Below, piece after piece: positions 1-64,000 of a stretch of DNA of 64,000 nt. Both the position numbers and the translations under genes were made by a program. Source of the DNA: an uncultured Candidatus Pelagibacter sp. (GTDB lineage: Bacteria > Pseudomonadota > Alphaproteobacteria > Pelagibacterales > Pelagibacteraceae); the NCBI RefSeq assembly GCF_943788075.1, contig NZ_CALSOW010000002.1:1-64000 (forward strand). The letters run 5' to 3'. Each line of letters opens with the position of its first letter. Within the stretch, counting starts at the first letter, position 1. The notes beneath the pieces were generated by a model. It had not been told where the DNA came from and ran no database searches. It was given only the letters and a program-made list of their open reading frames with translations.

Positions 1-13
1 AAATTATTTTTTT

Positions 14-764
14 TCATTCTTTTCCTATTACATCTGGTGTTTGCCAATTTAAATTTTGACCACTATCAATGCTAAAACTTGTCCTGTAATAGAGCTGTTT
101 TTAATAAAAAAGTCAACAGCATTACAAATTTCATTTACATCTACTTGTTTTTTTAAAGGTGTTGCTAAATATTGTTTTTTAAAGTGTTTATCAGTTTGTC
201 TTTTATTTTTAATTGTTGGACCTGGAGCAATTCCATTAACTCTTATATTTGGAGCAAAGCTCATAGCACTTGTTTTGGTTAAAGTATAAAGACCAGTTTT
301 ACTTATTGTATAAGAAAAGAAATAAGGAGTTAAGTTTAAATACTCTTTGATCAATAATATTTATAATATTGTTATTTTTACCTTTAATATTTTTAGCAAA
401 TTCTTTAGATAATAAGCAGGTGTTCTTAAATTTGTTCTTAAATGTTTCCCCAACTATCAGTGTAAAATTTTCTAATTTATCATTTTCAAATAAGAGAGCA
501 TTGTTAATTAAGCAATCAAAATATTTTAATTTTGATTTTGCAAATTTAACTATTTTATTTACATCCGTTTCTTTACTTAAGATCTCCTTTAACCAAATAA
601 ATTTTAGTACCATTTTTCTCTAATTCTTTTTTTAAGCTTTCAGCTTTTGATTTTGATTTATTATAATGGATTAATATTTCTTTTTTTGGACCAGATAATT
701 TTCTTGCAATAGCAGCACCAATTCTGGTTGCTCCACCAGTAATAATTATTTTGTTTGCTTCCAT
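14..764 (-). CDS. SDR-family reductase (FolM/pteridine reductase-like), frameshifted
   Basis: Short-chain dehydrogenase/reductase of about 245 aa, read in three frames. The N-terminus has the Rossmann glycine motif (TGGATRIGAA) and an IHYNKSKSKAE segment typical of the FolM/PTR1 group. The middle has CLINNA, and the C-terminal part has the YTISK catalytic Tyr-Lys and RVNGIAPGP. After a further shift the end reads GQNLNWQTPDVIGKE and stops at 14-16. At least three indels are needed (roughly 590, 320 and 70). The start overlaps the end of uvrB by 19 bp. It probably reduces a pterin or other small carbonyl substrate with NADPH; the substrate cannot be read from the sequence. Confidence 0.75.
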
Positions 765-2915
765 TTTTTCTTACCTTTTTGTGCTCTTGTACCTGGAAGA
801 CCCATTGTTGATCTACCTTTTGGATACATTTTATTTTTGAACTATATTTTTTTACCTTAGGATTTAAAGTAATTTCTAGTTCAGATGCTTCAAGTTTTCT
901 AATTTCATCTCTAATTTTAGCAGCTTCTTCAAATTCAAGGTTAGTTGCAGATTCTTTCATTCTTTTATTAAGGCTTTTAGATGTTTTTTAAGATTGCCAC
1001 CAATATTCTCATCTGTTCCAACTTTTACATAATCTTTTTCATAAACACTCTCAAGAACATCCCCAATTTCTTTTTTATACTTGTTGCAGCTGATGTTATG
1101 TTTTTTATTATAAGCTACTTGAATAGTTCTTCTTCTATCTGTTTCTTTAATTGCATTTTTGATACTTTTTGTTTCTTTATCAGCATAAAGAATAACTTTA
1201 CCTTCAAGATTTCTTGCAGCTCTTCCAATAGTTTGAACTAAAGAAGTTTCAGATCTTAAAAAACCTTCTTTATCTGCATCTAAAATTCCAACCAAAGCAC
1301 ATTCTGGAATATCAAGTCCTTCTCTAAGAAGTTAATTCCAACTAAAACATCAAACACTCCAAGTCTTAGATCTCTCATGATTTCAATTCGTTCTAAAGTA
1401 TCAATATCAGAGTGCATATATCTAACTTTGATACCATTTTCATGAAGATATTCAGTTAGATCTTCAGCCATTTTTTTTGTTAAAGTAGTAACTAATACTC
1501 TAAAGTTATTGTTAATTACTTTTACACATTCATGCATTAAATCATCTACTTGGTTTTTAGCAGGTCTAATTTCAACTGGTGGATCAATTAATCCTGTAGG
1601 TCTAATGATTTGTTCTACAAATTTATTTTTTGTTTGTTTTAATTCCCAAGGCCCAGGTGTTGCTGATACAAAAACTGTTTGAGTTCTCATTGCATCCCAT
1701 TCTTCAAATTTAAGAGGTCGGTTATCCATACAAGAAGGCAATCTAAAACCATATTCTGCAAGATTACTTTTTCTAGATCTATCACCTTTGTACATTCCAT
1801 TTAATTGAGGAACTGTTACATGACATTCATCAACAAAAATTAAAGTATTATCTGGAAAATATTCAAATAAGGTAGGAGGTGGTTCTCCTGGTTTTCTGCC
1901 TGATAAAAATCTAGAGTAGTTTTCAATACCAGCACAAGATCCAGTTGCTTCAATCATTTCTAAATCAAATTTAGTTCTTTCTTCTAATCTTTGTGCTTCA
2001 AGTAATTTATTTTGTTCTTTAAATTTTTTTAATGTTGCTTCTAACTCTCTTTTAATTTTAATTATTGCTTGCTCAATTGTTGGCTTTGGAGTGATGTAGT
2101 GACTATTTGCATAAACTTTAATTACATCAAGTTCATTAACTAAATCTCCTGTTAATGGATCAAACTCTTCTATTTTTTCTAATTTATCTCCAAATAAACT
2201 TAATCTCCAAGCACGGTCTTCTAAGTGAGATGGAAAAATTTCAAGATATTCACCTCTAGCTCTAAAAGTTCCTCGATAAAAATTTTGATCATTTCTTTTG
2301 TACTGAAGTGCAACTAAAGATTTTATTAATTCTTCTCTGTTATAATCATAATTAGTCTTTAAGCTTAAAGTCATCTTACTGTAAGCTTCAACAGAACCTA
2401 ATCCATAGATACAAGAAACACTTGATACAATAATAACATCATCTCGTTCTAAGAAGTGATCTTGTTGCTGAGTGACGCATTCGATCTATTTGTTCATTAA
2501 TTGATGCTTCTTTTTCAATATAAGTGTCTGATCGTGGAACGTATGCTTCAGGAGTATAATAGTCATAGTAGGATACAAAATATTCAACAGCATTATCAGG
2601 AAAGAAAGATTTCATTTCTCCATAAAGTTGAGCTGCTAATGTTTTGTTGGGTGCAAGAATTAAGGCTGGTCTATTTGTTTTTTCAATAACTTTAGCCATT
2701 GTAAAAGTTTTTCCAGATCCAGTTACACCAAGTAAAACTTGGCTAAGTTGATCTTTATTAGCACCATTTACCAATTGTTTTATAGCCTCAGGTTGATCAC
2801 CTGCAGGCTTAAAATCAGTTTTCATCTGAAACTTTTTTCCACCCTCTAGTTTAGGGCTTATTGCAGGATTTTTATTCTGCACAGCTGTAATTAGATCTTG
2901 ATAAGTGTTCTGCAT
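746..2915 (-). CDS. uvrB: UvrABC excinuclease subunit B, frameshifted
   Basis: UvrB, the damage-verifying helicase-like subunit of nucleotide excision repair, about 722 aa after frame correction. Visible in order: GVTGSGKT (Walker A), the [12 protein letters not shown] beta-hairpin region, [12 protein letters not shown] (DEAD-like), [18 protein letters not shown] (motif VI) and a C-terminal UVR domain ([18 protein letters not shown]), ending [14 protein letters not shown]. Frame changes are needed near 2460, 1330, 960 and 820. At 1330 one missing base turns the expected [10 protein letters not shown] into an out-of-frame reading. All motifs survive, so sequence error is likelier than inactivation. 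Divergent from the aminotransferase gene with a 35-bp spacer. Confidence 0.93.
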
Positions 2916-2950
2916 TATTTATAAAACTATTAGATTAAAATTATATTTCA

Positions 2951-4150
2951 ATGAGCATAATATCAGACAGTTTAAAAAAAATTAAACCATCACCAACGAT
3001 TGCTGTAACTCAAAAAGCAAGAGAATTAAAGGCTGCTGGTAAAGATGTAATAGGTCTTGGTGCAGGAGAGCCTGATTTTGATACACCAGATAATATCAAA
3101 CAAGCTGCAATTAAAGCCATTAATGATGGAGACACTAAATATACAGCAGTTGATGGAACACCAGCTTTAAAACAAGCAATCGTAGAAAAATTTAAAAAAG
3201 AAAATAATTTAGATTACACAACTGATCAAGTTACAGTTGGAGCAGGAGGAAAGCATGTAATCTATAATGCAATGATGGCAACTCTTAATGAAGGAGATGA
3301 GGTTATTGTTCCAGCTCCTTATTGGGTTTCTTATCCTGATATGGTTTTGTTAGCAGGTGGAACTCCAATTATTTTAGAGTGTAATGAAAAACAAGGATTT
3401 AAAATTAATCCAGCTGAATTAGAAAAATCTATAACTCCAAAAACTAAATGGATTATATTAAACTCACCTTCAAATCCAACTGGTGCTTGTTATACAGAAG
3501 AAGATATTAGAGAGATTGCAAAAATTTTAGAAAAACATCCACATGTTTATATTTTAAGTGATGATATTTATGAGCACGTAACTTATGAAGGTTTTAAATT
3601 TTTCACCATCGCTCAAATTGATAGTTTAAAAGATAGAGTGCTTACTATGAATGGTGTAAGTAAAGCTTATTCAATGACTGGTTGGAGAATAGGATATGCA
3701 GCTGGTCCAAAAGATATCATTAAAGCAATTGCAAAAATTCAATCACAATCAACAACTAACCCATCTTCAATTAGCCAAGCAGCTGCAGTTGAAGCATTGA
3801 GTGGAACACAAGATTTTATAAAAGAAAGAGCAACTTCTTTTCAAGAAAGAAGAGACTTTGTTGTTAAAGCATTAAATGAAATTGATGGAATTGAATGTTT
3901 AAATCCAGATGGTGCATTTTATGTTTTTCCAAGCTGCAAAGGTTTAATGGGTAAAAAAGATTCAAATGGAAATGAATTAAAAACAGATACTGATTTTGTT
4001 CAATCTTTATTAGAGAACAGTGGTATAGCAGTTGTTCAAGGTTCTGCGTTTGGCTTAGAAGGTTTTTTTAGAATTTCTTATGCAACTTCAATGGAAAACC
4101 TTAAAAAAGCTTTAGAAAAAATATCTACTTTTTGTAAAAGTTTAAGTTAA
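2951..4150 (+). CDS. aspC: Aspartate aminotransferase (class I, PLP)
   Basis: 399-aa fold-type I aminotransferase of the AAT-Igamma group, transferring the amino group between aspartate and 2-oxoglutarate in the cytosol. The PLP-binding lysine is K238 in SKAYSMTGWRIGYA; NSPSNPTG carries the cofactor-contacting Asn and FRISYATS the substrate-carboxylate Arg. It is full length with an intact frame. The stop codon shares one base with the ATG of the next reading frame (4150), implying co-transcription. Prephenate or aromatic aminotransferase activity is possible in this family; aspartate is the default assignment. Confidence 0.93.
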   Translation: MSIISDSLKKIKPSPTIAVTQKARELKAAGKDVIGLGAGEPDFDTPDNIKQAAIKAINDGDTKYTAVDGTPALKQAIVEKFKKENNLDYTTDQVTVGAGGKHVIYNAMMATLNEGDEVIVPAPYWVSYPDMVLLAGGTPIILECNEKQGFKINPAELEKSITPKTKWIILNSPSNPTGACYTEEDIREIAKILEKHPHVYILSDDIYEHVTYEGFKFFTIAQIDSLKDRVLTMNGVSKAYSMTGWRIGYAAGPKDIIKAIAKIQSQSTTNPSSISQAAAVEALSGTQDFIKERATSFQERRDFVVKALNEIDGIECLNPDGAFYVFPSCKGLMGKKDSNGNELKTDTDFVQSLLENSGIAVVQGSAFGLEGFFRISYATSMENLKKALEKISTFCKSLS

Positions 4151-4806
4151 TGAAAACAGCCTTAGTTTTTGGTTCATCCGGTTTGATTGGTGGACATCTT
4201 CTTAATCAATTAATTAAAATATGATTATTACATAAAATAAAGATTATTTGTTCGTCAGAGCCTGAAATTAATGATCCAAAAGTTGAAATTATTAAAACTG
4301 ATTTTAATAATTTAGAAAATCACAAAGAAGATATCAAAGGAGATGATTGCTTCTTTTGTATTGGTACAACAAAGCAAAATTCACCTGATAAAAATGAATA
4401 TCGAAGAGTAGAACTTGATGTTCCAAAAGAAATTGCTCAAATTGCAAAATCAAACTCAGTAAATTCATTTGTTTTTGTCTCATCTGGTTATGCAGATCCA
4501 AAAAGCTCAGGAGATTATTTAAAGTTTAAAGGAGAAGTCGAAGAGGAATTAAAAAGACTTAATTTTCCAAAGCTTGGAATTATGAGACCTTCTTTCTTAT
4601 TGGGTGATAGAAAAGAAAAGAGAGTAGGCGAGAAAATAGGAATTTTTGTATTTAAATTATTATCTCCTTTATTTTTAGGGCCTTTAAAGAAAATGAAACC
4701 TATTCATTCAGCAACTGTTGCTAAAGCAATGATCTAGTACTGCAAATGAAAGACTTCGACAAAAATTTTTGAGTCGAATGAAATAGCTGAATTAGTTTTA
4801 AACTAA
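4150..4806 (+). pseudogene. Rossmann-fold NAD(P)-binding protein (YbjT/HTATIP2-like), frameshifted
   Basis: An NAD(P)-binding protein of about 218 aa that reads MKTALVFGSSGLIGGHLLNQ, then meets an in-frame TGA near 4222. The protein resumes after two nearby shifts (DYYIK, then LFVR, then SEPEINDPKVEI). The remainder is well conserved in style: CFFCIGTTKQ, FVFVSSGYAD and MRPSFLLGDR. A third shift near 4735 is needed to reach KIFESNEIAELVLN and the stop at 4804-4806. The pattern matches HTATIP2/YbjT-type atypical SDRs. Either a multiply mis-sequenced gene or a young pseudogene. It converges on and overlaps the next gene by about 9 bp. Confidence 0.6.
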
Positions 4807-5820
4807 CCCTAATCTCACAACAGATTTAGCAGTTTCAGATATACATCCTTTTGCAGGATTAAATTTTAATCCCAATAATTCTTCAGCATAACTTGTGTCA
4901 GTTTGCATTGTGATCTCAAGGTCTGGAATCATTGTTTTTGCACTTGAGTCCAAGTAGCTAAATAATTTAACCATAAAATTTGGAAGATGTTTTTTTGGAA
5001 GTTTTTTTGCATATTCAGGCATTGCTTCAGCCATTATTTGAGAGAGTTCAATAAGTGTTTTTACTTCTTTACCAACAATTAATCTTCTTCCACCGACATT
5101 ATTATTACCAATACAAGCAACGTGAGCTTTTGCTACATCTTTGACATCAGAAATTAAAACTCCCCATTTAGGTGCTGCTGGAAATTTGCCTTTAAGAAAC
5201 TGTCTAACATATTCAATTGAAGTTCCTCCTTTTTTATCGAGTGCATCACCAAATACTCCACCAGGACAAATAGTAGTAAGTTTATTTTTTAATCCTTTGC
5301 TTTCCATTAATTCCCAAGCAAGTCTTTCAGCTTTTGTTTTTGATAAAAAGTAGTCAGTTACTCCCTTAGTCCAATTTTCATCTGTCCAATCATTTTCTCC
5401 AAACGTGTAAGGGTTGCTTCTGTTTGGTTTTCTAAACATTGCAACAATCGAAGAAGTTTTAATTATCTGTTCTACATTTGCATTAATACCAGCATTTAAA
5501 ACTCTCAAAGTTCCATCAACAGCAGGTGCTAATAAACTATCTCTATTATTTGAAACTTTGTAAGGGAAAGGGGAAGCGATGTGCATTACATATTTGCACC
5601 CTTGAGCTGCTTCATTCCATCCATCATCTTTTAAAAGATCTAATTCAACAAATGATAAATTATCGATTGGAGCGTGTTTACTTATCGTTTCTTTAGTTTG
5701 TTCAATTAAACTATCATTTCTAACAGTTCCTAAAACTTCATAGCCTGAATTTAATAATTCTATTGCAGTATGTTTTGCTATCCATCCACTTATTCCAGTT
5801 AATAATACTTTATTTGTCAT
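4798..5820 (-). CDS. NAD(P)-dependent epimerase/dihydroflavonol reductase-like (extended SDR)
   Basis: 340-aa extended SDR. The N-terminal cofactor motif is LLTGISGWIAKH, close to the TGxxGxxG pattern. MHIASPFP and TSSIVAMF follow, then YFLSK (catalytic Tyr-Lys) and TICPGGVFG. Architecture and length fit the DFR-like ketone/aldehyde reductases. It is transcribed away from the small protein and HxlR regulator genes, with two inverted repeats in the 180-bp spacer, so it is a plausible HxlR target involved in aldehyde or quinone detoxification. That role is inferred from context only. Confidence 0.8.
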   Translation of the reverse strand: MTNKVLLTGISGWIAKHTAIELLNSGYEVLGTVRNDSLIEQTKETISKHAPIDNLSFVELDLLKDDGWNEAAQGCKYVMHIASPFPYKVSNNRDSLLAPAVDGTLRVLNAGINANVEQIIKTSSIVAMFRKPNRSNPYTFGENDWTDENWTKGVTDYFLSKTKAERLAWELMESKGLKNKLTTICPGGVFGDALDKKGGTSIEYVRQFLKGKFPAAPKWGVLISDVKDVAKAHVACIGNNNVGGRRLIVGKEVKTLIELSQIMAEAMPEYAKKLPKKHLPNFMVKLFSYLDSSAKTMIPDLEITMQTDTSYAEELLGLKFNPAKGCISETAKSVVRLGLV

Positions 5821-5903
5821 TTTGTTGTTCCTTTTTAATTAAATTTTTATTTTGATACATATGGACATAAATAATCTTTTATCAACTAATTTTAAGCTTA
5901 CTA

Positions 5904-5938
5904 GTCACTTCAAAGTTACTTAAATCATGACTGGTCAT
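5904..5938. promoter_or_regulatory. Candidate HxlR operator region (two inverted repeats)
   Basis: Two short inverted repeats lie in the divergent spacer. One at 5904-5919 is GTCACTT-CA-AAGTTAC, with one mismatch between arms. One at 5927-5938 is ATGAC-TG-GTCAT, with perfect arms. MarR/HxlR-type dimeric winged-helix proteins bind such sites and usually regulate the neighbouring divergent gene. Binding is inferred. Confidence 0.4.
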
Positions 5939-6000
5939 TTTTTGTTATTACCTTACTAAAGTGATAAAAAAAATATATATTTGATTAAAAAAGGAGAAAT

Positions 6001-6270
6001 ATGAAACTTATATTAAATATGGAAGTAGAAAATTGGGATACATTTAATAAAGTATATATCTTAGGTGATAACTCAAACAGAGAAAACGCTGGTATAAAAA
6101 AAATCTTTATCGGACATGAGGAAGATAAACCAACAAAAGTTCATGCTATTTTTGATATACCCCACACAAATGCTATGCGTGAATACATGGATAATCCAGA
6201 GGCTAAAAAAATGGCACAAGAATCTGGAATTAAATTTGAAACTTTATTCGGAGTAACTTGTAAAGATTAA
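6001..6270 (+). CDS. Small 89-aa protein, possible dimeric alpha-beta barrel fold
   Basis: 89 aa with no signal peptide or membrane segment. It follows an AAGGAGAAAT ribosome-binding region. The pattern of strand (MKLILNMEVE), helix with a conserved-looking NWDTFNKVY, strand (TKVHAIFDI), helix (NAMREYMDNPEAKKMAQESG) and strand (KFETLFG) resembles the ABM/EthD-like ferredoxin fold, but I do not recognise a named family with certainty. It sits 13 bp before the HxlR regulator gene, probably as one transcript. Confidence 0.7.
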   Translation: MKLILNMEVENWDTFNKVYILGDNSNRENAGIKKIFIGHEEDKPTKVHAIFDIPHTNAMREYMDNPEAKKMAQESGIKFETLFGVTCKD

Positions 6271-6283
6271 CAATAACAAAAAA

Positions 6284-6628
6284 ATGGAAAAATTTAATCA
6301 AAAACAATCCTGTCCTTATTCAAATGCTATGGAATTGATTGGGGGAAAGTGGAAGATACTTATTATTGGAAGAATCTATGAAAATAAAAAAATAAGATTT
6401 AATGAGCTTAAAAAAACAGTAACTAATATCAGCTCCCAGGTTTTGGTAAGAAAACTTGATGAAATGAGAAAAGATGGTTTGGTTGTAAAAATTATTAATA
6501 AATCTCAAAACGTAGAATATAAATTAAGTGAATTTGGAAACTCAGCAATACCAATAATATCTGCTTTAAAAAAATGGAGCTTAGGTAGAAAAAAAGAAAT
6601 TTCAAAAATAGTTCAATTAACTAAGTAA
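6284..6628 (+). CDS. HxlR-family transcriptional regulator
   Basis: 114-aa winged-helix protein with the family signature near the N-terminus: a single cysteine (CPYSNAMELIGGKWKILII), then FNELKKTVTNISSQVLVRKL (recognition helix), DEMRKDGLVVK and the wing YKLSEFG. The N-terminal Cys is the redox/electrophile-sensing residue in characterised relatives such as YodB and HypR. It probably controls the divergent SDR gene and its own operon. Its 3' end overlaps the convergent glycohydrolase-like gene by 8 bp. Confidence 0.9.
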   Translation: MEKFNQKQSCPYSNAMELIGGKWKILIIGRIYENKKIRFNELKKTVTNISSQVLVRKLDEMRKDGLVVKIINKSQNVEYKLSEFGNSAIPIISALKKWSLGRKKEISKIVQLTK

Positions 6629-7577
6629 TATTATTTCGATTTAAAATTTTTTTAGCTGGATCCGTTTGTTTTATCCAAGATTTTGGAATTGAATTAATAC
6701 CTTTTAAAGCAGCAAAATAAGCACCAATAAAATTAACTCTAGAACAGTTACAGCCACCAGCTTTAATAGTTCTCAAAATAGCTCCTTTATAATTTGTTGA
6801 ATTAATAATTGAGTGAATTGAACTATTAAATGTTCCAGGATAACTACATGCCATTCCTAATTTTTTAACCACTATTGGGTGAGGTTTTGATTTTAATCTT
6901 TTTACTTTTTTAATGCCTTCAACAACAATTTTAAAATATGAATTTTTTTTAAATTTTTTAGTGAATTCATTTATGGGATCTTTGGCACCTTTTAGAGCTA
7001 AATCTATTAGATGAAACTTAGCTAAAGCATACTTGAGGCTTATTTTTGAAACTGTAACTGTGGAGATAATTTTTTTTAAGCTATTAAAATCATAACCATA
7101 TAAAAAATAGGGTAGGGCAGCACAATATCCATCAGACTCATTTACTTTAGCGCCACCTGTTAATTTCTTTTTAGCTTTAATATTTTTAACTGTTTCAATG
7201 ATATTTTGATGTATCCAAGGTCCTTTAATTATACCTCGCCAATCTTTGACTTTTCTATATTTGGCTCTTAGATTAAGGTTCTCCCAATACTTACTCCCTG
7301 GACCAAAGTTTTTAGTAATATTTTTTTTAAACCTTTCTTCTATATTTTCATGTCCTTCAACTAATGTTTTGAACATGACTTGCCCAACATCATTGTAGCC
7401 TGAAACTTTTCCAGTTTTAATATTATAAAAAGGGCTTTTATTTTTTTTTAAGAAAGTGAAATCTTTCTTTCCTTTGATATAAGTTGTTAGTTTTTTTTGA
7501 TTATAAACCCAGTGTAATGGTCTAGCCGCAGCATCAGCTACAGTTGCTCCCAAGAAAACATGTAGATTATTTTTCAA
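6621..7577 (-). CDS. ADP-ribosylglycohydrolase-family protein
   Basis: 318-aa all-helical protein of the ADP-ribosylglycohydrolase/J1-crystallin superfamily. Seen: GATVADAAARPLHWVYN near the N-terminus, SGYNDVGQ (about residue 60), GGAKVNESDGYCAA (about 142) and AGGCNCSRVNFIGAYFAA near the C-terminus, followed by IPKSW. The usual C-terminal metal-site Asp after GG appears as Cys here (GGCN), so hydrolase activity is uncertain. It starts 3 bp after the trxB stop, so the two are probably co-transcribed. The frame is intact. Confidence 0.75.
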   Translation of the reverse strand: MKNNLHVFLGATVADAAARPLHWVYNQKKLTTYIKGKKDFTFLKKNKSPFYNIKTGKVSGYNDVGQVMFKTLVEGHENIEERFKKNITKNFGPGSKYWENLNLRAKYRKVKDWRGIIKGPWIHQNIIETVKNIKAKKKLTGGAKVNESDGYCAALPYFLYGYDFNSLKKIISTVTVSKISLKYALAKFHLIDLALKGAKDPINEFTKKFKKNSYFKIVVEGIKKVKRLKSKPHPIVVKKLGMACSYPGTFNSSIHSIINSTNYKGAILRTIKAGGCNCSRVNFIGAYFAALKGINSIPKSWIKQTDPAKKILNRNNIT

Positions 7578-7580
7578 TGA

Positions 7581-8526
7581 TTAATGTGATAAATGTTTTT
7601 CAGCTTCTAATGCTGCCATACAACCCATTCCTGCAGCTGTAACGGCTTGTCTAAAAGTTTTGTCTTTAACATCACCTGCAGCATAAACTCCAGGGATATT
7701 AGTTTCAGTAGAATCTGGTTTAGTTAATAAATAACCTTCTTTATCCATATCTAATTGTTCTTTAAATAATGCTGTTGCTGGATCATGACCAATTGCAATA
7801 AATAAACCATCAATTTTCATTTCTTCTACATTATTAGTCTTTAGATTTTTAACTTTGATACCTGTAACATTTTTAGGTTCACCGTCCCCAATTACTTCAT
7901 CTACAGCACTATCCCAAATAATTTCAATTTTTTTATTTTCCATTAATTTCTTTTGAAGCATCTTTTCAGCTCTTAATTCATCTCTTCTATGGATAAGTTT
8001 TACCTTTGATGCAAATTTTGTAAGAAACATTGCCTCTTCAACTGCAGCATTACCACCACCCACAACTGCCACAACTTTTCTCTTTAAAGAAAAAACCATC
8101 ACATGTTGCACAAGCAGAAACACCAAAACCTCTAAATTTTTGCTCAGATTCTAAATTCAACCATCTTGCTTGAGCACCAGTTGAAATAATTATACTATCT
8201 GCAGTATATTTTTGGCCACTATCACCTATAGCTTCAAAGGGTGTAGATTTTAAATTTACTGATGAGATGTGATCCTCAATCATTTCTGTTCCAACAGCTT
8301 TTGCCTGATCTCTCATTTGATCCATTAACCATGGACCCTGAATTACATCTGAAAAGCCTGGATAATTTTCAACATCAGTAGTTGTAGTTAATTGTCCACC
8401 AGGTGCAGACCCATAAACTAAAACAGGATTTAACATTGCTCGAGCTGCATAAACAGCTGCAGTGTATCCGGCTGGACCGGATCCAATTATTAACACTTTT
8501 GTGTGTTTTGTTGGATTATCACTCAT
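7581..8526 (-). CDS. trxB: Thioredoxin-disulfide reductase, one frameshift
   Basis: FAD- and NADPH-dependent reductase of about 314 aa that recycles thioredoxin. The FAD motif [16 protein letters not shown] is near residue 14, the redox-active CATC follows SA in the middle, the NADPH motif is [10 protein letters not shown], and the FAD-binding end is GVYAAGDV. One extra A in the AAAA run near 8085 splits the frame: the protein reads FKEK, then VVAVVGGG after removing one base. Everything else is intact. The start is divergent from the ELM1-like gene with a 21-bp spacer. Confidence 0.93.
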
Positions 8527-8547
8527 ACAAAAGTTATATAAGGATAA

Positions 8548-9492
8548 ATGGCAAAATTAAAAGGGATATTATTGACCGAAGGTATGCATGGCATGATTAG
8601 CCAAGTGGAAGGTTTGGCTAAAGCCTTAGATATAGATTTTACACACCACAAGGTTGAACTAAACCATTTATGGAAATTCATTCCACCAAATCTTAGTCCA
8701 GTTTCACAAAATGTATTTAAAAAAATTGATCATGATGATTTTGATGTGATTATCTCATGTGGGCGTAAAAGTGTTATTCCTTCTATTCATTTAAAAAATA
8801 CAGCTAATAAAAAAGTATTTAATATTCACATTCAAGATCCAAAAGTAGATTTAAATCATTTTGATTTTATTGTTGCCCCAGAACATGATGCAATACAAGG
8901 TCAAAATGTTATTAGCACAAAGGGCGCTATTCATTATCTTACTGAAAACGAGATTAGTGAAAATAAAGATTATTTGAATTCATTTATAATAAAGGATGAA
9001 AGAAAGATCTGGACTTTAATATTAGGTGGTCCAACAAAGTACTATGATTACTCAACAAAAAATATGAAACATATTTTTACATCTCTATACAAATTATTAA
9101 AAAAACATGATTTTCAGCTTGTGGTAATTCCATCGATGAGAACACCAATAAATACTATTCATTATGCTAGAGAATTCTTTGGAGATAATCACACAATTAT
9201 AATGGATGTTGATAAAAAAGCCTATCTATCAGCTTTAGCAATATCTGAAAATATTATCGTTACATGCGACTCTAGTTCAATGATTTCTGAAGCGGCCTTA
9301 ACTGGTAAACCAATTTATATAGCAAGTATTTTGCCTAGAAAAAATGACAAAAGATTTCAAAGGTTTAGAAATTTATTTAGAGAATTAAATATAATTAGAA
9401 ATTTAGGTGAAGAAATAGAAAAATGGAACTATCAAAAATTAGATGAAACAAATAGAGTAGCAAATATTATCAAACAAAAAATTAATTCTTAA
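8548..9492 (+). CDS. ELM1-like protein (mitochondrial fission ELM1 family)
   Basis: 314-aa protein of the bacterial family related to plant ELM1 (formerly DUF1022), which has a GT-B glycosyltransferase-like layout. Family-type segments: [18 protein letters not shown] at the N-terminus, [45 protein letters not shown], and [18 protein letters not shown] (about residue 235), which resembles a nucleotide-sugar binding site. AGGA lies just before the ATG. Its bacterial function is not established. Its stop overlaps the next ATG by one base. Confidence 0.8.
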
Positions 9493-10154
9493 TGTCATTT
9501 TTAAATACAATTCAAAATCAATCTAAAAAACATGAATTTCCTTTTGACCATTGGGAGTATAACAATGCTTTGAGTGATGGCTCTATAGAAGAAATTATTA
9601 AAGCAGATATTCCTGATGTTAGTAAACATAATCTTAATTATGATGGAACGAGAGCAATCGATGGGGGTGCAGCTGAATTTAGAGAGGGGATAGCCTCAGG
9701 TGGTGAAGCAATTAAATTTAGATGTTTTGTAACTAAAGAAAATGAAAAACAATTTCCAAATTTGGTAAAATTTATTAACGAACTTCAATCTAGAGAAGTT
9801 CATGAAACTATTTCAAAAATGATCAATAGAGATTTATCAAACTCTTATGTTAGAGTTGAAGTTATCTGTGATCGAGAGGGTTTTTGGCTAAAACCTCATT
9901 GTGATATTAAAGAAAAGTTAATGTCAGGATTAATATTCGTTAATAATGCTAATGAATCTGAGGACCTAGGTACAGATTTTTATAATGAAAAATTAGAAAA
10001 AGTTAAAACAGTTCCTTACAAAAATAACTATGGATATATGTTTACCAGTGGTCCAAATACTTGGCATGGAATGGAAAAGAAGACGATTGTTAAAGAAAGA
10101 AGATGTATTCAAATAAACTATGTAACTTTTAAAACTGACTGGAAAGTTGATTAA
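9492..10154 (+). CDS. 2-oxoglutarate/Fe(II)-dependent oxygenase-like protein
   Basis: 220 aa. The Fe(II) facial triad can be read as H-x-D in WLKPHCDIKEK (about residue 135) and a distal His in NTWHGME (about 197), with a 2OG-anchoring Arg in KERRCIQINY. The layout fits the prolyl-hydroxylase-like double-stranded beta-helix, with a C-terminal catalytic half. The substrate is unknown. Translational overlap with the upstream ELM1-like gene suggests a shared role, possibly modification of a cell-surface or sugar substrate; that is inference. Confidence 0.75.
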   Translation: MSFLNTIQNQSKKHEFPFDHWEYNNALSDGSIEEIIKADIPDVSKHNLNYDGTRAIDGGAAEFREGIASGGEAIKFRCFVTKENEKQFPNLVKFINELQSREVHETISKMINRDLSNSYVRVEVICDREGFWLKPHCDIKEKLMSGLIFVNNANESEDLGTDFYNEKLEKVKTVPYKNNYGYMFTSGPNTWHGMEKKTIVKERRCIQINYVTFKTDWKVD

Positions 10155-10156
10155 TT

Positions 10157-10378
10157 TCAATTACTAGAAAAAAATAATCCACTTAATATTGAAATTAAAG
10201 CTCCAACATGCACAACCATGATAGCTTTATCTCTCCAAAGGTATCCTGTTACAAACCATAAAAAAATTCCAACAATAAAAAAATAAATATTTAATGGCGT
10301 TATTCCCATCCCAGTTAGACCATACCCAAACAACTGAATTACCGTTGCAACCCATTTTATAATGTTTACAGTTTTCAA
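10157..10378 (-). CDS. Small membrane protein, two to three TM segments
   Basis: 73-aa hydrophobic protein with helices around residues 7-25, 29-47 and 53-70. The WRDKAIM loop supplies the charged residues. No family is recognised. It lies 2 bp after carB on the same strand and converges with the oxygenase gene, so it is probably the last gene of the carA-carB transcript. Confidence 0.6.
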   Translation of the reverse strand: MKTVNIIKWVATVIQLFGYGLTGMGITPLNIYFFIVGIFLWFVTGYLWRDKAIMVVHVGALISILSGLFFSSN

Positions 10379-10380
10379 AT

Positions 10381-13300
10381 TTAAATATCCTGTAGAGAAG
10401 TAACTTCTAATTTTTTAGTTTTAAGTGATTTGATTGCTTCTAAACAAGCTTGAGCAGTAGACATGTTTGTACAATAAGGGACTTTGTTTTTTAAGTGTTG
10501 CTCTTCTAAGTGCGATTGCATCATTTAATCTGTGTTCAGAGTTTCCACCCCCGTATTAATTACTAAAGCAATTTTTTTAGAGTCTAAGACATCTACTATA
10601 TGAGGAGAGCCACTACTTACTTTATTAATAATTCTGCATCTTGATTTTATGTTTTCTAAAATATTCTGCAGTTCCTTTAGTTGCACATAATGTGAAATTA
10701 AGTTTTATAAGTTCTTTTGCCAAATCTATTCCTTCATCTTTATGAGAATCTTTTAAGGATACAAAGCTAATCCTTGTTTTGGTAATGAGTTTGCGGCACC
10801 AATTTGACTTTTAGCAAATGCCATACCAAAATCTTTGTCAAATCCCATGACTTCACCAGTTGATTTCATTTCAGGCCCTAAAAGTAAATCACTGTTTGGA
10901 AATTTGTTAAAAGGAAACACAGCTTCTTTTACAGCATACATTCCTTTAGATTTATCTTTTAAATTAAACTTAGATAATTTTTCACCAGCCATTACACGTG
11001 ATGCAATTTTAGCTAGAGGAAGACCTTTTGCTTTTGATACAAATGGCACTGTTCTACTAGCTCTAGGATTTACCTCAATTACATAAATTTCATCTTTTTT
11101 AATTGCAAATTGAATATTCATGAAACCTTTAACTTTTAGAGCTAAAGCTAATTTCTTAGTTTGATTTTCAATTTCTTTAATCAAATATGGTTTAATTGAT
11201 ATTGGAGGCAAGCTACAAGCTGAGTCTCCAGAGTGAATTCCAGCTTCTTCAATGTGTTGCATGATACCTGCCACATGAACTTGTTTTCCATCTGATATTG
11301 CATCAACATCAACTTCCATTGCATGATCAATAAATTTATCAATTAAAATTGGATTTTCTTCAGCAGCTTTAAATGCTTCTTCAACAAAGTTTTTAAGCTG
11401 ACTTTTTTCATGAACAATCTCCATTGCTCTTCCACCTAATACATAAGAAGGTCTAACCATTAATGGTAAACCAATTCTCTCAGCTATTTGGATAGCTTGC
11501 TTAAACGTTTTAGCAATTCCACTTTCAGCTTGTTTTAATTTTAGCTTGTTAATAAGGTTTCTAAATAAATCTCTGTCTTCTGCTAAATCAATAGATGTGT
11601 ACTGTGTTCCTAAAATTGGAAGATTGTTATCATGTAAAAATTTAGCAAGCTTAATTGGAGTTTGGCCACCAAATTGAGCAATAATCCCAATTAGGCTTCC
11701 TTTTTCTTTTTCCTTTTTAATTATATTAAAGACATATTCTTCTTTTAACGGCTCAAAATATAACCGGTCACTGGTATCGTAGTCAGTTGATACAGTTTCA
11801 GGGTTACAGTTGATCATGATGGTCTCAAAACCAGCGTCTTTCAATGCAAAACTAGCCTGACAACAGCAATAATCAAACTCTATTCCTTGTCCTATTCTAT
11901 TAGGTCCGCCACCTAATATTATAATTTTTTTCTTAGCTGATGGATCAGCTTCACACTCAGAATTAATTGAAAAATTTCTTTGATACGTTGAATACATATA
12001 AGGAGTGAAAGACTTAAATTCAGCTGCACAAGTATCAACTTTCTTAAATACAGGTAATATTTTAAGTGCTGTTCTCTTTCGTCTAACAGCATCTTCAGAA
12101 GTTTTCGTTAACTCTGATAGTTTTTTATCAGAAAAACCAATTGATTTAATTCGGTTAAACTCATTAAAATCTTTAGGTAATCCTTTATTCTTAATCTTAG
12201 TTTCATTGTCTACAATTTCTTTAATTTGTTCTAAGAACCATGGATCAATCTTAGATAAAGTAAATATTCTTTTTAAATCAATCTTTTTTCTAATCGCTTC
12301 TGCAACAAGTAAAATTTTATTTGGAATACTTTCTTTAAGTTTCTTTTCAATTTGTTTTTTATTTAGATCAAATATTCTATCTAATCCTGAAAAACCTGTT
12401 TCAAGTGACACCAAAGCTTTTTGAAGCGACTCTTTAAAATTTCTACCAATTGCCATAGCTTCACCAACTGACTTCATGGAAGTACCCAATGTCGCAGGAG
12501 AAGTTGAAAATTTTTCAAATGTAAATCTTGGAATCTTAGTTACAACGTAATCAATACTAGGTTCAAATGATGCAGGGGTTACTTTTGTAATTTCATTCTT
12601 TAATTCATCTAAAGTGTAGCCAACAGCAAGTTTTGCAGCAACTTTTGCAATTGGAAAACCAGTTGCTTTTGATGCAAGTGCAGATGAACGAGATACTCTT
12701 GGGTTCATTTCAATTACAACCATTCGACCATTTTTTGGATTAATTGCAAATTGAACATTTGATCCACCTGTTTCAACTCCAATTTTTCTAAGACATGCAA
12801 TCGATGCATTTCTCATTACTTGGTATTCTTTATCAGTTAAGGTGAGAGCAGGAGCGACAGTCACGGAGTCTCCTGTATGTATTCCCATTGGATCAATATT
12901 TTCTATTGAACAGATAATGATACAGTTATCTTTTTTATCTCTTACAACCTCCATCTCAAATTCTTTCCAACCTTCTAAGCACTCTTCAACTAATACTTGG
13001 CTTACAGGAGATTCGTGTAATCCACTTTTAATAATTTTTTGATATTCTTTTTCATTTTTAGCAATACCTCCTCCAAGACCTCCAAGAGTAAAAGCAGGCC
13101 TTATGATTGCTGGTAATCCAATTTTCTTTAAAACTTTGGATGCTTGATTAATATTATTTACGATCTCAGATTTAGGTAAATCTAAACCGATATCAATCAT
13201 GTTTTTTCTAAATTTTTTTCTATCCTCTGCATTTGAAATTGCTTTAGAGTTTGCGCCAATTAGTTCTATTTTGTATTTTTTAAGAATTCCTTTTTTCTCG

Positions 13301-13605
13301 GCTTCCATTGCAAGGTTAAGGGCTGTTTGGCCACCCATTGTTGGAAGAATTGCATCTGGCTTTTCTTTTTTAAGAATTTTTTCTAAGATCTCTAAAGTAA
13401 TAGGCTCAATATAAGTTTTATCTGCAACATCAGGATCAGTCATTATCGTTGCAGGATTTGAGTTAATTAAGACAACTTTATAACCCTCATCTCTTAAAGC
13501 TTTGCAAGCTTGTGTTCCTGAATAATCAAATTCACAAGCCTGACCAATAATAATTGGGCCAGCTCCAACAACTAATATTTTTTTAAGATCTTTTCTTTTT
13601 GGCAT
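10381..13605 (-). CDS. carB: Carbamoyl-phosphate synthase large subunit, frameshifted near the C-terminus
   Basis: About 1074 aa after correction. It makes carbamoyl phosphate from bicarbonate, ammonia (from CarA) and two ATP, feeding pyrimidines and arginine. The first ATP-grasp half starts [17 protein letters not shown], the second [28 protein letters not shown] and [12 protein letters not shown] mark the ATP-grasp centres. The main frame runs 950 aa, then shifts near 10765. The allosteric MGS-like domain continues in other frames ([56 protein letters not shown]) to a stop at 10381. The 5' end overlaps carA by 23 bp. Confidence 0.95.
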
Positions 13606-14776
13606 TTTTTTTCATGTTGTTAATAAATTCTTGAAATAAATAAATACTGTCTTGTGGCCCTGGGTTTGACTCAGGGTGATACTGAACAGAAAATACTGGT
13701 TTGTTTTTTAATTTGATACCCTCAATACTGTTATCAAATAGAGATTTATGTGTAACTTGAATATTTTTTGGTAAATTTTCTTTGATTACTTCAAAGCCAT
13801 GGTTTTGACTGGTAATTTCTACGTTATCATGGATTAAATTTTTAACTGGATGGTTCGCACCTCTATGTCCAAGCTTCATTTTTTTTGTTTTACCACCTAA
13901 TGTTAATGCAAGTATTTGATGACCTAAACAAATACCAAAAATAGGTAAGTTTTGATTAATTAAATCCCTAACTATTTTGATTGCATATTTTCCAGTTGCT
14001 GATGGATCTCCAGGACCATTAGATAAAAATATACCATTTGGTTTCAGTGCTAGAATTTTATCAGCTGATGTTTTGCATGAAACAACAGTTACTTTACAAT
14101 TAAAGTCTGAAAAATATCTTAAAATATTTTTCTTTATTCCATAATCGATCGCAACCACATGAAATATATTTTTCTTATTTTTAATGAAACCAGTCTCTTT
14201 TTTCCAAGTTTTAAGACCTTTCCAAGTATAGTTTTTTGATGTTGTTACTTTTTCTGCAAGATCAAGGTTTTTTAAACCACCCCATTTAATGGTTGAGTTA
14301 GTTAGTTTGCTAATATTAAATTTACCAGTTTTTGAATAAGAAATAGTTCCTTTCGGAGCACCTTTGTCTCTTATAAAATTTGTTAAACTTCTGGTATCTA
14401 ATCCAGTAATCCCAACAATTTTATTCTTTTTTAGCCAGGAATCTAAATGAAGAAAAGACCTATAATTTGATGGAGACGTTATTTCAGAATTAAATATTAC
14501 CCCTTTTGTCCAAATCTTATCTGATTCGTAATCTTCATTATTTGTTCCAACATTTCCTATATGAGGGAACGTAAAGTTAATAATTTGTCCAGCATAGGAT
14601 GGATCAGATATAATTTCTTGGTAGCCAGTTAACGATGTATTAAAGCAAACTTCCCCAGTAGCATTACCTTGGTATCCAATTCCAATTCCTTTAAAGATCT
14701 TCTTGTTTTCAAGAACTAAAATACCTGTGCTGATTTGTGAATTATTTGAGTTTGATTTTTTTGCTTTTTTGATCAA
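13583..14776 (-). CDS. carA: Carbamoyl-phosphate synthase small (glutaminase) subunit
   Basis: 397 aa. The N-terminal CPSase small-chain domain ([16 protein letters not shown], about residue 40) precedes a class I glutamine amidotransferase domain with the nucleophile in [12 protein letters not shown] (Cys about residue 277) and the His-Glu pair in [10 protein letters not shown] near the end. It releases ammonia from glutamine and channels it to CarB. The 23-bp overlap with carB implies translational coupling. The start follows a palindrome-containing spacer shared with the divergent yqeY-dnaG-rpoD operon. Confidence 0.95.
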
Positions 14777-14799
14777 TTACAACTCTTGAGTTAGAGGTT

Positions 14800-14816
14800 A
14801 ATACAATAATTGTATT
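14800..14816. promoter_or_regulatory. Perfect inverted repeat in the carA/yqeY divergent spacer
   Basis: AATACAAT-A-ATTGTATT: 8-bp perfect arms around one central base. A possible rightward promoter follows it, with TTGTAT at 14811-14816 and TATTAT at 14835-14840 (18-bp spacing). The palindrome would overlap the -35 of the yqeY-dnaG-rpoD operon and lies 24 bp upstream of the carA start. No regulator can be assigned. Confidence 0.35.
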
Positions 14817-14903
14817 ATTATCGCAACAGAGATGTATTATAAAATTGTAAAAAAACAATTTTTCTTTTGAAGAATTTTATCTTTCAAGTAAATTAAAAAA
14901 ATT

Positions 14904-15365
14904 ATGACATTGAAAGAAACTATCGAGACGGAATACAAAAACGCTTTAAAAGCTAAAGATAAAAATAAAATATCAACCTACAGGTTAATTTTATCATCGA
15001 TTAAAGATTTAGATATTGTGAACAGGTCAGGTCCCAACAAAAAAGATACTGATGATGAAGATATCAAGAAACTTTTAAAAAAAATGGTTAAGCAAAGAGC
15101 CGAATCGATAGATATTTATAAAAAAAATAACAGAACAGATCTTTTAGAAGTTGAACAAAATGAACTTGATATTTTAGCGGGTTTTTTACCGAAGCAACTT
15201 GGCGAAGAAGAGACAAAAAAAATATGCGCTGATGTTATATTAAAACTTGGGGCAAGTTCAGTGAAAGATATGGGCAAGGTAATGGGAGAGCTAAAAAAAA
15301 CACACGCTGATGAAATTGATTTTGCAAAAGCAGGTCCTCTAATTAAGGAATTATTAAATAATTAA
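14904..15365 (+). CDS. GatB/YqeY domain protein
   Basis: 153-aa stand-alone YqeY protein, related to the tRNA-binding tail domain of GatB. Features: LKETIETEYKNALKAKD at the start, ISTYRLILSSIKDLDI, and the C-terminal GxVMGELKK-type helix (KVMGELKKTHADEID). The usual length in bacteria is about 150 aa. It precedes dnaG with a 1-bp overlap, taking the position that rpsU has in the enterobacterial macromolecular-synthesis operon; this order is usual in alphaproteobacteria. Function is thought to be tRNA-related but is not settled. Confidence 0.9.
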   Translation: MTLKETIETEYKNALKAKDKNKISTYRLILSSIKDLDIVNRSGPNKKDTDDEDIKKLLKKMVKQRAESIDIYKKNNRTDLLEVEQNELDILAGFLPKQLGEEETKKICADVILKLGASSVKDMGKVMGELKKTHADEIDFAKAGPLIKELLNN

Positions 15366-17140
15366 TGAAATACCCAAAAGAGTATCTTGATGAAATTAAA
15401 ACAAGGCTCAAAGTTTCAACAGTTGTATCTAAGTCTGTAGCTTTAAAAAAAAGAGGCAAAGAATATGTTGGTCTCTCTCCTTTTAAAACTGAAAAAACTC
15501 CTTCTTTTACCGTCAATGATGAAAAAGAATTTTACCATTGTTTTGCAACCTCAGAGCATGGAAACATCTTTGACTTTGTAATGAAAACTCAAAATTTTAA
15601 ATTTGGTGAAGCTGTTAAACACTTAGCTCAACTAGCAGGTATGCAGCCATATATGTTTTCAAAACAAGATGAGGAAAGAGAAAAAAAATGGAAAGAGTAT
15701 CTATCGATTTATAGTCAGTACGTTGATTTTTATCACAGTGAACTATTAAAAAATGAAAGCTATTCAAATGCTAGGGATTATTTAAAAAATAGATCTTTAG
15801 GTAAAGAAGAAGTTAAAAAATTTAAAATTGGTTATATTGAAAAAAATCCAAACTTTTTTGAAAAATTAAAAAATGAATTTAGTGAACAAACTTTAGTTGA
15901 TAGTGGCTTATTTTATTTAGATGAAAAAAAGAAAACATATGTTGAAAGGTTTAGAGGTCGATTAATTTTTCCAATAAATAATATTTCTGGTCAACCTATT
16001 GCTTTGGGTGGAAGAATAATAGAAAACTTAGATTACTTAGCAAAATACATCAATTCACCAGAAACTAATTTTTTTAAAAAAGGTTCAAATTTATATAATT
16101 TGGATTCAGCTAGAAAATTATCTAACAAATTAGATCACATTTATTTAGTTGAAGGATATATGGATGTTGTTGGTTTAAGTAAAAATGGAATTGAAAATGT
16201 TGTTGCAAATTTAGGTACATCATTAACAGATAAACAAATTTTAACTCTAAATCAGTTCTTTGATGACATCATAATTTGTTTTGATGGAGATGAAAGTGGC
16301 TATAAAGCTGCTGTTAGAGCTGCAGAAAATTCTATAAAGGAATTGAGACCTGAAAAACAAATATCTTTTTTGTTTTTACCAGATAAAGAAGATCCTGATA
16401 GCTATGTAAACAAACATGGTAAAAACTATTTTGTTGATTTTACCAGACAAAGTAAACTTTCCATACATCAGTTTATTTTCAGCCATTATAAAAAACAAAC
16501 TGAAAACAACCCTTCATCAATGGCAATATTTGAAAAAAAACTTAGATTTATTGCAAATACTATTAAAGATGATTTTATTAAAAAGTATGTTCTTGAATAT
16601 TTTTTAGAAAAAATAGCAGAATTAACACCGCACTCAAATCAAAATAAGAAAAAGTTTTTTGTAAAGAAAACTAAATCCTTAGAGACTACCAAAAAATATT
16701 TTAATGAAAGTCAATCTGTGAGTGGGGTAGAGCTAAAAGAATTTTCTTTACTATACTTAATTTTAAATAATTTATCTCTATTTCAAGCCAATATTCATTT
16801 AATAGAAAATATTAAGTTATTTACTGAGATAAATAAGCAGATATTTATTTCTATTATTGAAAGATTAAAGTCAGGTGAACAAATAAACATTGAAGATTTA
16901 AATTTAGATAAACAATTACTGGATAAGATTAATAAGTTCGCACCCATTAAACATATTTTAAAAAATAAACCTGATGATGATAATCAAGTGATAGAATTGC
17001 TAGATGATATTTCAAAAGATCTATTCAATTATGATTTAGAGTTCAGAATCCAAGAATTAGAATCGAGGTTTTCAAAAGATATGAGTGAAACAACATTTAA
17101 TGAGCTAAAAGAGCTTAAAAACGAGAGAAAAATCAATTAA
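15365..17140 (+). CDS. dnaG: DNA primase
   Basis: 591-aa primase that makes RNA primers for replication. The N-terminal CHC2-type zinc-binding domain is recognisable, but most metal ligands are replaced: GLSPFKTEKTPSF where CPFH is usual, and FYHCFATSEHG where CFGC is usual. The catalytic core shows RFRGRLIFPI, GGRI, the TOPRIM elements VEGYMDVVGL (about residue 263) and CFDGDESGYKAA (about 308), and PDKEDPDSYV. The C-terminal helicase-binding region is poorly conserved. Middle gene of yqeY-dnaG-rpoD. Confidence 0.95.
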   Translation: MKYPKEYLDEIKTRLKVSTVVSKSVALKKRGKEYVGLSPFKTEKTPSFTVNDEKEFYHCFATSEHGNIFDFVMKTQNFKFGEAVKHLAQLAGMQPYMFSKQDEEREKKWKEYLSIYSQYVDFYHSELLKNESYSNARDYLKNRSLGKEEVKKFKIGYIEKNPNFFEKLKNEFSEQTLVDSGLFYLDEKKKTYVERFRGRLIFPINNISGQPIALGGRIIENLDYLAKYINSPETNFFKKGSNLYNLDSARKLSNKLDHIYLVEGYMDVVGLSKNGIENVVANLGTSLTDKQILTLNQFFDDIIICFDGDESGYKAAVRAAENSIKELRPEKQISFLFLPDKEDPDSYVNKHGKNYFVDFTRQSKLSIHQFIFSHYKKQTENNPSSMAIFEKKLRFIANTIKDDFIKKYVLEYFLEKIAELTPHSNQNKKKFFVKKTKSLETTKKYFNESQSVSGVELKEFSLLYLILNNLSLFQANIHLIENIKLFTEINKQIFISIIERLKSGEQINIEDLNLDKQLLDKINKFAPIKHILKNKPDDDNQVIELLDDISKDLFNYDLEFRIQELESRFSKDMSETTFNELKELKNERKIN

Positions 17141-17207
17141 TCTGAATAAATTAGCAATGGATTTTTGTTAATTTGATATTATATAAGTCTTTCAAACTTA
17201 TATTGTC

Positions 17208-19034
17208 GTGGAAAGAATAATTACTAAATCATTTGCTAGATTGATGGGTCGTGGAACCCATAGGGGCTTCATAACTTACGAAGAATTAAATAAATCACTA
17301 GGTAAAAGAAATCTATCTGATGAAAATTTATCACAGGCATTCATTCATATCTTAGATGAAGGTGTTGCATTAGTTGAAAAAAAATCTGATTTCAAAGTTT
17401 TAAGAAAAAAAGAAGGATCGTCTAAAGAAGAAGGTAAGACGATGGAGAAAAGTGATGATCCTATCAGAATGTATTTACGAGAAATGGGAGGTGTGGAGCT
17501 ACTTTCAAGAGAAGGTGAAATTGCAATTGCAAAAAGAATTGAAGCTGGGAAAGATGTAATGTTGATTGCGTTATCTCAAAGTCCAATGACTGCTCAACAG
17601 TTTTATGAGTGGAATGATCAATTACAGAAAGATGAAATTTTAGTAAGAGAAATTATTGATATTGACACTAATTATATGGAAGACGAGTCGACAGGACCTA
17701 GCGCAAAACAAAAAAATGCAGGCGAAACTGACAAAGATGAAAACTCTAGTGATGGTGATGATGACGATTTTAATCCAACACTTGCTGCAATGGAGACTGA
17801 AATTAAACCAAAAGTTTTAAAAACAGTTAATACACTAACTAAAGAATATACAAAATTAATAAAATACCAAAAAGAAAAACTAGATTGTGTTTTAAATTCT
17901 CAAAATTTTTCTCCTGCGAAAGAGAAAGGATATCAAAAAATTGTTGATGATATTTTAGAAAATATAAAATCACTTCAATTATCGCCTTCAGTTTTAGAAG
18001 AGTTAGTTCAAAAACACTATGGTGAAAATAAAAAAATTATATCTTTAGAAGGAAACCTTTTAAGATTAGCAATGGATCACAATATTCCAAGAAATGAATT
18101 TATAAAGTTTTATATTGGTAATGAAATAAACCCAAATCTAAAAAAGTTTTTAGATACTAATTCAATTTGGAAGCAATTTTTTGCAAAAAATAAGGAAGAA
18201 TTTAAAAATATTAGAGAAAGATTAATTGAGATTAGTCATAAATTAGGAATATCTGTAACAGATTTTAAAAAATTAGTTAGTAGAGTTCAAAAAGGTGAAA
18301 AAGAGTCAAGAATTGCTAAAAAAGAAATGGTTGAAGCTAATTTAAGATTAGTAATATCAATTGCTAAAAAATATACGAATAGAGGTCTTCAGTTTTTAGA
18401 TTTAATTCAAGAGGGTAATATTGGTTTGATGAAAGCTGTTGATAAATTTGAGTACAGAAGAGGATATAAGTTTTCTACGTATGCCACTTGGTGGATTAGA
18501 CAAGCTATTACAAGATCAATTGCTGATCAGGCTAGAACTATAAGAATTCCAGTTCATATGATTGAAACAATCAATAAGATTGTAAGAACCCAAAGATTAA
18601 TCTTAAGTGAGTTTGGAAGAGAAGCAACCCCTGAAGAATTAGCACAAAAACTTAGAATGCCACTTGATAAAGTTAGAAAAGTTTTAAAAATTTCAAAAGA
18701 ACCCGTCTCCCTTGAAAAACCAGTGGGTGATGAAGAGGATAGTAGTCTAGGAGATTTCATAGAAGATACAAAAGCGTTAGCACCACTTGAACAAGCTATT
18801 AAATCTAATCTTGGAGAAGCAACAACTAAAATTTTATCCACATTAACTCCAAGAGAAGAAAGAGTTTTGAGAATGAGATTTGGAGTTGGAATGAATACTG
18901 ATCACACTTTAGAGGAAGTTGGTCTTCAGTTCTCTGTAACTAGAGAAAGAATTAGACAAATTGAAGCAAAAGCTCTTAGAAAACTGAAACATCCTAGCAG
19001 ATCTAAACAGTTAAAAAGTTTCTTAGAAAGTTAA
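17208..19034 (+). CDS. rpoD: RNA polymerase primary sigma factor (sigma-70)
   Basis: 608-aa RpoD starting at GTG. Region 1.1 is at the N-terminus ([12 protein letters not shown]), followed by an acidic low-complexity stretch (about residues 165-190). Region 1.2 is [21 protein letters not shown], region 2 includes [20 protein letters not shown] and [17 protein letters not shown] (-10 recognition), and region 4 ends with [20 protein letters not shown] (-35 recognition). The large non-conserved insert between 1.2 and 2 is normal for proteobacterial RpoD. Last gene of its operon, followed by two tRNAs. Confidence 0.96.
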
Positions 19035-19041
19035 TCTTACT

Positions 19042-19116
19042 GGGCCGTTAGCTCAATAGTAGAGTACTGCATTGACATTGCAGGGGTAGTTGGAGCGTAA
19101 CCAACACGGCCCACCA
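19042..19116 (+). tRNA. tRNA-Val (GAC), atypical D and T loops
   Basis: The acceptor stem GGGCCGT/ACGGCCC pairs perfectly, with encoded CCA. The anticodon stem is CTGCA/TGCAG with loop TTGACAT, giving anticodon GAC. The T stem is GTTGG/CCAAC but its loop is AGCGTAA instead of the near-universal TTCRANN. The D loop is only AATAGTA, lacking the usual GG pair. T8 and A14 are kept. Either a functional tRNA with an altered elbow or a decaying copy. Confidence 0.8.
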
Positions 19117-19174
19117 TTTTATAATTATCTATAATTGATAACCTAACAAAAATGGTATAGTTAAAAGTAAATTT

Positions 19175-19252
19175 TGGGCCTGTAGCTCAGTTGGTTAGAG
19201 CAGTACACTCATAATGTATTGGTCCCAGGTTCGAGTCCTGGCGGGCCCACCA
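19175..19252 (+). tRNA. tRNA with CAT anticodon (Ile2 or elongator Met)
   Basis: The acceptor GGGCCTG pairs with CGGGCCC (one T-G wobble), with encoded CCA. The D arm contains the normal GTTGGTTA, the anticodon loop CTCATAA gives CAT, and the T arm has the canonical TTCGAGT loop. The first pairs and the loop context resemble alphaproteobacterial tRNA-Ile2, whose C34 is modified to lysidine, but elongator Met is also possible. It is not an initiator, because it lacks the GGG/CCC anticodon-stem signature. Confidence 0.9.
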
Positions 19253-19340
19253 AAAATTTAAAAATACAACTAGAGGTTTATCAATAATTTATATTTAACA
19301 ATGTAATAAAATCATTTATTTTGCTAAGAAAATTTTTCAA

Positions 19341-19796
19341 ATGAATATCAATTTAAAAATACTACCAAAATATGCTTATTTAGTTTCATCTCTAATTGCT
19401 TTAATTATTTTTTTTTATTTTTCATATAAAGGAGTTGTTACTTATTTAATCCATAAAGAGCTTTATGGAGATGGCATGGATGTTTTAGTATCCCTAAGAG
19501 CAGCGCTAGCTGGTGTAATGCTTTTGTTAATTGTGCTTTTTTTTCAATTTATAAAAATTAAAGATCTTATAAGTCAGAGGACAATTATAAGAGGTATTTT
19601 CATTGGATGGTCTAGTTTGTTTATTATATTAATAATTGTAAATCCAAGTTTAATTTCATTTATAGTTTTGAGTGGAATTGCAGGAATAGTCAATTTGATG
19701 GCATTATTTAGCCTAGTTGATTTAATTAAAGAGGATAGAAATTCTCTTACTGATAAAGAAATTTTTCTTTTACAGCAATTAGCTAACAAAAAATAA
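19341..19796 (+). CDS. Uncharacterised four-TM membrane protein
   Basis: 151 aa with hydrophobic helices at about residues 11-33, 49-68, 84-102 and 104-126. The C-terminal tail is charged and cytoplasmic in style (LIKEDRNSLTDKEIFLLQQLANKK). I do not recognise the family. Its stop directly abuts the convergent mlaC stop. Confidence 0.65.
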   Translation: MNINLKILPKYAYLVSSLIALIIFFYFSYKGVVTYLIHKELYGDGMDVLVSLRAALAGVMLLLIVLFFQFIKIKDLISQRTIIRGIFIGWSSLFIILIIVNPSLISFIVLSGIAGIVNLMALFSLVDLIKEDRNSLTDKEIFLLQQLANKK

Positions 19797-20387
19797 TTAT
19801 TTAATTATAAATTCTTCCAATACTTTAAATAAAGAATTTATATCTCCATTATTTGAATTTAGAATAGACGCAAACTCCTCTTTTTGAGTTCTTACTAAAC
19901 TAAGTCCTTCAATAATCAAATCTCTAATTAATGGATTCTCAGGATTTTTTGTGTAAATTCTCCAATCGATTTTAACTTCTGGTCTTTCAGATGTTCCAAC
20001 CAGCAAACTATTAACTATAGTGTAGTTCTTACTTAAAACTTTTTTATCTTGGACCTCAATTTTTGGATTAGTGTACTCAGATAATCTACTTGAAAAACTT
20101 TTTAAAAAATAGTCCTCAAATAAATTTAAATACTCATTTTTTTGGTTTTCACTTAAATTTTTTCTAAAGGATCCAAGTGTATAATATCCAATACCTCTTA
20201 TATCAACGGTATCTTTAGCTATTAATTTTAACTCATTAATTTTATCCTCTTTAGAAATGTTTTTTGCAAGGACATCTGAAGCTCTGTTTACTGTAGATTG
20301 AACAAATACATCTGGCTCAACAGATTGAGCATAAACACAATTTAAATTTAACAATAGTAATAAGATAAAAATTTTTTTAATATTCAT
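19797..20387 (-). CDS. mlaC: MlaC-like periplasmic phospholipid shuttle
   Basis: 196 aa with a signal peptide (IFILLLLLNLNCVYAQ). The body matches the MlaC/Ttg2D family: FVQSTVNRASDVLAK, RGIGYYTLGSFRKNLSENQ, EYLNLFEDYFLKSFSSRLSEY, KIDWRIYTKNPENPLIRDLIIEGLSLVRTQ-type segments and EEFASILNSNNGDINSL. In E. coli this protein carries phospholipid between outer-membrane MlaA and the inner-membrane MlaFEDB ABC transporter. It lies 14 bp behind mlaA in the same transcript. The transporter genes are not in this window. Confidence 0.88.
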   Translation of the reverse strand: MNIKKIFILLLLLNLNCVYAQSVEPDVFVQSTVNRASDVLAKNISKEDKINELKLIAKDTVDIRGIGYYTLGSFRKNLSENQKNEYLNLFEDYFLKSFSSRLSEYTNPKIEVQDKKVLSKNYTIVNSLLVGTSERPEVKIDWRIYTKNPENPLIRDLIIEGLSLVRTQKEEFASILNSNNGDINSLFKVLEEFIIK

Positions 20388-20401
20388 TGATTATCCAGAG
20401 T

Positions 20402-21199
20402 TTATTGATTATCTAATTCTTCCCAACCATCTTCATCTTTATAAAGTATTTCTAAATTTCCTTGTTGATTATTTTTAATTTTATTTTCTCTATCTTGCAA
20501 ATACAAACTCCTTATAGAAGCATAAAAATCTAAAGAATTATTTTCAAGGTTATCAAATGACTCAATGTTATTTGCTCTAAAATCAATACCACTAACAACT
20601 TTAGAGCCCATGTATAATCCTTCACTTAAAAATTCATTATTTCCATGAGCTGATGCATTATACCAAGGGTCTCCACCCACTACATTTACAAAAGATCCAG
20701 CAGTATCTCTAATTGTTGATGGACCTAAGACTGGAAGGACAAAATAACAACCAGGTCCAAAACCCCAAGTACCTAGAGTTTGACCGTAATCTTCTTTCTC
20801 ATATTTTGGAAAACCTAATTTGTTTGCAACATCGATGGTACCAAAAAGTCCTAGAGTTGAGTTAACAGCTAGTCTTGCAGTATTTATAATTGCCGTACGC
20901 ATGTCTCCTTGCAAAATGTTATTAGGTATTGTTATTAGATTGGATAAGTTCGTAACAGCATTACCAGCACTTTTCTGGATTGGATCAGGTAAATTTCTAT
21001 AACTTTTAGCGACTGGTTTAATTATTGATTTGTCAATTTTTTGATTAAATGAAAATGTAACTCTGTTAAGTTTTTCAAAGCAGTCTTTTATTTTTTCAGG
21101 TTGCTCTTTGTTAAAAGTTAATTCTCCGTCCGAACCCGCATAGGCATTGATGGACACTAAAGAAATAGTTATTATTACTAGAATTAAATTTTTAAACAT
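20402..21199 (-). CDS. mlaA: MlaA/VacJ-like outer-membrane phospholipid removal protein
   Basis: 265 aa. Family blocks: CFEKLNRVTFSFNQKIDK, the YRNLPDPIQKSAGNAVTNLS-like region, ARLAVNSTLGLFGTIDVA, DYGQTLGTWGFGPGCYFVLPVLGPS and RDTAGSFVNV. The signal peptide ends at AYAGSDGE and has no lipobox cysteine, unlike E. coli MlaA, so signal peptidase I processing is predicted. It works with MlaC to remove phospholipids from the outer leaflet. Confidence 0.9.
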   Translation of the reverse strand: MFKNLILVIITISLVSINAYAGSDGELTFNKEQPEKIKDCFEKLNRVTFSFNQKIDKSIIKPVAKSYRNLPDPIQKSAGNAVTNLSNLITIPNNILQGDMRTAIINTARLAVNSTLGLFGTIDVANKLGFPKYEKEDYGQTLGTWGFGPGCYFVLPVLGPSTIRDTAGSFVNVVGGDPWYNASAHGNNEFLSEGLYMGSKVVSGIDFRANNIESFDNLENNSLDFYASIRSLYLQDRENKIKNNQQGNLEILYKDEDGWEELDNQ

Positions 21200-21301
21200 T
21201 AGTCTATTATATTATATTAAGCTTAATTGTTAAATATTTTTAATTATGAATGATGTCATTAAAGTGTTGATAAAAAGTCAAAATTGTACCTCTACGCAAA
21301 T

Positions 21302-22032
21302 ATGAAAACTAAAATAAAATATTCACCTAATTTTGATCCAAAAAAAAGGAAGTCAAACAATATCAAATTTATAATTTTTCATTATACAGGAATGAAAAAA
21401 GAAATTGATGCAATTAATAAATTAACAAATGAAAGTCAAAAGTAAGTAGTCATTATTTTATAAAAAAGAATGGAGAAATATTAACCTTGGTTCCTGATCC
21501 ATATATTTCTTGGCATGCTGGAATCTCTAGATGGAAAAAATTTAAATCTATAAACAAATATTCTATTGGTGTTGAGGTCAGTAATATGGGTCATGATTAT
21601 GATTATAAAGATTTTAATAAAAAACAAATAAAATCAATTGTAAGATTGAGTAATTTTTTAATAAGAAAATATAAAATAAAATCTAAGTTTATTTTAGGAC
21701 ATTCAGATATTTCTCCAAATAGAAAGGTAGATCCTGGAGAAAAATTTCCTTGGAAATATTTAGCAAAAAAAAAAATTGGTATATGGCATGATTTGGATCA
21801 TAAAAAAATTAAAGAAGAAAGAATGAAAAATATAAGAGAATTGGATAAAAAAAATTTTATTAGTTATTTATATAAAATAGGGTATCCAAGAAATATTAAA
21901 ATTTCCAAAACTAGATACGCTAAAATTTTAACAGAAGCTTTTCAAAGACGGTTTAGACAAGAGTTAATAAATGGTATTATTGATAAAGAATGTTTATTAA
22001 TAAGCCAAAATCTTATAAAAAAATTTAATTAA
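21302..22032 (+). CDS. N-acetylmuramoyl-L-alanine amidase (AmiD-type, amidase_2), one frameshift
   Basis: Zinc amidase of about 243 aa cleaving the lactyl-peptide bond of peptidoglycan fragments. Zinc and active-site segments: FIIFHYTGM (first His), SWHAG, GVEVSN (Glu of the IGIE motif), and ILGHSDISPNRKVDPG (last His plus Asp region). The C-terminal part resembles the peptidoglycan-binding tail of AmiD. A single-base shift near 21442 separates the first 47 residues from the rest (SQK, then VSSHYFIKKNGEI). No clear signal peptide, which suggests cytoplasmic recycling in the style of AmpD. Confidence 0.85.
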
Positions 22033-22070
22033 ATTTTCTTGAAATTTTTAGCTTTAGTAATATGTTTTAC

Positions 22071-22427
22071 TTGCCAGATAAATGATTTATCGCTTTAAGA
22101 TATTAAAGAGGAAAGTCCGGGCTCCACAAGGATACAGTGCCAGATAATACCTGGCGGGGGTAACCCTAGGGATAGTGCCACAGAAAATAAACCGCCATAA
22201 CATGGCAAGGGTGAAAAGGTGTGGTAAGAGCACACCGGTTCTATTGGTAACAATGAACGCTGGAAAACCCCACTGGGAGCAAGACTAAGTAGAGATGACA
22301 TTGTTGCAAAACTAAAAGCCATCCTTGGCTAGTCATCAGGGTTAGTTGCTTGAGCTTAAGAGCGATCTTAAGCCTAGACAAATGATAGGTTTAAATGACA
22401 GAACCCGGCTTATAGTTTATCTGGCAA
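22071..22427 (+). ncRNA. rnpB: RNase P RNA (bacterial class A)
   Basis: Catalytic RNA that matures tRNA 5' ends. The terminal P1 helix is visible: the 12 bases at 22071-22082 are the exact reverse complement of 22416-22427. Universally conserved blocks are present: GAGGAAAGTCCGGGCTCC (P4 5' half region), ATAGTGCCACAGAAAATA, a GTGGTAAGAGCACACCGG-type segment and ACAGAACCCGGCTTATAG. It is markedly more GC-rich than its surroundings. Confidence 0.96.
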
Positions 22428-22610
22428 AAGTCCCTAAAGATAATTTTCAACATAATCAAATGTTCTTGTTTTGATTCATTATTGAGTCAGCTTTGTTCTT
22501 ATTTATTTTTTTTATCATTTGTAATCTGCCATATTAATTTGACCTTTATTATACGTTTGATATCAAAAAAAAATTACAAATAACTGTCAAAAATCAATAA
22601 TAATCAGTAT

Positions 22611-22639
22611 TTGACACGATATTAAATAACCCATATATT
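22611..22639 (+). promoter_or_regulatory. Sigma-70 promoter of the dcw cluster (mraZ promoter)
   Basis: TTGACA (22611-22616) and TATATT (22634-22639) with exactly 17 bp between them, about 43 bp before the mraZ ATG. It is the closest match to the consensus that I found in the window. The -10 overlaps the MraZ-type repeats. The rest of the 22428-22681 spacer shows nothing else I can identify. Confidence 0.7.
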
Positions 22640-22653
22640 CCCATATATTCCCA
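22629..22653 (-). promoter_or_regulatory. MraZ-type operator: three TGGGN repeats
   Basis: Read on the minus strand: TGGGA-N5-TGGGA-N5-TGGGT, three repeats at 10-bp spacing. This is the arrangement described for the E. coli MraZ binding site upstream of mraZ. The repeats cover the -10 element, so MraZ binding would be expected to block the dcw promoter. Confidence 0.7.
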
Positions 22654-22681
22654 ATTATGGAATTTTATAATTATAAAATAT

Positions 22682-23149
22682 ATGTTTTTATCAACTTACG
22701 AGAACAAATTAGACAAAAAGGGGAGAGTTTCTGTGCCTGCTAGTTTTAGATCTCATTTGTCTAATTTAGGATACAATGGAGTTATTTGTTATCCATCATT
22801 TAATAATTCATCAATTGAAGCATGTTCTCAAGATAGAATTGAAAAAATTTCATCAGCGATAGAATCTTTAAATCCATTTGAAGAAAAAAGAGATTTTTTT
22901 GCTACATCTATTTTAGCTGAGAGTACCAATTTACAATTTGATAGTGAAGGAAGAATTTTAATTTCATCAAAATTATTAAAACATGCAAAAATAAAAAATA
23001 GCATGTTATTTGTTGGCCAAGGCCAAACCTTTCAAATTTGGGAGCCAGCATCATTTGAAAAATTTAAGGTAACAGCAAGAAAAAAAGCAAATTTAAACAG
23101 AGCAAACCTTAAATGGGAAAAACATTTAAACAATAACGAGGGGAAATAA
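22682..23149 (+). CDS. mraZ: MraZ transcriptional regulator
   Basis: 155 aa with two AbrB/SpoVT-like domains: FLSTYENKLDKKGRVSVPASFR (residues 2-23) and TNLQFDSEGRILISSKLLKHA (about 82-102). It forms a ring and binds repeated TGGGN sites upstream of its own gene in other bacteria, and such sites lie 29-53 bp before this start. First gene of the dcw cluster. The stop is followed 3 bp later by the ftsZ ATG. Confidence 0.94.
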   Translation: MFLSTYENKLDKKGRVSVPASFRSHLSNLGYNGVICYPSFNNSSIEACSQDRIEKISSAIESLNPFEEKRDFFATSILAESTNLQFDSEGRILISSKLLKHAKIKNSMLFVGQGQTFQIWEPASFEKFKVTARKKANLNRANLKWEKHLNNNEGK

Positions 23150-23152
23150 CAG

Positions 23153-24631
23153 ATGACAATTAACTTTAAAGCACCAGAAATTAAGGAGCTGCAGCCACGA
23201 CTTTTAGTAATGGGAGTTGGTGGAGCAGGTGGAAACGCGATTAATGAAATGATTGAAAGTAATCTACAAGGTGTAGAGTTTATTGCGGTCAATACTGATG
23301 CGCAAGATTTAAAGTTAAGTAAAGCCAAAACAAGAATTCAAATTGGGTTAAATTTAACTAAAGGTTTAGGAGCTGGTGCAAAACTAGATATTGGTCAAGC
23401 AGCGGCAGATGAGTCATTGAACGAAATTATAAATACTTTGCAAGGTGCAAACATGGTTTTTATCGCAGCTGGTATGGGTGGTGGAACGGGCACTGGTGCT
23501 GCTCATGTAATCGCTAGAGCTGCAAAAGAACTAAATATTTTAACTGTAGGTGTTGTGACACTTCCATTCTTATATGAAGGCCCCTCTAGAATGAGAAGAG
23601 CACAGCAAGGTTTGGAAGAATTAAGAAAGCATGTTGATACAATTATAGTAATTCCAAATCAAAACTTATTTAAAATTGCTAATGAACAAACAACATTTGA
23701 AGACTCATTCAATCTTTCAAATAATGTTTTGATGCATGGTGTTCAAAGTATAACTGATCTAATGGTGAGACCAGGTTTAATCAATCTTGATTTTGCTGAT
23801 GTAGAAACTGTTATGGCTTCAATGGGTAAAGCAATGATGGGAACTGGTGAAGCAGAAGGAGAAGGTAGAGCACTAAAAGCAGCAGAGATGGCGGTGAGCA
23901 ACCCACTAATTGATGATTATACTCTTAAGGGAGCAAAAGGATTATTAGTTAATATTACTGGTGGTAAAGATCTTAAACTTTTTGAAGTTGATGAAGCAGT
24001 TAATAAGGTTAGAGCTGAAGTTGATCCAGAAGCAGAATTAATTATTGGAGCAATTACTGACGCTGAATTAGATGGAAAAATGAGAGTTTCGATTGTTGCT
24101 ACATCTTTAGATGGCCAACAACCAGAAACCAAATCTGTGATAAACATGGTGCACCGTATTCAAAATAGAAACCCTGGTTATTCAGATTTTTCAAATCTTG
24201 GATCGTCTGCATCTTTCAACTTTTCAAATTCAATTTCAAATCCTGTTTCACATGGAGCTAACGCGCTCAAATTAGAGAATGAGGTTGTTCAAGAGCAAAA
24301 TCAAGATCATTTTAGTTCAAACGTTTCATCTGAAGAGGCAATACATAACAATAATCTTGAAACAGAAAGTGTCGTTGAAGATAGTTCTGTAAATGAAATG
24401 GAAAAATCTTTTACACAAGAAGCTGTAGAAATACCTCAAGAACAAATGGTTGAAGAGAGTGTAGAAGAAGATGTTTCAAATGATCTAAAAGAGTTTGGTG
24501 TAGATTCAGATGCACCAGATTTATTTAGTTCAGAAACTGAAAATTCAAGCTCAGATGATTTATTATCCTCAAGTGATGAGGAAGATGATGATCTTGAGAT
24601 ACCGGCATTTTTAAGAAGACAAAAAAATTAA
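23153..24631 (+). CDS. ftsZ: Cell division protein FtsZ
   Basis: 492-aa tubulin-like GTPase that forms the division ring. GTP-binding elements: [13 protein letters not shown] (about residue 23), the tubulin signature [13 protein letters not shown] (about 110) and the T7 loop [11 protein letters not shown]. After about residue 335 comes a long acidic linker, ending in the conserved C-terminal peptide [14 protein letters not shown], which docks FtsA and other partners in other bacteria. It sits right after mraZ instead of after ftsA at the distal end of the cluster. AGGGGAAATAACAG supplies the ribosome-binding site. Confidence 0.97.
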
Positions 24632-24649
24632 TGGTCTTTAAAGAAATAA

Positions 24650-25660
24650 ATGGACGCCACCATAGTACCGGAAGTACAAAAGCATTATCCGGTATTGCTA
24701 AAAGAAATTATTAGCATTATTTCCCCTCAATATGGTGGCACATTTATTGACTGTACATTTGGCCAAGGCGGTTATTCAAAAAAAATCCTAGATTTTGAAA
24801 ATACTAAAGTAATTGCTTTAGATAGAGATATTGAAAGCAAGTCAAAAGCCAATCAAATTAAAAATCAATTTGAAGATAGATTTTTATTTAAAAATATTAA
24901 ATTTAGTCAGCTAAATAATCTAAAACTTAAAAATGAGAATGTTAAAGGAGTAATATTTGATCTTGGTTATTCTTATGTTCAAATAAAAGATCCTAAAAAA
25001 GGACTATCTTTTGAATCTAAAGGAAATTTAAATATGCAAATGGGTTTAAATAATTATTCTGCTGAAGATGTAATTAATAAACTGGAAGAAAAAGAACTTG
25101 ATAAAATATTCAAGTTTTTTGGCGAAGAAAAAGAAAGTAAATTTATAGCTAGAAATATTATTAAAGAAAGATCTAAGAGAAAGATAAACACTCAAACACT
25201 TGTTGAGATCGTTGAAAATACAAAAAGAAAAAAAAACTTCAAAGTTCACAGTGCTACTAAAGTTTTTCAAGCTTTAAGAATTTTAGTTAATAGAGAAATA
25301 AGTGAATTAATTATTGGTCTCATTAATGCAACTAAGGTTTTAAAAAAAGATGGTGTTCTAGCAGTAGTTACATTCCATTCATTAGAAGATAAAATTGTCA
25401 AATATTTTTTCAAAAGTTTATCTGAGAAAAAAAGCATATCAAGATACGCTCCTATTATTGAGCAACCTGAGACATTACTTAAATTAATCCAAAAAAAAGC
25501 AATCGTACCATCTGATGATGAAATCAAGGAAAATTCACCTTCAAGATCTGCTAAACTTAGATATGCGATTAAAAAAAAGGACTTTTATGATTTTGAAACT
25601 GACATTCTAGATCAATTTAGAAATTTGATTGAGATAGAAAATTTTGGGAATAAACTATGA
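24650..25660 (+). CDS. rsmH: 16S rRNA (cytosine-1402-N4)-methyltransferase RsmH
   Basis: 336 aa (formerly MraW). It methylates C1402 of 16S rRNA with S-adenosylmethionine. Motifs: [13 protein letters not shown] at the start, [14 protein letters not shown] (SAM motif I), [24 protein letters not shown] (family signature), [14 protein letters not shown] and [14 protein letters not shown]. Normal position between the mraZ region and ftsL. Confidence 0.95.
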
Positions 25661-25962
25661 AAAAAATCGTCTTAGTATTTGTCATTTTTTCATTAATTTT
25701 ATCAACAGCTATTATTAAGAATTCTGCAAAAAAAAATGAAGATAAAATTTTTACGGTAAAGGAAAACATTAGAGTTTTAAATTCAGAATTTGAGAAAATC
25801 AAACTAGAATTTGATTATTTAAGCTCTTCAGATAAATTGCTAGAATTTCAATCATTATATTTTGAAAATGATTTAGTACAAAAAAAAATTGAAAATATAA
25901 AAGTTTTCGAAATCACAAAAAAAGATAAAAAAATTAAAAATTTAAAAATAATTAAAGATTAA
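25657..25962 (+). CDS. ftsL: FtsL-like division protein
   Basis: 101 aa. One N-terminal membrane helix (about residues 4-20) is followed by a coiled-coil-like region ([27 protein letters not shown]) and a basic tail. Primary conservation of FtsL is weak in all bacteria; the assignment rests on size, topology, the [13 protein letters not shown] segment like other alphaproteobacterial FtsL, and position between rsmH and ftsI. It overlaps rsmH by 4 bp and ftsI by 1 bp. Confidence 0.8.
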
Positions 25963-27650
25963 TGGAAGAATCAAGATCAAAAATTATTATTGAAGACTAT
26001 AAAAATAATTTTGATTATAAAAAAAATGATACTAATTTGAATATAGAATTTAATAGAGTAGCGTTTATATTTTTCTTTTTTTTTATTATTTATCTAATTT
26101 ATACTATTCATTTAATTCATCTTGGATCACGAAAATCAAATGTAGAAATTAAAGATACTTTTCCCACATATAGTAATAAACTTTATAGAGCAGATATAAT
26201 TGATATAGACGGAAATTATTTAGCTAAAACAGTTAAATCTATTGATATAGGTATTAAGACATCAGATATAATAGATAAGAAAAAACTTTTATTAAGTTTA
26301 AATATTATATTTCCAAATAAAGATTTTAAAAAAATTAATAAACAGCTTGATACAAAAAAGTTTTTTTGGTTAGAAAAAAAAGTTTCAGAAGAAAATTATG
26401 AAAAATTAATGAAACTTGGAGATAAATCTATCAAACCTGAGGAAAAGGTATTAAGAATTTATCCCCAAAAAAATCTTTTTAGTCATATTATTGGTCAAAT
26501 AGATGATGACAACACTGGAATTTCAGGTTTAGAAAAATCATTTAATGAAGCCCTTAGAAATTCAAAAAATCCCATCAAACTTACAGTCGATAAAGATATA
26601 CAGTTTTTAATTCGAAAAACGTTAATCAAATATCAAGAAATTTTTAAAAGTAAGGGTAGCGCTGCTTTATTAATGGATATTAATAATGGAAATATACTTT
26701 CACTAATTTCATTACCTGATTTTAATCCTAATGAAAGACAAAATATAACTGATGTTAATTTTATAAATAGAGTAACCAAGGGAACTTATGAGCTTGGCTC
26801 AGTTTTCAAACCATTTACATTTGCAAGTGCCTTAAATGAAGAATTAATAAAACCTGAAACTGAATTTTTAGATTTACCAAAATCTATTCGTTGTGATAAA
26901 CACCGAATTGGAGAATATGATAATAAAATTCCATCTGATTTAACAGCAGAACAGATCTTAATTAGATCAGGAAATATTGGTTCGGTAAGAATTGCTCAAT
27001 TAGTTGGACCAGAAAAACATAAGTCTTTTTTAAAAAAAGTTGGTGTATTGAGCTCAATTGATTTTGACATTGATGAAGTTGCTCCTCAGAAGGATTATAA
27101 TTTTGGGAAATGTAAATTAGCTACATCTTCCTTTGGCCATGGTATCGCAACTACAATCTTACAGTTAGCAAGAGGTTATGCGGTAATATCTAATGGAGGT
27201 TATGAAGTTAAACCAACTTTAATTGATAAAAAAATTGAAAATGAAAAAAAGAATAGACTAATTAATAAAGATGTTTCCAACCAAGTTGTTAAAGCTTTAA
27301 GAAAAATTGTTAGCACAGACGAAGGAACAGCAAAATTTGCTGATGTTTTAAACTACGAAATTGGTGGCAAAACAGGGACTGCAGACCAACCAAAAGAAGG
27401 CTCTTATTCTGAAGCAAAGATAAATACGTTTGCTTCAATATTTCCAACATCAAATCCACAATTTGTATTTATTGTTATGTTAGATACTCCTCAAAAGGCG
27501 AAAGATTATTATTATAAATACAGACATCAAAAGGGTGGATGGAAAGGAACTTTATACAATACAGCTGGATGGACATCAGTAGAAGTGGCTGGAAAAATAA
27601 TTGATAAAATTGGGCCTATTTTAGCCACAAAATATCTAGAAATTAAATAA
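25962..27650 (+). CDS. ftsI: Septal peptidoglycan transpeptidase FtsI (PBP3)
   Basis: 562-aa class B penicillin-binding protein. One N-terminal TM helix (about residues 29-48), a pedestal/dimerisation domain including ISGLEKSFNEAL, then the transpeptidase domain with the SxxK nucleophile in ELGSVFKPFTF (about residue 273), SGN in IRSGNIGSVRIA, and KTGTADQP near residue 474. It cross-links septal peptidoglycan together with FtsW. Confidence 0.95.
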   Translation: MEESRSKIIIEDYKNNFDYKKNDTNLNIEFNRVAFIFFFFFIIYLIYTIHLIHLGSRKSNVEIKDTFPTYSNKLYRADIIDIDGNYLAKTVKSIDIGIKTSDIIDKKKLLLSLNIIFPNKDFKKINKQLDTKKFFWLEKKVSEENYEKLMKLGDKSIKPEEKVLRIYPQKNLFSHIIGQIDDDNTGISGLEKSFNEALRNSKNPIKLTVDKDIQFLIRKTLIKYQEIFKSKGSAALLMDINNGNILSLISLPDFNPNERQNITDVNFINRVTKGTYELGSVFKPFTFASALNEELIKPETEFLDLPKSIRCDKHRIGEYDNKIPSDLTAEQILIRSGNIGSVRIAQLVGPEKHKSFLKKVGVLSSIDFDIDEVAPQKDYNFGKCKLATSSFGHGIATTILQLARGYAVISNGGYEVKPTLIDKKIENEKKNRLINKDVSNQVVKALRKIVSTDEGTAKFADVLNYEIGGKTGTADQPKEGSYSEAKINTFASIFPTSNPQFVFIVMLDTPQKAKDYYYKYRHQKGGWKGTLYNTAGWTSVEVAGKIIDKIGPILATKYLEIK

Positions 27651-27652
27651 CT

Positions 27653-30495
27653 ATGTTTCTAGGGAATTACTTCAACAATATTCAAAAAAAATATAAGCAA
27701 ATTTATTTTTCAGGAATTTCATTTAACAGTAATCAGGTAAAAAAAGATAATATTTTTTTTGCAATCAAAGGAAATAGGATAGATGGTAATAATTTTATAT
27801 TATCAGCAATCTCCAATGGTGCAAAAATAATTATAACTGAAAAAAAAATTAATGAACTAAGAAATGGTATTTTATTTATTCAAACAAAAAATATCAGAAA
27901 GTTATTAGCTGAAATATCGTTTAAAATTGTTAAAAAATTCCAAATAATATTATTGCTGTTACTGGTACAAATGGAAAATCATCTATTGCAGATTTTTATT
28001 ATCAAATATCAGACTTGAATAATAAAAAAGTTGCATCTATTGGAACATTGGGAATTAAATCAAAAAATTTTAAAAAGAGTTTATCAAATACGACTATAGA
28101 TCCAATTCAATTAAGTAAAATTTTAAGTAATCTAAAAAAACAAAATATCAATAATGTTATTATGGAGGCATCTAGTCATGGTTTGAGTCAAAACAGACTG
28201 GATGGCTTAACCTTTAACACAGGAATATTTACAAATTTATCTCAAGACCATTTAGATTATCATAAAAATAAAACAAATTACTTAAAAGCTAAACTTTATT
28301 TATTTGAAAAATTAATAAAAAAAGATGGAAATATAATAACTGATGAAAAAATACCAGAATTCAAAAAAATTAAAAATATAGCATCTAATAAAAACCTTAA
28401 TCTTTTTTCATTATTGAAAAAAAATAATAATTTTCAATTTTTATCACATCAATATGAAGGTGAGTCTCAATTATTAGAGATTAAATATAATGATTCAACA
28501 CACAAAATTAAACTTAATTTGATAGGAAAAGTTCAATTAAAAAATATATTAATGGCAATTATTGCGTCAATCAAAAGTAATATCAATATTAAAGACATAC
28601 TTAATGTAATACCGAAAATAAAATCTGTAGAGGGAAGGTTTGAGCGAGTTGGCAAAATTAAAAATAACTCAAAAGTAATTATAGATTACGCACACACACC
28701 TGATGCATTAAAAACTTGTCTTAAAAATATAAAAGAGCAATTTGTAGGTCACAAAATTAAATTAGTGTTTGGTTGTGGAGGGAATAGAGATCAAAATAAA
28801 AGAGCAAAAATGGGTAAAATTGCTGACCTTTTTTCAGACAAAATATATCTTACTGACGATAATCCAAGATTAGAACAGGCTAGCAAAATAAGAAAAGACA
28901 TAAAAAAAGGAATAAAAAAACAAAAAGTGTTAGAGTTTCCAAATAGGGCGAAGGCTATATCAGAAGCGATAAAGCACTTAAAAATAGGTGAAATTTTAAT
29001 AGTTGCTGGTAAAGGCCATGAAAAAGTCCAAGAAATAGGAAAAAAAAAAATTTTTTTCTCAGATAAAAAAATTATTCTTGATGCAATAAAAATTAAAAAT
29101 TTCACTTTATCAAATAATTTAAAGGTCAATATATTTAATGAACTTAGTGGAAAAAAAAAATTATCTAGCAAAATTATTTTCAAAAAAGCTAGAATTAACT
29201 CTAAAGAGATAAAAAAAAATGATGTTTTTTTTGCTATTAAGGGAAAAAAAAATGATGGTAATCAATTTATAAGTGAAGCTTTCAAAAAAAATGCATCAAT
29301 TGCAGTAGTTAATAAAATTGAAAAAGAAATAAATATCTCTCGTCAAATAAAAGTTAAAAATTCACTCAAATTTTTAACCAAAAGTTCAGAGCTGTATAGA
29401 AAAAATATAAAAACAAAAATTATTGCTATAACGGGAAGTTGTGGAAAAACCACATTAAAAGAATTATTGGGCAACTCATTTAAACAAATATCAAAAGTAG
29501 GTATTTCACCTAAATCTTATAATAATAAGTATGGAGTACCTTTAAGTCTTTTTAATTTAGATCAAAAAAATAATTATGGTGTTTTGGAAATTGGAATGGA
29601 TAAAAAAGGTGAAATTGATTATCTCTCTAAAATTGTTAAACCAGACGTTAGTGTGATTACCAACATCAATTATGCTCATGCTAAAAATTTTAAGAATCTA
29701 AGACAAATTGCTCTAGCTAAATCGGAAATAATCAATAATACAGAAGTTAATGGTTCAATTGTTCTTAATGCTGATGATACTTTTTTTGCTTTACATAAAA
29801 AAATTGCTAATAAAAGAAAGCTTAAAATTTTATCATTTGGCATTAATAATCAGAATGCAAATATAAAACTTATAAGTATCAAAAAAATTACTAACAAGTT
29901 TAAAGTAACTATTATGATAAATAATTTTAAAACCTATTTTTTTATTTCCAGCAATTTTCAAAATCATATCTTAAATATTTTAGCTGCATTAACTGTGATG
30001 AGTGTTTTTTTAGATATATCTAAATTGAATAAAAATATTTTTATGAGCTTTAAAACACCTAATGGGCGAGGAGATATTACTAAAATTAAGATTAATAATA
30101 AAAATTTAAACTTGATAGATGAAAGTTATAATTCAAATCCATTGTCGCTTAAATCCGCAATTTTAAATTTCGATAAAATAAAAATTGATAATGGAAAAAA
30201 ATATTTACTATTAGGTGATATGTTAGAACTTGGTAAGCATTCAAAAAAACTTCATCAATCTATTGGAAAAATAATTAATAATACAAAAATTGACAAAATC
30301 TTTGTTAAAGGAAGTAAAATATTGTTTACATACAATTCTATTTCAAAAAAGAAAAAAGGTAGAGTATTAAACAAAAACTCACAAATTATTGATTTGATTA
30401 AAAATCATTTAAATAATAATGATTATCTTATGGTGAAGGCATCAAATGCGACGGGATTTAATAAGATAATCAATAATTTTAAAGGTTCAAAATAA
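27653..30495 (+). CDS. murE-murF: MurE-MurF fusion (peptidoglycan precursor ligases), one frameshift
   Basis: About 946 aa. The MurE half has ISFNSNQVKKDNIFFAIKG at the start, VTGTNGKSSIADFY (ATP loop; it spans a one-base shift near 27940), MEASSHGLSQNRLDG, IDYAHTPDALKTCL and the DDNPR motif (DDNPRLEQ), consistent with meso-diaminopimelate addition. The MurF half begins near ARINSKEIKKNDVFFAIKG with no intervening stop and has AITGSCGKTTLKELL, EIGMDKKGEID and DESYNSNPLSLKSA. The second part, from 28015 onward, is a single open frame of 826 codons spanning both enzymes. The enzymes act in turn to add diaminopimelate and D-Ala-D-Ala to UDP-MurNAc-peptide. Confidence 0.93.
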
Positions 30496-31580
30496 TGCTT
30501 TATCAATTTTTACTTAATTTCGTTGATATCTTTGGATTTTTAAACGTTTTTAAATACATCACTTTTAGAACAGGATTATCCTTATTTACATCATTAATTG
30601 TAGTTTTGTTAATTGGAGGACCATTTATTAGTTTTTTTTCAAATAGAAAAATTGTAAATCCTATACGTGATGATGGTCCACAAGATCATATTGTAAAGAA
30701 AATTGGTACTCCAACAATGGGGGGAGTAATAATTTTGTTTGGATTACTATTTTCTGTTTTATGTTGGGGGGATCTATCCAACACTAGTGTTTTATTTTGT
30801 GTCTATATCACTATTTCATTTGGTTTACTTGGAGCATTTGATGATTATAAAAAAATAAAACAAAATAATTCTTCAGGTATTTCATCTAAATTTAAAATAA
30901 TATCACAAGTCTTATTAGCTACGATAGGTATTAGCTTATTTCTTTATTTTGTTGATTATAAAGAAATTACAAATTTATATTTTCCTTTTTTTAAAAATTT
31001 AATAATTAATCTTGGATGGTTTTTTATTCCTTTTTCAATATTTGTTATTGTTGGTTCTTCAAATGCAGTCAATTTAACAGATGGACTTGATGGATTGGCT
31101 ACTGTCCCAGTAATTTTAGTTGCAGGTTGTTTTGCTTTTATAAGTTATGTAACTGGTAATATTGTTTTTTCTGATTATTTGCAAATCCCGTACATTGAGG
31201 GTACTGGTGAAGTTTCTATTTTTTGTGGTGCAATAATAGGATCATGTTTAGGGTTCTTGTGGTTTAATGCACCACCCGCAAAAATTTTTATGGGTGACAC
31301 AGGTTCTTTAGCACTTGGAGGCTCTTTAGGAGCAGTTGGAATAATAACAAAACACGAAATAGTATTAGCAATTACAGGTGGGCTATTTGTCCTTGAGGCT
31401 GTTTCTGTAATGATACAAGTAATTTCTTTTAAATTAACTGGAAAAAGAATTTTTAGAATGGCACCAATACATCATCATTTCGAAAAAAAAGGATGGCCCG
31501 AGTCAACAGTCGTAATTAGATTTTGGATCATTTCAATTATTTTAGCAATGATAGGCCTGGCTACTTTAAAATTAAGATAA
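30495..31580 (+). CDS. mraY: Phospho-N-acetylmuramoyl-pentapeptide transferase (lipid I synthase)
   Basis: 361-aa inner-membrane enzyme with about ten TM helices. Active-site segments: GTPTMGGVIIL, GAFDDYKKIK (aspartate pair), NAVNLTDGLDGLAT, GDTGSLALGG and MAPIHHHFEKKGWPE. It transfers phospho-MurNAc-pentapeptide to undecaprenyl phosphate. It shares a base with the murEF stop at its start and with the murD ATG at its end. Confidence 0.96.
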   Translation: MLYQFLLNFVDIFGFLNVFKYITFRTGLSLFTSLIVVLLIGGPFISFFSNRKIVNPIRDDGPQDHIVKKIGTPTMGGVIILFGLLFSVLCWGDLSNTSVLFCVYITISFGLLGAFDDYKKIKQNNSSGISSKFKIISQVLLATIGISLFLYFVDYKEITNLYFPFFKNLIINLGWFFIPFSIFVIVGSSNAVNLTDGLDGLATVPVILVAGCFAFISYVTGNIVFSDYLQIPYIEGTGEVSIFCGAIIGSCLGFLWFNAPPAKIFMGDTGSLALGGSLGAVGIITKHEIVLAITGGLFVLEAVSVMIQVISFKLTGKRIFRMAPIHHHFEKKGWPESTVVIRFWIISIILAMIGLATLKLR

Positions 31581-32881
31581 TGATAGATAATAGAAATATT
31601 TTTTTGAAAAAAAAAATATTAATTTATGGCCTGGGTAAAAGTGGAATTTCATCATATAAATTTTTAAATAATAAAGCCAGGGTTTATTTATTTGATGATT
31701 TTTCAAAAAAAAAATTTATTCATCAACAAAATCAAAAGATAAGAAATATTAAAGAAATATCCAAAATTAAGTTTGATAGAATTATTATTAGTCCTGGAAT
31801 TGATGTTTTAAATTGTAAACTATCTAAATTTCTAAAAAAAAATGACTCTAAAATTTATACAGATTTAGATATATTCTACTCATTTTATAAAAATACAAGC
31901 ATCACCATTACGGGAACTAACGGAAAATCAACTACATCTAAAATATTGCATGAGGTTTTATTAGATCAAAACTATGACTGTAGGTTGATTGGTAATATTG
32001 GTAATCCAGCATTATCTGAAAAAAAAATTACTAAGAACACTATATTCGTTATCGAAGCCTCGTCATACCAATTAGATTATAGTAAATTATTTACTTCAAA
32101 GTACTCAGCAATACTAAATATTAGCCCAGATCATATAGAGAGACATAAAAGTTTAAAAAATTATGTTAACGCTAAATTTAAATTATTAAATTATCAGTCT
32201 AAGGAATCCATATCATTTGTAAAAAAAGACGATTTACTAATAAATAAAAAATTAAAAAGTAAAAAATATAATCCAAAAATTATCAAAGTTGATTTAAAAA
32301 AAGCAAATAAAGTAATTAAACATTTAAAAAACAAGTATTTTGTGTCAGCAGGAAACTTAGAAAATTTGTCATTTGTTCTAAAGATTTCTGAAACTTTAAA
32401 TTTAAATAGTAAAAAATTAATCAAAACTTTAAATAGATTTAAAGGATTAAAATATCGACAGCAAATTATCTATGAAAATAAAAATTTAATAATAATTAAT
32501 GACTCAAAGTCAACAAGTTTTGCTTCATCAGAAAATCTGTTAAAAAACTTAAAGAATGTTTATTGGATTTTAGGTGGCATTCCCAAAAAAGGTGATCAGT
32601 TAAATTTGTCCAAGAAAAATTGTAATAATTTTAAAACATTTATTTTTGGTAATTATTATAAAGAATTTAAAAAAAACATTAAAAATAAAATCACAGTAAA
32701 GCATTTAAAATATTTGAAAGACATATTAAAAGAAATTTTTTTTGATTTAAAAGATAAGAAAATAAAAAAAAGTATTATTTTCTTTAGTCCAGCAGGTGCA
32801 TCATTTGATAGCTTTAAAAATTTTGAAGATAGGGGTAAATATTTTAATCAATTAATTAAAAAATTTATTAATGCAAAATAA
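31580..32881 (+). CDS. murD: UDP-N-acetylmuramoylalanine--D-glutamate ligase
   Basis: About 433 aa. The ATG at 31580 (MIDNRNIFLKKKILIYG) is preferred to an in-frame upstream ATG inside mraY, because it gives the usual TAATG junction and the normal MurD start. Motifs: IYGLGKSGISSYKFL, ITGTNGKSTTSKIL (ATP loop), IEASSYQLDYS, NISPDHIERH and INDSKSTSFASS. It adds D-glutamate to UDP-MurNAc-L-Ala. The lysine content is very high, as in the neighbouring cluster genes. Confidence 0.94.
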   Translation: MIDNRNIFLKKKILIYGLGKSGISSYKFLNNKARVYLFDDFSKKKFIHQQNQKIRNIKEISKIKFDRIIISPGIDVLNCKLSKFLKKNDSKIYTDLDIFYSFYKNTSITITGTNGKSTTSKILHEVLLDQNYDCRLIGNIGNPALSEKKITKNTIFVIEASSYQLDYSKLFTSKYSAILNISPDHIERHKSLKNYVNAKFKLLNYQSKESISFVKKDDLLINKKLKSKKYNPKIIKVDLKKANKVIKHLKNKYFVSAGNLENLSFVLKISETLNLNSKKLIKTLNRFKGLKYRQQIIYENKNLIIINDSKSTSFASSENLLKNLKNVYWILGGIPKKGDQLNLSKKNCNNFKTFIFGNYYKEFKKNIKNKITVKHLKYLKDILKEIFFDLKDKKIKKSIIFFSPAGASFDSFKNFEDRGKYFNQLIKKFINAK

Positions 32882-33998
32882 TAACTATCTATATAAATTT
32901 TATTATCAGTGGTGGAAGAATATAGATAAGTCAATTTTATTACTAATCAGTTTGTTATTTGCAATTGGACTTTTTTTTTCATTGGTTTCAACTTCATTAA
33001 TTGCTTCAGATAAATTGAATACAAATAGCTATTTCTTTTTTTTTAAGCATTTGATTTATATTTTTATTGGAATAATTATAATTTTTATTTTTTCTTCTTT
33101 GAAAACTAATCAATTATTTTATTACTCTTATTTCTTTTTTTTTATTGCTTTAATTTCTTTATTTTTAGTTCCTATTATAGGTGTTGAAGTGAAAGGATCA
33201 AAAAGATGGATAGATTTATTTTTTTTGCCAAGATTTCAACCAATTGAATTATTGAAGCCCTTTTTAATTATTACAATATCAAGCATCCTTTGTAGTGCTA
33301 GAAGTTCAAACCTTTATTTAAAATATTTATTATCAATTATGATAGTTTCAGTAATTTCCTTGTTGCTTATAATGCAACCAGATATTGGTCAAACCCTTCT
33401 TATTATTTTTTCTTGGGCTGTTTTAATTTTTACCTCTGGAATCAATATCTTTTTTCTTATTGGTCTTTCTATATTTGCTTTTGTTTCACTTGCTTACTTG
33501 ATTATATATGTGCCTAAGTTTGATTATATCCAAAGTAGGATTTTTTCATTTTTTAATAGAGATACAGGAACACATAATTTTCAATCTGATAAAGCTATCG
33601 AGTCCATTACAAGTGGTGGTTTTTTTGGAAAAGGAATTGGTGAAGGAACCCTTAAAAATCGAGTGCCAGAAGCACATACCGATTATATTATATCTGTAAT
33701 TTCAGAAGAGTTTGGTGTTGTTGCCATAATATTAATATTATTATTATTTTTAATATTTATTCACATGGTTTTTAAAAAAATAAATTATGAAAAAAATGAC
33801 AAAATTAAACTTGTTTTGATTGGATGTGTGAGCTTAATTTTAATGCAAGCGACCATTCATATAGGTGTGAATATCAGGTTATTTCCTACCACAGGTATGA
33901 CATTACCTTTTTTGAGTTATGGAGGTTCTTCTATAGTAAGTATCTCAATACTATCAGGAATAGTCTTAAATTTAACTAAAAGAAAAATAGAAAATTAA
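32871..33998 (+). CDS. ftsW: Septal glycosyltransferase FtsW (SEDS family)
   Basis: 375 aa with about ten TM helices. SEDS markers: KGSKRWIDLFFLPRFQPIELLKP, LLIMQPDIGQTLLI, a large periplasmic loop with the conserved Asp region (ESITSGGFFGKGIGEG, RVPEAHTDYIISVISEEFG) and TTGMTLPFLSYGGSS. It polymerises septal glycan from lipid II together with FtsI. The start overlaps murD by 11 bp. Confidence 0.95.
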   Translation: MQNNNYLYKFYYQWWKNIDKSILLLISLLFAIGLFFSLVSTSLIASDKLNTNSYFFFFKHLIYIFIGIIIIFIFSSLKTNQLFYYSYFFFFIALISLFLVPIIGVEVKGSKRWIDLFFLPRFQPIELLKPFLIITISSILCSARSSNLYLKYLLSIMIVSVISLLLIMQPDIGQTLLIIFSWAVLIFTSGINIFFLIGLSIFAFVSLAYLIIYVPKFDYIQSRIFSFFNRDTGTHNFQSDKAIESITSGGFFGKGIGEGTLKNRVPEAHTDYIISVISEEFGVVAIILILLLFLIFIHMVFKKINYEKNDKIKLVLIGCVSLILMQATIHIGVNIRLFPTTGMTLPFLSYGGSSIVSISILSGIVLNLTKRKIEN

Positions 33999-33999
33999 A

Positions 34000-35067
34000 A
34001 TGAAACGAAAGATTCTAATTTCTACAGGTGGATCTGGTGGACATGTTATTCCCGCAATTACAATACATGATCACCTAAAAGAAAATTTTGATATATTAAT
34101 TTCAAGTGACATTAGAGGTCTTAAATATCTTGATGAAAAATTTTATAATATCATGGTTATTGATACACCCAAGTTGAATAATCTAGTTTTATTGCCTTTA
34201 TCAATTTTAAAAGTATTTTTTTTAACATTAAGATCTTTAATATTATTAAAAAAAAAAGAAATTCAAATTCTTATTTCTACAGGTGGATATATGTCATTAC
34301 CATTATGTATTGCCGCAAGAATATTAAACATTAAAGTTTATTTGTTAGAACCAAACATGGTAATTGGAAGAGCAAATAAATTTTTTCTCAAATTTTGCAA
34401 AAAAATCATATGTTATTCAGAGAATATTATTGGTTTTCCAAAAAAGTACAAAAATAAATTAACAATCACAAATCCACTTATAAGAAAGAAGTATTATAAA
34501 AAGAAATTAAAAGAAAATGATAATGAAAAATTTACTTTAATAATAATTGGTGGAAGTCAAGGGGCACAAATTTTTGATGAAATTTTACATGAGTCAATTA
34601 TTGAAGTTTCAAAAATAAAACTTATAAAAGTAATTCATCAAACAAATAAAAAAAATATAGATGTTCTCAAAAATCTATATTTAGAAAATAAGATTGATAA
34701 TACTGTTTTCAGTTTCGATCAAAATCTTAATTCATTAATAGATCAAGCGGATTTATGCATAACAAGAGCCGGTGCCTCTAGCTTGGCTGAAATTTCTCTA
34801 TCTAAAAAACCATTTATTGCCATTCCATTACCAACTTCTAAGGATAATCATCAACTAGAAAATGCTAATTACTATAAAAATAAAGGTTGTTGTTGGGTTG
34901 TGGATCAAATTGATTTTGATAAAAAAAAATTTGAAGATTTACTATTAAATATATTACTAAATAAAGACGAAATACTTTTAAAAAAAAATAATTTAGAAAA
35001 ATTAAATTATCAAAATACGTGGAATAATGTTAATCAAAAATTATTAAATATTATTAATGAAAATTAA
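34000..35067 (+). CDS. murG: UDP-GlcNAc:lipid I GlcNAc transferase
   Basis: 355-aa peripheral membrane GT-B enzyme that makes lipid II. Motifs: ISTGGSGGHVIPAITIHDHL (lipid-binding glycine loop), STGGYMSLPLCIAARI, LEPNMVIGRANKF, IIGGSQGAQIFDEIL and ITRAGASSLAEISL (UDP-GlcNAc site). Its 3' end overlaps murC by 11 bp. Confidence 0.96.
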   Translation: MKRKILISTGGSGGHVIPAITIHDHLKENFDILISSDIRGLKYLDEKFYNIMVIDTPKLNNLVLLPLSILKVFFLTLRSLILLKKKEIQILISTGGYMSLPLCIAARILNIKVYLLEPNMVIGRANKFFLKFCKKIICYSENIIGFPKKYKNKLTITNPLIRKKYYKKKLKENDNEKFTLIIIGGSQGAQIFDEILHESIIEVSKIKLIKVIHQTNKKNIDVLKNLYLENKIDNTVFSFDQNLNSLIDQADLCITRAGASSLAEISLSKKPFIAIPLPTSKDNHQLENANYYKNKGCCWVVDQIDFDKKKFEDLLLNILLNKDEILLKKNNLEKLNYQNTWNNVNQKLLNIINEN

Positions 35068-36450
35068 ATTAGCAAAATCTGAGATTATTCACTTTATTGG
35101 TATTGGTGGAATAGGTATGAGTGGACTATCCCTTATAATGAAGGGCAAAGGGTTTAGAGTTCAAGGTAGTGATATAGCTAACAATAAGAATATTGAAAGA
35201 TTAAAAAAAGAGAAAATCAAGATTATAATTGGTCAAAAAAAACAAAATATAATAAAGCTACCATCATTGTAATTTCTTCAGCAATTAAAAAAAATAATCC
35301 AGAATTATTAGAGGCAAAAAAAAAACAATTACCAATTTATAAAAGAGGAGAAATGCTAGCAAATATTGTTTCTCTAACAAAAAATATCGTAGTTGTTGGC
35401 TCTCATGGAAAAACAACAACTACATCATTAATAGCTTCCATCTTCCAAGAAACCAAAATAGATCCAACTATTATTAATGGAGGTGTAATAAATTCCATCA
35501 ACAATTCTGCTAAACTAGGAAAAAGTGATTGGTCGATCCTAGAAGCTGATGAGTCTGATGGTAGCTTTGTCTATATTCCACCCACATACTCAATAATAAC
35601 CAATATAGATAGAGAACATATGGATTTTTATAGTTCCATGGATGATTTGAATAAATATTTTATAAAGTTTGTAAATAAAGTCCCATCATTTGGAAAATCT
35701 TTTATTTGTATAGATGATAAGAATAATAAAAATTTGATTAAGAAACTAAGTAACAAAAATTTTTATACATATGGAATTGAAAAAAAATCAAATTTTTGTA
35801 TTAAAAATATTAGACAATCAAAAGACTATTCTGAATTTGATTTAAAGATTATTTTGCCAAATAAAAAAGATAGATTAATTAAAAAAATTAAAATTCCATT
35901 ATTAGGATTGCATAATATTAGAAATTCAGTAGCTGCATCTGCTTTGGCCATTACTATTGGACTGACTGTTTCAAATATTAAAAAGGGTTTGAAAAACTTT
36001 AAGGGAGTTCAAAGAAGATTTAATAAAATTTTTACATACAATAAAGTTGATTTTTTTGATGATTATGCTCATCACCCAACAGAAATCAAAGTTGTATTAG
36101 ACGGAGTAAATAATGTTTATAAGGGTTATGAAAAAGTATGTATTTTCCAACCACACAGAATATCAAGATTGAAAGATTTAAAAAAAGAATTCACTTATGC
36201 CTTCAAAAATGCAGATAAAGTAATTTTACTACCCATTTATACTGCAGGTGAAAAAATATCATTAGGGTTTAAATATGAAAACTTTGCAAGAGAAATAATC
36301 AAAAACTCAAAAGTAAAACTATTTTTAGTAGATGATAAATTTCAATTATCAAAATATATTAAAAATAATATTTATGGAAAAAAAATAGTTATTGGAATGG
36401 GTGCTGGAACTATCTCAACATGGATGAGAGAAATTCCAAGATATTTATAA
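35057..36450 (+). CDS. murC: UDP-N-acetylmuramate--L-alanine ligase, one frameshift
   Basis: About 464 aa, the first amino-acid ligase of peptidoglycan synthesis. The N-terminal UDP-binding loop is FIGIGGIGMSGLSLIM, the ATP loop GSHGKTTTTSLIAS, then EADESDGSF, TNIDREHMDFY and FDDYAHHPTEIKVVL. A single-base shift near 35250 splits residues 1-70 from the rest; the protein continues ATIIVISSAIKKNNPE in the next frame. All family motifs are intact. Confidence 0.94.
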
Positions 36451-37355
36451 TGAGCATAAACCAAGAAGATCTATTGTTAGAATTTAATGAAAATATAAAA
36501 TTTAATTATAATTTAAAAAAAAAAAATTGGTTTAATATTGGCGGTAATACTAAGATTTTTTATAAAGCAGAAAATTTAAAAGAATTAATAAAATTTTTAA
36601 AAATAATTGGAAATGAAGAAAGATTATTTGTTTTAGGCGGAGGATCAAACACTCTGATTACAGATAAAATTTACGATGGTGTTGTTATTAAACTATCTAA
36701 TAATTTTAATAATATTACACTTTTATCAGAAGATATAATTATTGCTGGAAGTGCTGTCAGTGATAAATCACTTTCAGAATTTGCAATGGATAATAGTTTA
36801 GGTGGATTTGAATTTCTATCTTGCATACCCGGAACAATTGGAGGAGGAATAAGAATGAATGCAGGCTGTTTTGATAGAGAATTTAAAGATATTCTGATTT
36901 CAGTACAAGCTATCAGTAAATCAGGGCAGGTTATTACTATTCCAGCAAAAGAAATTAATTTTAAATATAGAGATAGCGGTCTATCAAATGATTTAATTTT
37001 TTTAAGTGCATCTTTTAAGGGTTTTAAAAAAAAATCAAATTTAATTAAAAAAGAAATGATAAAATTAAAAGAAAAAAAAGAAAAAGCACAGCCCACAAGA
37101 ATTAAAACTAGCGGAAGTACATTTAGAAATCCACTAGGCCAATCGAATAAAAAAGTTTGGCAACTAATAAAAGAGTCGGTCCCTTTAGAAAAATCATTTG
37201 GAGACGCATGTATTTCAGAAAAACATTGTAATTTTTTTGTAAACAAAGGTAATGCCAAGTTCGATGATATGAAAAAATTAATAGAATTTGTATCTGAAAG
37301 TGTTTTGAAAAAAACTGGCGTAAAGATAGAAACAGAAATAAAAATTTTAGAATAA
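36450..37355 (+). CDS. murB: UDP-N-acetylenolpyruvoylglucosamine reductase
   Basis: FAD/NADPH enzyme of about 301 aa that makes UDP-MurNAc. The ATG at 36450 (MSINQEDLLLEF) gives the TAATG junction with murC; a further ATG 30 bp upstream is in frame but lies inside murC. Motifs: NWFNIGGNTKIFYKA, VLGGGSNTLITD, CIPGTIGGGIRMNAGCFDRE, FKYRDSGL, SGSTFRNPLG and the catalytic Glu in GVKIETEIKIL. Confidence 0.95.
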   Translation: MSINQEDLLLEFNENIKFNYNLKKKNWFNIGGNTKIFYKAENLKELIKFLKIIGNEERLFVLGGGSNTLITDKIYDGVVIKLSNNFNNITLLSEDIIIAGSAVSDKSLSEFAMDNSLGGFEFLSCIPGTIGGGIRMNAGCFDREFKDILISVQAISKSGQVITIPAKEINFKYRDSGLSNDLIFLSASFKGFKKKSNLIKKEMIKLKEKKEKAQPTRIKTSGSTFRNPLGQSNKKVWQLIKESVPLEKSFGDACISEKHCNFFVNKGNAKFDDMKKLIEFVSESVLKKTGVKIETEIKILE

Positions 37356-37356
37356 A

Positions 37357-38271
37357 TTGAAAAAAAAAATATTAATACTTGCTGGTGGAGTTTCGAAAGA
37401 AAGATTAATTAGTCTAGATACGGGTGCACAAGTTGCAAAAGAGTTAAAAAAAAATCACTATAAAGTAAAAATTTGTGAACCTAATATAAATTTGTCTAAA
37501 AATATTAGTCAATTTAAGCCTAACATTATATTTAATGCGTTACATGGACAGTTTGGTGAAGATGGTTATATACAAACTATTTTAGAAGGATTTAAAATAC
37601 CATACACTCATTCAGGAGTAATTGCTTCTTCATTAGCAATGGATAAAGCGATATCAAAAAAAATTTTTATAAAAAATAGAATTAATACTCCAAAATATAT
37701 TCAGTATTCTTATAAAGAAAATATTTTTGAGTTAATAAAAAATATCGAAAAAAAGTTAAAATTTCCAGTTGTAATAAAACCAATTAACGAAGGCTCAAGT
37801 GTAAATGTGTTTATTTGTACAAAAAAAAATATTTCAAGAATCTTAAGTTCAATGAAAATCTATAAAGAGATAATGATAGAAGAGTTTATTGGTGGAAGAG
37901 AAATTCAAGTCGCAATTATGGGGAACAAAAAATTAGGAGCGATAGAGCTTAAACCAAAAAGAAAATTTTATGATTACAAAGCTAAATACAATGCTAATGC
38001 AAAAACAGAACACATAATTCCAGTTGAGCTTTCAAAAAATAAATTAAATGAAGTGATGAATCTGTCACTAAAGGCACACAAAATTATTGGATGTAAGGGA
38101 ATTACAAGATCAGATTTTAAATTTTATGAAAATAAATTTTATTTACTAGAAATTAATACTCAACCAGGTATGACAAAACTATCTCTTGTTCCAGAAATAG
38201 CAAAATATAATGGAATATCTTTCATAAAATTAATTGAGTGGATTTTAAAAGATGCAACAACGAAAAAGTAA
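37357..38271 (+). CDS. ddl: D-alanine--D-alanine ligase
   Basis: 304-aa ATP-grasp ligase, TTG start one base after the murB stop. Motifs: ILAGGVSKERLISLDTG, NALHGQFGEDGYIQ, YTHSGVIASSLAMDKAISK, PVVIKPINEGSSVNV, EEFIGGREIQVAI and LEINTQPGMTKLSLVPE. It supplies D-Ala-D-Ala to the MurF half of the fusion. It overlaps ftsQ by 20 bp. Confidence 0.94.
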   Translation: MKKKILILAGGVSKERLISLDTGAQVAKELKKNHYKVKICEPNINLSKNISQFKPNIIFNALHGQFGEDGYIQTILEGFKIPYTHSGVIASSLAMDKAISKKIFIKNRINTPKYIQYSYKENIFELIKNIEKKLKFPVVIKPINEGSSVNVFICTKKNISRILSSMKIYKEIMIEEFIGGREIQVAIMGNKKLGAIELKPKRKFYDYKAKYNANAKTEHIIPVELSKNKLNEVMNLSLKAHKIIGCKGITRSDFKFYENKFYLLEINTQPGMTKLSLVPEIAKYNGISFIKLIEWILKDATTKK

Positions 38272-38920
38272 AAAAATTTTAAAATATTTTTTTTTACTGC
38301 TCTTAGTTGGTTCAATTAATAATATTAATCTTAATGAATTAAAATTACATAATATTCACAATGTCAATATTACTGGAATAGATATTGAAGATAAAAGAAA
38401 TTTACTTAATAAAATAGACTTTAATTTGTACAATGTTTTTTCAATTAATAAAGATGATCTAATAAAAGAAATGGAGTCAAATGTTTTAGTAGAAAATTAT
38501 TTTATTCTTAAAAAATACCCATCTTCATTAAATATAAATATTGAGAAAACTAAATTTTTAGCAAAAATAAACAAAAATAAACAAATTTTTTATTTAGGTT
38601 CAAATGGAAAATTTATAAAAAATGATTTTTCAAAAAAAAAATTGCCTTTTATTTTTGGAAATCCGGATGTAATTGAATTTTTCAATATTAAAGAAATTAT
38701 TGATAAGTCTAAAATTTCATACAAAGAAATTAAAAATTTATATTTTTTCCCATCTAGAAGATGGGATTTAGAATTGAGGGACAATACTATTATAAAATTA
38801 CCAAATGATAATGCTCATCTTGCGCTCAATTTAGCAATAGAATTTTTGTATGATAGAAAATTTAAAGATAATAAAATAATCGATGCAAGAATTGAAAATC
38901 AAATTATTTTGAATGACTGA
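38252..38920 (+). CDS. ftsQ: Cell division protein FtsQ
   Basis: 222-aa bitopic membrane protein, short for the family. Basic N-terminus (QQRKSKKILKY), one TM helix (about residues 11-25), a POTRA-like domain (NVNITGIDIEDKRNLLNKI through SLNINIEKTKFLAKI), then the FtsQ beta domain (YLGSNGKFIKND, RRWDLELRDNTIIKLP). In other bacteria FtsQ bridges FtsL/FtsB and early division proteins. It overlaps the reduced ftsA gene by 8 bp. Confidence 0.88.
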   Translation: MQQRKSKKILKYFFLLLLVGSINNINLNELKLHNIHNVNITGIDIEDKRNLLNKIDFNLYNVFSINKDDLIKEMESNVLVENYFILKKYPSSLNINIEKTKFLAKINKNKQIFYLGSNGKFIKNDFSKKKLPFIFGNPDVIEFFNIKEIIDKSKISYKEIKNLYFFPSRRWDLELRDNTIIKLPNDNAHLALNLAIEFLYDRKFKDNKIIDARIENQIILND

Positions 38921-39602
38921 AGAAACTCACTTTAAAACATTTTTTTATATTTCTAAAAATAAATATCAAATTTTTGTTTATGATAAAAATGTTTTAAAAA
39001 ATTTATACAATGAAGAAATAAAAATTAATAATGAAATGGAACTTTATAATCTTTCAAAATTTCTTGATGAAAATATTTATAAAATTGAAAAAATGATAAA
39101 CAGCTTTATTAGAAATATAATTTTAATAATAGAGGACGATAATATTCTAAGTGTAGACATATCAATAAAAAAAAAAAATTATGAAAGCAATATTAATCAA
39201 AAATATTTAGAAACAAATTTAACAGAAGTAAAAGATATATTTAGAGAAAATTATCAGGATCAAAATATTATGCATATGGTTATTAACAATAAAGATAAAA
39301 ATGATTTACCTTCAAATAATTATAACATTAATGATGATTATCTTTATTTAGAAGTTAATTTTATTTCTATTCAAGATACCTTTACTTCTATTTATGATAA
39401 ATTGTTTGAAAGACATCACATCAATATTGAACAATATATGTCAGGTGCTTATATCAAAAGTTTTTTAAGTGAAAATGAAAATGAATTCACAATAATGGCA
39501 AATCAAATAAATAATGGTTTTAATAAAAATGAAGTTAAATTTGTTTCAAAAAATACAAAAAATAGGGGTTTTTTTGAAAAATTTTTTCAACTATTTAGCT
39601 GA
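38913..39602 (+). CDS. ftsA: Reduced FtsA-like protein (1A + 1C domains only, no ATPase half)
   Basis: 229 aa in the normal ftsA position after ftsQ. Aligned by eye to FtsA, residues 8-88 resemble subdomain 1A (helix ENIYKIEKMINSF, strand NIILIIEDDNILSVDIS). Residues 103-190 resemble the 1C (SHS2-like) subdomain: TEVKDIFRENYQDQNIMHMV, YLYLEVNFISIQDTFTSIYD, HINIEQYMSGAYIKSFLSEN. The chain then jumps to a short linker and an amphipathic end, GFFEKFFQLFS (219-229), like the FtsA membrane-targeting helix. Subdomains 2A/2B (about 200 residues) and the phosphate loops are absent, and the DIGT-type N-terminal motif is not conserved. The frame is open throughout with no remnant after the stop. The homology is inferred from layout and position; it could be an unrelated adaptor. 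Confidence 0.6.
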   Translation: MTEETHFKTFFYISKNKYQIFVYDKNVLKNLYNEEIKINNEMELYNLSKFLDENIYKIEKMINSFIRNIILIIEDDNILSVDISIKKKNYESNINQKYLETNLTEVKDIFRENYQDQNIMHMVINNKDKNDLPSNNYNINDDYLYLEVNFISIQDTFTSIYDKLFERHHINIEQYMSGAYIKSFLSENENEFTIMANQINNGFNKNEVKFVSKNTKNRGFFEKFFQLFS

Positions 39603-39666
39603 AATTGTTTTTTCTGGTAATAATTGTTGTTTTCAAAATTTATCCAAAGCAAATTAAAAGTTTCTA

Positions 39667-40587
39667 ATGTCTTATCTGACTCAAAAAACAATTAAAAGCA
39701 AAGTACTCTTCAGCGGGATAGCGCTGCACAGTGGGTTAAAAGTAAACCTTTGTATTAAGCCAGCTGAGCCTAATTTTGGAATAGTTTTTAAAAGAACCGA
39801 TTATAAAGACAATAATCTAATTTACCCAAATTTTTTGAATGTCACAAATACAATGCTGAATACAACAATTGAAAATGAATTTGGTGTTAAAGTTTCAACT
39901 ATTGAACATTTGATGGGAGCATTATTTGGTCTAGGCATTGATAATGCGTTAATAGAAATTGATAATGAAGAAGTTCCAATTTTAGATGGATCTGCAAAAG
40001 AATTTATTGAAAAAATTATTAATTGTGGACTTGAAGTAAGTGAAGCTCCTATTAAGGTAATTAAAATCAATAAAGAAGTTAAATTTTCAGATGGTAATCG
40101 ATTTATTACGATAGAGCCCTCTACTTTAAGTTTAGATATAGATTTTGAATTAAAATATGAAAATCAAATTATAGGAAATCAAAGAAACAAAGTTAAAGTT
40201 TTTGAAGATGATCTAACTAATGTTTTTAATTCAAGAACATTTTGTTTATTTGAAGATGTAGAATTAATTAGAAAAAAAGGACTAGGAAAAGGTGGAAGTT
40301 TAGATAACGCAATAGTAGTAAATGATAATAAAGTTTTAAATCAAGAGGGTTTAAGAAATGATAAAGAATTTGTTAATCATAAAATACTCGATTGTATTGG
40401 TGACCTTTTTACTTCAGGTTATAGAATAATTGCTAAAATTAAATGTTCTCAAGGTGGCCACTATCTTACCAATCAATTATTGAGAAAAGTATTTGAAAAC
40501 AAAGAAAATTTTTCTATTCTTGAAATAAAAGAAAAAAACCTTCCTCATACTTTGATTAATAGAAAATTATTAAAATCAATAGCCTAA
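39667..40587 (+). CDS. lpxC: UDP-3-O-acyl-N-acetylglucosamine deacetylase
   Basis: 306-aa zinc deacetylase, the committed step of lipid A synthesis. Zinc and catalytic residues are in STIEHLMGALFGLGIDN (His), VNHKILDCIGDLFTSG (His and Asp) and QGGHYLTNQLL (catalytic His); DGSAKEFIE is also typical. Full length, about 64 bp after the reduced ftsA gene. Its presence shows that the organism makes lipid A. lpxC commonly ends dcw clusters in proteobacteria. Confidence 0.96.
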   Translation: MSYLTQKTIKSKVLFSGIALHSGLKVNLCIKPAEPNFGIVFKRTDYKDNNLIYPNFLNVTNTMLNTTIENEFGVKVSTIEHLMGALFGLGIDNALIEIDNEEVPILDGSAKEFIEKIINCGLEVSEAPIKVIKINKEVKFSDGNRFITIEPSTLSLDIDFELKYENQIIGNQRNKVKVFEDDLTNVFNSRTFCLFEDVELIRKKGLGKGGSLDNAIVVNDNKVLNQEGLRNDKEFVNHKILDCIGDLFTSGYRIIAKIKCSQGGHYLTNQLLRKVFENKENFSILEIKEKNLPHTLINRKLLKSIA

Positions 40588-40633
40588 GCTAAACATATAT
40601 TTTCAAAGATATAAATTAAAGGTATAACTAGTT

Positions 40634-41473
40634 ATGATCTATCGTAATTATTTTTATTTTTTTATAATTATTTTGTTTTGTTTTTCTTGTTCAAAAAAAG
40701 AAATTGAAAAATCTAATATTAATGAAGTAAATTTAGAGTCTCAAATGATAGAAGCATACGAGGAAGGATTGAAGGAATTAGAAGCTGGTGATGTACTGTT
40801 TGCAGCAAAAAAATTTAACGAGGCAGAAACTTTATTTCCACAATCAGAGTATGCTCCAAAATCTGCATTGATGGCAGCCTATTCATATTATTCTCAAAAT
40901 TATTATGGAGATGCAATGGCTGAATTAATAAGATTTTTGAGAATTTATCCTAACCATAAAGATATTGCTTATGCAGAATATTTATTAGGATTGTGTTATT
41001 ATGAACAGATTATTGATGCAAAAAAAGATCTTCAATCCATTGTAAATGCAAAAGCAACTTTTGAAAGTCTTATATCAAAGTATCCTGATACAGAATTTGC
41101 AACTGATGCAATATTTAAAATTGATCTTATTAATGAAATTCTTGCCGGTAAAGAAATGTTTATAGGAAGATACTATTTTGATAAAAAAAAATGGATTTCA
41201 GCAATAAACAGATTTAGAGTTGTTGTTGATGAATATGAGACCACTATATATGTGGAGGAAGCCATCCATAGATTGGTTGAAATCTATTATACCCTAGGAA
41301 TCGAAACAGAAGCAAAAAAATATGCTAATTTATTAGGATATAATTACCAGTCATCCGAGTGGTATGAAAAATCTTTTAGTGTATTTAACAGAAATTATAA
41401 AAAGAATACAATAAAAGATATCAAAAAAGAAAATAATTCTATAATAGAAAAATTTAAGTCTCTATTCAGCTGA
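40634..41473 (+). CDS. bamD: Outer-membrane assembly lipoprotein BamD (ComL)
   Basis: 279 aa with an N-terminal hydrophobic segment ending FCFSCSKKE; the cysteine is the likely lipidation site although the lipobox is atypical. TPR-like repeats follow: YEEGLKELEAGDVLFAAKKF, NEAETLFPQSEYAPKSALM, YGDAMAELIRFLRIYPNH, AYAEYLLGLCYYEQI, SKYPDTEFATDA. BamD is the essential lipoprotein partner of BamA in outer-membrane protein insertion. It lies 1 bp from ligA, as often seen in alphaproteobacteria. Confidence 0.92.
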   Translation: MIYRNYFYFFIIILFCFSCSKKEIEKSNINEVNLESQMIEAYEEGLKELEAGDVLFAAKKFNEAETLFPQSEYAPKSALMAAYSYYSQNYYGDAMAELIRFLRIYPNHKDIAYAEYLLGLCYYEQIIDAKKDLQSIVNAKATFESLISKYPDTEFATDAIFKIDLINEILAGKEMFIGRYYFDKKKWISAINRFRVVVDEYETTIYVEEAIHRLVEIYYTLGIETEAKKYANLLGYNYQSSEWYEKSFSVFNRNYKKNTIKDIKKENNSIIEKFKSLFS

Positions 41474-41474
41474 G

Positions 41475-43505
41475 ATGAATAAAAAAAAAATAGAATCTGA
41501 GTATAAAAAAAAAATAAATTTATTAACTACTTATAATAAAAATTATTATGATGCTAGTAAACCATTAGTATCAGATAAAAAATATGATGAATTAAAAAAT
41601 AGTATTTTAATTTTAGAAAGTAAATATTCTTTTCTTAATTCTGAAACATCACCGTCAAAAGTTGTTGGATTTAAACCATCTAAAAATTTCCAAAAGATAG
41701 CTCATAGAGCCCCAATGTTATCTTTGGCAAATGCTTTTGAAAGAGAAGATTTAATTAATTTTGAAAAAAAAATATTAAATTTTCTGTCTAAAAATAAGGA
41801 TTACCAGCTTTCTTATAGTGCAGAGCCAAAGATAGACGGAATATCAGCCTCATTAATATACAAAAATGGTGAGTTTAAAATTGGATTATCAAGAGGTGAT
41901 GGAAAAGAAGGTGAGGACATAACAGCTAATCTTGCAACTATAAAAGATATTCCAAAAAAAATTCAGTCTAAAGATTTTCCTGAGGAAATTGATATTAGGG
42001 GCGAAGTATTTATACAAAATAGTGATTTTAAAAATTTAAAAGAAAAATTTGCAAATCCAAGAAATGCTGCATCAGGATCATTACGACAAAAAAATCCTGA
42101 TGAAACAAAAAAAATTCCCTTAAAATTTATTGCCTATACATTTGGTTATGAAAAAGGTCTTAAAGCAAAAAATCAGAAAGATTTTTTAAAAAATTTAGAT
42201 GATTGGGGTTTTAAAACAAATCCTTTAAATAGACTATTTGTAGGTGTTGATAATTTATTGATTAATTATTCCAGGATAGAAAAGGACAGGACAAAAATTG
42301 ATTTTGATATTGATGGTATAGTTTATAAAATTAATAACTTTGAACTTCAAAAAAGACTTGGGAACGTTGCAAATTCACCAAGGTGGGCTATTGCTCATAA
42401 ATTTGCTTCTAACAAAGCAATATCTAAAATTCTTAATATTGAAATTCAAATTGGAAGAACTGGAGCTTTGACACCAGTTGCAAAAATCAAACCAATTAAT
42501 ATAGGAGGGGTTATTGTATCTAATGCAACTCTGCATAATGAAGACGAAATTGATAGAAAAGATATCAGAATTGGTGATTTAGCAACCATAGAAAGAGCAG
42601 GGGATGTAATACCCCACATACTTTCAGTTGATAAAATCAAGAGAGATAAAAAATTAACAAAATTTATTTTTCCACAAAAATGCCCATCGTGTGGTTCAAA
42701 AACAATCAAAGAATTTAATAATATTACTAAAAAAGAAGATGCAGTGAGAAGGTGTTCTAGCGAGGGATATGATTGTGAGAAAATTGCAATAGAAAAATTA
42801 AAACATTTTGTCTCAAAAGATGCATTTAATATTGATGGATTTGGAAAAAAAATTGTAGAGAACTTTTGGAGCCTCAATTTAATAAAATTACCACACGATA
42901 TATTTAATTTAGATTTTACAAAGATAGAAAATCTTGAAGGTTGGGGCAGACAATCAATGGAAAATTTAAAATATTCAATTAATCAAAGAAAAAATATTTC
43001 TTTAGAAAGATTAATCTACTCATTAGGTATTAGACATATTGGTTTAGAAAATGCAAAAATTTTGTCAAAATATTTTAAATCATTTTCAAAGTTTATTAGT
43101 TTTTCAAATGGAGCAATTTTAGATGATATACTTAATATTGATGGGATTGGAGAAACTCAGTTGAAGTCGGTTAAAAATTTTTTTGATAATAAAACTAATA
43201 TAGATATTTTGAAAAAATTACAAAAAATTTTAAAAGTAAAAGATGCTGCAAATAAAGATAAAAATGGACTATTAAATGAAAAAACATTTATGGTAACTGG
43301 AAAGCTAAATGGCATCAGTAGAGCAGAGGTAAAATCTTTAATAGAAGAAAACTCTGGCACTTCAGTGAGTACTGTAACTAAAAAATTAAATTATTTAATT
43401 ATTGGTGAAAAACCAACTAAAAAAAAAATTGATAAAGCTAAAGAATTTAATGTTACAATATTAAATCAAAGTGGATTTTTAAAAATGTTAAATATAACTA
43501 GCTAA
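41475..43505 (+). CDS. ligA: NAD-dependent DNA ligase
   Basis: 676 aa. It seals nicks using NAD. Order: domain Ia (YDASKPLVSDKKYDELK), the adenylation Lys in AEPKIDGISASLIY (about residue 117), RGEVFI, DGIVYKIN, OB fold (RTGALTPVAKI), a four-Cys zinc finger (CPSCG and RCSSEGYDCEK), helix-hairpin-helix repeats (GIRHIGLENAKIL, IDGIGETQLKSV) and a C-terminal BRCT domain (FMVTGKLNGISRAEVKSLI). The 3' end overlaps the convergent peptidase gene by 18 bp. Confidence 0.97.
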   Translation: MNKKKIESEYKKKINLLTTYNKNYYDASKPLVSDKKYDELKNSILILESKYSFLNSETSPSKVVGFKPSKNFQKIAHRAPMLSLANAFEREDLINFEKKILNFLSKNKDYQLSYSAEPKIDGISASLIYKNGEFKIGLSRGDGKEGEDITANLATIKDIPKKIQSKDFPEEIDIRGEVFIQNSDFKNLKEKFANPRNAASGSLRQKNPDETKKIPLKFIAYTFGYEKGLKAKNQKDFLKNLDDWGFKTNPLNRLFVGVDNLLINYSRIEKDRTKIDFDIDGIVYKINNFELQKRLGNVANSPRWAIAHKFASNKAISKILNIEIQIGRTGALTPVAKIKPINIGGVIVSNATLHNEDEIDRKDIRIGDLATIERAGDVIPHILSVDKIKRDKKLTKFIFPQKCPSCGSKTIKEFNNITKKEDAVRRCSSEGYDCEKIAIEKLKHFVSKDAFNIDGFGKKIVENFWSLNLIKLPHDIFNLDFTKIENLEGWGRQSMENLKYSINQRKNISLERLIYSLGIRHIGLENAKILSKYFKSFSKFISFSNGAILDDILNIDGIGETQLKSVKNFFDNKTNIDILKKLQKILKVKDAANKDKNGLLNEKTFMVTGKLNGISRAEVKSLIEENSGTSVSTVTKKLNYLIIGEKPTKKKIDKAKEFNVTILNQSGFLKMLNITS

Positions 43506-45182
43506 CCATTTTCTCTCATTTAGAGAAAGATATTTTGAAAGTTTTGAATAAACATCTAAATGATATTTGAAAAGATAATTTTTTTCTGATTTTGATAAAA
43601 GATCATAATTAATTAAATCTTTTTCTATTGGAGCAAGAGTTAAATTTTCAAAAAAAATTTTTTTCTTAATTTTTTTAACAAAAACAAGGTTTTCTATTCT
43701 TATACCATACGAACCTTTTTTATAATAACCCGGTTCATTACTTAAAATCATACCTTCTTGAATTTTGACTTTATTTAGTTTGGAGATTGATTGAGGTCCT
43801 TCATGTACATTTAAAAAGAAACCAACACCATGCCCTGTACCATGAGCGTAATCTAATTTACTTTCATTCAAATATTTTCTGGCTCTTTTATCTATTTTTA
43901 GTCCTGTATTATCCAATCTTAAATCAGTATTTGCTACAGCTATATGTCCCTTTAATACTTTAGTGTAAATATTCTTGATACTCGGTTTTGGTTTTGTAAA
44001 ACAGATAGTTCTAGTGACATCAGTGGTGCCATAATTATATTGACCACCAGAGTCACATAAAAAAATATCATTTTTTCTTATTATTCTACAACTTCCTTTT
44101 TTGGCTCTATAATGAACAATGGCACCATTTTCCCCAGCTCCTGCAATTGTTTCAAAACTTGGATATAAATATTTGTTACTTTTTTTTCTAAATTTTTCTA
44201 ATTTTATCTGAGCATCAACTTCTGTAATTTTTTTTTTATTAACTTTTTTAATCCAATAAATAAATTTTGTTAGTGCTACACCATCTATAACATGAGATTT
44301 AATCATATTATTAATTTCAGTATTATTTTTTATAGCTTTTAAAATATAAGTTGGATCTTCTCTTTTTATAATCTTAAATTTAGATTTGATAATATTTTCA
44401 TAAAAAATAGAACAAGATTTATTATCAATTATGAAGTTTTTACCACTTAAAGTTATAATTTTTTTTGGTAAATCATTTGTGATCATTAATTGAGTCTTAT
44501 TAATTATTTTTTCCTTAATTAGTTTTTTAGCTTTTTGTGTTTCTGTTATTAAAAAGATTTTTTTTGACTTGTTAATGATTAATCTTGAATTTGGTACAGG
44601 ACTATTTGGACCATCACCACCTCTAATGTTTAAAATCCAAGCCACATTTTCTGGGGCAGATACAAATAGATTATCTGCTTTATTTTTTTTTAAGTAATTT
44701 ATAATTTTATTTATTTTTGATTTACTATTTTCTCCAATAATTTCATCTTTGAGTGAAAAAAAAGGAATATTTTTTGTTATTCTAGGGTTTTTTATTTCAT
44801 CAATTAAGTTATTCGTCAAAAACTTAATTTTGTTATGTTTTAAAAAATAATTATTTATTTGGTGATGTGTAAATAGTTTTGGGTCTATCCCTAGTTTTAG
44901 ATTTTTAAACAAATCACAATTAATTATTTTTTCGTAGCTAATAATTTTAAAATATTTTCCACTCTCTTTTTCGCTTTGAATGGTGTATCGACCATCTGTA
45001 AACAAATAGTTCTTATTTTTTAAAACAATAGCCAAACCAGCAGAGCCAGTAAAATTTGATATAATTTTTAATCTATTTATTTTTGAATATTCTGTAAAAT
45101 AATCATCATTTTTTGGTATAATATATCCATCGATACCGTATTTTTTAAATTTTTTTCTTAACTCTTTTACTTCTTTGTTCAT
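43488..45182 (-). CDS. pepP: Xaa-Pro aminopeptidase (M24B)
   Basis: 564-aa three-domain aminopeptidase P. The C-terminal pita-bread domain holds the dimetal ligands: CDSGGQYNYGTTDVTRTI (two Asp), GTGHGVGFFLNVHEGPQ (His), LSNEPGYY (Glu) and GIRIENLVFV (Glu). The YLSLNERKWLASYI tail is typical of the long eukaryote-like/alphaproteobacterial form. It removes N-terminal residues preceding proline. The start overlaps the uvrD stop by 4 bp. Confidence 0.93.
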   Translation of the reverse strand: MNKEVKELRKKFKKYGIDGYIIPKNDDYFTEYSKINRLKIISNFTGSAGLAIVLKNKNYLFTDGRYTIQSEKESGKYFKIISYEKIINCDLFKNLKLGIDPKLFTHHQINNYFLKHNKIKFLTNNLIDEIKNPRITKNIPFFSLKDEIIGENSKSKINKIINYLKKNKADNLFVSAPENVAWILNIRGGDGPNSPVPNSRLIINKSKKIFLITETQKAKKLIKEKIINKTQLMITNDLPKKIITLSGKNFIIDNKSCSIFYENIIKSKFKIIKREDPTYILKAIKNNTEINNMIKSHVIDGVALTKFIYWIKKVNKKKITEVDAQIKLEKFRKKSNKYLYPSFETIAGAGENGAIVHYRAKKGSCRIIRKNDIFLCDSGGQYNYGTTDVTRTICFTKPKPSIKNIYTKVLKGHIAVANTDLRLDNTGLKIDKRARKYLNESKLDYAHGTGHGVGFFLNVHEGPQSISKLNKVKIQEGMILSNEPGYYKKGSYGIRIENLVFVKKIKKKIFFENLTLAPIEKDLINYDLLSKSEKNYLFKYHLDVYSKLSKYLSLNERKWLASYI

Positions 45183-47215
45183 TTAATTCTCTTTTGATAT
45201 CTTATCCATCCAGGGCTTCTTGTGCCTTCTTCAATTTCAAAATCTTGATTAAAATCAAAATCTTGATCATCGTCAACCTCTTCATCAAAAAAAGAATTTT
45301 TTTCTAAATGTTTTTCTGGCAATTCTTCTATAAATCTTGAGGCCATGCTATCAATCCAATCACCTTGGTAAAACCTATTCATTGAAAATGAAATTATAGC
45401 TTTTTTTTTTGCTCTTGTAATTCCAACATAAGCTAAACGACGTTCTTCTTCTAAACCATTTTGGCCTTTTTCCTCAATTGATTTTTGATGAGGAAATAAA
45501 CCTTCTTCCCAACCAGGAAGAAAAACTACATCAAATTCAAGTCCTTTTGCTGCATGCATGGTCATCATATTAATCTTTTCCCCATCCCATTCTTGATCAA
45601 TTGAAGTTGCAAGGGAAACGTGTTCTAAAAAGCTTTCTAGATTGTCAAATTCTTTCATTGCACTTAATAATTCTTTAATATTTTCCAATCTATTCTCATT
45701 ATCTAAATCTTTTTTATTTTTAAGCATTGCCGAGTAACCAGACTCGTCCAAAACTATTTGTAGCAATTTTATATGATTAATTTTTTTTATATTAAGGTCA
45801 TTTCTCCATTTATTTAATGCATTAAGAAAAAAACTAAGACCTATTTTTGTTTTTGGTTTAATCAAATTTTGCTCAATCATTTTATTTGCTGCAGACTCTA
45901 AACTTAAATTATTATCTTTTCCAAACTCATGAACACTTTTTAAGGTAGTATCCCCGATGGATCTTTTGGGATTATTGACAATTCTTTCAAAAGCAAGGTC
46001 ATCTTTTTCTTGATGAATTAATCTTAAATAGGCAACACAATCTTTAATTTCAGCCCTTTCATAAAATTTTGTTCCTCCCAAAATTCTGTAAGGCATACCA
46101 ATTTTAAGAAATCTTTCTTCAAATTCTCTTGTTTGAAATATAGCTCTAACTAAAATGGCCATTTCATTAAATGAATATTTCTTTTTTAATTTTTTTTCTA
46201 TTTCATCTGAAATTCCAATTGCTTCATCTTTTCCATTTTTAAAACAATTTAGTTTGACTAAATCTCCTTCTTCCATAGTAGTGGTAAGCGTTTTGCCGAC
46301 TCTATTTTGATTATTTGAGATTAGATTTGAAGCAACTGATAAAATATTCTGGGAAGATCTATAATTTTGTTCAAGCCTAATTACTTTCGTGTTTTCGTAT
46401 ACTTGATCAAATTCTAAAAAATTTTTAATTTCCGCACCCCTCCAACTATAAATAGATTGATCATCATCTCCTACACAACATAAATTTTTGGTTTTTTCAG
46501 ATAATAAGCTTAACCATTTGCTTTGAATAAAATTAGTATCTTGATATTCATCAACTAAAATATATTTAAAGTTTGTTGTATAGATTTGTCTTATATCAGG
46601 ATAATTTTCTAAAATTTTTACAGTATGTAAAATTAAGTCACCAAAATCACATGAATTTAAATCTATTAATTTTTGTTGATAAATTTTATACAAGGGAAGT
46701 ATAGTTTTTTCATAAACATCTTTATTGTTTACTATAACTTCAGATGGGTAATATCCTTTATTTTTCCATCTATCAATTATTGCTAATATAAATCTAGGTG
46801 CTAATTGCTTGATATCAATATTTTCACTTTTACATATATTTTTAATAAGTCTTGTTTGGTCATCAGTATCTATAATGGTAAAATTTGAATTTAGATTTAC
46901 AGCGGTTGCGTGTTTTCTCAATATTTTTGCACAAATTGAATGAAATGTTCCAAGCCAAGAAAGACCAGTTGCGGCTGAACCAAGCATCTTACTCACTCTT
47001 GTTTGCATTTCTTTTGCAGCTTTGTTTGTAAAAGTTACTGACAAGATTTGATTAGGAAATGCCTTCTTTTCTCTAATTATATGAGCAATTCTTGAAGTCA
47101 GAACCTTTGTTTTTCCAGATCCTGCACCTGCAACTATTAATAAAGGCCCATCTAAATATAAAACAGCTTCTTTTTGAGCATTATTTAGATTTTCTAAATA
47201 ATCAGAGTTTATCAT
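45179..47215 (-). CDS. uvrD: UvrD/PcrA-type DNA helicase
   Basis: 678-aa superfamily 1A 3'-5' helicase for excision and mismatch repair. Motifs: LNNAQKEAVLYLDGP (Q motif), VAGAGSGKTKVLTSRI (I), SVTFTNKAAKEM (Ia), YILVDEYQDTN (II), GDDDQSIYSWRGA (III), LEQNYRSSQNIL (IV), MMTMHAAKGLEFDVVFLPG (V) and EERRLAYVGITRAKK (VI). The acidic C-terminal tail (DEEVDDDQDFDFNQDFEIEEG) is followed by a short basic end. Divergent from the AsmA-like gene with a 32-bp spacer. Confidence 0.95.
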   Translation of the reverse strand: MINSDYLENLNNAQKEAVLYLDGPLLIVAGAGSGKTKVLTSRIAHIIREKKAFPNQILSVTFTNKAAKEMQTRVSKMLGSAATGLSWLGTFHSICAKILRKHATAVNLNSNFTIIDTDDQTRLIKNICKSENIDIKQLAPRFILAIIDRWKNKGYYPSEVIVNNKDVYEKTILPLYKIYQQKLIDLNSCDFGDLILHTVKILENYPDIRQIYTTNFKYILVDEYQDTNFIQSKWLSLLSEKTKNLCCVGDDDQSIYSWRGAEIKNFLEFDQVYENTKVIRLEQNYRSSQNILSVASNLISNNQNRVGKTLTTTMEEGDLVKLNCFKNGKDEAIGISDEIEKKLKKKYSFNEMAILVRAIFQTREFEERFLKIGMPYRILGGTKFYERAEIKDCVAYLRLIHQEKDDLAFERIVNNPKRSIGDTTLKSVHEFGKDNNLSLESAANKMIEQNLIKPKTKIGLSFFLNALNKWRNDLNIKKINHIKLLQIVLDESGYSAMLKNKKDLDNENRLENIKELLSAMKEFDNLESFLEHVSLATSIDQEWDGEKINMMTMHAAKGLEFDVVFLPGWEEGLFPHQKSIEEKGQNGLEEERRLAYVGITRAKKKAIISFSMNRFYQGDWIDSMASRFIEELPEKHLEKNSFFDEEVDDDQDFDFNQDFEIEEGTRSPGWIRYQKRIK

Positions 47216-47247
47216 TTAAAATATTTCATTATAAGTTTCATAGTTTT

Positions 47248-48786
47248 ATGAATAATCATAATTATTTTGTTAAAAATTTAGCTAAGTTAAACATCTTTCT
47301 AAATACTCAATTAAAGAAAAATTTAAACAAATTTAACAACTTTATAAATAGTCAATTAGAAAAAAATTTAAACAAATTAAATTTTATTTTTAAAAAAGAC
47401 AAGTTGTTAGCTTTATTAAGCTTAAAAAGAATTTTTCTCTTTAATCTGGTCTTATTTGTCTCTTTTTCTTCATATTTATCTATACCCCATTTATATGATA
47501 ATAAAAAAATAGTTGCCAATGTTAAGAATCAGTTATCTGAAAATTTAAATTTAGATTTTAATTTATCAAATAATTATAAATATAATTTATTTCCTAGACC
47601 TAATTTTGAATTTAAAGCTGGTTCATTTCTAAACCAAGTAGAAAGTTCTGGAGAGGTTAAAATCTATATTTCTCCTAAATACTTATTATTTCCAAACAAA
47701 ATTAAAATATTAGATGTTATCCTTAATAAAACAAATTTTAATTTGAATAAAAAAAATTATAATTTTTTTACTAAACTTTTAAATAGCAATTTTTCTAATT
47801 TTAATCTTAAAATCAAGGATAGTAATATCTTTTATAAAAATATTGTAAATGATGTTTTGTTTATAAATAGAATTAAAGATTTAAAATATTTTTATGACAT
47901 TAAAAATTTAGAAAACGTTTTATTATCCAAGAATGAAATTTTTAATATATTTTATGAAATTAAAGTCACAGATGACCCAATCAATGAGAAGATTATAAGT
48001 AAAGTAAATTTTAAATTTATTAATCTTCAGATTGAAAATAGTTATAATTATTCATCTTATAAAAAAAATGGATTAATAGAATTAATTTATAATAAAAATA
48101 AGAGTGAAGGAGTTTACAACCTTGAAAAAAATACTTTTAATTTTAATTATTTAGATAAATCAAAAAATCAAAATTATAAATATAATGGCTCTATAAGTTT
48201 AAAACCATTTTTTTCAGAATTTTCTGGTGAACTTAATGAGCTAAGTTCAGATATATTATTAAATTCAAATTCAATTTTGGTTCAATTACTAAAGACAGGG
48301 ATACTCAATAATGATAATTTAAATATAAATACAAAAATTAATGCAAAACAAATCTCTTCTTTTAGAGATGTAACTAATTTGTTATTGAGTGCTAAAATAA
48401 GTGAAGGTTTGGTAGACATAAATGAAACTCAGCTTGAATTAAAAAACTATGCTGATTTTAAAATAACTGATAGTTTGATTTATACGGATAATAATAATTT
48501 AATTTTAGATGCTTTAATCTCAATAAACATTAAAGATTCTAACGAGGTTTATAAGATTTTTCAAACTCCACTTAAAAATAGAAAAAAAATTACAAAAATT
48601 CAATTCAATTTAATTTATAACTTTGATCAGCAGACTGCTAATTTAAATTCAATTAAAGTTAATGATGTTATTAATAAGAATGTAAATGAAACTTTAAATC
48701 AACTTATTTTTAAAGGTACCAAGCTTCAAAATAGAATTTATATAAAAAATCTAGCAAACAAAGCTATTGAAGGTTATTCAGGATAG
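47248..48786 (+). CDS. AsmA-like membrane-anchored protein
   Basis: About 512 aa from the ATG at 47248; the frame is open further upstream, but that part lies antisense to uvrD. The N-terminus has a tandem 15-residue repeat rich in Asn/Lys/Leu (about residues 18-47), then one TM helix (about 63-80). A long beta-rich, Asn/Lys-rich periplasmic region follows ([23 protein letters not shown], the AsmA-type entry motif; [20 protein letters not shown]). Large AsmA-family proteins are now linked to inter-membrane lipid transport. The end overlaps the convergent fumC by 13 bp. Confidence 0.75.
47301..47390 (+). repeat. Tandem 45-bp repeat in the AsmA-like N-terminus
   Basis: Two adjacent 45-bp units (about 47301-47345 and 47346-47390), each containing a close variant of AAATACTCAATTAAAG followed by AATTTAAACAAATT. 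They encode [16 protein letters not shown] and [17 protein letters not shown], so the unit is in frame (15 codons). Confidence 0.6.
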
Positions 48787-50163
48787 ATCATTTTTTTAGG
48801 ATCTACTATTTTATCATAGTCCTTTTCACTTATAAGACCTGTCTTTAATGTTTCAAATTTTAGTGTGGTGTCATTCTTAAGAGCCGTCTTTGCAATTCTT
48901 GCTGCATTATCATAGCCAATTTTAGGAGCCAAAGCCGTAACAAGCATTAGTGAATTATCTAAATGTTCTTGGATTTTTTTTTTATTAGCTTTTATTCCTT
49001 TTACACAATATAGGGCAAAATTTTTAGTACTGTCAGCTATTAAGTCAATAGATTGTAAAATGTTATGTGCGATCAAAGGCTTAAAAACATTTAGTTCAAA
49101 ATGCCCATGTGATCCTGCAATAGTGATACCATTATGATTACCAATTACTTTGACACAAACCATAGTGACTGCTTCACACTGAGTAGGATTAACTTTTCCT
49201 GGCATAATTGAAGAACCTGGTTCATTTTCAGGCAATATAAGTTCACCATATCCAGCTCTAGGACCAGATCCTAAAAATCTAATATCATTGGAAATTTTCA
49301 TTAAAGCTACAGCACATGTATTTAACGTTCCTGAAAAATTCACAATTGAATCATGAGCTGCAAGTTCAGCAAATTTATTTGCACTAGGTTTAAAGGGAAT
49401 TTTTGTAAATTTAGCAATTTCTTTAACTATCTTCTTATCAAAATTTTTTCTTGAATTTATGCCGGTACCAACAGCTGTACCACCTTGTGCAAGATATAAA
49501 ATTTCTTTTAATGCATGCTCTATTCTTTCAATACTTTTTTTAACTTGTGTATGATAGCCAGAAAATTCTTGTCCAAGTGACAAGGGTGTAGCATCTTGTA
49601 AATGAGTTCTTCCAATTTTCACTATATTTTTAAACTCGCTTGATTTTTTTCTTTAGTTCTTTTTCTAAAATTTTTAAATTTGGTAATAATTTTTTTAAAG
49701 TTTCTTCTGCTACAGAAATATGCATTGCAGTTGGGAAAACATCATTTGTTGATTGAGATTTATTTACATGATCGTTAGGGTGAACTGGTTTTTTAGTTCC
49801 TTTTTTACCACCTAGAATTTCTATTGCCCTGTTAGCTATTACCTCATTAACATTCATGTTTGTTTGAGTTCCTGAGCCTGTTTGCCATACTTTAAGAGGA
49901 AAATTTTCATCTAATTTTCCTTTTATCACTTCATCAGAGGCTTTAATAATTACTTTAGAAATTTTATTTGAAATTAACTTATCTTTAGAATGAACGATTG
50001 CAGCCGACCTTTTAATTATAGCTATAGATTTAATTATTGAAATATTTACTAGTATTTTGCCAATATTGAAAAATTTGTTAGATCGTTGTGTTGATGCTCC
50101 CCAATATTTATTATTAGGAACATTTACACTTCCAATACTATCGAATTCTTTTCTTAATTTCAT
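48774..50163 (-). CDS. fumC: Fumarate hydratase class II, one frameshift
   Basis: Tetrameric fumarase of about 463 aa interconverting fumarate and malate in the TCA cycle. Seen: [15 protein letters not shown] at the N-terminus, [38 protein letters not shown], then after a shift near 49630 [29 protein letters not shown] and the signature [16 protein letters not shown] (catalytic Ser loop). Only one base is needed to restore the frame. Confidence 0.94.
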
Positions 50164-50229
50164 TGATTAATTTATAAGTAATAAATAATTATAACATACA
50201 ATAATTTTAAAAAAACTTACAGGAGCAAA

Positions 50230-50601
50230 ATGTCAAATTTTAATAAAGTTGGAACTTTTATGAAAACTTTTGGTCAAGAGGTCAAAATGAAACCTTCATT
50301 TAGTAGTGAAAAAATTAATAAATTAAGAATAGATCTTATAAAAGAGGAATTAGATGAACTTCAAGAAGCAATGAAAAACAGTGATTTATTAGAAGTTGCT
50401 GATGCACTTACAGATATTTTGTATGTAACCTATGGGGCAGGTCATGCCTTTGGAATTGATTTAGATAAATGTTTTGATGAGGTTCAAAATTCTAACATGA
50501 GTAAACTGGGCGAAAATGGTGAGCCAATTTATAATGAGTCAGGAAAAGTAATGAAAGGCCCAAATTATTTTAAACCTAATTTATCAAAATTTGTATCTTA
50601 G
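50230..50601 (+). CDS. MazG-like / PRA-PH-type nucleotide pyrophosphohydrolase
   Basis: 123-aa all-alpha NTP-PPase-like protein. Metal-binding acidic motifs: LIKEELDELQEAM (ExxE) and LLEVADALTDILYVTYG (ExxD region). It then has HAFGIDLDKCFDEVQNSNMSKLG, the pattern of stand-alone PRA-PH-like proteins, and ends with a YNESGKVMKGPNYFKP segment. It probably hydrolyses a nucleotide to monophosphate and pyrophosphate; the substrate is unknown. It stands alone between two minus-strand genes. ACAGGAGC provides the ribosome-binding site. Confidence 0.8.
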   Translation: MSNFNKVGTFMKTFGQEVKMKPSFSSEKINKLRIDLIKEELDELQEAMKNSDLLEVADALTDILYVTYGAGHAFGIDLDKCFDEVQNSNMSKLGENGEPIYNESGKVMKGPNYFKPNLSKFVS

Positions 50602-51431
50602 ATTTCTAATTTAAAATCAATAGCTGCAGCACTATGAGTTATACTTCCAATAGAAATTCTATTTACACCTGTTTTAGCAACTCTTTTAACTGTTTTTAAA
50701 TTGATGTTTCCTGAAGCTTCAGTTTCGTAATATTTTTTTACAATTTTAATACCTGCTTTTAGATTTTTAACTGACATATTATCAAACAAAACAGTATTAA
50801 ATTTTAGACCCATTATTTCATTGAGTTGTTTTAAATTATCAACTTCAACTGTTATTTTTCGTCCTTTTTTATTTTTAATAGCCAATAAAACTAAGTTTTT
50901 AACATTTGATGAAGCAATATGATTATCTTTAATTAAAAATTCATCACTTAGATTAAAACGATGATTAGTGCCTCCACCTAACTTGACAGCATACTTTTGA
51001 ATAACCCTCGTATTTGGAATAGTTTTACGAGTACAACAAATTTTACATTTCTTTCCAGCAAGTTTGACAAATTTATTTGTTTTTGTAGCAATACCTGAAA
51101 TATGAGATAAAAAATTTAGAGCAATTCTTTCAGCAATTAAAATATTTCTGGCATTTCCTTCAATAGTAGCAATTAAAGAACCTTTTTTTACATTAGATCC
51201 ATCTTGTTTTTTAATTTGAAATTTAATTTTATTATCAACTAAATTGAAAGCTTGTTTTGCAAACAACAAACCACCAACAATTGCATTTTCATTTGAAATA
51301 ATTTTTACTTTAATAATTTTATTATTTTTTACTAAACTTGATGTGATGTCTCCAGAGGGATAGAGATCTTCATTCAGTGCCCTCTTAACTGTGTTACGAA
51401 TAAAATCTTTGCTGAGTTTTATTTTTGACAC
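50598..51431 (-). CDS. nadC: Nicotinate-nucleotide pyrophosphorylase (quinolinate phosphoribosyltransferase)
   Basis: 277 aa. It converts quinolinate and PRPP to nicotinate mononucleotide. Motifs: NEDLYPSGDITSSLV, ERIALNFLSHISGIATKT, CCTRKTIPNTRVIQKYAVKLGGGTNH-type region (Arg and His contacts), FLIKDNHI, VEVDNLKQLNEI and the SGNINLKTV/GVNRISIGSITHSA end. It lies 4 bp downstream of nadA, forming a nadA-nadC operon; no nadB is present in the window. Confidence 0.94.
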   Translation of the reverse strand: MSKIKLSKDFIRNTVKRALNEDLYPSGDITSSLVKNNKIIKVKIISNENAIVGGLLFAKQAFNLVDNKIKFQIKKQDGSNVKKGSLIATIEGNARNILIAERIALNFLSHISGIATKTNKFVKLAGKKCKICCTRKTIPNTRVIQKYAVKLGGGTNHRFNLSDEFLIKDNHIASSNVKNLVLLAIKNKKGRKITVEVDNLKQLNEIMGLKFNTVLFDNMSVKNLKAGIKIVKKYYETEASGNINLKTVKRVAKTGVNRISIGSITHSAAAIDFKLEI

Positions 51432-51435
51432 TTAG

Positions 51436-52440
51436 TTATCTGCCAATAGCTGCCATTTTTTCAACTGAGACTCTGGCTTTTTCAATTGTATTTTTATCCA
51501 TAATTATTTCACCAGTTTCGTTTTCAAGGCAATCTAATATTTTGGGAAGTGTAATTTTTTTCATGTGAGGACACATGTTACATGGTTTTACAAATTCTAC
51601 GTTTGGATTTTCAATTTGTATGTTATCACTCATAGAGCACTCTGTAACCATCATGACCTTTTTAGGTTGGTTATCTTCTACATATTTAATCATTCCAGAA
51701 GTGGATCCAGCAAAGTCACTTGCTTTGATTACATCTGGAGGACATTCGGGATGTGCTATTATTTTAATACCTGGATTATTTTTTCTTATATCGTGAATTT
51801 CTTTTTCATTGAATTGGTCATGCACAATACAGATGCCTTTCCAGGATATGATTTCTACATCTGTTTGAGAAGCAACGTATTTTGCAAGATAATCATCTGG
51901 TAAAAAAATCACTTTTTTAGTACCTAATGATTTTACAATTTTAACAGCATTAGCAGATGTACAACACACATCTGTTTCGGCTTTTACCTCTGCTGATGTA
52001 TTGACATAAGATACAACAGGAACCCCTGGGTATTTTTCTTTTAATAGCCGAACGTCTTTTCCTGTAATTGAAGATGATAGTGAACAACCTGCATCCATAT
52101 CTGGTAAAATAACTTTTTTGTCTGGGCTCATTAGTTTTGCTGTTTCTGCCATAAAATGAACTCCAGCCATTAAAATAATATCTGCAGATGTTTTAGAAGC
52201 CTCAATAGCTAATGCTAAAGAGTCAGCAGCAAAGTCTGCAACACCATGATAAATTTCTGGAGTTTGGTAGTTATGAGCAAGTATTACTGCATTCTTTTTC
52301 TTTTTAAGTTCATTAATTTTGTAAATGTATGGGGCATGAACAGACCATTCAATGTCTGGCATTACTTTAGAAATTTTTTGATAAATAGGATCTGTAGCTT
52401 TTTGCACTTCTTGTGTAAATTCCATAATATTATTTACCAA
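51436..52440 (-). CDS. nadA: Quinolinate synthase
   Basis: 334 aa. It condenses iminoaspartate with dihydroxyacetone phosphate to quinolinate, using a 4Fe-4S cluster. The three repeated-domain cores are AVILAHNYQTPEIYHGVADF, VVSYVNTSAEVKAETDVCCTSANA and FLPDDYLAKY. The cluster cysteines are likely in DVCCTSANA, VTECSMSDN and CNMCPHMKKITL. The start may be the ATG at 52440 or an internal Met five codons later (MEFTQEV). Confidence 0.95.
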   Translation of the reverse strand: MVNNIMEFTQEVQKATDPIYQKISKVMPDIEWSVHAPYIYKINELKKKKNAVILAHNYQTPEIYHGVADFAADSLALAIEASKTSADIILMAGVHFMAETAKLMSPDKKVILPDMDAGCSLSSSITGKDVRLLKEKYPGVPVVSYVNTSAEVKAETDVCCTSANAVKIVKSLGTKKVIFLPDDYLAKYVASQTDVEIISWKGICIVHDQFNEKEIHDIRKNNPGIKIIAHPECPPDVIKASDFAGSTSGMIKYVEDNQPKKVMMVTECSMSDNIQIENPNVEFVKPCNMCPHMKKITLPKILDCLENETGEIIMDKNTIEKARVSVEKMAAIGR

Positions 52441-52480
52441 TTTGAAAGATAGTTGTCATTCATTTATTATGACACATGTT

Positions 52481-52566
52481 GCGGTCGTGCTGAAATTGGT
52501 AGACAGGCACGGTTGAGGGCCGTGTGGACCTAGTCCATGAGAGTTCGATTCTCTCCGACCGCACCA
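52481..52566 (+). tRNA. tRNA-Leu (GAG)
   Basis: Class II tRNA of 86 nt. The acceptor GCGGTCG pairs with CGACCGC, with encoded CCA. The anticodon stem CACGG/CCGTG holds loop TTGAGGG (anticodon GAG). A long variable arm (TGGACCTAGTCCAT region) and a canonical TTCGATT T loop within GAGAG/CTCTC complete it. Confidence 0.96.
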
Positions 52567-52592
52567 ATGCAAAAATTTTATAGGAGTTTTTA

Positions 52593-52754
52593 ATGGATAA
52601 ATTACTTTCAGTCATATTTATGGTTGGAATTTTACTTTTAGTTTTTCCAGGTTTTTTACAATCAAATTCTAAACTAAAGCAATTTCTAAAAAATTTAACT
52701 ATTTGGATTATTATAATCCTTATAATTCTAGTAATTGTTTATTTTTTTAAATAA
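52593..52754 (+). CDS. 53-aa hydrophobic membrane peptide
   Basis: Starts MDKLLSVIFMVGILLLVFPG and ends in IIIILIILVIVYFFK. Two hydrophobic helices (about residues 4-20 and 36-52) flank a basic loop. A TAGGAG element sits 9 bp before the ATG, and the gene follows tRNA-Leu by 26 bp. No family is recognised. The ORF is short, but the clean ribosome-binding site, the codon usage and the lack of any other use of this space support it. Confidence 0.55.
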   Translation: MDKLLSVIFMVGILLLVFPGFLQSNSKLKQFLKNLTIWIIIILIILVIVYFFK

Positions 52755-52758
52755 TAAA

Positions 52759-53650
52759 TTAGTTTTTAATCCAATCAGGCATTTCAATTTTTATTGATGC
52801 TTCTTTTGTATTGAAGTCAGATTTTCCATTAAAATTTTCATCTAGATATTTAATTAAAGCAAACGGATATTCTTTATCTATTAATACTTTTCCTATTTCA
52901 TTATCATTATAATAAATACTTTCACCTTCAGTTAATTTTCCATCAATCATACTTATTGGTAGTAATCTTTTTGAAAGTTTATTTTTAAGTTTAATTCTAG
53001 CTGTATTTTCTTGCCCAACATAACAACCCTTTTTAAAATCTATTCCATTTAATTCTTCATAATTACACTCAATACCAAATAATTTATTTTGTAATTTATT
53101 TAGATTTTTTGGAACTATCCCAAGTTTGTGGCTATGATGAATAATATTCACTCAGTTTTGAATCATGTAAGTCTAGTTTTTTAAGTGATAAATAAAGTTT
53201 TTCTAAATTAATGATTAATCTTGCTCCTAATTGTTTTTTTCTTGGATCTAGAAAAATAGGATCTTCTCTATACTTTAGAGTAAATCCAGAAACATCTTGA
53301 GCTTCTTCAAAAGTAAGAAATTTTTCTTGGCTAAATGTAGCAACAACAAATTCATTGGTAAGGTTTAGAATTTCTACTTTGGATCTTAATTTATAAATAC
53401 TTAATTGTTTATATAACCCGTCAGCTTGAGACTTTTCACAATCAATCAAATAACCAGATTTATGTTTAATTATAATAAACTCATATAAAAATTTACCTTG
53501 AGGAGTTAGCAATGACGTGAAACAACTATTTATATCACTTACTTTATTTATGTCGTTACTGATAAGATTTTGAAGAAATTCTTTTGCGTCTTCTCCATTA
53601 ATATAAAGAGTTGATCTATCATCTAAAATGTAAACATTTTTAATATTCAT
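52759..53650 (-). CDS. ygfZ: YgfZ/GcvT-like folate-binding Fe-S assembly protein, one frameshift
   Basis: About 296 aa. The N-terminal GcvT-like fold (YILDDRSTLYINGEDAKEFLQNLISNDIN) is typical, and the family hallmark K-G-C-Y-x-G-Q-E is present as KKGCYVGQENTARIKLKN. YgfZ/IBA57 proteins support assembly of 4Fe-4S clusters with a folate. A single-base shift near 53143 splits it (SEYYSS in one frame, MNIIHHSHKLGIVPKN in the next). Intact hallmark motif, so probably functional. Confidence 0.88.
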
Positions 53651-53693
53651 AATTGATTAATTATAGAATGTAATATAATAACATTTTCTTAAA

Positions 53694-55001
53694 ATGTTAG
53701 ATCTTATAATTAAAAATGGACAATGCTACATCGATGGTGAATTAAAAGATGCTGATGTTGCTGTTAAAGATGGCAAAATTCATAAAATTGGTGAGATATC
53801 TGAGGATGCTAAGGAGGTTATAAACGCCGAAGGCCAAACAGTTTTACCTGGATGCATAGATACACAAACTCATTTTAGAGAACCAGGATCAACAGATACA
53901 GAAGATTTACACTCAGGAAGTAGAGCTGCAATTGCTGGAGGAATTACAAGTGTATTTGAAATGCCCAACACTAATCCACCAACTTCTAATATGAAGGAGT
54001 TTCAAAGAAAATTAGATCTCGCTAAAAACAGAATGTATTGCAATTATGCTTTTTATTTTGGAGCAACAGCTGATAACTCAAGTGATCTTGCAAGTCTAAA
54101 GGGGCTTGAAGGGTGTTGTGGCATAAAACTTTTTGCTGGATCATCGACTGGAAATTTATTAGTTGCTGAAGAAGATGATATAGATAAAGTTTTTCAAAAT
54201 GCATCAAAAGTCGTTGCTGTTCACTCTGAAGATGAGGCAATTTTAAATGTTAATAAAAAGTTGATTAAAGATGACGATGTTCATTCTCACCCAGTTTGGA
54301 GAAGTGCAGAGTGCGCAATATCATCTACCAGAAGAATTGTTCGAATAGCGAATAGACATAAGAAAAAAGCTCATGTTCTTCATATAACAACAAAAGAAGA
54401 AATTGATTTTTTATCTCAACATAAAGGCAACATTACTTTTGAGATAACTCCTCAGCATTTAACAATATATGCACCAGATTGTTATGAAAAACTTGGAACT
54501 TATGCTCAGATGAACCCTCCTTTAAGAGATAAATCTCATTATGATAGATTATGGTATGGGGTAAGAAATAATTTGAATGACACAATAGGTTCAGATCACG
54601 CTCCACATTTAAAAGAAAATAAAGAAAAAAGTTATCCTAATTCACCCTCAGGTATGCCTGGTGTTCAAACTTTGATGCCAGTTATGCTTAATCACGTTAA
54701 CGATGGAAAACTTACACTTAACCAATTAATGAATCTTGTGTGTGAAAACCCAGTTAAGATTTTTGGAATCCAAAACAAAGGATTTATTAAAGAAGGTTTT
54801 GATGCTGATTTTACAATTGTTGATATGAATAAGACAATTGAAATTAAAAATGAAAATATTGAAAGTAAATGTGGATGGACTCCTTTTAATGGAGATAAAT
54901 TTAAGGGGACACCAACGCATACAATAATCGCTGGAAATATTAAAATGCAAGATGGTAAAATTTTAGGTGATCCAGATGGAACACCTTTAAAATTTAGTTA
55001 A
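53694..55001 (+). CDS. pyrC: Dihydroorotase-like amidohydrolase (class I)
   Basis: 435-aa amidohydrolase, third step of pyrimidine synthesis. Seen: PGCIDTQTHFREPGSTDTED, EMPNTNPPTS, GIKLFAGSSTG (candidate carboxylated Lys), VAVHSEDEAI and HVLHITTKEEI (zinc His), and IGSDHAPHLKENK (catalytic Asp). The usual HxH at the first metal site is Q-T-H here, so the first His is Gln. The substrate-contacting Arg and the rest are kept. The same window carries carAB. A hydantoinase or allantoinase relative is the main alternative. Confidence 0.85.
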   Translation: MLDLIIKNGQCYIDGELKDADVAVKDGKIHKIGEISEDAKEVINAEGQTVLPGCIDTQTHFREPGSTDTEDLHSGSRAAIAGGITSVFEMPNTNPPTSNMKEFQRKLDLAKNRMYCNYAFYFGATADNSSDLASLKGLEGCCGIKLFAGSSTGNLLVAEEDDIDKVFQNASKVVAVHSEDEAILNVNKKLIKDDDVHSHPVWRSAECAISSTRRIVRIANRHKKKAHVLHITTKEEIDFLSQHKGNITFEITPQHLTIYAPDCYEKLGTYAQMNPPLRDKSHYDRLWYGVRNNLNDTIGSDHAPHLKENKEKSYPNSPSGMPGVQTLMPVMLNHVNDGKLTLNQLMNLVCENPVKIFGIQNKGFIKEGFDADFTIVDMNKTIEIKNENIESKCGWTPFNGDKFKGTPTHTIIAGNIKMQDGKILGDPDGTPLKFS

Positions 55002-55326
55002 GCTTTATTGTAAAACTATTTACAAGAACAACTCCAACAACAATAAGGAACAAACCAGCAATTGCTTGCCAAGCCAAGGTTTGTTTAAAAAAGAAATACC
55101 CAAGTATTGCTATTGTAAAAATACCCAGTCCACTCCATGTTGCATATACAATTGCAATCGGAAGTTTATCCATTACAAAAGTCATCAAATAGAATGAAGT
55201 GAGATAAAATATTGCAAGACAAATAGTCGGTATAATTTTTGTAAAATTTTGTGATACTGGTAATAACATTGTCCCAGCTACCTCACAAAAAATAGCGATG
55301 GTTAAAAAAAAATATGTTTTAACCAT
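54994..55326 (-). CDS. Small multidrug resistance (SMR/EmrE-type) transporter
   Basis: 110 aa with four TM helices. The essential membrane Glu is in the first helix (AIFCEVAGTMLL, residue 15). IAIVYATWSGLGIFTIAILGYFFFKQ is the family signature in helix 3. It exports cationic compounds or guanidinium by proton antiport; the subtype is not resolvable by eye. It overlaps the prpE stop region by 8 bp and the dihydroorotase gene by 8 bp (convergent). Confidence 0.9.
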   Translation of the reverse strand: MVKTYFFLTIAIFCEVAGTMLLPVSQNFTKIIPTICLAIFYLTSFYLMTFVMDKLPIAIVYATWSGLGIFTIAILGYFFFKQTLAWQAIAGLFLIVVGVVLVNSFTIKLN

Positions 55327-57221
55327 TACTCAGAATTTTGTTATTAATTAAGTCTTGTTTTATCTCATCAAGGATTGATGGATCATCAATTGTTGGTGGT
55401 ATTTTATATTCAACATTGTCAGCAATTTTTCTAATCGTTCCTCTTAAAATTTTTCCAGATCTTGTTTTTGGTAATCTTTTTATAACAATTACTACTTTAA
55501 ATGCAGCAACAGGCCCGATTTTATCTCTAACCATTTGTAATCATTCTTTTGAAATTGTTTCATCATCTTTGTCTACTCCAGATTTTAAAACTACAAGCCC
55601 AATTGGAAGCTGTCCTTTTAATTTATCAGCAATACCAAGGACCGCACATTCTGCAACTGATTGGTGTTCAGATAATACTTCTTCAATTGCACCTGTTGAC
55701 AGTCTATGACCTGCAACATTTATAATGTCATCTGTTCTAGACATAATCCAAATATAACCATCATCATCAATGTGCCCCGCATCATAAGTTTGGTAATAAC
55801 CTTCATAATTAGTCATATAATTCTCTTTATATCTCTGATCTGCATTCCATAACGTTGGAAAAGTTCCAGGAGGAAGTGGGAGTTTCACAACAATGTCTCC
55901 CATTTCGTTTGGTTTTGCCAATGTTTGATCAGGTTTGATAATTTTTACATCATAACCAGGCACAGCTTTGCAAGCAGACCCATATTTAGTTTTCATCATT
56001 TCTATTCCTGTACAATTTGAGCTGATCGCCCAACTAGTTTCCGTCTGCCACCAGTGATCAATTACTGGAACCTTAAGTAAATTTTCAGCCCATTTAATAG
56101 TATCTGGATCTGCTCTTTCTCCTGCAAGGAATAAGCTCTCAAAACTACTTAAATCATACTTTGAAAAAAATTTACCTTCAGGGTCTTCTTTCTTAATAGC
56201 TCTGAAAGCAGTAGGGGCTGTGAATAGAGATTTTACTTTATAGTCAGATATGATTTTCCAGAAAGCTCCTGCATCAGGGGTGCCAACTGGTTTTCCCTCA
56301 AATAGAACAGTAGTGCACCCTTTGAATAATGGAGCGTAGACAATATAAGAATGTCCAACGATCCAACCAATATCACTAGCTGACCACCAAATATCATCAG
56401 TCATCAATATTGTAAATATTTTTCATAGTCCATTTCAGAGCAACTATATGCCCCCCGATATCTCTGACTATCCCTTTAGGGGTTCCAGTTGTGCCAGATG
56501 TATATAAGATATAAGCAAGTTCATTAGAATTCATCTCAACACAATCAGCATCAGATGCATTTGAGACAACTTCATCCCAACTAACTTCTATTGGTGTGTT
56601 CAATTTTACTTCATGACCACGTCTTTGAAATAAAATCATTTTACTGATTTTATGATTAGCTAGTTTAATAGCTTCATCGACAAGAGGCTTATATTCTACA
56701 GTTCTTCCCGGTTCAAAACCACAAGAGGCAGTAACTAATAATTTAGCTTTACTGTCATCTATTCTGCTTGCAAGTTCGTTCGATGCAAAGCCACCAAAGA
56801 CCACTGAATGGATTGCCCCAATTCTAGCACAAGCTAGCATTGCAATAACTGCCTCTGGGATCATTGGCATATAGATGATTACTCTATCTCCTTTAAGAAC
56901 ACCCTGATTTTTAAGGGCTCCAGCAAATATTGAAACTTTAGATCTTAGTTCCTCGTAACTAAAATGACTTTTGTTACCTGTAATAGGACTATCATAAATT
57001 AAAGCGGTCTTTTTTCCTCTACCTTGATCGATATGGATGTCTAATGCATTATAACAAGTATTGGTTACCCCATCCTCGAACCATTTATAAAATGGTGGAT
57101 TAGATTTATTTAAAATTTTAGTTGGTTTTTTAAACCAAAATATATCATTCGATGCTTCTTGCCAAAATTTTTCGGGATTATTAATAGATTGATCATAAAT
57201 TTCTTGAAATTTTTCTGACAT
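55319..57221 (-). CDS. prpE: Propionyl-CoA synthetase (acyl-adenylate-forming), two frameshifts
   Basis: About 633 aa. The N-terminal ACAS domain (FWQEASNDIFWFKKPTKIL) leads to the AMP-binding motif YTSGTTGTPKGIVRD followed by GGH, the PrpE variant. After a shift near 56400 come WWSASDIGWIVGHSYIVYAP, DHWWQTETSW and GHRLSTGAIEEVL. After another near 55538 come VRDKIGPVAAFK and LPKTRSGKILRGTIRKIAD with the acetylatable Lys. It activates propionate (or acetate) with ATP and CoA. Divergent from the proteorhodopsin gene. Confidence 0.92.
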
Positions 57222-57357
57222 AGAATTTTGATTCGATTTATTAAAATAAGTTGGTTTTTAACTTTAAAATTGCATTTAATTTTAAAAAATAAGTAAAATC
57301 AATGTTTATTAGTGATAATTAACTCTTCATTAATCTTAATTTATTTGTTATTTAACG

Positions 57358-57402
57358 CCCTATCTTGGTTAGGGGAAACCTTAGCCTAGTTTATATAAAC
57401 TA
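57358..57402 (+). promoter_or_regulatory. Structured leader / palindrome upstream of proteorhodopsin
   Basis: A GC-richer island in the AT-rich 57222-57437 spacer. CCCTA (57358-57362) can pair with TAGGG (57370-57374) around a 7-nt loop. GGTT (57367-57370) could alternatively pair with AACC (57377-57380). A perfect 16-bp palindrome, TAGTTTATATAAACTA, lies at 57387-57402, ending 35 bp before the ATG. It could be an operator or part of a structured 5' UTR. No clear -35/-10 pair was found. Confidence 0.4.
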
Positions 57403-57437
57403 AATAAATAAAAACTAACTAAAGAGGGAGTTTTTTT

Positions 57438-58205
57438 ATGAAAAAACTTAAATTGTTTGCTCTTACAGCTGTAGCCCTAATGGGTGTTACAGGTGTAGCA
57501 AACGCAGAGACAGTGATGTTAGCTCAGGATGATTTCGTAGGTATTTCATTTTGGTTAGTATCAATGGCTTGTTTAGCTGCTACTGTATTCTTTTTCTTAG
57601 AAAGAAGTTCAGTTCCAGCTGGTTGGAGAGTTTCAATGACAGTTGCTGGTCTAGTAACTGGTATTGCATTCGTACACTACATGTACATGAGAGATGTATG
57701 GATCATGACTGGTGACTCACCAACTGTTTACAGATACATTGACTGGTTAATTACAGTGCCATTACTAATGTTAGAATTCTATTTTGTTCTATCAGCAGTA
57801 AACAAAGCAGATTCAGGAATTTTCTGGAGATTGATGCTTGGTACATTAGTAATGCTAGTAGGTGGATACTTAGGAGAAGCAGGATACATCAACGCTACAC
57901 TTGGTTTCATTATCGGTATGGCTGGTTGGGTATACATTCTTTATGAAGTATTCTCTGGTGAAGCAGGTAAGAGAGCAGCAAAAAGTGGTAACAAATCACT
58001 TGTAACTGCTTTTGGTGCAATGAGAATGATCGTTACTGTAGGTTGGGCTATTTACCCATTAGGTTACATTTTTGGTTACCTAACAGGTGGAGTAGATGCT
58101 AACTCACTTAACGTGATTTACAACGCAGCTGACTTTTTGAACAAGATCGCTTTTGGTCTAATCATTTGGGCAGCAGCAATGCAACAACCTGGTAGAGCTA
58201 AGTAG
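57438..58205 (+). CDS. Proteorhodopsin, green-tuned proton pump
   Basis: 255-aa seven-helix retinal protein with a cleavable signal peptide (residues 1-23, ending VANA). Relative to green proteorhodopsin the numbering is shifted by +5. Counter-ion D102, proton donor E113, H80 (partner of the counter-ion) and Schiff-base lysine K236 (FLNKIAFG) are all present, which fits outward light-driven proton pumping. Leu110 occupies the spectral-tuning position (Leu green, Gln blue). GAGGGAG is a strong ribosome-binding site, and the codon use looks adapted for high expression. A hairpin terminator follows. Confidence 0.97.
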   Translation: MKKLKLFALTAVALMGVTGVANAETVMLAQDDFVGISFWLVSMACLAATVFFFLERSSVPAGWRVSMTVAGLVTGIAFVHYMYMRDVWIMTGDSPTVYRYIDWLITVPLLMLEFYFVLSAVNKADSGIFWRLMLGTLVMLVGGYLGEAGYINATLGFIIGMAGWVYILYEVFSGEAGKRAAKSGNKSLVTAFGAMRMIVTVGWAIYPLGYIFGYLTGGVDANSLNVIYNAADFLNKIAFGLIIWAAAMQQPGRAK

Positions 58206-58228
58206 TTTTACTTAAAATTTAAATTAAA

Positions 58229-58263
58229 GGGCAAGGACATTTTTGTACTTGCCCTTTTTTTTT
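58229..58263 (+). terminator. Rho-independent terminator after proteorhodopsin
   Basis: Stem GGGCAAG/CTTGCCC (58229-58235 with 58248-58254), extended by ACA/TGT pairing inside the loop, followed by nine T residues. It is the clearest intrinsic terminator in the window and would make proteorhodopsin mostly monocistronic. Confidence 0.9.
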
Positions 58264-58282
58264 GCCTGCAATAATTTAAGCC

Positions 58283-59284
58283 ATGGATATTAAGCTGGAC
58301 AAATGGCACAAGTGCAAAGTCGATATTGAAGTTCTTAAAGAACTTTCAAAAAAATCTGACATAAAAGGTTTACAACACGTCTCTCTTTTTTTTAGTTTAT
58401 TAATTGTAACTGGAACTTTAGCGTATTTAACTTGGGGAACCTGGTGGTCTGTGTTTTGGTTTTTAGTGTATGGAAATATTTATTCATTTTCAAATCCATT
58501 GTGGCATGAGACAGGTCATAAAACTGCTTTTCAATCAAAATTATTAAATGAAATTTTTTATTATATTTCATCTTATATGGCGAATTTTGAACCAATAAGA
58601 TGGAGACACACTCATTTTGTTCATCATGGTAATACTTATTCAACTGAAAATCCTTTTGATCATGAAATTGAATATGGAAATAATTTAAAAGAAACTCCAA
58701 AAGGATTAATTATAAGTTTAATTCCGTTTTTAGATTTAATATTTTTTAAAAAACATATTTCATTTGAAATTATTCAGCATGCATTTGGAGTTAAAACAAA
58801 AGTAATGGAAGACTGCATTCCAGAAAAAGCACAAGCAAAAGTAGTTTTTAGTTCAAGAATTTATGTTGCAATTTGGTTATTAATTATTTTATGGTCAATA
58901 GTTGCTTCCTCTTGGATGCCATTACTTTATTTTCTACTTCCACAATTTTATGGAAAAACTTTACACAAACTTGTTGCCTTTACTCAGCATGCGGGACTTG
59001 CAAGAAATATAAAAGATCATAGGTTTTCAACAAGAGAAATGTACTTAAATCCAATACTAAGTTTTTTATATTGGAAAATGGAATATCATTTAACACATCA
59101 TATGTTTCCAACTGTTCCATCCTACAATCTAGACAAACTTCATCATCATATAAAAGATCAATTGCCAAAACCAAATAATGGATTAATAGATGCTTATAGA
59201 GAGATAATACCAGCGGTGATTAAACAAAAAGAAGACACAAGTTATTTTATAAAAAAAGATATACCTCAATTGCAAAATGTCTAA
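58283..59284 (+). CDS. Fatty-acid desaturase-family membrane di-iron enzyme
   Basis: 333 aa with about four to five TM helices and the three histidine boxes of the membrane desaturase family: WHETGHKT (HxxxH, about residue 75), RHTHFVHHGNT (HxxHH, about 110) and YHLTHHMFPTVPSY (HxxHH, about 270). These bind the di-iron centre. The substrate may be a fatty acid or a carotenoid-type lipid. It starts 19 bp after the proteorhodopsin terminator and lies 61 bp before a ferredoxin and its reductase, which could supply electrons. Confidence 0.85.
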   Translation: MDIKLDKWHKCKVDIEVLKELSKKSDIKGLQHVSLFFSLLIVTGTLAYLTWGTWWSVFWFLVYGNIYSFSNPLWHETGHKTAFQSKLLNEIFYYISSYMANFEPIRWRHTHFVHHGNTYSTENPFDHEIEYGNNLKETPKGLIISLIPFLDLIFFKKHISFEIIQHAFGVKTKVMEDCIPEKAQAKVVFSSRIYVAIWLLIILWSIVASSWMPLLYFLLPQFYGKTLHKLVAFTQHAGLARNIKDHRFSTREMYLNPILSFLYWKMEYHLTHHMFPTVPSYNLDKLHHHIKDQLPKPNNGLIDAYREIIPAVIKQKEDTSYFIKKDIPQLQNV

Positions 59285-59345
59285 AAATAGACTTAGTTTG
59301 TTTTTACAGACTTGTTCTATCTAAATAAAAAACTATATATAGTCC

Positions 59346-59666
59346 ATGGCAAAAATTACATATAACACCCACGATAGTAAAACTCATACAATTGAAGTTC
59401 AAAATGGACTTACCGTTATGGAAGGCGCCGTTCAAAATGACATTCCAGGAATTGATGCTGATTGTGGAGGGGGAATGGCGTGTGCTACGTGTCACGTTTA
59501 TGTTAATGATGAATGGTTAGATAAACTTCCAACCAAAGAAGATGGAGAAGAAGATATGCTGGATATGGCATTTGAACCAAAACAGAATAGCAGATTGAGT
59601 TGTCAGTTAACTATTTCAGATGAATTAGATGGTCTAGTGGTTAGCATTCCATCAAAACAAGCTTAA
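59346..59666 (+). CDS. 2Fe-2S ferredoxin (adrenodoxin type)
   Basis: 106 aa. Cluster cysteines follow C-x5-C-x2-C in [15 protein letters not shown] (about residues 39-48), with the fourth in SRLSCQLTI (about 85). GDIA/ED-rich acidic segments suit docking to a reductase. Its stop is immediately followed by the ATG of a ferredoxin reductase-like flavoprotein, so the two form a translation-coupled pair. Confidence 0.95.
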
Positions 59667-60683
59667 ATGAATAAAACAGATGTATTAATAATTGGAGCTG
59701 GACCAACAGGTTTATTTTGTGCTCATCAATTAGGGATCATAGGATTAAATTGTGAGATAGTAGATAATCTAGATAAAGCAGGTGGCCAATGTATTGAACT
59801 TTATCCAGATAAGCCAATTTATGATATTCCAGCAGTGCCTGAGTGTACTGGTGAAGAATTAACCAATAATCTTTTACAGCAAATTAAACCATTCAATGTC
59901 AAATTTCATTTAAATGAAAGAGTAGAACAACTTAAAAAAGTTGAAAAAAGATGGCGTGTTAAAACAAGTAGCAACCAAGAATTTGATGTAGCAAGTATTG
60001 TTATAGCTGGTGGTGTTGGTTCATTTGAGCCTAGAAAATTTCCTTTAAAAGAGTGTGAAAAATTTGAAGGGAGTTCTTTATTTTACTCAATTAAAGATAA
60101 GACAATTTTTAAAGATAAAACTATATCAATTTTTGGTGGAGGAGACTCAGCATTAGATTGGGCAATTGAACTATCCAATACCTCTAAAGTAAATTTAATT
60201 CATAGAAGAGATGGTTTTAGTGGTGCAGAGTCTAGTGTTCAAAAAGTTAAAGAGCTAAATGACCAAGGAAAATTAAATTTATACACAAAATATCAGATAG
60301 AATCAGTTTCAGGAGATAAAGATATCAATATAGTTAAAATTAAACATGATGACGGTGAAGTAAAAGAATTTAAAACAGATTACGTTCTAGGTTTCTTTGG
60401 TTTAATTATGCAATTAGGGCCAATATTAGATTGGGGATTAAATATTAATAAAAAAACAGTTGAAGTGAATACAGAAAATTTTGAAACAAATATTGATGGT
60501 ATATTTGCTATTGGAGATATTTGTTCGTATCCAGGTAAATTAAAATTAATCTTGTCAGGTTTTCACGAAGGTGCATTAGCTGCAAGAGGCTGTTTTAAAT
60601 ATGCAAAACCAGATGAAAAACTAAGATTTGAATTTACAACTACATCAAAAGCTGCTCAGGAAAGACTTGGTGTTAAGAAGTGA
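59667..60683 (+). CDS. Ferredoxin--NADP reductase, thioredoxin-reductase-like type
   Basis: 338-aa FAD/NADPH flavoprotein. FAD motif LIIGAGPTGLFCAHQLG at the N-terminus, GGQCIELYPDKPIYDIP, NADPH motif SIFGGGDSALDWA (about residue 157), HRRDGF, and AIGDICSYPGKLKLI near the end. The redox-active CxxC of thioredoxin reductase is missing, which marks the YumC-type FNR group. It probably reduces the adjacent ferredoxin. Overlaps the GST gene by 4 bp. Confidence 0.93.
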   Translation: MNKTDVLIIGAGPTGLFCAHQLGIIGLNCEIVDNLDKAGGQCIELYPDKPIYDIPAVPECTGEELTNNLLQQIKPFNVKFHLNERVEQLKKVEKRWRVKTSSNQEFDVASIVIAGGVGSFEPRKFPLKECEKFEGSSLFYSIKDKTIFKDKTISIFGGGDSALDWAIELSNTSKVNLIHRRDGFSGAESSVQKVKELNDQGKLNLYTKYQIESVSGDKDINIVKIKHDDGEVKEFKTDYVLGFFGLIMQLGPILDWGLNINKKTVEVNTENFETNIDGIFAIGDICSYPGKLKLILSGFHEGALAARGCFKYAKPDEKLRFEFTTTSKAAQERLGVKK

Positions 60684-61306
60684 TAGAACTTTTTACTGCT
60701 GATACTCCAAATGGAAAAAAAATTTCTATTATGCTTGAGGAGATTGGTTGCGATTTCAAAGTAACCAAAGTAGATATAAGTAAAGACGAACAATTTAAAC
60801 CAGAATTTATAAAGCTAAGCCCTTTTAGTAAAATTCCTGTGATTACAGATCATGATAATAAAGAAAGTATTTTTGAGTCTGGGGCAATTCTTATGTACTT
60901 AGCGGAAAAAAGTGGAAAGTTTTATGATGAACAAGATAGGTTAAAAATAAATCAGTGGTTAATGGCTCAAATGGGAACCATTGGTCCAATGATAGGTCAA
61001 CATCATCAGTTTCATCACTACAATCCTGGTAAAAGTGAATTTGGTGAAGAAAGATATTTCAAAATTACAAAGAGAATATATCAAGAATTAGACAATAGAT
61101 TAAAAGACTCTAAATTTCTTGCAGGAGAAAAATATACTATTGCAGACATTGCAACATGGCCCTGGATTGCAAGACATGAGTGGCATGATATTGGATTAAA
61201 AAATTATCAAAATTTATCCAGATGGTATTTAGAAATAGCAGATCGTGAAGCAGTGATTAAAGGGTATGATCTTTACAAGATTGGTAGTCAAATTCCAAAG
61301 CTCTAA
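60680..61306 (+). CDS. Glutathione S-transferase family protein
   Basis: 208 aa, GTG start overlapping the reductase stop (GTGA). N-terminal thioredoxin-like domain: ELFTADTPNGKKISIMLEEIG, SPFSKIPVITDHD (cis-Pro) and ESGAILMYLAEK (glutathione-binding Glu-Ser). C-terminal helical domain: QWLMAQMGTIGPMIGQHHQFHHY, with YTIADIATWPWIARHEWHDI (folding motif with Asp). It resembles the YfcG/YghU group (disulfide-bond reductases) by the TPNGKKI start. Fourth gene of the post-proteorhodopsin group. Confidence 0.9.
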   Translation: MIELFTADTPNGKKISIMLEEIGCDFKVTKVDISKDEQFKPEFIKLSPFSKIPVITDHDNKESIFESGAILMYLAEKSGKFYDEQDRLKINQWLMAQMGTIGPMIGQHHQFHHYNPGKSEFGEERYFKITKRIYQELDNRLKDSKFLAGEKYTIADIATWPWIARHEWHDIGLKNYQNLSRWYLEIADREAVIKGYDLYKIGSQIPKL

Positions 61307-61367
61307 TTGTAATAATTATCTTTTTAATTAATTTTCTTTAAAGCGAGTTTTATCCTAAGATTACTTT

Positions 61368-62175
61368 ATGAGTATTAAAATTTCATCACTAAATTATTGT
61401 CCAGTAAAATCTTTATCGTTTCAATAAATCGAACAATTGCAAAATTAAAAAAAATATTGGAATTGATGGGTGATAGAAATTTTGCATTTTCTAAAACCTT
61501 AGATTTAGATCAGGCAAAATTATTTGAAAAAAGTCCCAATGAAAGAAAAGATAAGTGGAATAAAATCTTAACTCTTAAAAACTCACCAGCTTCTAAATAA
61601 ATACAATTTTATATTTAAAGGTGAATGAGCTCACATTAATTCCTTAAAGATAAAGAGATTCTTGTCCATTGATGTAAATCAGCCTACTGAAAGTGTCAAG
61701 CACTTATCTGATAAAATTATCAGAACTGGAAAGTTCTTTAAAACAACCCTTAGCTCTAATTAGAAATGAATATTGACTTTCCCTTTTTTTGACACCTCTA
61801 TTTCAAAAAAAAGTAGATTTTGCTGAACTCTGATCTCCCTTTTGAATACTCCAAAGCATCAATGATTTTGAGAAAAAAGTTAATAAGAAGATTGAGACCT
61901 CAATTTTTAGAGGAAATATTTGTATTGATGGAATAGACCCTTGGAAAGAAAGAGAATGGATTGGAAAAACTATTAAAATTAACAATGTTTCTTTTAAAGT
62001 TGAAAAAAATATTCCAAGATGTGTTGCAATTAATCTTAAACCTCAAACAGATAATAATTCTTTTGATTTACTTCAGCTATTGAAAAAAACATACAATCAT
62101 TTTGATATGGGTGTGTTTTTAACAGCTTTAGATGATGGTGAAATAAGTACTAAAGATTTAATTAATTTTGATTAA
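61368..62175 (+). pseudogene. MOSC-domain protein, multiply frameshifted
   Basis: Pieces of one protein of about 265 aa in several frames. MSIKISSLNYCPVKSLSFQ is the MOSC N-terminal beta-barrel start; after a shift it continues GDRNFAFSKTLDLDQAKLF. Further fragments are VNQPTESVKHLSDKIIRTGK and SINDFEKKVNKKIETSIFRG. The tail IDGIDPWKEREWIGKTIKI through IPRCVAINLKPQT (with the conserved Cys) and HFDMGVFLTALDDG is open to the stop at 62173-62175. At least four indels, denser than elsewhere in the window. MOSC proteins handle molybdenum cofactor or N-hydroxylated substrates. Either bad sequence or a real pseudogene. Confidence 0.65.
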
Positions 62176-62184
62176 TTATAAAAT

Positions 62185-62721
62185 TTAATCATCTGCATGA
62201 ACTTTTTCATTTTTTTCATGCTTTTCTTGAGCTGCGATTGTGTATTTTGCAACAGGTCTTGCTATTAATCTTTTTAATCCAATAGGCTCTGCTGTGTCTA
62301 AACAGTATCCATAAATATCTTCTCTAATTCTCGCCAGTGCTTTGTCAATTTCTGATATTAACTTAATTTGTCTGTTAATAGCCTTCATCTCTACATTCTT
62401 ATCTGTATATGAACTTGCTTGATCAACTACGTCTGCAGAAATGCTATTATCGTCCATACTTCCAAAGTAAAGTGCCTCATTATTAGCTTTGACCAATTCT
62501 TTTTTCCATTCAGTTAATCTCATTCTAAAAAAAACTTTATGTTTTTCACACATATATTTTTCGGTGTCTTTTGGGACATAAGTTTTAGAAATTTTAATAG
62601 TAACTTTAGCAGCAGCTTTTGGTTTAGTAGTAACTTTTATTTTAGCAGCAGCTTTTGGTTTAGCAGCAACTTTTGTTTTAGACTTTGTAACTTTTTTTTT
62701 TACTTTAGTAGTCTTTGGCAT
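62185..62721 (-). CDS. dksA: DksA/TraR-family transcription factor with Lys/Ala-rich N-terminal tail
   Basis: 178 aa. Residues 1-45 form a basic tail with repeats of KPKAAAK/KIKVTTKPKAAAK, like a histone H1 tail. The DksA body follows: YMCEKHKVFFRMRLTEWKKEL, coiled-coil tip region DNSISADVVDQASSYTDKN, then ALARIREDIYGYCLDTAEPIGLKRL and ARPVAKYTIAAQEKHEKNEK. The canonical four-Cys zinc site is reduced to one Cys (GYC), as in known alphaproteobacterial cysteine-poor DksA. It binds the RNA polymerase secondary channel to tune rRNA and stress transcription. Confidence 0.88.
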   Translation of the reverse strand: MPKTTKVKKKVTKSKTKVAAKPKAAAKIKVTTKPKAAAKVTIKISKTYVPKDTEKYMCEKHKVFFRMRLTEWKKELVKANNEALYFGSMDDNSISADVVDQASSYTDKNVEMKAINRQIKLISEIDKALARIREDIYGYCLDTAEPIGLKRLIARPVAKYTIAAQEKHEKNEKVHADD

Positions 62722-62799
62722 AGTTTAAATTTGAATTTCCGGAGTATATTCAGCAAAATAGGGGTGTCAAGCAAGCGTAATTGCTATAAATATTTATAA

Positions 62800-64000
62800 A
62801 TGAGTAATAATAATAGAAATATAAATAATATTTATTATATTTTTATTACAGCTCATCTTATATTTTGGACTTTTATACCATCTATAACTAATCATAATTT
62901 ACCACTAGATACTATCGAGGCCTTAGCTTGGGGAAGTAATTTAGATTGGGGATTTAACAAGCATCCTCCAATGAGTGCTTTTTTTTCAGAAGTTTTTTTT
63001 CAGATTTTTGGATCTCAAGATTGGATATATTATTTGCTTAGTCAAATTTTTGTACTTACGTCATTTTATTATGTATTTAAATTCTCTAAAGAATTTTTTA
63101 ATAATGATTTACTGGGTTTAATTTCAGTTTTACTTATAGAAGCTATCTATTTTTATAATTTTACTACTCCAGAATTTAATGTAAATGTTTGCCAATTACC
63201 ATTTTGGTCTTTAACGGTATATTTTTCTTGGAAAATTTATAATAGTAAAGAAGTCAGATTTACTGATTGTTTTTTAGTTGGGTTATTTGCAGCTTTTGGA
63301 TTTTTATCTAAATACTTATTTATTTATCTTTTAGCATCAATCGATCTTTTGTTTGTCTATTTAATATTTATAAAAAAAGATAGAAAGTTTGATTTTAAAT
63401 ATTTGATAACTCTTGAGGTATTTTTAATTGTATTAGTTCCACATCTAATTTGGTTAAACAACAATGAATTTATCACCATTACTTATGGACTTGCTAGAAC
63501 TGGATTAGAGCAATCGAGTTTGATTGATCATATTAAATTTCCGCTTATTTTTTTAATTAAACAAGTTGGATTATTAATACCTTTCTTAATTTTAGTTTGG
63601 TTGCTAATAAAGAAAATTAAATTTAAATTTGATCTTAAAGATAAAAGATTACTTTTTTTATTAGCGATTAACATTTTACCGATTCTATTAATGTTTTTAA
63701 CTTCTGTGGTCACAGGTTCTAAGATTAGAACAATGTGGATGACACCGTTTTATTTGTTTTTTGGAACTTTGTTTATCTATGTATTTCAATCTCAAATAAA
63801 CATTAAAAAGTTAAAACCATTTATGATCGGATTTATCTTTTTATTTTTTTTATCCCCCATACTTTATGCTTATGTCTCAATTTCAAAGGATGACAAAAGA
63901 ACAGATTATCCAGGTAAAGAAATTGCGATTAAAACACAATATGCTTGGGATCAGCAATTCAAATCAAAGATCAATGTAGTTTATGGAAATGAATGGAACG
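62800..64000 (+). CDS. Glycosyltransferase family 39 / ArnT-like membrane protein (3' truncated by window end)
   Basis: Open frame from the ATG at 62800 to the end of the window (400 codons, no stop). N-terminus MSNNNRNINNIYYIFITAHL, then many TM helices. The first extracytoplasmic loop has PLDTIEALAWGSNLDWGFNKHPPMSAFF-type residues, matching the D-E-x-x-x-W...W-G-x-x-x-x-P-P-M pattern of PMT_2/ArnT polyprenyl-phosphate sugar transferases. It probably transfers a sugar from a lipid carrier to lipid A, protein or another glycan. The soluble C-terminal domain is cut off. Confidence 0.85.
   Translation, partial: MSNNNRNINNIYYIFITAHLIFWTFIPSITNHNLPLDTIEALAWGSNLDWGFNKHPPMSAFFSEVFFQIFGSQDWIYYLLSQIFVLTSFYYVFKFSKEFFNNDLLGLISVLLIEAIYFYNFTTPEFNVNVCQLPFWSLTVYFSWKIYNSKEVRFTDCFLVGLFAAFGFLSKYLFIYLLASIDLLFVYLIFIKKDRKFDFKYLITLEVFLIVLVPHLIWLNNNEFITITYGLARTGLEQSSLIDHIKFPLIFLIKQVGLLIPFLILVWLLIKKIKFKFDLKDKRLLFLLAINILPILLMFLTSVVTGSKIRTMWMTPFYLFFGTLFIYVFQSQINIKKLKPFMIGFIFLFFLSPILYAYVSISKDDKRTDYPGKEIAIKTQYAWDQQFKSKINVVYGNEWN

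Follow-up and report, generated by a model that had tools for sequence, protein, structure and literature searches.

A probably functional tRNA-Val(GAC) with compensated A18/G55 elbow contacts in SAR11 bacteria

The G18-Psi55 and T54-A58 contacts are textbook near-invariants of tRNA. Neither occurs in a tRNA-Val(GAC) gene in the window analysed here, a stretch of 64,000 nucleotides from an uncultured Candidatus Pelagibacter sp. (contig NZ_CALSOW010000002.1), which raises the question of whether this gene is decaying or codes for a working tRNA in which the D and T loops meet through other bases. The gene is located on the plus strand at positions 19042-19116, including an encoded CCA end (19114-19116), and is called by both ARAGORN and Rfam RF00005, with a covariance score of 53.6 bits (E 1e-8) against a gathering score of 29, a check that had been proposed in the preliminary description of the locus. 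As that description held, the stems pair well: in the 7/4/5/5 cloverleaf every one of the 21 stem pairs is standard, a G10-U25 wobble included. The anticodon GAC (19074-19076; gene position 33), which reads GUC and GUU, provides the valine identity elements A35 and C36, and the discriminator A73 is likewise present by sequence. The D loop AATAGTA (19055-19061) comprises A14, A15 (19056), U16, A18 (19058), G19 (19059), U20 and A21, and at 7 nt it is one base shorter than in most canonical relatives. The T loop AGCGTAA (19094-19100) comprises A54, G55, C56, G57, U58, A59 and A60. In place of the canonical elbow pairs G18-U55 (Psi55) and U54-A58 the tRNA thus contains A18 with G55 and A54 with U58, while A48, the last base of the variable loop GGGTA (19084-19088), lies opposite A15 to give a purine-purine 15/48 combination. 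The exposed G19-C56 pair, a contact for partners such as the ribosome and RNase P, is unchanged, and both this pair and purine 57 (here G57) are kept in 28 of 28 distinct SAR11 tRNA-Val and tRNA-Phe sequences among the matches listed. The loop sequences and the residues at positions 18, 19, 54, 55, 56 and 58 had all been assigned correctly in the preliminary description.

An open reading frame coding for the sigma-70 type factor RpoD (17208-19034, plus strand) ends 7 nt upstream of the tRNA-Val(GAC) gene. At most loci in genus g1, including both that carry a canonical tRNA, rpoD directly adjoins the tRNA gene and thereby marks the orthologous locus. A tRNA(CAT) gene with the canonical T loop TTCGAGT (19176-19252, plus strand; ARAGORN, Rfam) is a conserved neighbour on the 3' side; the genome has three CAT tRNAs, and this one, as far as resemblance goes, looks closer to tRNA-Ile(CAU) than to the elongator tRNA-Met. 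The window also contains a bacterial class A RNase P RNA (22074-22428; 288 bits). In genome G051 a lone 56-nt stretch identical to the 3' portion of tRNA-Val(GAC) (C1:397210-397265; L323 ~5211-5266) occurs ~256 kb away from the intact gene and may be what is left of an attachment site; inspection of the neighbouring ORFs of more than 100 aa showed no evident integrase.

The case for decay begins with copy number and distribution. In this genome, which is 85% complete, the search for a second tRNA-Val(GAC) that had been suggested earlier yielded none besides the gene at 19042-19116, and only a canonical tRNA-Val(TAC) is also present. The latter might by itself suffice to read every valine codon, so that the GAC tRNA may be dispensable, and since 99 of the 147 genomes in the family sample have no significant match to the gene, it can probably be absent. 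The gene might then be a decaying pseudogene that has lost its TPsiC contacts, with tRNA-Val(TAC) doing the work. Against this, the 75 nt occur without a single substitution in 22 of 27 members of the genus in the sample, this genome counted. The other five comprise one with a one-base insertion in the D loop, one whose acceptor stem differs yet still pairs, two with a canonical form and one with no match to the gene. Comparison with SAR11 relatives, as had been proposed, thus did not produce TTCGA throughout, and the identity among the 22 genomes, together with the paired and covarying stems, rules out a sequencing error. The combination of A18/G55 and A54/U58 is also kept in the tRNA-Val of genera g3, g4, g10 and g12, where the acceptor, anticodon and T stems differ but still pair, so that the swapped elbow is conserved across five SAR11 genera; one g3 sequence combines A18/G55 with U54-A58. 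All 21 stem pairs are standard in each of 15 distinct sequences. Neither relaxed constraint nor broken stems were found, CCA is encoded, and the same swap occurs in the only tRNA-Phe found in the genome, which must be functional. The pseudogene reading is strongly disfavoured and must be regarded as very improbable, and the gene at 19042-19116 is instead, with high confidence from its sequence and conservation, predicted to encode a functional elongator tRNA-Val(GAC) with compensated alternative contacts between the D and T loops.

The two canonical congeners, G105 and G109, carry G18/G19 and the T loop TTCRATT at the orthologous rpoD-tRNA locus. Their acceptor stem and unusual D stem GCTC/GAGT, with the G10-U25 wobble, are common to the swapped form, and their variable loops are near-identical to it. 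These shared stems and variable loop argue for change in place, and the swapped and canonical elbows appear to be exchanged at a single locus, the swapped form being conserved and repeatedly gained and reverted. An alternative concerns only the origin of the swapped form, which would have arrived by replacement with a tRNA borne by a phage or other element, the resulting tRNA still working. A18/G55 tRNAs are common in IMG/VR viral contigs, among them a tRNA-Val(GAC) with AGCGTAA (L246), one identical variant gene is common to one g1 and two g12 genomes, and two g1 genomes have a quite different tRNA-Phe. The features that link the swapped gene to its canonical counterparts at the rpoD locus speak against replacement, as does the lack of a match to the tRNA-Val(GAC) gene in the phage collection, from which no donor phage emerged; this origin is considered unlikely. 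Three named phage isolates examined as relatives of A18/G55 tRNA-Gly also proved to have canonical T loops.

The swap in tRNA-Val(GAC) has a parallel in the same genome. Its single detected tRNA-Phe(GAA) (L017:1501-1575; G000:C1:373569-373640) has the D loop AGGAGTA and the T loop TGCGAAT, and therefore the same A18/G55 swap, with U54-A58 retained. Among the matches listed, tRNA-Phe is swapped in SAR11 genera g2, g4, g14 and part of g1 and is canonical elsewhere. When the search pattern placed no constraint on the D and T loops, the 28 distinct SAR11 tRNA-Val and tRNA-Phe sequences among the matches listed comprised 12 with A18-G55, 16 with G18-U55 and none with a mixed state (Fisher p 3e-8, the rows being related by descent). 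This joint change of A18 and G55, and the two congeners that are canonical at the orthologous locus, bear out the proposal that paired changes on both sides of the contact reflect compensation and not decay. G105 has a canonical tRNA-Val and a swapped tRNA-Phe, which implies that each gene switches on its own, and in G109 both are canonical; a genome-wide switch of all tRNAs is thereby ruled out. The tRNA-Thr(GGT) of the genome (L030; G000:C1:369384-369454) has the T loop GTCAGTA, with G54/G58 and U55 kept, and G54-G58 is also observed in a few unrelated tRNAs.

The occurrence of the swap in tRNA-Phe also bears on whether tRNA-Val(GAC) has a special role outside ribosomal decoding. Staphylococcus cell-wall tRNA-Gly species, which have such a role, have altered elbows too, and the GAC isoacceptor may be dispensable for decoding. 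However, the exposed G19-C56 elbow pair is kept, no candidate user gene came to notice, and with the swap found in tRNA-Phe here and in tRNAs for Gly, Thr, His, Met, Ala, Pro and other amino acids elsewhere, it is not bound to one amino acid. A special role is accordingly given very little credence, and an elongator function of tRNA-Val(GAC) is retained as the preferred reading.

Beyond the genus, no match to the A18/G55 swap was obtained in 385 alphaproteobacterial genomes, nor in 299 Pseudomonadota genomes beyond this one, both searches being confined to D stems GCTC or GYTC. A prokaryote-wide scan of one genome per species, using a pattern that left out the SAR11 genes, identified at least 118 loci with the A18/G55 pattern, and a scan of IMG/VR viral contigs at least 120; among the matches listed, an ARAGORN tRNA call carries the motif in 138 of the 198 loci examined. 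The swap occurs in tRNA-Gly(TCC) of Streptomyces and relatives, tRNA-Phe, tRNA-Thr and tRNA-His of Patescibacteria, tRNA-Thr of Elusimicrobia, tRNA-Thr and tRNA-Ala of DPANN archaea (Micrarchaeota, Nanoarchaeota), and in cyanobacterial tRNA-like genes. Uniqueness to this genome or to the alphaproteobacteria is thereby ruled out. Of the earlier statement that few bacterial tRNAs lack the TPsiC sequence, the rarity stands, but near-uniqueness does not, given the recurrence of A18/G55 in many phyla, in viral contigs and in the genome's own tRNA-Phe. Among 868 distinct tRNAs outside the search pattern, which come from the collected loci and are not independent samples, 97 have A18-G55 and 684 G18-U55, with only four A18-U55 and two G18-G55. 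Mixed states are clearly near-absent, and by their sequences positions 18 and 55 appear to change together rather than singly, making A18/G55 a rare but recurrent alternative elbow class. A54-U58 is seen with either 18/55 state, and R15/A48 is found in 17 of 40 A54-U58 tRNAs versus 80 of 873 with U54-A58. Dense tRNA arrays with many A18/G55 members occur on MAG contigs of Verrucomicrobia and Actinomycetes (L080, L083, L086, L097), which suggests that they are tRNA arrays of mobile elements. The Steinberg group reportedly carried out D/T-loop selections with suppressor tRNAs; no published description of an A18/G55 tRNA class was found in the open literature. Nor did a term search of the 2014 paper on SAR11 tRNA signatures (PMC3937112) bring up a passage on these loops. 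The class is thus recurrent, yet undescribed in the open literature searched.

Why such elbows should arise in SAR11 may be linked to the enzymes that modify the T loop. Profile searches for the Psi55 synthase TruB (PF01509) located it only in SAR11 genera g5, g7, g9 and g12 (28 genomes), and it was absent from all other SAR11 genera sampled, complete genomes of this genus included; among sampled alphaproteobacterial genomes it was found in 184 of 192. Where truB is present the gene order is infB-rbfA-truB-rpsO-pnp, while ten genomes from six genera, this one among them (G000:C1 ~288474, L359; series L356-L365), have rpsO directly after rbfA, with truB cleanly missing. The rpoD tree separates the TruB-positive from the TruB-less genera with full support, a split that is consistent with a single truB loss in SAR11. 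TrmA was not found in the eight SAR11 genomes tested, nor was TrmFO, for which only partial matches below the cut-off were obtained. U54 and U55 of the T loops are thus probably unmodified cell-wide in the TruB-less clade. The restriction of swapped tRNA-Phe to TruB-less genera, among the matches listed, fits a link with TruB. Genus g12 provides a counterexample, having both TruB and a swapped tRNA-Val, which rules out TruB loss as a strict cause, and Streptomyces likewise has TruB. As TruB acts on a T arm of sequence GUUYRANYC (PMC7912444), swapped tRNAs could not be its substrates in any case. That truB loss eased the A18/G55 swaps is only suggestive, the independent events being too few for a test. 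A fuller scenario, in which early TruB loss in the main SAR11 clade without a T54 methyltransferase removed selection on U54/U55 and led repeatedly to modification-free elbows (A18-G55 with A54-U58) in tRNA-Val(GAC), tRNA-Phe and perhaps tRNA-Thr(GGT), is offered tentatively, as a possibility that falls short of being probable. If this is true, SAR11 would offer a test in nature of what makes TPsiC nearly universal elsewhere.

In the canonical elbow, residue 18 is inserted between residues 57 and 58 and bonded to residue 55, 19-56 forms a Watson-Crick pair, and the T loop is closed by 54-58 (PMC4810234, PMC7912444). The joint replacement of 18 and 55 within kept surroundings suggests that A18 acts as G18 does, intercalating between 57 and 58 and hydrogen-bonded to G55. 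A54-U58, a tertiary pair in mirrored form, would close the T loop, and the L-shape would be maintained without Psi55, T54 or Gm18. With truB deleted and neither trmA nor trmFO found, U at 54 and 55 has no modification advantage to lose; this probably eased the switch without being strictly required, and A18-G55 may be less costly in the TruB-less clade than elsewhere.

The conservation of A18/G55 and its repeated gain and reversion in one of the most abundant bacterial groups of the ocean suggest that selection keeps the contact rather than the letters, and the rpoD locus offers natural pairs of canonical and swapped alleles for testing that contact. The absence of truB from most SAR11 genera is a by-product of farther reach than the elbow swap, as its loss from a free-living, abundant clade in which neither trmA nor trmFO was found would leave T loops largely unmodified at positions 54 and 55. 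Room for the A18/G55 class should be made in annotation software and in searches by T-loop consensus.

The SAR11 tRNA-Val(GAC) shares with its canonical bacterial counterpart (RF00005) the 7/4/5/5 cloverleaf, U8, A14, U33, G19-C56, purine 57, G53-C61, A73, an encoded CCA and the valine anticodon. It differs in having A18/G55 for G18-Psi55, A54/U58 for T54-A58, A15/A48 for R15/Y48 and a 7-nt D loop, and Gm18, T54 and Psi55 cannot be formed in it. A54 is also found in eukaryotic initiator tRNA-Met, with A54-A58, and in eukaryotic tRNA-Ala(AGC), where A54/A58 is joined by R15/A48; the paper on these tRNAs reports neither R15/A48 nor A54/A58 in bacteria (PMC7566577). The enrichment of R15/A48 in A54-U58 tRNAs echoes the joint occurrence of R15/A48 and A54/A58 in eukaryotic tRNA-Ala (PMC7566577), a tie between A54 and a purine-purine 15/48 combination that the SAR11 tRNA shares; the eukaryotic tRNAs, however, retain G18-U55 and have A58, whereas the bacterial tRNA-Val has A18/G55 and U58. 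The tRNA-Pyl and mitochondrial tRNAs that do not have G18G19/TPsiC show aberrant arm lengths or a lost D/T contact (PMC7609411), whereas the SAR11 tRNA-Val, equally without TPsiC, has standard arms and keeps G19-C56. Further parallels are the Streptomyces tRNA-Gly(TCC), the patescibacterial tRNA-Phe, tRNA-His and tRNA-Thr, the Elusimicrobia tRNA-Thr and the viral-contig tRNAs, which have the same 18/55 swap in independent tRNA species and taxa; most A18/G55 tRNAs outside SAR11 keep U54-A58, and several also have A54-U58 with the T loop AGCGTWA.
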